A DNA stretch of 64,000 nucleotides, taken from assembly GCF_022458985.1 (NCBI RefSeq), contig NC_061777.1, positions 13,729,668 to 13,793,667 of the forward strand, given 5' to 3'. Positions 1-64,000 of this stretch are shown in pieces. The position numbers and the translations under genes were made by a program. This DNA is from Mugil cephalus (lineage: Eukaryota > Chordata > Actinopteri > Mugiliformes > Mugilidae). How positions within the stretch are numbered: the stretch's first letter is position 1; each line of letters opens with the position of its first letter. Under the pieces are notes generated by a model, which was given only the letters and a program-made list of their open reading frames with translations, was not told where the DNA came from and made no database searches.

Positions 1-339
1 TACAGATAAGGAAGCTCTGACTCCCCTATTCTGACATGTAGGAACTGTAAATGTGAATCTGGAGGGAGGGAAAAGATAGAGGAGAAGGTGCCGCCGGGTA
101 TTTTTATTTTAATGTGGTGAAATGAGCTTCCAGATGGCGTCCTTGTATGATTACCATATGGGCCCACAATGATTTATCAGATGTTGCTGGCACTGGATGC
201 ATCTGTAGCTCAAATACCACCTGCTAGCGACATACACTGATCATTCTGTCATGCGAGGAGGCATATGGGAGATTTTTCATGCCGTGTTATGATTTTCATT
301 CCAGCCAGATGTTAAAAATGTGTGTTGAAAGTGATGTAT

Positions 340-662
340 GTACCGATCAGCCACAACATTAAAACCACTAGACCCACCCCATAGTAACGACACTCATTTG
401 GACGGCAGCAGCCATCCCCAGCATGATGCAGCCAAAAGGTTCAGGAATAACATGGAAAAAAAAGGTGTTGCCTTAGCCTCCAAATTCACTGGATCCCAAA
501 AGTATCTGTGAGAACAAGCACTGGAACAAGCTTGATCTCAACCCCTCTCCTCAACCCACAGGACCCAAAGAACCCCACTAACAACATTCTGTTGCCAGAC
601 ACCACAGAACAAGGAGTTCTGCACCATATTAGGAAGGTGGTAATAATATTTTGCCTGATTGC
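340..662 (+). repeat. Dispersed inverted-repeat element (MITE-like), copy 1
   Basis: The left end has the motif GATCAGCCACAACATTAAAA and the right end carries GGTGGTAATAATATT followed by GCCTGATTG, which is roughly its reverse complement. The interior shares the block CCAGACACCACAG with the copies at 4230, 23581 and 30248. No coding capacity remains. I know this end motif as a very common teleost repeat but cannot give its database name. The right end contains CCATATTAGG, a perfect CArG box. Confidence 0.75.
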
Positions 663-1306
663 TGCATAGTGCAGTCAGTCCCTAGAGCCACATTAGTAGC
701 CAAGCAATCAAAAAACCAAGCAAAACACAGATGTCTTAAATCACTAAACCATTCGTTGACACCCAAGGTAAACAGTACAGAGATGACTAATTACTCAACT
801 AATTACAGGATCATTTGGTGCAGAAATTTTGACTGATATTTGTATGTTTGTGACTCATGGTTGACTTAAAAAAAAAAAAAAAGCAGCTCCACTCACACGA
901 TGAGATTAGGTCTGCCTGCCACAAATTCTGCCGCCAGAAAACTAGCTAAAGTTAAACATCCAGCGGTATTGTTTTGCATCTAATCATGTTATAAGGCGCT
1001 ACAATTTTCATACTGTATACCTCTGTTATGTTACCAAAGAAACCGAACTAAGTCATCGGCCATTCATTTCTTGGTGGGTGAAGAAAATAATGAGACACTC
1101 AGGGGTTCTTGAATCATCGCTGTGTGCGTTTGACAGAGCTGGCGTCTCGCTCGCCCACTCTTCTGAACAGCGCAGGCCAGTGTGGAAGTGAGATAATAAG
1201 TGAACCAGCAAGAAGCGCCTCAGGGAGGTCCTTGGTAATGGCTGCCCTTCAGTGCAGGGACCCAATTATTTCCGTCGCCTGTCTCTCCACTAGATCGTTT
1301 ACTCAC

Positions 1307-1380
1307 CTGCTGGCCCCTGCCGAGGCCCTCAAACCGGCGACTGGCCTGCAGGACCCGACCTGATGTAGAGCATCTGCAAT
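1307..1380 (-). other. Possible non-coding or 5' UTR exon
   Basis: On the minus strand a 74-nt segment lies between an acceptor (CTTTCAG, ending at 1381) and a textbook donor (CAG then GTGAGT, starting at 1306). The segment is more GC-rich than its surroundings. It has an open frame but resembles no protein I know. It could be an exon of a long non-coding RNA, a 5' UTR exon of a gene beyond the left edge, or chance. Confidence 0.2.
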
Positions 1381-4229
1381 CTGAAAGGTATACGCCACCG
1401 AGAAACAAGCAAATATAACAATCACGTCGCATTAGGTACACCAACCAGACCAAAGATCAGAAGTGAAAACCTGCTTCAAAACTAATTCCATTTCCTCCTA
1501 TTCAACACACATTCGACTATTATTTTGTCCAGTCATTCACAAGGACTGAAATGATTCCCTTTGTGACAGTGAGATAGTGGACAGACGGATGGGAACACAA
1601 ATTGAATTAATCATGTGAGGCCCTCCAGGCTTCAGGCACCCATGCTCCTCACTGTTGATGTGGTTACCAAACAGGCATTCAGTGAAATATATCATCCACA
1701 AAACCCCAGTGGTTTGTCTGTAGCTGTCTTTTAGCTAATGTAACCCCGGCCGGGTGTGTATAAAACAGTATCGCCCTCCACAACGCTTTTGTAAAGCTTG
1801 TGGACGTGACAAACCCTCAGCGGGGGAAGTTACACACATGAGCGGAGGTTGAGTGTTTGCGGTGTTTTGCACCAGGGAATACAAAAGCACCGAGGTGTGA
1901 AGAGTTAGGTGGAGATCTCACAGCTTACATGAGCAACCTTACCGAAATGGGTGTAACTTCAATATTATACATGTAGTACTATATTGTGTGGTGGTGAAAC
2001 AGCTAAGCCTCAACCACCACAGCTATGTATTTCAGAGACTCAGATGTCAGCAATAATCACAAAGTACCCGGACATTTTTAATTCTATAGTCCCACACTGA
2101 AGGGGATTTTATACAGGGGGGGGAGTTCAGGCTGCAAATGTGTCACATACATCAACAAAGCTCGTTCAACTATTGCCTCAATTTACAAATGTTTGCTCAA
2201 TAGGTAGTTGGGCAATGTCGATACGTCACCCTGCAGTGCCAAATGTGGTTTGAAGAAGCAAGTGTTGGTGTTATTTTTTGAGGAAATTAACATTAACACA
2301 TATTGACCTCATCTTCGTGCAAGTTGAAACCCTATTCCGTATACAGTATTTGTACATTTATGTAAACTTATTCGTTATTGTGCAGCATTTAACATGTTTT
2401 ACTTTTGACATAACAGTGGGCGTAGTGGTGGTAGTATTTTTTGTTTGTATTTGTTCATTTTGACAGGTAGATTCATGTTTTTATTAATATTTTATTAATA
2501 AATTCTCTTATTTGTCTCATGGATTGGTTAGAACGATACATTTAAATTTGGACAGTGGGTCTTCTCCTATTTAAAGCCTTGGGGACAGAGCTACAGTAAT
2601 TACTTGTTAGAAACAGTGAAGTCTGGAGCCTGTAAGTGATTTCATCGATTTCACAGTGTACAGGCTGAGGGCAGCTAAAGACAACCCCCTGTCCTCTGCT
2701 CTCCGTCACCTGAGAAGAAGAAGAAAAAAAGAACACATTGTGGCTTCTCAAATTGTCCCTTAGCAGCACTTGTCATTCTCCTAATGAGAGTGAGGAAGTT
2801 GCATTTTGTAGCAGGCCCTCTGGAGAGATGGGTATTTTGGAAGCTGACATTTGAGAGCAGTTGTTGCTCGGAGTGCGGCTCTCCTTCACTCTGTCATGCG
2901 TTCTGAGGCTCCCTCATCCCTGCCTACTGAACCATCCATACTCCGAGTGTAGAGAGAGCCACCATCGCTCTCCCTCTGACTGCCTAACGAGATCCTCTAT
3001 CTCTGACAACCAGCTCTGTCACCCAGAACAAAGCCTCATCTCAGGCAGAAAGGCGAGCAGACTGACTGCTCCGCGGAGGCTGGATGGAGAAGTGCGACCC
3101 AGTAGGGGAGGAGGCAGCGCGGTTATGCCAGAGGGATTTATTTCCTGCCCTGACAGGTCGCTTTTTTTTTCTAGGTGGGCAGGTGGATTTTCTACCTCTT
3201 GAAGCGCAGTTCCAGCAGGCAGGGAAAAGACAGGGTGTTATTTTAATAGTCTGTGGCAGGTCATCTGTGGAGTGCGCTTCAAGTTAACTTGTCAGGCGCT
3301 ATGAATAGGTTACAAAGCCGATTCTTTTACAAAACCTACAAAATAACCTACAAAAGAAGTTAGTTTTTTACAAAAAAAAAACAAAAACACAGATAAAATC
3401 ATACTGTAGAAACCGTTCATGAGAAAGTTTCTTAAAGGAATCACAAGTGACAGTATTACCCTCCAATGACGTTAACTACAGACTCGTGTGTGTCTTATCT
3501 GTTACCACAGCTGACGTGAGCATATGCCAGATGGGTGTAGAATTAGTCCACAGCGTGACTCGAGGGAAAATCATTTCTTGCCATCATGTCTCCTTCATCA
3601 GTTGCTCATTCTGCCATATTTGTCCATGCCTTTGAACAAAAGCAGACTCTAAATAGCTGCGAATGCTAAAGCGGAGACGTAGCCAGATGTCCCTGTACAA
3701 ATGTTCCTCTGTGCAGCCAGAGAAGCAGAGTCCAAGAATAGAGACAATCTGAGACACCACCACTGTTCTAATCTTCAATTTAAAAAGGAAGGAAAATATG
3801 TGTACTTCATCCCATCCTCACTCTCTCACTATTTTGGAAACGCCATACCATTAAGTAGAGTTTACGCTTTCACTCTGAACAAAACTAAATGTCAGATCAC
3901 AGCTTCACAGGAAACTGTGAAGGTGTGATCTGACTGTTAAGATGACTGCCAGTTACTTTTATCAAAATGACATGAGGCTATTAAAACGATCAAAGCGATC
4001 TAAAGGATGCATTTCATACTTCAGTCACAAATGCGAGTTAGTAGAAAGGCTAATTGACTTTATACATTCACTATGAATCAAGTTGGCACTGGTTTCTTAA
4101 AACACCACTGCTAAGAAAAACACAAGTAAAGGGAACTTAGACAAAATGTGAAATATCTGCTTTTAGACACAGGAAGCCACTTAAGGTTTCAGAACAGCAA
4201 AAAGCTCAAACTTCCCACAGTTGGTATAA

Positions 4230-4413
4230 AGTACAAACAAGGACCTGCGACTGATAGCAGATGGTGCATGGACACTCACCCAAAGGTCCCCACTAACAAC
4301 GTTCTATAGCCAAACACCACAGGACACCATCAGGAGACCCATGTCCATTCTGTTTTGGAGGCACGAGGGAGACCTACACAATATTAAATTGTGCAGATAC
4401 ACCTGATTGGTGT
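4230..4413 (+). repeat. Dispersed inverted-repeat element, copy 2 (degraded)
   Basis: It shares the internal blocks CCCACTAACAACGTTCT and AACACCACAGGACACC with copy 1 and ends in CCTGATTGGTGT, the family's right end. The left end is unrecognisable, so the start is approximate. Confidence 0.65.
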
Positions 4414-7146
4414 TTTTCTGACTTCTCATTTTGCATAACCTGGCAGTACATTTTGCATTGCCGCTGATACACAGAGAAACGCTCAACTGTATTTTTACCC
4501 TCTGGAGACAGCAACTGATTGGGGTCAGAATTAAAAGCTGCATGTGGCTCTGATTATGACACAGCTGTAGATGAGCTGCTGTTATTTTGACTCTGACACA
4601 TTGGTTTATTACTGTGTTGAGTTAGCTTCCAGAGTTTGTGTGCGCTCAAGTTCTTGTTGTGGCCCTTCAGGGGCTCCGCGGATAAAGGCCTGGTTGCACG
4701 CATTATGTCGTGTTCCCAAACCAAAGACCAATAAGTGATGAAATTATACAACACTGAATCAGATTTAAGTCACAGATACACACACTGCAGAGCCTGTATC
4801 CCACGGGCAATAGCTGCTTGTCCACCCATCAGAGTTAATCACTGGCAGCATGTTGAAAAAATATTTCCCCAGGTTTTCTTTCTTTATTTCTTTCTTTCCT
4901 CTTTCTTCCAGTCAGCATAAGTAGACTGTCACTTCTCTGCTTTGAGAAGTGTACATGAATAACAGGAGTGAAGAAATAATGCAGCTCAAGCACACTCAGA
5001 CCTCCGGCTCTTTTATCCTCCAAGGTGAAATTGGTGTGGGTCAGAAAAGCAAAGAGAGACTCTGTGGTGGTAAATGATGTCAGTGTGCAGCTCGGGAGCT
5101 CACAGTGAGTACAGTGTGCGACGTGACTAGACAGATTCAGACTCTCACGTTTCAGAGATCTTTACACAATCCCTAAAGTCACAGGAAATGGACTGGGTGG
5201 TAATTCATTCATAACTTTCCGTGGAAAATCTATGATGACAGCGCGTCGCTGCCAAGTGTATGAATATCAGCTATTTGGAGCTGATAACCCGCAATGCCCA
5301 TCTGCTGAGGATATGCGTAACAGTGTTGGCTTTGGCATACAGCCAGGAATCAGTCCTCATCACCTCAGGCTGTCCACAGCTGGTGGTAACTTCAATTGAG
5401 GCAGTCTCACTGTAAATAGATGACGCACAATAAAGGATAAAGCTTTTAAGAAATTAGAAGACCTGAAAGACGGATAGATAAAACAAAAAAGATGAGAAAA
5501 TGTTATTAGAAAGGAGAATGAGAAGGGAGACAATAATCTCTCTCTCCGTAGAAATACACAGATTGGCTGTTAGTTGTATTAAAAAATCGGTGGCACAAGT
5601 TTAGATCCTAATCGTACAGATTTTGAGGCTAAGAGTGATGCTGCAGTCTTCAGAGGATGTGATGTACCTCCAGTGTGATGCTAGCATAACAGAGCAACGC
5701 TGCCCTCTTCTGTTTGTCAGTGGGTTTTTTTTTTGTTGGTTGTGTTCATTTATTTCAATTAGTGGTATTCTAACATCCTACCACTGGTCAGAGACTCCAG
5801 ACGTAACTTGAATGAATGGTGGTGAAACGTTTTGGGGACCAATGTTGAGACTGTGTGTGTAAGTGACTGACAAATAGTGTCTCGAACCACCTCCTCTGCC
5901 CAGAGAAGTGTTTTCTAATGAGTTTTTCTCTTCTCTTTCCAACCATCTGTCCTGTCTAAATATAAAATGTGGATGCCGTTGTTCTCAGAAGAGTGTTATT
6001 TGTCCTTCAGATGTAGGTGGAGTGTGAATCCTGAGCTGAAGATTTAGCTCTCCTGTGCCTCCAGAGTTAGCCACTGGTTGTTTTGTTTCACTAATGATCA
6101 TGTCTGCACATTCCTTACTAAACTGAACTGCAAAAACAAGGACATTGTTCATTTTTCTCCCAGTGTGCTTTGTCCTTGGACTAAACAAATTTCTGCCTCT
6201 GTGTGCTGTTGGGCTTGAAGCTCACAGGGATATGGTTGTTTACTGAAAATCCTCCCGAGTTTCTCTGGGACTCCCCTCACTTTTTTTTTTTTTTGTTCTC
6301 TTTTTGCTGTTCTCCTGCACTCTGTCTGTTCTGGGGTCTCTTTGTGTGTGAGTGCTTGTCTGATGTGGTTTTCTTCCTTCTCTGTACCTCCTGTCATCGA
6401 GAGTATAGTCTGTGCTCAGTGCTGTACAGTTCTGCTGAGCCCCAGCTCCTGGTCCAGAGGATGGATGATGCAGCATTTTCTATATAGTTCAGTGCTGAGG
6501 CACCTGTCCTTCTCACTGCACAGTCTAATAAAGTCAAACTACATCCACTAATCCTCCCAACTGAACCCGATATTGCCGTCCACTGCATCTTCACAGACAT
6601 GCAGCCATAAAAAGACCCTTTAACAGTAATTGAAAACAAGGCAAACATGCTCTCATGGGTAACTTCTTCATCTTTTCTATCTTGTGAATCGACTTCTAAC
6701 CTTTATGTGAATCGGGGCTTAATTTGTGTGTAAGACTTTTACAAGTTATGTCTATTTGTCAAGGTGTATTGTCCGTTTGTTTTTTAAGATACCCGCCCTA
6801 ATTCCTGCTTATTTATATTGATGCTTTTTGCTGATATGTTGATTAATGTGCATTGTCCTAATTAAATAAATAATAATAATAAAAAAGCTCTACAAGTCCA
6901 GTTACCTTTTATAAACGCCTTTTGGATTAACGTGACCTGGATGACTGAGAAGAACCTTCACAGACTAGTAGCTAAGCAGTTTTTATATATCTGGATGGGA
7001 CATTTAAAGAAAAGCAGCAATATAAGCAGGAAACGTAAATAAAAAGAAATGTCTTGACTTCGTCATGAAAGCTGTCATAACCTGGTCCCATCCTGTCCTC
7101 TGCTGGCTGACGGGTTAAACTTAGGTAACGATGTCCCACAACTCAA

Positions 7147-7231
7147 CCAATCAGCGACGGTTACGAACCAGTAGGTGTTTTGCTACATTTTCATCCAATC
7201 AGCAGCAGCGTTCAATGCGGCTCCGACCAAT
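7147..7231 (+). promoter_or_regulatory. FICD promoter with three CCAAT boxes
   Basis: CCAAT occurs at 7147-7151, 7195-7199 and 7227-7231, all on the plus strand and all followed by CA. Such clusters bind NF-Y in vertebrate promoters, and the last spacing (32 bp, about three helical turns) suits cooperative binding. No TATA box is evident. Transcription probably starts about 60-100 bp downstream. FICD is induced in the unfolded protein response in mammals, but I could not find an intact ER stress element (CCAAT, nine bases, CCACG). Confidence 0.6.
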
Positions 7232-7305
7232 CACAGTCGAGGATGTTGACAGGTGCAGCTCCAGGAAGTAGATGATGTGTATTTTCTGTATACACAGCTG
7301 TGCTG

Positions 7306-7685
7306 ATGCCGAGAAAACCACAGCCGCTGTCTGATTAATGTAGTCGTAGTTTCAACGCTGTAACTTACGCTTTTACGACTGCGACGCGGAGCTAATTCAA
7401 GCGAGCTAGCTAACGTCTGAGATGAAAAAACTAAGCTAAATCTCCGCGGCTTCGTTGTTGACTCCCAGTTCTCATGCCGACCGTGTTTCCCCTCCTGTCA
7501 GCCGCCCTTGGTGTCTCCAGGCTGGGGTGGAACTAGATGGGGCCGCGTATCACCAGGTGATGGCGGACCTGAACCTGGGCTCATCATGGCTGCAGCGACG
7601 TTGTGGCGTTACACCAGCGGCCGCTTCCTCGGGGGGTGGGGCCCGCTGCTGTGCGTCGCACTCGGCTCTCTTGTCGCCCTCTTGA
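7306..7685 (+). promoter_or_regulatory. FICD leader with chained upstream reading frames
   Basis: Upstream ATG frames run 7306-7338, 7422-7439 (MKKLS), 7474-7536 (20 codons), 7537-7560 (MGPRITR) and 7560-7685. The last three are joined without gaps: the TAG of one is followed at once by the ATG of the next, then TGATG overlaps stop and start. The frame beginning at 7560 is out of frame with FICD and runs past its start at 7586. How many are in the mRNA depends on the unmapped transcription start; the last three are likely included. Confidence 0.55.
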
Positions 7686-9230
7686 TGCCCCTGGTCGAGG
7701 TGGAGGACCGGTGCTGTGCTTCCCTGAAGGGCATCGCTCAACTCCGCTGCCAGCTATGGGGAAGTTCACCGCAGCCTCCAGCTGTGCAGTCCACCAGCCT
7801 CACTGTCCCCTTCACTGCCCTCGATCTGCTGCCTCAGAGGTCCAAGCCAACCAAAGGTAAAGACAACAAGAGGTGTCATCAACTCAGTGACATATGTTAC
7901 AGAGGACTGAAGACATGCCGGTGCAAACGAACGAGATAACTTTATTTTCAGTATTAAGTCACTTATCTAGTAAAATCTATAACATTTTTCCTCACTGTTT
8001 TTCTGTATAATAGTCTGACTAATGGTAAACTCAGTGACTTTATGGACTTGATGGTCTTTTCCAGTTTTTCACCTTAACTCTTGCTGATGAGAAGTGCTGT
8101 ATTATCATCTCCTCAGTGTTGACACCGTCAAATATGATCTGATTGCAGAGATGGTGCTGGAGGCCAAAGCGGCGCTGCAGCAGGCTCTGGAGATGAAGAA
8201 ACTTGGGAAGAGGGAGAAAGCTCACAAGCTGCTGGTGCATGCACTTAGTATGAACCCGGAGTTTGTGGATGCCCTGACGGAGCTGGGGACCATTCTGGAG
8301 GAGGAGAAGGATGTCGTCCAGGCCGACCACCTCTACACCAAGGCCCTGGCCCTCTCCCCGTGTAACGAGAGGGCTCTGGTCAGCCGAGACCGAACCCTCC
8401 CGTTGGTTGAAGAGATTGACCAGCGTTACTTTAGCATCATAGACAGTAAAGTGCGCCAACTTATGTCTATTCCCAAAGGCAATTCTGCACTCCGCCGGGT
8501 TATGGAGGAAACCTACTACCACCACATCTACCACACGGTGGCCATTGAAGGCAGCACACTCACTCTGTCTGAAATTCGTCACATCATTGAGACGCGCTAC
8601 GCCGTCCCAGGGAAGAGCCTTCAGGAGCAGAACGAGGCTATCGGTGTGGACGCAGCCATGAAGTACATCAACACCACACTGTTGTCCAGATCAGGAGCCA
8701 TCACCGTCAGTGACATCCTGGAGATTCACAGACGTGTGCTGGGCTACGTGGACCCCGTGGAGGGAGGGAGGCTGCGCACCAGCCAGGTGTTCGTGGGCCA
8801 CCACATCCCACCTCACCCTCAGGACCTGCAGAGACACATGCAGGAGCTGGTTCAGTGGCTCAACTCTGACGAGGCCCTGCAGCTGCACCCTGTGGAGTAC
8901 GCCGCTCTCGCCCACTATAAACTGGTGTACGTGCATCCGTTCGTGGACGGCAACGGGCGCACATCACGGCTGCTCATGAACCTCGTGCTCATGCAAGCCC
9001 GATACCCACCGATTACTATTCGAAAAGAACAAAGGGCAGAATATTATGCAGCTCTAGACACAGCCAATGAGGGTGATGTACGGCCCTTCATTCGATTTAT
9101 TGCCAAATGTACAGAAATAACATTGGACACTTTGTTAATTTCTACAACAGAGCACGCTGTGGGGCTGCCAGGAGCCGGCCAGGACCAGGCCTGTCCCGAC
9201 TGCAAACAGACCATCATAGGCCACAACTGA
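7586..9230 (+). CDS. ficd: Protein adenylyltransferase FICD (HYPE)
   Basis: FICD is an ER-membrane Fic enzyme that AMPylates and de-AMPylates the chaperone BiP (HSPA5), tuning its activity to the load of unfolded protein. Coding exons are 7586-7856 and 8149-9230, joined in phase 1, giving 450 aa (human 458). Residues 16-36 form one membrane segment near the N-terminus, as in a type II protein. TPR-like helices lie at about 92-165. The inhibitory helix holds TVAIEG with Glu224 (human Glu234), and the Fic motif HPFVDGNGR is at 353-361 with catalytic His353, so the active site is intact. The start at 7586 was chosen because it begins just before the membrane segment, as in the family; the ATG at 7560 is out of frame. 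The acceptor at 8149 has a weak pyrimidine tract, but the stronger-looking one near 8116 would lead to a stop. The next gene, SART3, converges on it. Confidence 0.97.
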
Positions 9231-9686
9231 CAAAGGGAACATGAGACGCTAGCATGCAGGGATAAATGTCCAAAAAAATTCTTTTGAGCTAACCTTTTCC
9301 TCCGCCACATCTGAATTTATCATTCCCTTCTGCCAGTTTGGTTTCAGTACCTTCTGATTTCTCTGAAACTGCTGCAGGAACTGAAATAGGATTTTATTGT
9401 CTGGGTTTGTTGCCATTAGGTCATTTCCCTTAACAATGAAAATAACTTTGTTAGTTTTTTAGTTTGTAACAAGACTACCACGAGTGTTAAGCAATTTTGA
9501 CTCCCATCAGAATACAATCTCTGACTCCTGCTGACATGTTTGTTGTTTGACTTGAGATGTTTCCATGACTTTCACTGTGGATGTGCACAGTGTGTGAACG
9601 TTTAGTTCCTTATCTTTGGGATAAAAAGGATGTCTGCTAACACTGTAAAGCACTTTCATCTGCCGGATTATTTATTTTTATTTTAA

Positions 9687-9692
9687 AATAAA
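9687..9692 (+). terminator. FICD poly(A) signal
   Basis: A canonical AATAAA lies 457 bp after the FICD stop, followed by a T-rich stretch near 9727. It implies a 3' UTR of about 0.5 kb. Confidence 0.7.
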
Positions 9693-9785
9693 AGTGTTCT
9701 ATCAACTTTCATTATGTCTTGAAAACTTTTTTTAATAACGGAGGAAGCCAAGCATCATTGCGGGATCAAATGTTAATTACATGAC

Positions 9786-11770
9786 TTTATTAAAAGAGGC
9801 TTTAGTCCAGGAAACAAAACAAAAACACAAGATGTCTTTTAATTTTTATTTTACAGGACCCAAAAAGACAAGGGTGAAAAGGGGGAGGTAATCAAAAGCA
9901 GGAAAATAAATACTCAGATTGAACAAAAATAGCATTTTATTATTTACCTCTATTCCAAATTGAAAACATTGACTATAGAAATTATACAAAACAGCAATGC
10001 ACACAACCTTTTATAATCAAACATAAACCTGCAAGTTCTACACACCAACATATCTAGATCTTTTCTTCTTTTTACTTTTTTTTTAAGATTAGGCCACTGT
10101 GGTGAGAGCAATACATCTTATATTCCATCTGTTTTGAAAATGTATATTTATAACAAACTGTGGTGACCTTTTGGAAATGTGTGTTGAACGTTATTTACAG
10201 AGAATCACTAACATCCAAACAAGATGTAGAGCGGTCGGAGAACTCATCGATTCATCACACAGGAAAAACGGGAATGGCAAAACTGCATAGATTCTCTTCT
10301 CTTGTGACGAAGGAGATGCAGAACTTAATAATATGCAGATGACACCCTGTTTTCTCTGACTGCTGGAGAGACCAACACAGCTCTCTTCCAGAGAGAAAAA
10401 TAAGCTCTACGAAGAAAAACTACTTGGGTTTTTGTCTGTGATGATCCACAGACTTGTCTTTACTGTACACATCTATTTATGTTCTATTCACATTTTAAAC
10501 TAAATAAAAAATGTAATATTCTTATCACCAGAGAGCCATAAGTAAGAAATCGGCTTATTGGAGGATTTTTTTTCTTCTATTAACTAGTCTAAGAAACTAT
10601 ACGAATGCTTAATGAGCCCTAAGGGTTCAAATGTTTCCGTGTATTGTTAAACCAGAACACATCCAATGAACTAAGAAAAGGAAAAGATTTCAGATGCTTT
10701 CAGATAGAAAGAGAACATACTTGAAATGTTTTGCTTCAACATTAAATATCAGATTAGTCGCTGTTGATGGACAAACTCTTGGAGCTCTGGAGCGTTTAAC
10801 ATCACGACACTTTTTATGAACCAAACTTGAAGCACTTTTCATGAGCATCAATATGGTTAATTTCCCTTTAAATCTTTTAACCCACTTAAATCATACTGAA
10901 ATCTTAAACACAGCTGATCAAATGACAAATGTTCTTCTCACAGTAACAACGATGCACTAAAACTGCTCTGTGAACACTAAAGCGTCAGCCGTGAAACAGG
11001 AGAGCAGCTTCCATACTGTAGCAACATGCCCTCAAGACAAAACAAAAGGCCAATCAACCTTAGCATTATGGCAGTGATGATTCATAGCAGATGGTAACTG
11101 AAGGAATTAAGCAAAAATATTGAATTGGCATCACCATACCAAAGGAAAGAAATAATCACAGCTAGCCTTGTTAGCTGTCCTCAGAGGTCCACACAGGTTA
11201 CACAACAAAAGGTTCCATAAAAATATCTGGAGAATGTCTTTTCATCACATCCAGCGCATTTGCGCGCACACACGCACACACACACACCGACTATATTACA
11301 CCATCTCTGAACTTTTGCATATACCCTTTTAAAACAACATTCACAAGTTTGGCCGTTTTGAATATTTAAAAAAAATACTCTACCATTTATTTCTGTCATA
11401 TCCCTCAAATGGTGCACGACAAAATAAAAAGGAAAAAAAGAGAGACTTTGCAACATGAGGCGTACAATTTTACAGTATATTTACACACAAATATGATACA
11501 CTTCTTTTTTTTTTTTCTTTATAAAAACAACCTGGCCGTCAAACACACAAAAACAATCTGTCACACTGAGAGGGAAAAGAGTAACGTTGGTGGCGATGGA
11601 GGGCAGGAGCTCGACGATTAAGGCAACCTCGCAGGATGGATGATGAGAGCATGGCTGAGGTTAAAGGGAACCATCAGGTAACCAATTTACGGAAAATCAC
11701 CAACACTACTTCATAAGGACACAAGATGGCTTTCAGTGTGAAGGCGGTCAGAATTCCCTCGTGGCTGTCG
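9786..11770 (-). other. Probable SART3 3' UTR with poly(A) signal
   Basis: No coding frame is seen between the FICD end and the SART3 stop. On the minus strand AATAAA appears at 9791-9786, giving a 3' UTR of about 2 kb; earlier signals could shorten it. The stretch is AT-rich and contains a short CA tract near 11262-11287. Confidence 0.45.
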
Positions 11771-14700
11771 TCACTTATTAAGAAGCATCTTGGCAAAGTC
11801 TGAATTTGACAAAGGTTTCGTCTCTCCGGACGAGTTCTCCGCCGCCGCCGCCGTCCCGGCTCCGGTACCGTTTTCCACTTTGCTTCCAGGAGGATTTTGT
11901 CGGTGCAGGGAACGAGGAAGTAAGGACAGCTGGGTGCGCCCTCTGCCCCTCCTGGAAAAAAATAAAAAAGAAGAAAACACATCTCTGATTAACCCCTTTA
12001 TTACAGGTCTGAGAATAATAAAGAAACAACTCTGTCACCTCATGACAGAGAGATGTGACTGTGAACTTACGATCCGAAGGTCTGACGAGGCATCATGTCA
12101 AGCGGTTTGTCCACGGCGCTTCTGCGGGGAGGGTTGCTTATAGCCACGGAGATTTTGTTGCCCTCCACTTCTATGCCGTCCAGTTTGAGAACTGCCTGAG
12201 AGGCCTGGGACTCGTCTGCAAACTCAACATACGCCAAACCCTGCAGGGCCACAAAGCAAGAGAGTTAAGACTTCTCCTCAGCTGCTGGAGGGTCAACGGT
12301 GATTATCATTAGCTCCGTCAGGGCGGCTATTTTTAGCCAAACACCTGGACGCTGTCCTCGTCTTCATGCCTCACCTTGGGTTTTCCTGAGCGGTATGTGA
12401 CCAGGCGGACCTCCTTGATGGTGCCGTGGTCTTTGCAGATTTCCTCCAGCTGTTCTTTAGTGCATGAGAATGGCAGCCCAGAGATGAAGATTTTGTGTTT
12501 CTCCATTGAAGTGTTGTATTTAAACACCTAAGAAGACATTAATGAGAGGAAATTACTTACATAGAAAGTGAGAAATTTAAATTTTAATGTCAATGACATG
12601 GTTTGGTCATGCCATCCAAGTTTGATGGAACGGGAACAATATGACCTGAGATGATTGATTATGAGAAATAAATATATAATAAATAACTGATGATAAGAAG
12701 AATCAATACATGGATTAACCAATGAAAAATGAGGAATGTAAAAACTGTAAAAAAAAAACAAACAAACATTTATTATATTATTTATTACATGTTGAAGGTT
12801 CTTAAGCCTTCAGACGAATGTTGGCAATACTCAAAAACAAACACGTCTGCTCACCTTAAAGTCAGGATTTTTGTTCTTGTCGACGCAAGGCGACACAAAC
12901 ATGGGCCTGCCCTCCACCTCCCGTCTGTCCAGCTTCAGGGCTTCATTGACCGACACCAGGGATTCAAACTGTACGTAGCCGTAGCCTTTGAAGGTTCCTT
13001 TGTTGCTGAAGATGGGGCGAATCTGTTTGACTGGACCACAGGTCTCAAACAGCGTCCTGAGCTTTTCCTCCGGCTCCTCCAGCGTGTACGCCAGGTTACT
13101 GACGAACACGCTGGTGTTGTCGTTGCGGAGCTCTGGCTTGTCGTCATCCGGCCTCTGGACGGGGGCTTTTTTGTTGCCAGGCTTGAATCCAGGAGGAGCG
13201 TTCCTCCCATGCAGTCCAGTCTCTGTCTCCATGTACTCATCGGTGGTGTGGTCACCATTTCCTCTGGGCCTTTTTGTGGCTTGATATAAGTAGAAAGAAA
13301 AACACGTAATGAATAAAATCCCACAAAGTTTTAGAAAGTAACGACGCATCAGTCAAACTACGTAGCCCATCTTACCTGAATCCTCATTCCATTCATCTTG
13401 ATAATCATCCTGCTCCGCTTTCCTCTTCTCTCCGGCTCGACTCCCGTGCTGGAACTTCTTCTGAGTCTTCTTCTCTGACTTGGCCTTCCGCCGCTGCTCG
13501 GCTCTGTCCTCCTCTTGGCGAGCGAGGTTGGCCTCTTTCTCAGCCACCTGACAGATGGGCAGCACGGCGTAACATAAGCCAAAAGATTACACCTGACCAG
13601 AGCGGTGCAGACCAGCGATACCCACCTTAGCTCGTTGCTCATTGACCCTGTTCAGTCGGGTCTCCGTCTTCTGCACTGCCACGTCCCAGTCCTCCAGAGA
13701 ACCTGAAACAACGAGTACAGAGACACACTGTAATTCACGAAAAGGTTTAATTTTCACCTTTGACTTTTAAGCTGAGACTCACCTTCCACCCTCTCAAAGG
13801 TGAGCAGGACTTCACACACATGCTCTGGGTAGTCTGAGGTGCACTGGACTGCTCGGTGTAGAGCTTTACGACAGTGAACAGGGTCCCCATAAGCCCTTAA
13901 ATAAAAAAATACAAGTTTTGTGATTAGTCTCACACACACACCACATTTAAATTATCTTTTCTTTCCTTTCCAATCAGACATAGACTGACAGACCTTTCAA
14001 GGTTATAGTATTCCAGCCACATGTTGGCGAATTTGGCGTTCCCTTTCGTCATGATATTATCCCACAGCTCTCTGGCTTTTTGTATGTTCTTGCAGTGGAG
14101 GGCCTGGTGTGGAGGAGACAAAAAAAATATGAGACATGTGATCTCAAACCTTTACTCTGTGCTTTAAATGATTCTAGTTGTAATTGTAGTTAATTCAATA
14201 TCCAGCAATGCTGTCTGTATTATAGACAGTGTAAACACCCTCACTGGTCAGTTCATAAAACACACAAGAGAAACGCATTCAGTTATAACACACTGCACTT
14301 CATGATGATTCTAGCAGTTGACATTTGTTTAAAACAACTGATCTGTTTATTCAACTGTGGTTTATAGCCCTATTGAATTTTATTACATTGTACTGGGACG
14401 TGTTATTTAGACCGTCCCCTTTCAGTCAGTGGGCTAGGCTACGTAACAGGAAACACTTTCGTATTTAATTCAGTCCAGTTGAACAGCAACGCAAACTACA
14501 ATCTCCAAAATGATCACACCTCTAACAATGCTTCAACACAGATTGAAGATTCGTGAAGTCAGATTTAGTGGACGACTCTTACATATAATAAACTGGTGGT
14601 GACCTTTTTTGTGCCTTTACCACTGAATAGTGAAGCTCGCTGCTGTTGTCGTACTTCCTCTGTCATTTTTCCCTGTTAAAAGCTTCAGCTGCCATGACTC

Positions 14701-17700
14701 AACTCTACTCCACTACTCAACACTCTTGAAAACGGTCGTCATAGTAACACTGCTTACCTCTATCCTTGCCCAGATCTGCATTATGATACAGGACGGGTCT
14801 CCACTTTCACCAAACCCTACAGTGACACACGAGCCGGTGAACAGGGTGAAAATTTAACAGAGAACACAGTAAAAATAGGAAATCTCTGTGAAATCCTCTT
14901 ACGCTCTTCGACATCTTGCTTCATGTAGTCTAGAGATCGAGAGAAGGCTCCTCGTAACTCCTCTAACTCTTTACTTGACTCTGGGGAGGGAGAGGGAATA
15001 ACTTTAGCAAAGCAATGAGAGGAAATCCTCTGAATTTTTACTGAGAACTGCTCTCACCTTTACTGAAATCCACACGTCTCCTAAGGTAGTCGAGGTACGC
15101 CTGCCAAATCTCCACATAATCTGTCGCTTGAATGAAACCTGCATTCAGCGCCTTCTCGAAAACGTCTGCGGGGGATGAAAATTATTTTTAGTCAAACATA
15201 GCACAAGGGTTGAGTTAAAATAAAACAAAAAAATTTCAACTGAAATCGATCTTCATGTGAGAACTCCAACGCTCGCGTTGGAAATCTTGCTGCAGGCTGG
15301 TTTCACATGAGAAGCCTTGTGAGACCAAGCAACGGGCTGACGTGTGAAAACATTTTGATTTTAAAAATTAAGGTGACAGAGAAGGTCTGGACAAGGGTGT
15401 GGCCACGTGTAAGCTGTTCAAACTAGAGATAAAATACTGTGGAAAGAAATCAAATCTCCAAAACCAACACTATTATTATTTTTTGAAAACCTCTTTAATA
15501 AGTAACAAAATGAGCAACAATATCCAAGCCTTCATACCATCATAAGGGCAGAGGATGTTTCCCTACAAGAATACTAGTATTTAAAGAGATTTCTTACATT
15601 TCTACTTCTTTCATATTCGACCAAAATAAGCAATATTTGTGAAAACAGGCAGAGAGTTCTTGAGTAAATCCTTCATGCAGCTGTTACCTGACACAGTCTG
15701 ATGGTCAGCTCCATGTCTCTCCAGAGCCAACAGGTAGCTCTTCCACAGACCCATTGTCCAGGGGCAGTTCCTCACGGCGCGTTCGTGAGTGGAGATAACC
15801 AGGTCTTTGATCTTCAGCTGACGATCCTGTAGATCCCAGAGAAAAAAAATTAAAAAGGTTCAATTAGATCAAGGGTGTTGAGCTGGCATGTGATAAGAGC
15901 CGCCAGTCAGACCGAGAGTCAACGACATCCAAAACAGCAGCCGATACTCACAAGATACGTGTTGTATTTCGTCCACATGTCCGGTACCAAGCAGTTCTCT
16001 GCCAAGGCCCGCTCAAAGGTTATCTGGATCCGTGCTGGGTCGCCCTCCTTCAGTTCAAATTCGATGTAGGCCTGGTATTCTGACAGCTTTGGAGTTTCTG
16101 CTACAAGCTGCAACAAAACAACAGCAGGGAGATGCTTTGAAATGATAAAACTACAAATAACATTCAAAGCAATTAAGGACATCAACTGTAAGAAAATTGG
16201 AAAATGTTTCATAATTTTCAATAATTACCAGAGACTCCTCAAAGGATTTGCACTTCTCCAATTGCTGCAAAGCCTTTTTGTACTGATGTTTGACTGTCTC
16301 TGCTACCCCATGTTCAGACCACTCCTCATACTCTGCATAGGTGGCTTCCATGTCTGCAAAGCAAAGCACAAAGTACCTCATATTTTAAGTGGCGCACAGA
16401 CATCAGTACCAACCACCACTCCACTGTGCCACACACAAAACACCGTGTCCACTTATCCCAAATCTCAGTGTCACTTTTAATGAAGTAATTCACAGCTTTT
16501 CAGGTGTGCCACAACATATGGCCCTCACAACAATTCTGCAGCAACCTGTCTGGACAGATGAGATGTCGCCCTTACCCATTAAAGGGATGGCCAGCTGGCG
16601 GCGAAACAAAGTATGGATTCGCTCCAGCTGAGTTTTCAACAGCTCCTGCTCCTCGCGGGTGGGAATCCTGCCAGGAGGAGGCTGCAGAGAAAATGGTCAA
16701 TTTAGCCCACTTTGTCAGAAATCAAAGGAAATGAATGCAGCATTTTAATGTATTTATTATTTATTTGGTGTTAAGTAATCATTTAAAAGGATTCGAGTGT
16801 ATTTGAAATATTAAAAATAGGAGGATAGAAACACAAACCTGCACTGTGGACAGAATGGCATTCTCAAACTCTCTGTACGCCTCCCACACCGTCTGTCCCT
16901 TGGTCATGTGAAGCCCCACAGCTGTCACCGCTCTCTCAAAGATGGCTCTCACCTTGTCTATGCCACCTGGCGAGCCCATGCCACCAATTGAATACTGTGC
17001 ATATTCAAGCCAGATCTCCGGACCTGTGTGTAAAGTTAAATGTTAAAATCATGCAATGTTTTAACGAGTGTTAGATCAACAGTGCTGACAACGCTGTGGC
17101 ACACTCACAGATGTAGTCTTTGATAGCCCTCTCAAAGAGCTCGTATACTTTCTCTCGGTTCGGCTCCTCCTCGGTGAGACGGATCTCATCCTTGAGCCAA
17201 TCCAGCCAGATCTCTGCAGGCAGAAACGTGTTTGAGTGAAATTATCCTGTGCAGAGCTGCTGATTCGTCGGGCTGCACAACTGCAGTAGACAAGACATCC
17301 ACCAACCTTCAGTGAGAGGGAAAAGTTCACTCATCTTCTGCCTTGCCTTTCGCAGACGGAGGAGTTCTCCTTCCTGCTTGAGGAGTTTGATAAGATCCAC
17401 ATGGCAGTTGTAGTCGAAAGCGTTGATCGACAGCTGGAAGATAACAGAAAGATGTTAAACTATATCCTAATTAAGTCATGTTGCTTTAATTACTGTGATT
17501 TATATTGATGTTGAACTGCCTCTGGTGATTTGTCCCCTTTATTTATATCAGTGAGTGTGGGCTAAATATTAAAGCCCACTTCTCAAAATAATGCAGCACA
17601 AAATTACCAGTACCACAAACAGCAGCTTAGAAAATGACAGCGTGTGTGTTTGTGTGTGTGTGCGGTGACGTGCTTTAGTTGTAACTCTCAGAAACTTTCT

Positions 17701-18337
17701 CTCAGCTTTCACGAGATTTATCGTGTTACTACAATAGATTGAATTACGTCTTATAAAACGTGATCAAACGCAATCATCAGTTCACACGTGATAGCCATTT
17801 AAGTTGGGACAGTCTGTACTTTCTCTGTCTAAACGGAAGCAGTGATTCCATTATTATCCGATATAACAAAAAGGCGCGTGAGACAAGAGGAGACAGCCCA
17901 TTAGCATCACAGATTAGCAGGGCAGCTAATCACGACAGTTGCATGAACGAACATTTAAGTGTTTCGGTTATCGGCAGTTAACACTACTATATCTTCTGTC
18001 CCTATCAACCCACGTCAGGTGAGAGCAGCTCACAGTTTAACTCTGAAGACCTGTCTTACGTCTCCGTGTTTACCACCCATTCATTCTCATTATCTCCTCA
18101 GCTAACGCTGGTTATCCAAGCTTGGCTAATTACCTGCTCTTCCAACCGTTGGATTTCCGCTTCATTTTCCTTCTCGTCCTCCGACGAGTCGTCCTCTTCG
18201 TCGTCTGAATTCTCTACTCCCATGCCTTCCTCCTCCTCCTCCTCTTCATCCGATTCCATCTCTCTCTCCTCCATCCCTGCATCTTCCTCCTCCATGTCTT
18301 GCAACTGCGTTTGCTCTGCGTTGCTTGACGCCGCCAT
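11771..18337 (-). CDS. sart3: SART3, U4/U6 snRNP recycling factor
   Basis: SART3 (p110, Prp24-like) reanneals U4 and U6 snRNAs after splicing and carries the USP4/USP15 deubiquitinases. Nineteen coding exons: 18337-18134, 17433-17307, 17213-17109, 17023-16839, 16681-16576, 16353-16229, 16107-15952, 15826-15688, 15165-15058, 14980-14903, 14816-14758, 14103-13994, 13895-13783, 13702-13626, 13547-13376, 13279-12855, 12527-12375, 12240-12071, 11951-11771. They total 2793 nt, 930 aa (human 963), and every junction keeps phase. The order is an acidic N-terminus (to about 65), HAT helical repeats (about 100-540, e.g. MWLEYYNLER), a basic nuclear-localisation stretch (about 565-620), RRM1 (about 678-756, SVFVSNL), RRM2 (about 774-852, KIFISGL) and the C-terminal LSm-binding motif SNSDFAKMLLNK (919-930). 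The start is the ATG at 18337, in a good context. The low-complexity acidic run (residues 44-60) is usual for the family. Confidence 0.97.
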
Positions 18338-18456
18338 GTTGGAAAGGCTGTCTGCCTGGTAACAGCAGGCAGCGTGACCGGACACACGTCACTGCGCACT
18401 GGCGTTCGGGGGCGTTGCCAGGGTACAAACACCCCGCCCATACTTCTGCTAGACTC

Positions 18457-18498
<42 letters not shown>

Positions 18499-19202
18499 GT
18501 TATTTTATTCATAGGCGCCTTTCGGGACACCCAAGGTCACTGTAAAAAAATGTTTAAATGAAACCAAATTAAAATTACACACATCCTAAAAGCGTTTAAG
18601 AAAGTGACTGTTGACTTGTTGACTTTTGAGAAGACCCGGACTGGAGGGAATTTGAGGTTTAAATAGGGAACTCTGTGGGTATAACCCATCAGAAACTTGT
18701 TTAACCAGCCAACTATTAATTTCCATTAATAGCTGAACATCTCCTCTTTCCAGAAATTGATGGGAGATTATATTTCACTCCACCTCGTCTGTTTAGAGAA
18801 AGATGTTTGAGACATAAATGGCTTCCTTTAGTCCTCTTTCAAACCATCTGTCTTCTCTGGCTAAGAGAACGCTTTTTTGGATACACCATGACTTGGATAA
18901 CTGAGAACCTCTAAAATTACACACATACATATATAAAACAGAAAGGCGGGAATTAAACTTTTATTTCTTGTTGCCTGGGTGCTCGGATGATCACGGTAAG
19001 TTTGGTTAAAATAAATGAAATACAACAATGCTGGTCATATTTAAAAGATTACACATCTTTTATTTTTTTGCAGCCCGTGTAGTATCACCTGTTGGCCGCT
19101 AGTGGGCGCTCCTCCTTTGGGAATCCTCCTTTTGACTTGTTTGTCAACAAAGAGCGGTCTCGTCCTCACTCGTCAATTTCCGTTCGCACTCGTTTTCTGA
19201 AC
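18338..19202. promoter_or_regulatory. Shared SART3/ISCU head-to-head promoter region
   Basis: The two start codons are 866 bp apart on opposite strands. The SART3 side (18390-18440) is GC-rich, including GGGGGCG and CCCCGCCC. The ISCU side (19080-19200) holds a CTCF-like motif at 19093-19104. Between them are an AAT microsatellite and part of a retroelement-like sequence. No TATA box is evident on either side. Confidence 0.5.
18458..18580 (+). repeat. AAT microsatellite joined to a dispersed repeat tail
   Basis: About 13 AAT units (18458-18498) are followed directly by a segment with TAGGCGCCTTTC and CACCCAAGGTCACT. I recognise that segment as a recurrent tail in fish genomes, probably the 3' end of a non-LTR retroelement with the microsatellite as its end. 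The name and exact right limit are uncertain. Confidence 0.5.
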
Positions 19203-20527
19203 ATGGCGATCGCACGAACCTCCGCGTCCTTGCTACTATCACTGAACAGAAGGTTAATCAACCCGCAGCTTAATGTCGTCTGCTCATATCACAAAAAGGT
19301 AACCGACTTAATGCATTACTGTCACATCGTAGTCATATCAACCGGTTTAGTTACGCGGAATTTGCCAGCGGCGCGCAGGAGTTAAAAGTGAAGCTAAGTA
19401 ACTCAGTGTTACATGTACATAAACCTATACATAACAGCTTTTTACGTGTTTGTATTCAAGGTCGTGGACCACTATGAAAACCCGAGGAATGTGGGCTCTC
19501 TAGACAAAAAGTCCAAAAATGTGGGGACAGGTTTGGTGGGTGCACCAGCCTGTGGAGACGTCATGAGGCTTCAGGTAAACAGCAGCAGCAGCAGCAGCAC
19601 AGGTCTCATGACTTTTAACCTACTGTCTCACTTACTACTACACGTGTGTGATTATACGTTGTTTCCAGATCCAGGTGGATGAAAGTGGTAAAATAGTGGA
19701 TGCCAAGTTCAAAACCTTTGGGTGTGGATCAGCTATTGCCTCCAGCTCTCTGGCAACAGAGTGGGTGAAGGGGAAGTCGGTAAGTTGGGACAACGCAGAC
19801 AACTGCAGTGGACAACTCATGGGGTTTGTTGTTGTTGTTGTTGTTGTTGTTGTGGTGGTTTGTGGAGGTTCTGACCGATCTGTGTTCACGCTGCAGGTTG
19901 ACGATGCACTGAAGATCAAGAACACAGACATTGCCAAAGAACTCTGCCTTCCTCCGGTCAAGCTGCATTGCTCTAGTAAGTTCTGGACGCACGGCGTGAT
20001 ATCATTAGCCGTCGAGCTCTGAGTGGGTAGATTATTTAAGTTTTGCTGAATTTGAGCTGCAGTGCTTCATCCACCATCAAGATATCAGTGTATTTCCTCT
20101 GTAAATGGTCTCATACTGTAATAAATGTAGAAGAGCTTCGGTGAATGATCAGAGGGATGGACGTCATGCTGTTAAAACACATTGTCTCCACTGATCGATG
20201 CAGGTTTTCATTCAGATTGAAGCACGTCATTTTTTGAAATCCTGTTTTAAGCCTTGCTGCTGCAAAACTGTTAGTAATACAGTGCATGATGTGCTCAGCT
20301 TTGCTGCAAATCAGTATTTCTTCTAGCGACACTGGATATTATACAAATCGTGTATTGGTGTATTGATTGATTGACACTCTAGGTGTCGGTAAAATTCCAC
20401 ATTTTTGTGCAGTTAAATTCGTGCTCAAACCGCCTCACTCTTCACTTTTCTTCCAGTGCTTGCAGAAGATGCCATAAAAGCAGCTCTGTCAGACTACAGG
20501 CTGAAACAACAGGACAAGGAGGAGTGA
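19203..20527 (+). CDS. iscu: ISCU, mitochondrial iron-sulfur cluster scaffold
   Basis: ISCU is the scaffold on which NFS1-ISD11, frataxin and ferredoxin build [2Fe-2S] clusters before HSPA9/HSC20 pass them on. Exons: 19203-19298, 19461-19574, 19669-19779, 19897-19975 and 20457-20527, in phase, 156 aa (human 167). Residues 1-31 form an arginine- and serine-rich mitochondrial presequence ending before YHKK. The cluster ligands Cys63 (in PACGD, with Asp65), Cys89 (FGCGSA) and Cys132 (LHCS) are present, as is the HSPA9 recognition motif LPPVK at 125-129, so the protein should be functional. The start at 19203 is the first ATG giving a targeting sequence. Intron 2 starts with a CAG run and intron 3 contains a GTT run. 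The gene shares its upstream region with SART3 and converges on the LRR gene. Confidence 0.97.
19579..19599 (+). repeat. CAG microsatellite at the ISCU intron 2 donor
   Basis: Seven AGC/CAG units begin four bases after the donor GT at 19575, inside ISCU intron 2. Confidence 0.9.
19826..19853 (+). repeat. GTT microsatellite in ISCU intron 3
   Basis: About nine GTT units lie in the 117-bp third intron of ISCU, ending some 40 bp before the acceptor at 19897. They form most of the intron's T-rich part. Confidence 0.9.
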
Positions 20528-20886
20528 CGTGCCAAAGCCGGCGGCTCATGTGCCGTCATTTACTATCCATTTTGGAGATTTGTTGTTTTGGGTTTTTTGA
20601 AATCTCAGCACCAGGTAACGCCTTGCGGCAGCGCTGTGTCAAAGATGAATTACCGTAAAAGGTCTTGCATCATTCAGGGACTTTCACACGTCTCCATGGC
20701 TGTGGTGTCAGTCTCTTGAATTCAAGCCTAGATTTCAAGTGCCACGTATCAGTGGTGTGTACCATTTTTTAGATTTTCATCAGACGATCAGACATGTTTA
20801 AAGACTCGTGGTGAATGTTTTAAGACTCTGATGCTTAATTTAAAGAGCTTAACACTTTTTCTACACATGGCATAATGGTGATCTTT

Positions 20887-20892
20887 AATAAA
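20887..20892 (+). terminator. ISCU poly(A) signal
   Basis: AATAAA lies 360 bp after the ISCU stop, giving a 3' UTR of roughly 0.4 kb. Confidence 0.65.
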
Positions 20893-20946
20893 GCAGGAAT
20901 AATGGGTTTGAGGTGTTGGTTTTTGTATATTTTTTGGCTTTAGGAC

Positions 20947-20952
20947 TTTATT
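20947..20952 (-). terminator. Candidate poly(A) signal of the LRR gene
   Basis: On the minus strand AATAAA occurs 167 bp after the stop of the LRR gene, facing the ISCU signal 55 bp away. The 3' ends of the two mRNAs may therefore abut or overlap. Confidence 0.45.
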
Positions 20953-21118
20953 TGGCTTTGTTGTATCAAAATCACCGGTCTCTCATGAAGATTTCGGTAT
21001 GAAAATACAGTTAGGTCAACAGAGAAAGATCACATACAAAAACAGAAAAAATTGTATGAGACAGTCTGCTTATTGTAAATAAACTGATTAAAAACAACTG
21101 TGTCTGTTTGTATTGACG

Positions 21119-22486
21119 TCACCCCCCAGATCCCACATCGAGCGGAGCCACTCTCTGCTGGCGCACGAGTATCTTTTTCAGTACGAGCAGCACTGCCAGC
21201 ATTAGGAGAGCTACCAACACGCACAACACGGCGAGCAGAGAGACGATCGCTGCAGAGTCCTGCCGAGTGAAAGGCCGCGTGTTGGGAGTAACCATGACGG
21301 CTTCTCTGTTTGTGGACGGCACGGATCCTCCAGCGGAGGTTGCGTTACTCTGAGGGTACCGAACTGTGACGTTGTCTCTGCACCCCTGCTCCTCCTCCGG
21401 GCGGGAAGCCGTAGTTTTTAAATGCGACGTGCTGAGAGGTGGAGTCTTGTTCAGGAACAGACACTCCTCATAGGTGAGAGTCTCTAAAGAGTAGGGCAAG
21501 AGACGAGTTCTGGGGAAGTCTTGTTGAATGTCTTCAGGAAAGAGTCCAGCAGAGGTTTCTTTAGATGCTTTCTGCAACATTTCTACCCGGTCCCTCTTAG
21601 AGGTTGGCCTCGTCGTCTCCAGGTCAGAGCTGAGCTGTGTCCTGTCTACTGGCTTCAGGAGACGAGGACAGATTGCCATGACGGAGAGGTTCATAAGCAG
21701 CCGGTGAGCGAGATGCACAGGCTCCGCGCACACGAGGTCTGTGGCCATCTTCAGCCTGCCACTCAGCAGCCAGCGGTAAAGATACAGAATGTCGCACTCG
21801 CACGCCCACAGGTTGTTGTTGAGGTCCACAGATCTGAGACTGGGCAGTTTGTCAAAGGCGCTGTCTGGGACCGAGCGCAGGCAGTTGCTGTTGATGTTCA
21901 GGACCTGCAGGTTGACGAGGGAGGACAGAGAGGCCAGGTCCAGGGCGGCGATGCAGTTTTCTGAGAGGTCTAAGTGAGTCAGCGACGGGGGGAGGTTTGA
22001 GGGGAGGCTCGTCAGCTCATTGCCCTTCAGCGTCAGGACCCGCAGCTTGCCGAGACCCCGCAGCGCCCCGGGCTGGATGGCGCGGATGCGGTTGTCCTCC
22101 AGGTCCAGGCGGGTCAGGTTTCCCAGCTGCCTCAGGGCGCCGGCGGTGATGTAAGTGATGCGGTTCTCCTGCAGCTGCAGGGACTCCAGGCTCGGCGGCA
22201 GGCCGCGGGGGAAGCGGGTCAGCAGGTTGTGGCCGAGGCTGAGCTCCTGGAGGCCGGAGAACGGAGAGAGCAGGTGGTCCACGTCGCAGAGCTGGTTCCT
22301 GGCCACGGACAGCGCTGAGGTGCTGAGCGGGACCGAGCGCGGGAGAGACCTCAGGCCCAGCGACTCGCACAGAACCAGGAACCCCGGGTGAGGGCAGCAG
22401 CAGCCCCGAGGACAGGGAGCCATCACCAGGGAGGCTAGAGGGCAGATGCAGAGAACCAGTAGGACGGCACATCTGCAGCAACGCAT
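21119..22486 (-). CDS. Leucine-rich-repeat type I membrane protein, unnamed
   Basis: I do not recognise the gene. The 455-aa frame lies in one exon and starts with ATG; an acceptor (CTCCTCGCAG) lies six bases upstream, so there is a spliced 5' UTR. Residues 1-22 form a signal peptide. A cysteine-rich LRR N-cap (about 25-40: CPRGCCCPHPG, then C40) leads into about seven LRRs (56-225, e.g. LTRLDLEDNRI). An LRR C-cap follows (about 226-273, WACECD with cysteines 229, 231, 253 and 273). Residues 280-410 form a Ser/Thr-rich stalk with N-glycosylation sites (NVT, NAT). One membrane helix spans 411-436, and the tail is short (19 aa). The alternating SLRP-like spacing and C-cap somewhat recall oligodendrocyte-myelin glycoprotein, but that protein is GPI-anchored. 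A cell-surface binding or adhesion role is inference. In human the neighbourhood has SELPLG, not an LRR gene. Confidence 0.88.
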   Translation of the reverse strand: MRCCRCAVLLVLCICPLASLVMAPCPRGCCCPHPGFLVLCESLGLRSLPRSVPLSTSALSVARNQLCDVDHLLSPFSGLQELSLGHNLLTRFPRGLPPSLESLQLQENRITYITAGALRQLGNLTRLDLEDNRIRAIQPGALRGLGKLRVLTLKGNELTSLPSNLPPSLTHLDLSENCIAALDLASLSSLVNLQVLNINSNCLRSVPDSAFDKLPSLRSVDLNNNLWACECDILYLYRWLLSGRLKMATDLVCAEPVHLAHRLLMNLSVMAICPRLLKPVDRTQLSSDLETTRPTSKRDRVEMLQKASKETSAGLFPEDIQQDFPRTRLLPYSLETLTYEECLFLNKTPPLSTSHLKTTASRPEEEQGCRDNVTVRYPQSNATSAGGSVPSTNREAVMVTPNTRPFTRQDSAAIVSLLAVLCVLVALLMLAVLLVLKKILVRQQRVAPLDVGSGG

Positions 22487-22844
22487 GACTCACTGCGAGG
22501 AGTAATGAAGGAACACATTAGACGCATTGGGAGGAAATAAGACGACGCACTTAGTGTAATTAAAAAGCACCATTTAATAATGAGCTAAATGGATGTAATT
22601 CATAGTTAATAAATCACTTATTCATCCTTCAAGCATTATCTTGTATATCTTTCACCTCCTCCATCAACACACTTGCTGTTTTACTTCTTGAAGGTGCAAA
22701 CTTCTAAATGAGAAGTGGCGATCACTCTTTTTTAATGATTCAGTATCTTACTACTAAATAATTTCCTCAACTGTTTATGAATTCATTATTAAGAACTCAT
22801 AATCCTCTATTAAGGGGTGACAATTAAAAAGTGGTGCCACTTAC

Positions 22845-22960
22845 CATTCTTCTATCCCTGTGTTTTTCTGCTCCTCCAAAGAGACAGACACGAGTGCTTC
22901 CCTGTCGTCCACCGTCCCTCTAAAGATAACCACTGCCGTTGAGAATTCCTGGCAGATGCT
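22845..22960 (-). other. Probable non-coding first exon of the LRR gene
   Basis: On the minus strand a strong donor (AATG then GTAAGTGG) ends an exon at 22845. It pairs well with the acceptor before 22492, six bases upstream of the LRR gene start. The 5' limit is a guess, as no TATA box or clear start is seen. Confidence 0.45.
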
Positions 22961-25199
22961 CATCAAAGTTTAATGTCACCCTTAAGGTGCCGTGTTACCC
23001 ACTCTGGATCCTCTTCACCGTGCAAATTGATCGGGAGGTCCTGCTGTTTGTCAGCGGCAGAAGGGAAACTAAACACAAACACAGAATCCTCTTATCTGAG
23101 GACGCCCAAGGCCAAAGTTCCTGAAGCTCAAACAGAGAGTCAACGCGGCGGACGCACTCTGCGAGGCTCTGGCGCGCACCCGTTCCCCCCCACATGTCTT
23201 CCCGCCGCCCTGGTTGGAAGAGCGAAAGTGAAGGGGTAGTATTTTCTCGAATTATTTAGCACCTGATTGACAAAAGAGCAGGGAATCTGACCCTGTTGTA
23301 AGGCTCTGTCAGGGCTCGCGTTTCAGTCAACGCAGGCCTGCTTTTGAGCTGGTGTGTTGTCTTTACATGTTTGATCTCTGGCAATTTGACCCACATGGGA
23401 TTCAGATCCAGATGAGGTTTTGTGCTTTGGCCGTTTCAGAATTATATATATATTATCGAACATTTTTGTTTTTACACATTTGTGATGAATTTTTTAATTT
23501 TACAAGTGCTCTTCTGATGCGGCCACACTGTACCTCTGAAACGAATGATTCAATCCATTTTTAGATGCCATTAGCGTACACACTGATCAGCCGCAACATT
23601 ATGACCACTGAAACGAAAAGTAAATGACCATTTTTACTTTACCAGACCAGACCCCATAGCAATGACACTCCTTTATCCCAAACTGATCAACATAGGCCCA
23701 AAACATCCTGTTCCCAGACACCACAGGACACCCTCAGGAGGCCCATGTCCATTCCCTGATGAGTCCCAACTGTTTCAGAGGCGGTGGTCATAATGTTAAG
23801 CCAGATTGGTGTATGGTGGTTAATAAAATAAATAATCAAATGTTCGCCTCACTGGAATAAATCAGTGCCTCAAAGATTTTTTAGACACAATGCCCCTCTT
23901 GTTTTGTGGCATGCTCTGTATGTATCGCTGCCGTTGAAATATTTAAACAATCTTGAGGAGCTGCCAGCGAAGGACAAAAGGGGGGGTTCTCGTGAGCTCC
24001 AGGCTCTGATACCTTCTTCCACGGTGACGGTGCCAGTTGCTTCGCCAAAGGCCAGGAAGAGAGCTGCGGAGGGGTTACTGTGTCGTGTCTGCACGTCTAA
24101 TTAAAGCCAAGGGCGGCTTAAGTCTCCTCACAGAGGCAGATATTACACATGAAAAACGTCGACCCGTGATTCTTGAGTGGCTGCAGGTCCAAATTACAGA
24201 TTTCCAAGTTGCACATAATTTGCACGTGAAGAACCTTCTGCTCTTTTTGGGACGTTCCTCGCCCTTTTTATAATCGCAGGTTTCCTCAAGGGCTGTGTTT
24301 CATTTTTTTTTCTTTCTTCACTTATTCCACCATATCCACTGCTTCATTTACAGTAATGACAGAAACATCGTCAGCAATAGTTTTTATTAAACATGAGAAA
24401 TACAGAACTGTCATTTTGTAAACAATACAGCCGTCATGGAGGAAGCTCAAAGTGTGTGAGGTTCAGAGGAGAATTTAAAGACGACGAGACACTGGCCCAT
24501 AAATCACACAAGCTGCAAATCACACATTTAGTTTAGAGTCATTGACTCAAGCGATGGGGCTTTATAATAATGTTCTTCTTTGGAATAATTTAATCAAATC
24601 AAAATTTAAAGCGTTTAGCCTATTATAACAGAATAACTATCTTATTCAAGAGGTATTTGGGTTATTTCAAATCTTTACATTAAAAGTAAAACGCATAATT
24701 TATGTTATACATATTATTCCTTTAAACAAAATTAAAAAAAGAAGATTATAAAATTATCATCAAATAAATATGTAAACAAAGAGATAGAAGATGTATATTT
24801 ATGTTTATAATTCAGATAACCCGGAAATAAAATGGCATATTCTGCGTTTAGTTTATAGCTTTGTGAATTTGATTCTTAAAGTAAAATACAAAAAGATAAT
24901 ATAAAATAACATTATTCAAAAAAAAAAAAAACTAAAATAAAAGTAAATATGAACGTAAATATAAAGAGAACGGTTTGCTACTCATCAAGTTTACTGGCGT
25001 TTCACTTTGCCTTATTTACAGCACCAAAGATTCTGCTCCTAAAAGACTTAGGGCTCTCACAGCTGCTAAAAAGATGTCGCACAGCGGGACGCATCGAGGA
25101 GGTTCCCCGGGACAAGAACACGGAGAAATAAACTGCACGTCGGAGTGACAAGCGTGAAGAATTACAAGCTGCCCATTTTTTCTTTGCATGTGTTACCTC
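22961..25199. other. Gene-poor stretch between the LRR gene and TMEM119
   Basis: I see no supported coding sequence. It contains one inverted-repeat element (23581-23811) and strongly AT-rich DNA from 24540 to 25000. The right part may belong to the TMEM119 3' UTR if a distal poly(A) signal such as the one near 24385 is used. Confidence 0.55.
23581..23811 (+). repeat. Dispersed inverted-repeat element, copy 3 (both ends intact)
   Basis: The first 28 bases (23581-23608, beginning CACTGATCAGCC) and the reverse complement of 23784-23811 match at 22 of 28 positions, including an unbroken 11-base ATTATGACCAC. TA lies close to both ends, which would suit a Tc1/mariner-type non-autonomous element. 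It is about 230 bp long with no coding capacity. Confidence 0.8.
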
Positions 25200-25205
25200 T
25201 TTATT
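25200..25205 (-). terminator. Candidate TMEM119 poly(A) signal
   Basis: AATAAA on the minus strand lies about 505 bp after the TMEM119 stop. Other candidates exist further left (near 24385), so the choice is uncertain. Confidence 0.35.
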
Positions 25206-25709
25206 CTCTCAGCAAGTTTTAGTCATAGGAAAACATATTCTTAGTAGCACGGCGGTTTTATGTTTGGCTGAACTCGTGCTACTTTAACCACAAATATAAA
25301 CCAAGCGACAGACCACTACGAGGAGTTTTCAGTAAACCAGTCCTTTCAAACTGAAAGGCTCCAAGCTTTCAGAGAAATCAGCCACCTTAGCTCGCGTCTG
25401 CCAGCATCAGTTCTAGGAAACGTAAAATCGACTTGAATCAGTCAAAAAAAATAATAAAATAAAATAAAAAAAATCAGAGTTATGACCAACATTTGTGTGT
25501 TTGCCTCTGTTTAATATTTCACTTCACTTCGAATAAAACACCTAGCATTAAATTTCCTTCAGTGTTTAGATGTGAGGGTTTCTTACATGAGGAATGACAT
25601 CAATTTTTTGACATTTTGCCTTTATGTGTGTGTGTGTGTGCGTGTGCGGAATAATCTCGTTCTAACGCCATGTTCACCTCTTACTCCGACATAATCCCAG
25701 ATCCTGAGC

Positions 25710-26465
25710 CTAGTGGTGGGCTTTTTTCAGGTGGCAGGTGCAGACCGGCTGGCTGGAGCTGGTGCCGGGGCTGGAGCTCTGCTGCACCTCGTCCCTGTGC
25801 TTCGCCTGCTCTTTGCGCTTGGGTTCCTCTCTCCGCCGTTCCACCTCCTCCACGTCTCTGACCTTCCTGGCCTCCTGGCGAGGCGACGACCGGACGTCTC
25901 TCCCCCTCTCCCCCACCAGCGCCTTGGAGGGCGTGCGCAGGTTCTTGGGGGAGGCCATGCCCTGGATCTGGACCCTCTTGACATGGTCGACGGCGTATGG
26001 CCTCTCCTGGAGCTCACTCGAATTCTTGCGTCCTCCTCCGGTTTTGTCGGCCGCGTGCTTCTTGGCCGGATGAGTGGGGGGCTTGTACGCCTCCAGCTTG
26101 CGCTTGTGACTCATGGCAGAGGCGCAGCAGATGATGAAGACCATGACGATGAGGAGGGAGGTCACGACAATGATGATGAGCAGGTGCTCCTGCAGGAAGT
26201 CCACCACGCGGCTCAGGACGAAGTCCTTGAGGCGGATCATGGTGGTGGTGATGGTGTTGGTGAGGGTGGGAGCGCCAGTGGCCGCGGTGACGTGGGCGGC
26301 GGGGGCCTTGGTGGAGAACGAGGACGGGAAGATGAGCTCCGGCTCGGCCTCGTCGCCGCTGCCGTCCATGGTTATGTTGTAGAACAGGGGAGTGGAGTGG
26401 CACACGCTGCAGCACAGTGACAGCAGGGTCACGCAGGCGACGTGGAAAACCAGGCGAGACCTCAT
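25710..26465 (-). CDS. tmem119: TMEM119-like single-pass membrane protein
   Basis: TMEM119 is a type I membrane protein known in mammals as a microglia marker and a promoter of osteoblast differentiation (osteoblast induction factor). The 251-aa frame is one coding exon. The start is the ATG at 26465; the frame is open upstream only as far as a splice acceptor (TTGCAG, exon from 26480), so a 5' UTR intron exists. Residues 1-24 are a signal peptide and 25-75 a short acidic, Ser/Thr-rich ectodomain with one NIT glycosylation site. Residues 94-116 form the membrane helix (rich in I, L and V, ending CCASAMSHKRK). The cytoplasmic tail is basic and charged, ending in a Ser-rich and Cys-containing stretch (CTCHLKK). 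Support is the architecture, the DF-x-R-x-V-DF segment before the membrane helix and the location between ISCU and CORO1C. Teleosts have two paralogues; I cannot say which this is. Confidence 0.85.
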   Translation of the reverse strand: MRSRLVFHVACVTLLSLCCSVCHSTPLFYNITMDGSGDEAEPELIFPSSFSTKAPAAHVTAATGAPTLTNTITTTMIRLKDFVLSRVVDFLQEHLLIIIVVTSLLIVMVFIICCASAMSHKRKLEAYKPPTHPAKKHAADKTGGGRKNSSELQERPYAVDHVKRVQIQGMASPKNLRTPSKALVGERGRDVRSSPRQEARKVRDVEEVERRREEPKRKEQAKHRDEVQQSSSPGTSSSQPVCTCHLKKAHH

Positions 26466-26734
26466 CTTTCCTTCTGAGTCCTGCAACAGCGAGAAGACTG
26501 CGTTTTAGTTTGGAGTAAAATATGTGAAATCTGATCATCTGTGATTAGCCTAGCATTGCAAAAACAAACAAAAAAAAAATGGAGACATGTGGGTGTTGCC
26601 AGCGTGGCTCTGTCGAAACACATCACAAATCTGTCCAACATCTCCTAGACAATGCTAAAATGAATACTGTACATAACAAGCTTGGAGATTACATGCTGTA
26701 ACCGTTAGTGACCAATGACTGGTTGGAGGTTTCT

Positions 26735-26850
26735 CTTACCTTTAGTCAGAGCTAGCTACACTTGCTGTTTCCGGTCTTTATGCTATGCTAAGCTAAGCTA
26801 AGCACCTGAGCTCCTGGCCCTCACTATATATTAACCGTAGCTTATCTAGA
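26735..26850. repeat. Abundant teleost repeat with GCTAAGCTAAGCTAAG core
   Basis: The segment CTGTTTCCGGTCTTTATGCT, then repeated AAGCT units, matches a short repeat I know to be very frequent between teleost genes. It has no coding capacity. Its class is uncertain and its limits approximate. Confidence 0.6.
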
Positions 26851-28531
26851 ATGTATCTCCTCTATCTATCTTCACTCAGGTTTTTCTAGGTTTTCTGCCT
26901 CTCCCTGCCTTGCACCAGATCTATTTTAGCAGGCAGCAGAGCAGCCATTACTTATTTGGGGTGGAGACAGCGAGTTTGGTGCTGAAGGCCTTATAATTTG
27001 TAAAGTAGAGGGAGGCCACCCATCCACCACACCAAAGCCAGGAGGAAGCTATATTCCAAAGAGAGCACAGAGGCGTGGGAGACCCACGGCTGTGGCCTCT
27101 ATATTTACACTGGGCAGCAGCTGCTGTGCACCAGCCCACAGCAGCACAGACCTGATGATATTTCTGCTTCCAGGGAAACCTGCATTTTACTTGCAGTGCA
27201 ACTGACTGAATAAACTCTCAACCCAGTGTTTTTTTTTTCTCCATTATGCTCCGTCTGTCGTTCTCGCCCCCTTTGCACCGGGAAGTCAAGATTTCAGAAA
27301 ACTGCAGCCAGCGAGTCTCTTCCTATATAAGAGCCATTTGACTCCAACGCGTAATTATACAAACTGTAAAGACGAGCTTGTAATCAGCATCGTGCTGTAG
27401 CGACACCGCTCTCATTCACACCATGCCGTCGCCATACTGTGTGAACCCCCCCACCACCCCCCAGCCCTCCCTGTGTGGTCGAACATACATCGTACGGTCT
27501 GCTGGACCAGATGGCAGGCTGGCGCTTCACCCATAGAGACCATCTATAGGACACAGGTCAGCACTGCCCCGTGAATCCCTGTAATTACAGCTAAAATTAC
27601 ATTTCCTGTGTCTCCCTTGAGGGTCGACTTTACCTTCAACTGAAGGCCATCCGGACATCAGACATGCAACTGGTCCTGTTCGTGACATTTATGTATTTTA
27701 TAACCTATTTTATTTTGCCCTAGTCGCTCTGAGTTGGCGCACATACACTCACTTGCCAGAGTGTATGTGGCACACTAGTGACAACAAATGCAACATAAAA
27801 TCCCTGCACTGAAGCTTCACCTCATGATGGTTATTTATTCAGATGAACGTGGAGAGCTGTCGATTCAGCCGTGTTTTATTTTGCAGCACTATTGAGCTGT
27901 GTTGTGTTGTGCTGCCACATGTTTGTATTATTCTGTGTGCTTCGATCCCTGGTACGTGGACAACATGTCCTGGAGCAAACACTGAACTCCAAGTTGCTCC
28001 CAGTGCTCAGCAGCTGGTGTGTGAATGTGTGACTTTAACGCACTTTTAGTCCCGATAGATAGAAAAGTGTAAATCTAGTTTAAGAAACAACTGAAAATGT
28101 CACTCTACAGCCAAGATCCATAGCTTTTTAAATCATCTGTTAGCATCTACATATTACATTTATTATTGTTGTGTATAATGAATTTTTGTACTTCAATTTT
28201 GTGTCATATTTTTTCTTGATTTTGCAAAGTGTGCTTCCATTCATTTTTAATTTCCTCTAAATTTGTACCTTTCTATTTTTTTGTTTCTCTTTCTGTTTTA
28301 TTTGTCTTTATTTGTAGTTTAATTTTACTTTACATTTGTAGATACATTTTTTACACACAAGCCTTTTTTGTCTTCCATTCCTCCAGCACAACAACCCACC
28401 ATTTTTATACCATCTTTGGTTTCTGTCCTCAGTGTGCAAATAAGCGAATCAAATCAAATGGAAAAGATCATTTACATGCTCCAAACTAATGAGAAAGCTG
28501 AATTAATTAAACTGAATATTAGTAGAATAAA

Positions 28532-28555
28532 TAGGTTTTCACTGGTGTACCTAAT
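28532..28555. repeat. Fragment of a GGTGTACCTAATAAA-type repeat
   Basis: ACTGGTGTACCTAATGTTTA resembles the terminal motif of the common fish repeats whose other end reads TTTATTAGGTACACC. Only the end is recognisable. Confidence 0.35.
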
Positions 28556-30247
28556 GTTTAGGCAAGAGGTTCAAATCGGAGTTCTGACAACTCTTTTACA
28601 AATGTGTCAAAACACCAAACATAAGCCTGCATGAGTCACCACCTACAGTGTGTGAAGTATTGGCATTGAGAGTGAACATGGTTTCATATTACTAATTCAC
28701 AAAATAAAGACTCATCATTTAAAAAGAAATCTGAAAGAGTTCCAACAAACATCAGAGAATTCTCTTTTGTCATAAGATGAAAATACTCCCCTCTGACTTT
28801 TCTACCATTCAACCACATTATACTTTCATATTTATGGTTTTCTTACAAATGCACATAAAACTTGACACATAGCACAGCACATTATAACCCTGGTGGGTGG
28901 TATGACCCATAACTGTGCATCGCATTTAGATTTTAATCAGGATTAAATACGGCTTTAGTAGAATAAAATGGCAAAGCTCAAGTACGAGTTGGTCTTCACT
29001 ACTATTCTGGTGCTATTAGTCGCACCAAAAGGAAAACGTTCAAATATGAACCAACTTGATGATCAAATCCGAAGGTCAACACGTCCAAATAACTTCTAAC
29101 TTGGCTCTTTTCTACTCGATAACGTCCACTTTGAGATCACTGCAAACAGAAGTGAGTATAAATGTATATATACTTACAGGATGTGTTATCCCTGTTGTGT
29201 TATCTGAGCCAGAGCAGAAGGAAAAAGGGGGAGACGGCAGCAGGAGGAAAGTAAGAGTGAGAGTTTCCAAGCATTCACCCTCCCAGCTGAGTTATACCGA
29301 TTTTTTTTTTTTTGTTACTGAGGTCTAAAAAGTCTCCTCGCAGCAAATTGATGCCCAACCCTCTATTTTCAGCTTCTTCTCCTCCCTCTTTCTTGAATTC
29401 CCATCTTCACTCTCCATCCTTGTGAATTCACAGCACAGCCATTTGGGACATTTTCACTCAGCATTTTTTTTAATGAAAACTTTTTCATGTTCGTGAGCTC
29501 AGAGCAGGTTAAATGGTGTGGTGATATATGATAAGTGACAGATGCATGGTTCTTTGTTTGGAGTAAAAGTCGAATTTAACACAACATTAGCTTATTTATT
29601 GAAACTTCAGCTTCGTTAAGCTGATGACTGTGAGCGTGTTTTGGCTCCAGAAGTAAAATGTAAAGTTATTCCAGTCGGTGCTTCAGGCCCATGTTTCAGG
29701 GAAATGGGTATTTCTGTTCTTGGCGGGGCGAGTCTCAAAACTTCTCTGCCTCCCACTGAGTCCTCTCTAATTACGTTTCAGCTGATTACAGCCTGTCTCT
29801 ACAGGGCATACAAGACCAGCGCAGGGAGAAAGCAACCCTTTCATCCCAAAACACATGTACAGAGCGAACATATAAACTATGGTCTTTTGGGAGCCCTTAC
29901 ATCGGGATATAAATACGTATGGGGCACTTATTTAACGCTGCCCGTGACCCATGCGTGGTTTCATTGCGCCGTTGCTCTCTGTGAAAGATTAAGTGTGAAC
30001 ATGGTTGCAGTGTTTTTCAGCTTTATGATGCAAAGAAAACAGAGTGTACCATTTCTGTGTCACGTTTTGACAAAACGACCGCACCTCATCAAATAGATAT
30101 GTAGCTAAAAAAAAAAAAAATCCCACTGTGTGAGTGAACGGAGTGATGCTGTAAATCAGATGCTGCAAAAGGACTGAAATACTGTGTTTAGATATTTCTG
30201 ATGACTCATAACGCGTTAGTATTACTACAGCTATTTGCAAAGTCAAA

Positions 30248-30582
30248 TACACTGATGATAATATAACATTATGACCACCTTCCTAATATTGTGTAAGTCT
30301 CCCCTGTGTCTTCCAAACAGCTGTGACTCATCAGAGAATGGACATGGACCTTCTGAGTGTCCTGTGGTGTCTGGGAAAAAAAAATAAAAAATGTTGTCAG
30401 TGGGGACCTTTGGGTCCTATGGGTTGAGATACCAGGTCAACACCTTGTGCTGTTTTTTATGTCTTCTAAATTGTTCCTAAACCGTTTTGTGTGCGTGTGT
30501 GTATCTGTGTCAGGCTGCATCCTGCTGAGCCATCAAGGAGTGTAATTGCTATAGGGTGGGGGTGTCTGGTCTGGTCTAGGTA
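30248..30582 (-). repeat. Dispersed inverted-repeat element, copy 4 (inverted)
   Basis: It starts TACACTGATG, then AACATTATGACCACC, and contains TCCTGTGGTGTCTGG and GGGACCTTTGGGTCC, the reverse complement of blocks in copies 1 and 2. The interior is the most complete of the four copies. The right end is degraded. Confidence 0.7.
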
Positions 30583-31361
30583 CATATGTAAGTAACATCT
30601 GCATGAGTTTCCCAGCAGAACAAGGTGGTTATTTATCTCACCTGTCAGTGGTCATCATGTCTGCTCACACTGAAGACGCGGTTATTGGTCACTTGTAGGC
30701 TGAGCACAGCCGGCGTTGGTAAATGCAAATGGTTCAAAACACAGAATACATGTCGAACACAACTGGATTTAATGACAAGGATGCAGATGTTCTTTAATAT
30801 GTCTGGTTTTTAAATCCAGAACCAAAATAGAATCGGTCCTTTTAACAGGATAAATAATCTAATAAACAAGGCTGTCATAGTTAGCTGCTCTAGTTAACTA
30901 ACACGCCTTAAAACACACCCCTTAATAAGCAAAACTAAAAGTAAACATACAAAAATATATAAAAAGAACTAAACTACTCTGGAAACTAAACTCTCCTGAT
31001 AATACTCATAAGTGAACCCAATTTATCCACAGCAGGAAATAGTCCATTTTCTCCATTTGCTTTAAAAATTCTGGTAATTCAGTTCAACGTTCTGTTGAGA
31101 AACTGCACTCGCAGAGATAAAAATGCTGGTATTAGCTAAACTAGGGGACATTATTTACTACCCTGCTGTGGGGAATGAGAAACAACTTTAGATGCTATGT
31201 AGAAAGTACTTTATGAATGTGTCAAAGGTGAGCACAAGTAAGCACAATCTGAATTTTACATTTATTTTGTATCATACTGTATGTATCTGCACATAATGCT
31301 GTAACCGTAGTCAAAGTAGAATGAGAGCAGATCCAAGGAATAAAAGAGCAGCTGCATCAGT

Positions 31362-31837
31362 CAGTACGTTTACATGCGCGTGAAAAAAAACGATTGCCTT
31401 AATCCGACTTTAACTGGACAATTTAAATGTATGTAAACACGTTACTCCGACCAAAACTGGAGCTTTCCTTATCTAAATAGATTTTCTCTGTCATGTACAT
31501 GCTTAATCAGACTTTTAACTGGACAACACATGTGTGCATGCTCCACAACCGCTGCGCTGGTGTATGACCCCAGAACAAAAACATCTAAGACAGCCGGTCA
31601 CAGTTTATACAGTCGATGCAGAAGAAGAAGGTAAACAGAGCCGGTAGAAGAACCATCAATCTTGTCTGAAATGCCGGTCTGCTGCATGAACGACTCGTTC
31701 ATTATATGACATATTAGGTCAACCAGAAAGGGGACCGTATCAACATGGTATTATCACCACATATCGCCACCTAATGTCGAGGAGGATGACTACATGTTCC
31801 CGTCAGTTATCCAATTTTCTCTGTTGCATGTAAACTA
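31362..31837. repeat. Dispersed element with GTTTACATGC inverted ends
   Basis: The left end reads AGTACGTTTACATGCGCG and the right end TTGCATGTAAACTAGG, whose reverse complement matches the left end over about ten bases. A second partial repeat of the left half (CATGTACATGCTTAATCAGAC) lies inside. I recognise the ends from other fish genomes. It is about 475 bp with no coding capacity, probably a non-autonomous DNA transposon. Confidence 0.6.
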
Positions 31838-32102
31838 GGACAAGGACCACATCCAAAAAGTCAAATTTTGAGCACAGCTCGATTGAGCTGTGCAGGCAAA
31901 AACCACGATTCCACATTTGTCTGAAGACTTTTGGACTTTGTGAAGGCCTTTTACGAGTAGTTCCATGTTAGTGAAACTTTCCAGATAATTTAATTTTCAA
32001 TCAAACCATTGTGAAACAACAACCACAATATTAAGTACTTTATCTTTACGAAACGCAAAAGATAGAAATAAAATTTACACAAGGAGCCCATTTTAAAAAT
32101 TC

Positions 32103-34735
32103 TTTATTAATTTTTTTTATAATCAAGGTTTGATACTTGAAGCAAGAATAATGAACAAAAATGCTGAGCAGACCTCCACACGAGGCTTTCATCCTGGCAT
32201 GTCTTCGTCTGATTCGCTTTCTTGATTTTCATGTGACCTCCGATGTTCTTCATTTCTCATGATGCGTTATGGCAAAGGTGCAAGGAACACAAACAAGGGG
32301 AAACATTTAAAACCCACCTCCCTTACAAATACCCTCTTCAGCACAACCACGAAACAAAAATGAAAAAGACAAAAACAAAACAAAAAAACAGATAAATGGT
32401 CATGTTATTTACACAGCTTTCACTCATTTTCTATACCTTAATTACAAACATACATCTATCTTTCCACAGCACATTTCTCCAACCTACAGTGTCCCTTTGG
32501 GTCGCTATCAACTACTACTCCTCAAAAGCTCTCGTGCCTACAGTGCTATACAGAATCCAGAGTGGCAGTCTGATATAAGACCTGGCAGTATAATCCGTGT
32601 CAGACGTCTCTGTCACTAATAATCTACAACTCACTGCTTAAATTCTTAAAGCCACGATGACTTAGAGATTCTTGGTTTGATGTCATTTAAAAAAACAGTA
32701 ATAAATGTTCTTTATACCCGTACCAAGGTGCAAAATGTCAAAATGTCAGGTTCACAATGCCTCTAAATGAACCCCTACCAGTAATCCAGCCTGGTGACAT
32801 TCAGGACATTAGGAACAGGGTCCTCTGAACATCGTGTTTGTACCACGTATAGCACCTCAAAGTGGTTTTAAATCCAGGCACCTCTCAACTTTTCCATTTC
32901 CTACACAAAAACTACACACAGAACAGTCTCCTACAAACACTTCCAGGCTCACCTCTATGGCACTTTCAGATCTTTACAGTGGTAACAATAATCGAAGGCA
33001 AACAACACAATGAACCATTACCCGTCTCAGCTTCCCACTGGGAAACTACAATTTTCAAACATAAAGGAAATTTAAGCTTTTCTCGGACCAGAGCAACTCA
33101 GGTTGGTCAATTTAATGGCTCCTTGTATTTGTAATGAGTCTACTGAAGTGGGGCATCTGAAAAATAACCATTAAAGAACCATGACGTGGAAGTGCTAAGA
33201 GGGATATAAGCACAGCTGGAACAAGAAACAGGCTAAAAATGAACAGTGGAGTGATAACCCAGTTATTCAATTCTTCTAATTTAGACAAAAGTCCCAGGCC
33301 TTATATTTTATAACCACCCCCCCCTCCCCAAATAAAAAAAAAAGAAACAAAGCAGGAACTTCCATAGTGACAGGTTCCCAAAAGGCCAAAGACATGAGGC
33401 ACATATTCACACACAATCTTAGGCCTTTAAGGTCTACCAAGAACAGTTTCTGTAGCGACCTCCAGCTCCATCACCAGGTGGTTTTAAAACAGTCCAGTCA
33501 ACGTGCGGTTATTTGGTGTCGCTTTGAATCAATTTCCCCCGTTTCGAGTTTGCGCAGAAAATGCCGATCCGAGAGGGCGACAAAAAAATAATCCCACGAC
33601 ACTCGACTGCACCTGCGTGCCGAGCCAGACTGCGGATAAACACAGAGGCTGGCGACTGAACCTCTCAAACTAAACAAAGTTCCTCTGCAGGAAAAATGAA
33701 ACCCTACAAGTTGGTATTTCCATGGGCAGCACATGCACTAAACAACCAACCACCCGGCGTAACAGAGCCACTACAGTAGAGTGTTTACAGGAAGAGGAAA
33801 GGTTTACCCCCCCCCCCTCCTCCTACCAAGAACTGCCAGTGAGATCTGTGGAATGTGTTTGTCATTTTCTTCAGTAAGTGCAGAGTGCATGTTAATGAAG
33901 CAAGGTAGGAAGGAATGCATGTTTAGATGGACTACTGTGTCCACGGTCGGGATAACAGGAAGCAACAGAAATGGAAAGAAAGAGAAAGCAGGCAATGATT
34001 TGTGCAGCGTCAACACAGACGGCAAGAATTTGTCCTTAGTGGTAAGTCTTTGTGACTGGTGTAAACTGTGGCAATGGGAATATGCTCTTTTTTTTTTTTT
34101 TTTAAACTTGAAATGTCAATCTACTCGATTCAGTTTACTCGTTTTAATGTCGTAGAGCACTACTGATGAAACTACCCTTTGGATTTTGAATACCCCCACG
34201 ATGAGAGAGACAGAGAGGAAATACTGTAAAGGAGGTGTAAACAAAATTCCAGATTTGGCAACATTATAATTTTGGGGTATGCTATAATGAAACACTGATT
34301 CCTACCTAAAAAAAAAAACAAAAAAAAAAACACATGATATACACGTAGTAGTAGTAAATGGGGACACTGGAATCTTCTTGGTCATTGTTCTAAAATTGAA
34401 AGAATTATGTAAGACCTTATTTTACAAGTAGACAAAATAAAAAAAAAAGAAAAAGGAATGACTGCCACAGAATAAAAGGAACACAGTTCTTTGTCACCAA
34501 AAAGGGAGAGAGTACTTTCTGTTAAATTTGCCAAATGTCCTTCTTATTCCACCTGTGTTAAACTGAGGGTCGGGGGGGCTGGCTAAGAAAAAAAGTTCAT
34601 CTGGAATGTTGCTAGGGATTGTTGCTAGGCAGGACTCAGACGAAAGACTGTCATTGAGCGATAGGCAGTGACCGTTTCCGCCCATCCACTAGCCAATGGA
34701 ACGTCCTGAATTGTAGCGGGTCGGGCACAGGGTCC
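32103..34735 (-). other. CORO1C 3' UTR with poly(A) signal
   Basis: From the CORO1C stop no coding frame is seen for 2.6 kb. A minus-strand AATAAA (32108-32103) within an A-rich context is a good end, and a 3' UTR of 2-3 kb is usual for this gene in vertebrates. The sequence has long A and T runs and several alternative signals. Confidence 0.55.
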
Positions 34736-49500
<14,765 letters not shown>

Positions 49501-49740
49501 TCAAGATGTGCATTGTTGAAATTAATAAAAATAAAATCGGTAACAATGTTACAACTGATCTCAGTTGAAAACACATTCCAAAAAACAACAAATCTGTTAG
49601 AGACTGAGCATTTTTTCCACACGTTTCCTTCACAGATGCGTTTGATTCTTGAGCAATGAGCTGTTTGAATTTCTTTGAGCAAAACTGAGCACATTTGAGA
49701 TTGTGAATTTAAGATCTATTTGTTAAGGCACCTGATATCA

Positions 49741-49847
49741 GTGGTTGGGTGCAGAGATTATTTTACATTTTTCTCCACTCTCATTTATTCTGTGGTTGGG
49801 TGCAGAATATTTTGAGCCATGTGGCTTCTCCTAATGTCATTTATTCT
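49741..49847 (+). repeat. Diverged tandem duplication, two units of 51-56 bp
   Basis: Units 49741-49791 and 49792-49847 both begin GTGGTTGGGTGCAGA and end TCATTTATTCT, with different lengths and middles. Confidence 0.75.
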
Positions 49848-50441
49848 GGTGGGTGACAAGTTTATCCTGGACGGCACCTTCAACAAGGCACTAATCTACA
49901 AAACAAACTTAGTTTTTCTGTTTCTTTTTGTTTTTTTTATCGTCTTTTACGCCACAAACTTAAACGGCTGATATGCTAACACCATTATCTGTGGCACACT
50001 CAGAGCTACTTCCTACGGAAAATGGGACATACCCAATTCAAACAAAAAAAAAAAAAAAAAAAAAAGGACTTGTGGCCGGCTCAGCAGAAATCTTCACTCA
50101 GACAACAATCCGCTGGCAGACGAGCGCACTTCACAAAACACGCTCATTCAAAACGTTTAGAGTCCCACTGCTCCGCTTACAGCAACAGCCCACTTCCAAA
50201 GAAAAAGCGAAAGCCGCCCGACTTCCCATGAACAACCAGAAACAGGTCCGACCTCACCTGGGAGCTACAGGTACGCAAACACGACTAAGTGGTATTGGTT
50301 TTGTGAAGTCTTTAGATTTTTTTTTTTTGGATACGGCACATGGGAACGGTTTCCCAGCCTGAATCACCATGACCAAAGCATAGCACAGGATGTGGGACAT
50401 GTTTTGAAGGTGGTTTTCCATTGTGTGTGTTTGTGTGCAAA

Positions 50442-50473
50442 AGAGAGAGAGAGAGTGAGAGAGAGAGAGAGAG
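50442..50473 (+). repeat. GA microsatellite
   Basis: About 15 GA units with one interruption (GTGA), next to a TG-rich run at 50421-50438. Confidence 0.95.
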
Positions 50474-53400
50474 GGCGAAGGAAAGAATGAGTGCGAGCAA
50501 GAAACTCTTGTGTGGCATGTTTCCGACAGTCAAAAGATCGCAATACAGGCAGGAAGTTCGTCCTGTTGGGATGTGGGAGTATCCGAAGAGCTCGGCTCTT
50601 GTGTGCAACAAATGTAAATGTCATTATCACCCAGCTATGTACATATGTTAAAAACAGAGGTGTGTTACAGTTAAACACCAACAAGAGGCTGAAAGTTAAC
50701 TTGTTAGTAACATCTTTAAACCTCACTAGGATTTTAATGAGATTTCATAAATCATCTGGACGAGGAGTGCATCTGACAACTCAATTTGATTATTCCCCCC
50801 CCAAAAAAAATTGACCAAAAGGCTCAAAGGTTCAAAACACTCAAAGGGTTCTTTATTTGTCATTTGTCAGCACAGCGCACAAGAAACCATCTCGCATTAA
50901 GCAACTGGCAGCCAAAAAAAAAAGTCTCCCTTCTGTAAATGCTGACGAAGCCTTGCTCCTCAAGGAGGCCAAAAAACTTTTGGAAATGCAGAGATGTTCT
51001 TTCTTAAAGTAATTTGATGACCATCTGGGGAAACGGTTAACAATACAAACTCCACCACGAAGTGCGTCGCTTGTTCGTTTTACCTTCACAGCTACACACG
51101 TCACATAACGCGGCTGGAACAGCAGCGAAGGCGCTAAAACGCTCCGTAGTACGTGTAGTAATTTTTAAGCCTTTCCTCTTATGCAACGGAGCTACTGACA
51201 TATAGACGCAGCCCACGCACTGAACGTCAGGTATGTGCTGTATGTGTACACAATGTAGCAACCGTAAAGATCCTCTTCAGGCATGTTTGAAGATATATAT
51301 ATATATATAACATGAAGGCAGCTTTAACTACCGGACAGATGTGTCTTTAATCACCAACAAATTTCCACATCACACTTTGTGACGTGTGTTTTGGATCTCG
51401 ATTGCCTTCTAGGCGAGTTATGAGTCACAGGTACTTTCAGTCCTCTCCTGTCAAACACTGAACAGACATTCTTGTAAAGTAACGTTCAACAAAACAAACT
51501 CCTGGAGACTCCTTTACGTACCCCCATGCATTTAGAGCTGGACGTGAATATTCTATGGACTATATGTGATTTAAGACGCACGGAAACACTTTATAATGAG
51601 AGAACGTGTCAGAAATGTTGCTCGGCTCAGTCTTTAGGAGTAAGGTGAACCTAAAACTCCAGCAGCATTAAAGTTCTCATTAAAAAACACAATTTAGAGA
51701 TGAAATCATTATTTGCCTAAACGTTGCATTGAAGCTTCAGGAAAACGAAATCCTATAAAAGTAGAAATACCAACAGGTGCCTTAAAAAGTTACTGATAAT
51801 GCTGAAATGCAAACAACTGTTAAACTAAACGATGTGTCTCTGTGTTTGGAATTACTCCCTACGTTGCAAAACCAGACAGACCTCATAAGAGCTCAGATTA
51901 GTAAACAAGATTTTTACAGCCAGAAACCCGAGCGGGCAGTAAATTAAAAGAAGAAATGGAAAGAAGACGAGAACGAGCCGAGCTGCGAAGCTGAGAAAAT
52001 TATACGGGTATTGTAGACGTTAAACGAAGCCTGCCCTTGTGGCATATTCCTCACCTGGAAAAGATTTCGGGGGGATTATTATTATTTTTTTTTTACGCGT
52101 TTTCTAGTTTCAAAAGCTAAAAGTGAAGGAAAGGCTTGAAGGACGCACTCATCCGGACGCAGAGGTGCGGGAGATTTTTTTTGAAACCTCAAAACCAACA
52201 TTATTACGTTGTGGGAGGGGTCGGGCATTATCAGATTACACACCGTTGGTCAGAGCCGACTAGGCGTGGCTGCTGCTGATTATGAAACACTGGGTCACAA
52301 GGTGTGGTGGTAACATGTCCTAACAATCCTTTTATGGAGGTTTGTACTACTTTTCAGTGACGTTTTTCTTTTCTTTTTTTTCATTCCATTTCAAGTGTAG
52401 CAATTACACCTTCATCGCACCTGCACGTAAAACAATGAGCGTGCGGCTCAAGCCCTGGACTACGTGAAGCTGAATGACCGACACTGATGCGGAACAGCTG
52501 CGACTGGTGCAAATGAATCTCATCATCTGCATCTGCATCACTGCTCACGTGTAAATGCTCACGCTGGTGTAGCTGCTACGACCCGGGAATCGTGTCGTTA
52601 ATAGGGAAACGACTGCACGATGTTGGAATATATGCGGTGCAGCGATGTGCGCAATGAGTATTTGACCTAAATGAAGCAAATTGGCAGCAGGGCCAAGCTC
52701 AGGTGTTGACATAACTGGGAAGGGAAGCAGCTATAATGTGAGGTAACAAATGTAATGAGACCGTCGTAAAATATCTTTCAGGATTTTTACAATTGCACTT
52801 GAGTACGTTTTAGATATATCTGGGACGGTGATAAGGTTTAAAGACGGGGTCATTCTGATCAAAAATAGATTTACCCATGAACTCCCTGAACCTAACAGTG
52901 AACACTTTATTTACTTTAAATTTAAACACAATGACAATACGATTCCTGTTATCTGTAAATAACAAAAGGTAAATTAATTAAAACAAAAACATACCTCAAT
53001 ATAACTTAGTATAAATTGAATACTGCTCCACGTTGTTTGTTTTTTTACCTCATTTTTATGACCCCTGACCATTCCCAAGCATCTAATGACATTTGCATGT
53101 AACCAAGTCAACAGAGCTCTGTTGTGGCAGTGGAGGCAGTTTCACACTGGTCTGACGGTCGCAGACACAATCCTCAGGGGCAGGTCAACTCGATGACACT
53201 CTCCTGAGATTTACAGTTCACTGATCCAAGCCTAATTCAAGCAAAAGCAGAGACCTCAAGTACATGTTGGGCAGACCAAACAAAAGAAGATCCATGCACC
53301 TTACCGCCTCCTGAGCCACCAGAGCTGACCCTGATGTGCAGAGACAGAAGGAGGACCCCGGCGCCCGAGGACACAACCGACGGGAATGGGCGGCACAGTT

Positions 53401-54736
53401 TTTTTTTTTTTAGCATCCATGACTGGACAAGCATATCTCGCAGATCTGTTAGGAAACTGAACTGAATGGCAGTCTAGCAATGTGTAACTAGTATCAATGA
53501 AAGGGAGGCGATAAGAATTTAGGCCTTTCATGCTGCCTATTGAGCTCACCATCCACCCTCACAGCCACAGAGCAGGCTGTCTTCCATTAAACCGAGGGGG
53601 AAATTGTTTCGCTCTGACATAAGACTGAAAAACAGCGAAAGAGAGTATGGAGGAGAAAACGAAAGCTCAGAGAGGAGGGCTCGTGTTCGGCCAGTCTGGC
53701 AAAAAATACGATTCCTTTAACATTTGGCGTTGGGAGAAAGAAGCCCCCGGTCCGTCACCTGATCCAGGACACATATCAGTAACTGAACACTGCGATCAAT
53801 AAAGCAGCTGAAGGTGACCATTGTTCGAGAAAGCCCGATTTTATTCGGTGGCACATCTACCCCGGGAGACATTCACCCGGCCTATCCCTGCCACATTCAG
53901 TTAGGTTCACACCTTCGTATTAAAGCGCGGGCCACCCCATTCTGTCAACTGCTATTTGTCCTCCAACTGGTTTCTCATTGACATGGCTAATGCACACTGA
54001 TAATTTTTTATTGCATATCGCGGCCCCACCCCGACAATAAAGACTGAACAATAGTTGAGACATTGTTGTTTACAGAGAGGCCGGGGCACTAAACTCGGCC
54101 TTTAGCGTCCTGGTATCACGTAGAGAGGATGCGGGATGAGGACGAGGTTTACTAAACTACTTACCTTCTGCAGTAAATAGATTAAAACGCGCTGCCTGCT
54201 CGGGCTGTGTAAAACCCAAACATAATCTCTTATTTGGGAAAATACAGAACGAGAGCGAGCACCGTCAACAAACCCCTCGACAGGCTTCTTTTTTTTACCA
54301 CAGTGCTGTCGGGGTGCACAACTGTCCTCGACGCTCTGTTTTTCACAGTGCTCTTGGTGAGTAAGAGATGACATAACATGAAAATCCCAGGCACAAATCA
54401 GGATGAGCTGATGCAGGAGAAGGAGGGGCGACAGAATTAGAGCCAAATGCCGACAAACCTTGAACAGTCTCCACGACAAGTTGTTTTCATTATTATTATT
54501 TTTAGAAAACGAGTGAAAACTGCATACAAATGCCTACTATTTGTAAGTACAGCAGTATAGTTATGATCCAGCCACAGCATCTTTCTACCAGGACTATTTC
54601 CTCATTTTTTTAATTTTATTTAGGAAACAAATTAAAATGACTGAGAAACATCACAAAATATATAAACATCATGCAAATAGTAGAACTACAACATGCTTCT
54701 CTTTATGCAGAAACGTGTGCTTGTGTTTATACGTCC

Positions 54737-54960
54737 ACTTGCCAGTTTATTAGGTACACCGCAACAACCTTAATAGTAGCTTTGTGAGGGTACTGAGCAT
54801 TTGTTTAAAATAACTGAGACAGTTGTGGGTTCATCTGTATTTTCATTTTGGAGGATGTCATTTACTATTGAATAGTACTGTGTTGTACCGACTAAAATGA
54901 TCTTAGAGTTGAATCACCAGCTGTTTCCACACAAAATGAACATTTTAACAGTCACGAAGA
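54737..54960. repeat. Dispersed repeat with TTTATTAGGTACACC end
   Basis: GCCAGTTTATTAGGTACACC at the left, then TTTTGGAGGATGTCATTTAC and AATAGTACTGTGTTGTAC, fits a common fish repeat. The right end is not clear. There is no coding capacity. Confidence 0.55.
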
Positions 54961-57900
54961 GGGATTTACATCAGGACCGTTACCTTAGAGTAAAGTTTTG
55001 CCAAAACAATTAGTTCATCTAGAGCTGTTTACCTTGAAATGAGCTGCAGTCTAAAGTGGAGGGGACCAGCGTGCATTAAGCTCTGGGAAGATACCATCAA
55101 CAAATAAAACACGGCATAAAACAAGATTCCTCCATGTTCTCGAACCGCCTTATCTACTAGATGTTTAGTTTTGCAGTTCCTATGTTTGTTGGCTCTTTTC
55201 ATCATTGTTGTTATTGTCGGCTTCCCGTCAACGAGGCAGCTGGTGCCGTCTTGGTGCCCACAGGTCTCTACAGGTACACGTGGCAAGAGCACGCGCTGGT
55301 ATTTTATCATCAGGTAGTTTCACGCTGTGTCTTCAGATGTAACAATCATTAATGATCACGACTTTTCCCTTCCCACACTCGGGTACCCAGGCCGCCCCCT
55401 CGCGCCCCGACTACACACACCAGCGATGTCGCCTCAGCGCTCTCCACACAGTGGCTGCCCTTTGCCTTTTGTCACCAACACCGCATGAGACGCCACCTAA
55501 ATCCCCCTTCCTGTAACCAAGGCCACGGACTACTATTGTAATCAGATTCCAGCTACATTCCAGCCATTTTCGAACAATGAGATATGGCGCTGTTTTTGCA
55601 CCTCTGTCCCCGAGCGGCCACGCAATCTGCGCCGCCATCAGTGTAAATACAGCTGAGACGCTTTACGCGTCAGAGTTTCAAAGAATGCGTTTGTATTATT
55701 TAATACTGCACGGAGGAGGAGACGTGCGGACGCGAGAGCGACGTGACTTAATGCTCAAAGATCCAATCGAAATACCGCGTGTTGTGTATCAGATATTCAC
55801 AGAGAGATTTTAATACAAGAAGTCGCTTTTTCCAACTTCCTCATTCCATGACCAGAGAAATGGAAACGTCTGCATGTTTAGTGACACTGACTATGCCTTA
55901 AACTGTACTCCAGGATAGTGTGAGAGTTAAAAGACTGAACACTAAACCTTGTGTACTAGTTACAAGTCAAAGTTAAACAGGAACTACTTCTAGGTACTAT
56001 CAAGTGCAATGCAAAGCAATGCAAACTCAACGCATGACATCTGCCCAAGTCTTTCCTGTTCATACGAGACAGTCAACAGGCCTGAAGAAAAGAAGAAATA
56101 AGACAAATTCCTAAATCTGATTACTGCTCAAATCTGTGTATGTACGAAACACATCCCTTCCTCTTTCTGATCAGCTACTTCCCCCTGTGAATACAAGCAC
56201 AAATCACTGCTCCGTTTCGACAGATGTTGTCGGCTGGTGTGGGAAAGACCGATGGAAGAAACCATATGAGTGCGGGCACACCTGCTGGAGTTGCTAACCC
56301 TCGAAGCATTACAAATGTTAGGGTCGATAAAGCGGGAGGGAAGGCTCAACTTAATCTGTGATTGAGTTTCCCAGCAAGACAAGTGATAAAAAAACTTCAC
56401 ATATAACATATATAGTTTAGTTTACATAAGAGAAACAAAAACATGTGTCAAATTGGAATAAACTGAACACTATCTGTGGCTTATAAAATGAGGGACAATT
56501 AGAAGTACAGATGTAAGCATGTCGCACACTAGTCAAAACAAGGAAACACCCCAACAAACTAAACAGGTGGATGGTTAATGGGATGTTTCTCTCTATGTCT
56601 GCTCAGAAAAAGCCATCAGGAAATATACAACAAACTGCTTTCAATAATCCAAATGAGTTTTCTGTCCAACTATTCAAGCTGAGTTGCTACATGTTGAAAA
56701 TGACAGGCGGTGCGTCATCTGGGAGAAGGTGGGAGCGGAGATAACATCTTGCAAAGACAGGACTGGACACAGTCAGTGGTATGTCAGAGACGTTCAAAGA
56801 ATGCCATTTTTGACGTAAAGGCCAACCTGCCGACCAAATACTTGTTTCCACAAGACGGGGATCGTACCAGGAGCGATAATAATCTACTACCGGGCTAATT
56901 TCCGTGTCACTACTAAACAATTTCAAAAGATTTGAGTAATTTAAGAAGGCCAGCAGGGATTAGCTGCACTCAACCAACACTGATGAAACAAATGTAATGG
57001 ATATGTTAAAAACGCACTTGAGAGTTCACCACGGTCCGTACAAGTGCGCCTTGCTGCAGCTGATAGGAACCAACACTCCCTCACATCTCATGCTTAGCTT
57101 CCCTCTGCTTCCTGACCCACTTCCTCCCTCGGCCGAGCCATAGGAAGGCTGGTTACGCACTTCTGAAGACCTTGTACTGCAGCACAACAAGCGAGAGGTT
57201 TTGATGCGTCTGGAATGGCCAGCGAGTCCAAACACAGCTGTAGCGCGTTTGACCCCTTCACCTGCTTCGCAAACCCAGGGCCAGATCCGCAGAGGGGGAA
57301 GCTCCTTCCTTTCGGCTCCGCGGCTTATTACACATGGGAAACGGGTTTCAAGTCAGGGGCCAAATATGTAAGTCACGCTGCCCTTTTGTCACACCGACCA
57401 CAGCCATTACAAATCAAACTACGCCATTGTCGAAGAACAGGCAAATGAGCCCTGTGGTGGCGAGCAGACGAGAGGGGTTACATAGTTGACCGTTTGGGAC
57501 ATCATCCAGCCACTAGTGCTCCGACACAGGGACCATTAATGAGAGCGGCGGGGCGGCCTCTCGAGTCTTTATCTTATTTCACAACGTCCAGTTTTTGTCC
57601 AGTTTCCAGCAGCGGTTTTGATCTTTGAAGACTTTATGGTGGGGGGGGGGGGAATAGCTGTGACTTTATCCAACAAAAAAGTGCCAAATACTCTCCAGTT
57701 TGAGACACTAAATTATAAAGATTTCCTGGTAAGTGAATAATCATGGGCTTTTTTTTTAATAGACTATCTGACGAAACAAAGTAAAGCGATCTGCATTTTG
57801 AGGCCCTACTTGTGAAACACTTATTAACCCACACCCCCATTTTAATTACAACAAATGTGGTCCAGTTGTGGAAAGTTTAATTAAAATATTGTTTCTCTGA

Positions 57901-58769
57901 ATGCAATGTATTAACACTGGATCATAACCAAACCATTTATTTATTTATTTGTTAGTCGCTGACTATAGCCAACTACTTCACGCATTATCTGCATAATAAT
58001 TTCAGGCTAAAAAAACCCCTCCACGTGTTATGTTCAATCAAGAAGTGGAGGCAGTAGTGTTTGGATGTGGGAGGTGAACCGTGGGAGCAGCGACCCCCTT
58101 TCTTTCTTTTTTTTTTTTTTTAACACGTATCTCTCATTCCTCTGTGTTAGTGGGTCTGAAGCTGGCATCCGGATGAATACGTTGTTTTTTTTTTTTCCTC
58201 AATGAATGGGGCGCAGTTTGCCGTCCGCGTTAATGTCTGAAGACATCTCCTTTTCCATGTATGGAGCCTGTTATTCAGCCGGAGCGGACTCTTATTAAGG
58301 CCAGTGCTGAAAGCCAGCGGCCAGGGCGCGGTTGTGCTGCCTCTACCTCCGTCTATCCGTGGATCTTGATAAGTTTTCCTGCCGCACTATGGTGAGCTAC
58401 CCCACCCCGCTCAATAACGTACAACAGCGCGTTTAATCATCTTGTGAAATGCCAATAAAAACCCACAGCCCCCCCCAAAAAAAAAAAAAAACACAAAACG
58501 TTCATTTAAAAAGCAACCATGTCTCTGACTTTCGGTTTGAAACTTTTCTAACGCTTGTCAGTAAACTACCCTTGGAGGCTAATGCTAAAAAAAAACACAC
58601 ACACACACACACTCAGTTTAACAGACTATTCATTTTAGCTGGCGCATGCACTTTCCTGTCTGGACTGCTGCGGTTTGCTTGGACCGACCAAGACAACTGC
58701 GACCACTTTAGGGGGCGAAAACACGCCAGCAGAAATAATACAAGCACTGAATAAATCTCCGTGACCTAC

Positions 58770-58973
58770 CTTCTGAGAGGAGAATTAAAGTATTCCCGAA
58801 AGCCGAATGATATAACACAACCCAGACGAGTATCCCCAGTGATTCCTCCCTGTCTCTGCACCGGAGCCGCTCTGAGCTCTCTACCCTCCACCGCACAGGC
58901 CCCGCCCCCTCCCCCTGGCTTGGGCCGCTCTGTTTGGACGAGCTGTTTATGACGGACGTGGCCACCAGCCAAT
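58770..58973 (-). promoter_or_regulatory. CORO1C GC-rich promoter and non-coding first exon
   Basis: On the minus strand a donor (CAGAAG then GTAGGT) ends an exon at 58770 and pairs with the acceptor before 49472. Upstream are a Sp1-type GC box (58901-58916, GGGGGCGGGG on the minus strand) and an inverted CCAAT box (58969-58973). There is no TATA box, so this looks like a CpG-type housekeeping promoter for standard CORO1C. Transcription probably starts between 58850 and 58900. The frame through this exon is open and in phase with the CORO1C ATG. Confidence 0.65.
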
Positions 58974-59578
58974 CAGAGCGAGGTATTTGAGAGCGGAGCC
59001 AAGAGGCCACGCCCTCTTCTTCAGGTTCCCAGTTACAGAAATTTACCATAGACTGTGTTTTCCTTCCTGGGTTTTTTTTTATAGCGTCTTATAATCTCCT
59101 GTGGTTATTGTGATGGTCTCATTGTCTGATTACGTGTATTACAGTCATATTATTTAGAAGAGCATCATTTCATATTTTGTGAATTTTGGATGACAAATGG
59201 AGCTTGTTAATTCATCTGATAGCTTTAGGAGCATCTTAACAAGCCAGAGGGATCCATAATGTGGCATATAAATCAGGGTGATGAGACAAATAATTACATT
59301 TCATCGCTTTGTGTGCATGCCCTATTGTGTTTGAGTGGGCGTATGATGGATATAAAATATAGGGATATCTGCCCAAAAATGCAGTGTGATTCTAACTCCA
59401 AAATGACTCAGCTTCTTAGAAAGGCTACTCCTATGGCCCATGGTAATAAACTGCATTACTGTTTGTGATAGGCAATGAAATGATAGCGCATGCCCTTTGT
59501 AATATTACAGCTTTGTGATATTAAAAATGTATTTGAGTAATGTTTAAGAACACAATGTACCCCAAGTGCCACGCACAC

Positions 59579-59592
59579 CCACTAGATGGCGT
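59579..59592 (+). promoter_or_regulatory. CTCF-like motif between the two CORO1C promoters
   Basis: CCACTAGATGGCGT fits the CTCF core CCASYAGRKGGCRS at 13 of 14 positions. It sits between the GC-rich promoter near 58900 and the large upstream exon. Confidence 0.4.
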
Positions 59593-60073
59593 TATTTCGC
59601 AAATCCGGAGTGTCTTCTGGCAGCAGAAAACAGCTGTGGTCCATCATCCAATCTATGTTTTCCTTCATCCTCCTTCAGTCTTGTAGATTAGGGTTGATGC
59701 AAGTGTTTGTGGTGACTCTGGCAGCCAAACATTTCAAGGCTCATGTACGAGGAAAGCAGACCTCATTAGCTGGGATCTGTACGGCCTGCAGTGCCTGTGT
59801 GCTTGATGCAGCAGCACATACGGTGCTGTACACAAGTTTTAAGTACTCCAAATGCATAATGAGGTACTTATGCAGGGAGGTGTGCCATCTTTCTCAAGTT
59901 TATTCTGCAGCGCGACAGCATCAGTACAGCCAGAGTTATAAGGAGCTAATGTCAGTGACAGCCTAAATCCCCAAGATGCTTAAATCAACCTACGTTTTGA
60001 CTAACAGTGCACAAATATACCAAGGACAAGTGGTATTTCACATCCTAGCAGAGGCAAATTTCAGTGCCCTTAC

Positions 60074-61973
60074 CTTTTCTCATTGATGGCTGCCTGCTGA
60101 GTGCCTTGTCTGGTGATTTCTGAGCAGAGTCGAACGCCGCCTTCATCTGGGCCACCTTCACAGTGTGGGCCTGCTCGTCAGCCTTCACTTCGGCCGGCTT
60201 CGGGCGCTCCTGGTGCTGCAGCTTCTCATGCAGCTGAATTGTCTCCTTTATGAGATCTGAGACTGGCCTAGGTTTGGGAGAGCCCTGGGATTTGTCTCTG
60301 CGTGTGACACCGTCGTCCCTCTCTTTGCCACTTTCTTTATCAGTTTGCTCTGGTGTTGTTTTTTCTGAGTGAGCTGTCGAATGAAGACCCTGCGTCGGGC
60401 TGGCTGAGACCTGGTGGCCTTCCTCTGAGATTACCGTTCCACCTTTAGCCAAAGCGGAGCCAGCATCCACAGCTGGTGCAGAAGTGTCCTCAAAAGATTG
60501 TTTTTCTGTCTTTCCCCCCGCTGACTGACAATCTCCCCTCTGGGACACAGATGCATGAATATTGCTCTCGGTGTCACTCTTTATCTGCAGAAGTGCTTTT
60601 GCAGCAGTCGTGTCTGTCTTCTCAGCAGTTAGAAAATGACCCAAGTCTGTGATTTGCCCATCACTTCCTGAAGGTGGGGGATCCTCACAGGTCACACCAC
60701 TCACTTCACGTGACACTTTTTCATGTGGAACAGCCTCATTGACCGAAGCGTCTGCCGAGCGGGTGATCTCAGCTCTTGAATAATGAGATGTTGTGAGCGC
60801 GCTCTCACACATAATGTCTCCTGATTGAGAGTCACTGTCAGCAGTGACTCTCACGTCCAGGTCTTCACTGTGGCAGTCTGTTGTTGCAAGGTTTGCTTTG
60901 GGTGGTGTGTATTTTGAATCTTCGTCATGAGCAGATATCAGTGGTGGTGCATTGTCAGGGATCCTCTTTGCCTCCATCTCCACAGGAGCATCTGTGGTGT
61001 CAGTGTCAACCTCTTTTATTTGAGAGAGAGATGCGGTGGCTTCCTTTCTGTTTCTCCTCAGCAGCTTCTCCAAAATAGAGCTGGGCTCGGGGGATAAGAT
61101 GGAATCGGATGCTGAATCCGAGGGCATCACTGACTCCTTTTGGTCACCTGTGCGCTCTGCTTTTGAAGAACAGTGGTCATTGAAAACTGCTGTTGCCACA
61201 CATGCCGGTGTTTCCAATAAAGACTCTTTCTGCAGACTGTTTTTCGAAGGAGGCTGGGATTGAGCTGGAGGCGGTTCCTTCCTCTGACTCAAGCGGCCCA
61301 CTGTTCCTGCACCGAGTTTAATATCCTTAATATCCTCATTCCCAACTTCACCCATCATCATGGTTTCATTCACAAGCAGCAACTCCCTTCCTGTGTGAGC
61401 GCCACATCTGTTGAGCTCCATCATAACAGAACCCCGTCCAGAGTTGTGGAAGACGGTTGCATCCTCTGAGTTTTCATCGTGCTGGAAGCTTTCCTCAGGC
61501 TCATACTCCATCTTGGTCTTTGAAGGTGCGAGGAGCTGCTTTCCAACCTTCCTTTCCCCTGGCTTGATTTGACTGAAAAGCTTGGGTGCTCTTGCACTTT
61601 CCTCACTTCCAGAACTGCTCTCGTCCGTGTCATGGGGAACCAGTGGTGCAGTCCTGCCTCCTCCTCCTCCTTCCTTTCTCGCGGCCCCTCCTTGTCTCAC
61701 CTCCCTTGCAGCGAAAGGACTCCCCTGCAAAATTATGTGGTTCTCACTAGAAGGTGTTGAATCCCGGTCGCGGCTCTCGTCTAGATCCAGAGAGTCTGGC
61801 TCCGTTGGCTTTCCTCCGCCGTTACCAGCTTCCTCCTCACATATGATTTTTCCCTCCATGACATCACCTCCATGGTTTTCCACACCACCAGAGTCCTGGC
61901 ACGTCGCCGGCTCCTCAGATCCTTCACCGGGGACCTGCTCTTCCCCTTCCACTTTGTCCAGGTTCTGCCCCAT
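60074..61973 (-). CDS. Large acidic coding exon, probably a CORO1C N-terminal extension
   Basis: One exon (61981-60074) has an acceptor CTCTCCACAG, an ATG at 61973 and a donor (AAAAG then GTAAGG). It codes for 633 residues and ends in phase 1. The product is rich in Ser, Glu, Asp, Thr and Lys, with no globular domain, and is probably disordered. It starts MGQNLDK (Gly2 could be myristoylated, though position 6 is not Ser/Thr). Near the end is an amphipathic helix, SDLIKETIQLHEKLQ (about 572-586), followed by KVAQMKAAFDSAQKSPDKAL. I do not recognise the protein. Joined to the next known acceptor on this strand (49472) it continues in frame through Asp into MRRVVRQ of coronin-1C, giving about 1107 aa. 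If unspliced at the donor, it ends eight codons on. It could instead belong to another gene whose later exons I missed; none is apparent between 60074 and 58970. Confidence 0.65.
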
Positions 61974-61981
61974 GCTGTGGT

Positions 61982-63791
61982 CTGTGGAGAGGGACACGGC
62001 GTTAACCTTACAACACAAAAACAAATCCTCCCAAACAATGTCACATGTCTGAAATTCCAACCCAGAAAGTGTTTTCTTTTGCCTGCGGACCAAACTGATC
62101 TCTGTTTTACTTGAGATTCTCTTATTTTGAGCATCTTCATGAATGTACTCTGTTTAAAAAAAAAAAAAAAAAAAAAAAAGATAGAATATGTGAAAAGGCG
62201 ATTCATGTCACAGTCTATGGGTTTAGTCTGAGACCATATAGCATGTTATAAACAATCCACAGTCACACATAAGTCATTTTCATGCCAGTGGTAAACTGAG
62301 TAACTTATGACTTGCTCTAATACACTTGGGTTGTTCATGCAGTGTTTACACCAGCTCAACATTTGTTTACGTGTCAAAACACAAGGAAACTATATGGATT
62401 ATTCCAGCCTCATCCTCAAACTTGATCAGTGTCCCGAGTCTAATTAATTAACCCCCTTCTTGTTAATATTATAATAATAATGTGTATATTATAATCGCAT
62501 CTCCTCTTCCATATTTAATCCTGCACTAGGGTCGCGGGAGTAACACAGAGACAAACAACCATTCACACTCACACCTAGGGTCAATTTAGGGTCACCAATA
62601 AGCCTAATAAGGTGGTGGGAGGAAACCGGAGTGTATATTATAATACTCTTCATTTCAAAAGTCAGCTGTTTTTTTTTTTTCTCATTATTGTCAATTGTGC
62701 TTTTCCTGATTTCTTTTCATATAAACAAACTGTCTGAAAGTGCTCCAGTCAGGCCTCTCAGTTCCCACATGTGTCAGGTTAACATGACGTTTGCATTTCA
62801 AAAACCTTGTGTTTTTTGAAATGTTCTCTTAGATTAAGTTTGGACATATTTTCGACTCTATTGAGCTTCTCAGAGGAACGTTATCCTTCGCTGCTGAACA
62901 GTGATGGACACTTTTATTGTGTTCTTGTAGATTTACCACCCAGAAAGTGTAACATCGTCTCACCAGTACCAGTAAGTGGAGGTGGAATGAGTTGCGGAAC
63001 AAAAGGCATCATCTAGATGATCATTCTGCAGAGACAAACCTCTCCGTGACATTGTCTAATTGTTTAGTGAGTTTTCAGCCACTAAACTGCAGCAGTAAGC
63101 AGAGAAAATGGAGAGGCACAATGGACAATGATCTGGACCATGAATCTGTTTCCTGTCTGAGGCCTCACTCCCCATCTGTGTGACAACATATGACTGCCTC
63201 TTGTCTTATCATCTGACAGGCCAGACAGACACACACATGGCGAAAGGAGCTAATGTTACCGTGGTGGCGTAGCTGCGCGGAGACGCTGCGATAACGACGG
63301 GGAGAAACACACATGAAAGACGGAAAGATAACGTGTGAGGACATCGGTAAAACACCATCTGTCTTTTGTTTCGCGTCATGTGGCCTCAGCAGGTTGAAGC
63401 TGGTGTCGGAGTTCAGAGGAATTTGCATTCATTGATCATCCTCCACCTACTCCATCAGCCAGTGTGGGGAACCCCTTCCCCTGAGGCCGTCCACTCCTGC
63501 TAACAACCGGTCTATTATCCTGTCTCATCCCTCCTGAATGCCCAGAGCCGATCACTTGATCACCATGTGCTCTGCAGCCCCAACGTACTCAGACATGCAA
63601 AAAACACAATCCAAGAACTCCTCACAAGCCAAAGTTTCACTACGTAGAAAACACGCAGTTCACCTATCCTATCAGCTCTGATAAAACAACCAACACAACA
63701 AATTGCTGCAAGCCTGACTGATGACAACCTAACACTCCCACAGTGTGGTGGATAAAACATTGATCCGCTATATGTTGCGGCTGACACTTAC
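61982..63791 (-). other. Intron between the two upstream exons
   Basis: No coding exon is supported. It holds an A run of about 24 bases (62156-62179, T in the transcript) and a retroelement-like fragment (62528-62632). Confidence 0.5.
62528..62632 (+). repeat. Fragment of a common fish repeat
   Basis: GGGTCGCGGG, ACAACCATTCACACTCACAC, CAATTTAGGGTCACCAATAA and GTGGGAGGAAACCGGAGT occur in the order typical of a repeat very frequent in teleosts. Internal parts are deleted. Confidence 0.7.
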
Positions 63792-63885
63792 CAGTAAGAC
63801 GCTGTAGCCGGTAACCAGTAAGTCGACCGCTCTCGCTCGGTACTGACAAGAGTGCTCTTTGTTGGTTGTTTGGTGATGATCAGTC
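63792..63885 (-). other. Probable non-coding first exon of the upstream transcript
   Basis: On the minus strand a strong donor (TACTG then GTAAGT) ends an exon at 63792. Its intron would end at the acceptor before 61981. The start at about 63885 is set from the TATA box 30 bp upstream. Confidence 0.5.
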
Positions 63886-63913
63886 CTCCCTCAAAACGCA
63901 CAAGCAATGGGAG

Positions 63914-63920
63914 CCTTATA
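63914..63920 (-). promoter_or_regulatory. TATA box of the upstream promoter
   Basis: TATAAGG on the minus strand lies about 30 bp before the proposed first exon. An E-box (CATGTG, 63928-63933) lies just upstream. A TATA-type promoter contrasts with the GC-rich one near 58900 and suggests tissue-restricted use. Confidence 0.4.
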
Positions 63921-64000
63921 TTACATTCATGTGATGTCACAGCACATTACACTAACGAAGTCAGGGGAGACTTGTAGCGACTGCTATCCTGAGTAACCGC

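Follow-up and report, generated by a model that had tools for sequence, protein, structure and literature searches.

A giant coding exon as a probable alternative 5' end of coronin-1C in Mugil cephalus, with a counterpart in a second gene copy

The window (the whole stretch of 64,000 nucleotides analysed here, G000:C8:13729668-13793667) carries a coronin-1C gene on its minus strand, and a giant coding exon lies on the same strand about 10.6 kb upstream of the first coronin-1C coding exon. The gene is laid out as follows (positions without a contig name are those of the window):

49276..49472, minus strand: first shared coronin-1C exon (exon 2), AT followed by ATG AGA CGA..., with DUF1899 and the coronin start
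34736..39969, minus strand: remaining coronin-1C exons (39969-39847, 38292-38163, 38055-37874, 36749-36630, 36336-36232, 36134-35989, 35865-35808, 35696-35454 and 34855-34736)
58770..59080, minus strand: ordinary coronin-1C promoter and non-coding exon 1 (upstream limit approximate)
60074..61981, minus strand: giant coding exon (633 codons plus 1 nt, first ATG at 61973, phase-1 donor)

From exon 2 onward the predicted gene is ordinary coronin-1C. The closest PDB sequence to exon 2 is Coronin-1C (7sty_A, E 9e-39), the exon matches DUF1899 (E 6e-32), and of the nine tblastn rows obtained with an approximate coronin probe, eight correspond to coronin exons and one (E 0.69) is taken as chance. The giant exon and exon 2 flank the ordinary promoter region, which is GC-rich and promoter-like by eye, and the donor of its non-coding exon (58770) ranks 25 of 4138 (splice signals were scored throughout with a simple matrix of approximate frequencies, and ranks were taken over one whole strand of the window). 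Elsewhere in the window there are a FICD-like ORF with a Fic domain (E 9.2e-26) and TPR repeats at 8094-9230 (+) and, between this Fic-domain gene and coronin-1C, a single 455-aa ORF of leucine-rich repeats (LRR_8, E 1e-29) at 21119-22486 (-); no Rfam family matched within the window.

The initial annotation described a 1.9-kb coding exon ending in phase 1, and this is borne out: 633 sense codons are open, followed by one leftover G at 60074 and the donor GTAAGG. The ATG at 61973 (minus strand; context ACAGCATGG, with A at -3 and G at +4) has a strong Kozak sequence, the protein opens with ATGGGGCAG at this position, and an in-frame TAA is found 183 nt upstream. The stop-to-stop frame over the exon is 702 aa, or 682 aa counted from a TTG, and in the latter form none of the other 26 window ORFs of at least 120 aa (27 in total) exceeds it; for 632 open codons a base-composition model gives P ~7e-14 (at a single position, before correction for the positions searched). 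Codon usage, scored on a training set of 897 window codons, failed to separate the frames (0.029 bits/codon in the giant-exon frame vs 0.032 in the +1 frame), so that the argument for coding is based on the open frame, on its signals and on comparison with a second copy on contig C19. At the sequence level, the giant exon is confirmed as a real observation.

The splice signals around the exon are strong: on the minus strand, donor 60074 ranks 9 of 4138 GTs, acceptor 61981 ranks 37 of 4273 AGs, and acceptor 49472 of coronin exon 2 ranks 11 of 4273. As exon 2 starts with AT before its ATG, the leftover G would complete GAT, and the in-frame read-through via Asp into coronin that had been proposed from the window alone is recovered here and repeated in the C19 copy. 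Among 11 phase-fitting candidates for the downstream exon, coronin exon 2 came out on top, narrowly when a codon term was included (14.7 vs 13.5) and clearly when it was omitted (16.0 vs 8.6). The joined protein would read ...SMRKDMRRVV... across the junction and have 1107 aa, as estimated previously, if the exon-9 donor at 35454 is used; six donors are compatible at the end of exon 9 (1086-1109 aa), three of them GT, with 35454 scoring best, and three non-GT and unscored. Phase fit alone is weak evidence, because its odds are one in three, it would be inherited by both copies, and the ATG of a coro6-like gene is also preceded by two bases.

Two parts of the predicted protein recur in the second copy:

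61953..61973, minus strand: N-terminus MGQNLDK (C19 counterpart MGQKLEK)
60075..60269, minus strand: conserved C-terminal module (residues 569-633; helices predicted at about 571-586 and 597-618)

In searches of the whole genome (634.8 Mb, 24 contigs), the 633-aa query hit, apart from its own locus, a single further place, C19:11696135-11696374, with 45% identity over residues 549-632 (E 0.0014) inside an open frame of 838 aa. The last 71 residues as query (the module) found the C19 place at E 2.6e-5, and the C19 segment in turn found the window at E 4.5e-5 (three more places at E 2.3-8.0 were treated as chance); in both reciprocal module searches, the window and C19 were the only places in the genome with E <1. 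The C19 giant exon measures 2.37 kb with 791 aa open and is located 5.3 kb upstream of a second coronin-1C, whose exons follow downstream of the open frame and whose first coding exon starts with AT before ATGCTGCGGC. Its donor, AAGAAAG/GTAGGT, leaves one G after 791 codons, i.e., phase 1 as in the window, and with phase-1 donors and AT before the ATG in both copies, either gene would continue via Asp into its coronin frame (on C19, from 11696378 to 11701662). In both genes, phase and splice signals are compatible with the predicted join. For the C19 copy, coronin exon 2 was second among six phase-fitting candidates (the first overlaps the region read as ordinary non-coding exon 1), and acceptors within 60 nt before the ATG scored poorly (best 0.18).

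After the initial Met, four of the six N-terminal residues are identical between the copies (chance of at least 4/6 ~0.0003), and the module is 46-48% identical over ~70 aa. In 67 aligned codons of the module, differences at first, second and third positions number 23, 22 and 47, and 20 of the 31 identical residues are encoded by different codons; this third-position excess, together with the changed codons at identical residues, points to constraint on the module at the protein level (pS 0.905, which is saturated; dN 0.44). Whole-tail searches limited the match to the last 81-84 residues (two further weak places found with the C19 whole tail, E 0.40 and 6.0, were taken as chance), and the middle parts of the two tails align at 28% identity with gaps, which is unconvincing. 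The C19 tail also includes, at L013:7446-8000 (+), a stretch of 185 aa, including PPPPVPKKPKNPF, which by eye appears less disordered and for which the window copy has no counterpart; apart from its own place, a genome search with it gave a single match, at E 4.9. A long GATA-type tetranucleotide repeat occupies L013:8870-9025 in the C19 intron.

The two sequences show the open frame, its signals and the phase, and an arrangement that the duplicate gene shares; because the C19 copy has kept it, the extension in the window is probably real and used. The in-frame extension reading of the initial annotation is strengthened by this independent copy, a C19 coronin-1C whose giant upstream exon agrees with that of the window in N-terminus, C-terminal module and donor phase. 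The frame could otherwise belong to a stand-alone gene, in which the terminal exon continues beyond the donor to a stop nine codons further in frame (60045) and is polyadenylated at the single AATAAA 141 nt after this stop (59904, within the intron), giving a disordered protein of 642 aa. We regard this as very unlikely, since donor 60074 ranks in the top ten of its strand and, past the donor, the frames of the two copies (42 residues on C19 vs 9 in the window) look unrelated by eye, whereas conservation holds for the protein before the donor, and the copies agree in donor phase. It is slightly harder still to credit that the giant exon is used mainly with other partners or as a 5' region without a fusion protein, e.g., by splicing from an internal donor at 61701 (score 6.1, phase 0) onto exon 2, where a stop would follow at once; the protein-level conservation up to the last codons before donor 60074 would then remain unexplained. 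Very probably, given the structure of both genes, the region is an alternative 5' end of coronin-1C encoding a long isoform by means of the giant exon.

Upstream of the window, on the same strand as coronin-1C, we found the last exon of a slingshot-type gene (a 581-aa ORF ending in a stop) and, just before it, an exon with the phosphatase signature HCKMGVSRS; from this signature and the tail, we take the gene to be slingshot (SSH1). Slingshot tails are long and disordered, and slingshot is a neighbour on the same strand, both of which would suit the giant exon being a long C-terminal tail of that gene. Such an origin is extremely improbable: the slingshot gene has its own last exon and stop upstream of the window with the signature exon directly before, and the giant exon comes after that stop, with its own ATG following an in-frame stop. 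The same phosphatase signature and DNA 69% identical to part of the slingshot last exon were identified on C19, and the order slingshot gene, giant exon, coronin-1C is common to both copies. The two loci would stem from duplication of a whole block, the simplest candidate event being the teleost genome duplication, and on the best reading of the sequences the long-isoform arrangement either predates the coronin-1C duplication or is of the same age. A slingshot-type phosphatase gene also lies upstream of a coro6-like gene (C15:12530068-12539599), and for this reason the linkage of slingshot and coronin may predate the coronin-1C duplication. In the 20 kb ending at the starts of the coro6-like (C15) and coro1a-like (C20) genes, neither an MGQxL start nor the module motif was found (the scan covered forward frames of these two genes, a diverged copy could escape it, coro2-like genes were left out, and the names coro6 and coro1a reflect a reading of the protein starts).

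Candidate signals of an alternative promoter are present:

63914..63920, minus strand: TATAAGG, candidate TATA box of an alternative promoter (consensus only)
63792..63890, minus strand: candidate non-coding first exon, donor CTG/GTAAGT, no ATG by eye (5' end placed ~30 nt below the TATA box)

The donor at 63792 ranks 14 of 4138 GTs on the minus strand; TATA box and first exon together make a candidate promoter composed of consensus signals only. DNA comparison of the two copies did not find a matching promoter on C19, and in the intron that precedes the giant exon they share a single element, a dispersed repeat (window 62533-62574 is part of it, and it also occurs in a C19 intron), the 24-nt core of which has 321 exact copies in the genome vs 0 for the reversed control. 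Use in muscle is neither supported nor excluded by motif counts around the two candidate promoter regions: the 1.6 kb around the window candidate contain no CArG, CAGCTG, CACCTG or MCAT motif and one MEF2-like motif, and an equally long C19 stretch, picked by eye, contains no CArG or CAGCTG and one each of CACCTG, MCAT and MEF2-like. The sequence TGACATCA occurs at 63932-63939, just above the TATA box, once more ~1 kb past the window end (64920 on the window scale), and at C19:11691032, upstream of the C19 giant exon; shuffling gives an expectation of 0.075 for the window region, and the C19 region was chosen post hoc, after the site was known.

The 633-residue tail had been called acidic and disordered, and its composition agrees: 112 acidic vs 74 basic residues, 19.3% order-promoting residues, and a charge-hydropathy value of 0.400 that falls on the disordered side of the boundary (0.435). 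One conserved-looking amphipathic helix had also been suggested; a conserved C-terminal part does exist, and its helices number two rather than one in an AlphaFold2 model of the last 93 residues of the window tail (two-sequence input; mean pLDDT 66.9, pTM 0.24), at model residues 31-46 (mean 91 for 31-40) and 57-78 (about 70), which weakly suggests a two-helix module. Its sequence motif can be written VS[DE][LI]IKET...VKVxQ[MI]KxxFD. No Pfam family exceeded its curated cut-off in the tail (e.g., Sec10_N, E 0.014, reached 16 of the 27.4 bits required). The PDB search gave one match with the window tail (E 1.8), two with the C19 tail (E about 2) and none with the last 92 residues of the window tail. 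Among 6, 79 and 211 pattern matches in viral and prokaryotic contigs, no relative was found at E up to 1e-3, as expected. A WH2-like reading of LFSQIKPGERKVGK was dropped, with no Pfam family matching the segment at E up to 10. N-myristoylation, suggested by the MGQ start, follows the PROSITE pattern G-{EDRKHPFYW}-x-x-[STAGCN]-{P}; it was discarded because position 6 is acidic by eye in either copy (D or E), so that the pattern is not matched.

Coronin-1C controls branched actin; the short human protein has 474 residues, and the extension of the human long variants is short. We propose that a second promoter downstream of slingshot (SSH1) would start an mRNA with the giant coding exon, which would be joined by splicing to the shared exon 2, with the ordinary promoter and its non-coding exon 1 skipped. 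The product would be a coronin-1C of ~1107 aa with a mostly disordered, acidic N-terminal tail of 633 residues, both ends of which (the MGQxLxK N-terminus and the two-helix module directly before the coronin start) selection would maintain, and the ordinary promoter would supply the short form. Transcription of the long form, its tissue and its function are inferred. As a tentative and rather doubtful working idea, the tail may serve as a targeting or spacing arm, and the helical module, placed by the basic coronin N-terminus, may tune or add contacts with actin or Arp2/3 in particular tissues.

A survey of 723 coronin proteins (PMC3203266) describes two further transcripts of human coronin-1C in which an extra exon upstream lengthens the N-terminus (first reported by Xavier et al. 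2009, cited there); it gives these variants as seemingly confined to modern primates and the normal start as shared by all other coronins. The mammalian precedent invoked initially therefore holds for human upstream-exon N-terminal isoforms, and its mammal-wide scope gives way, on the same source, to modern primates, seemingly alone. The predicted fish form resembles these CRN2 long isoforms in that the same gene would use an upstream exon and an alternative transcription start before the normal coronin start (PMC3203266); unlike the human form, taken here from its description, the fish tails have 633 and 791 residues. Class-1 short coronins are given as proteins of 450-650 aa with an N-terminal coronin domain (PMC3203266), and the short form from the ordinary promoter, coronin-1C from exon 2 onward, would fit this class; in contrast, the predicted long form has 1107 aa and its coronin domain is C-terminal to a long tail. 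As in tandem coronins, class-4/villidin and the Filobasidiella fusions, a coronin domain would be joined to extra protein, but in those multidomain coronins, as described in the survey, the coronin domain leads and the others follow or intervene, whereas here an unrecognised disordered region would precede it through an alternative promoter (PMC3203266). Among the literature matches listed, no title or abstract start mentioned a long form of fish coronin-1C; automated fish annotation may include such a model.

It is conceivable, at somewhat less than even chance, that the long form represents an old, separately regulated coronin class of bony fishes (perhaps of vertebrates) that predates the teleost genome duplication and was kept in both copies, with a disordered arm before the coronin and, likewise before it, a new actin-regulating module of two helices, and of which the primate isoforms are perhaps reduced remains. 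If the long isoform is made, fish have a form of coronin-1C more than twice as long, work on the short form misses an isoform, and the survey's statement on a common normal coronin start (PMC3203266) needs revision. The giant exon is a testable unit, as it can be deleted without touching ordinary coronin-1C.
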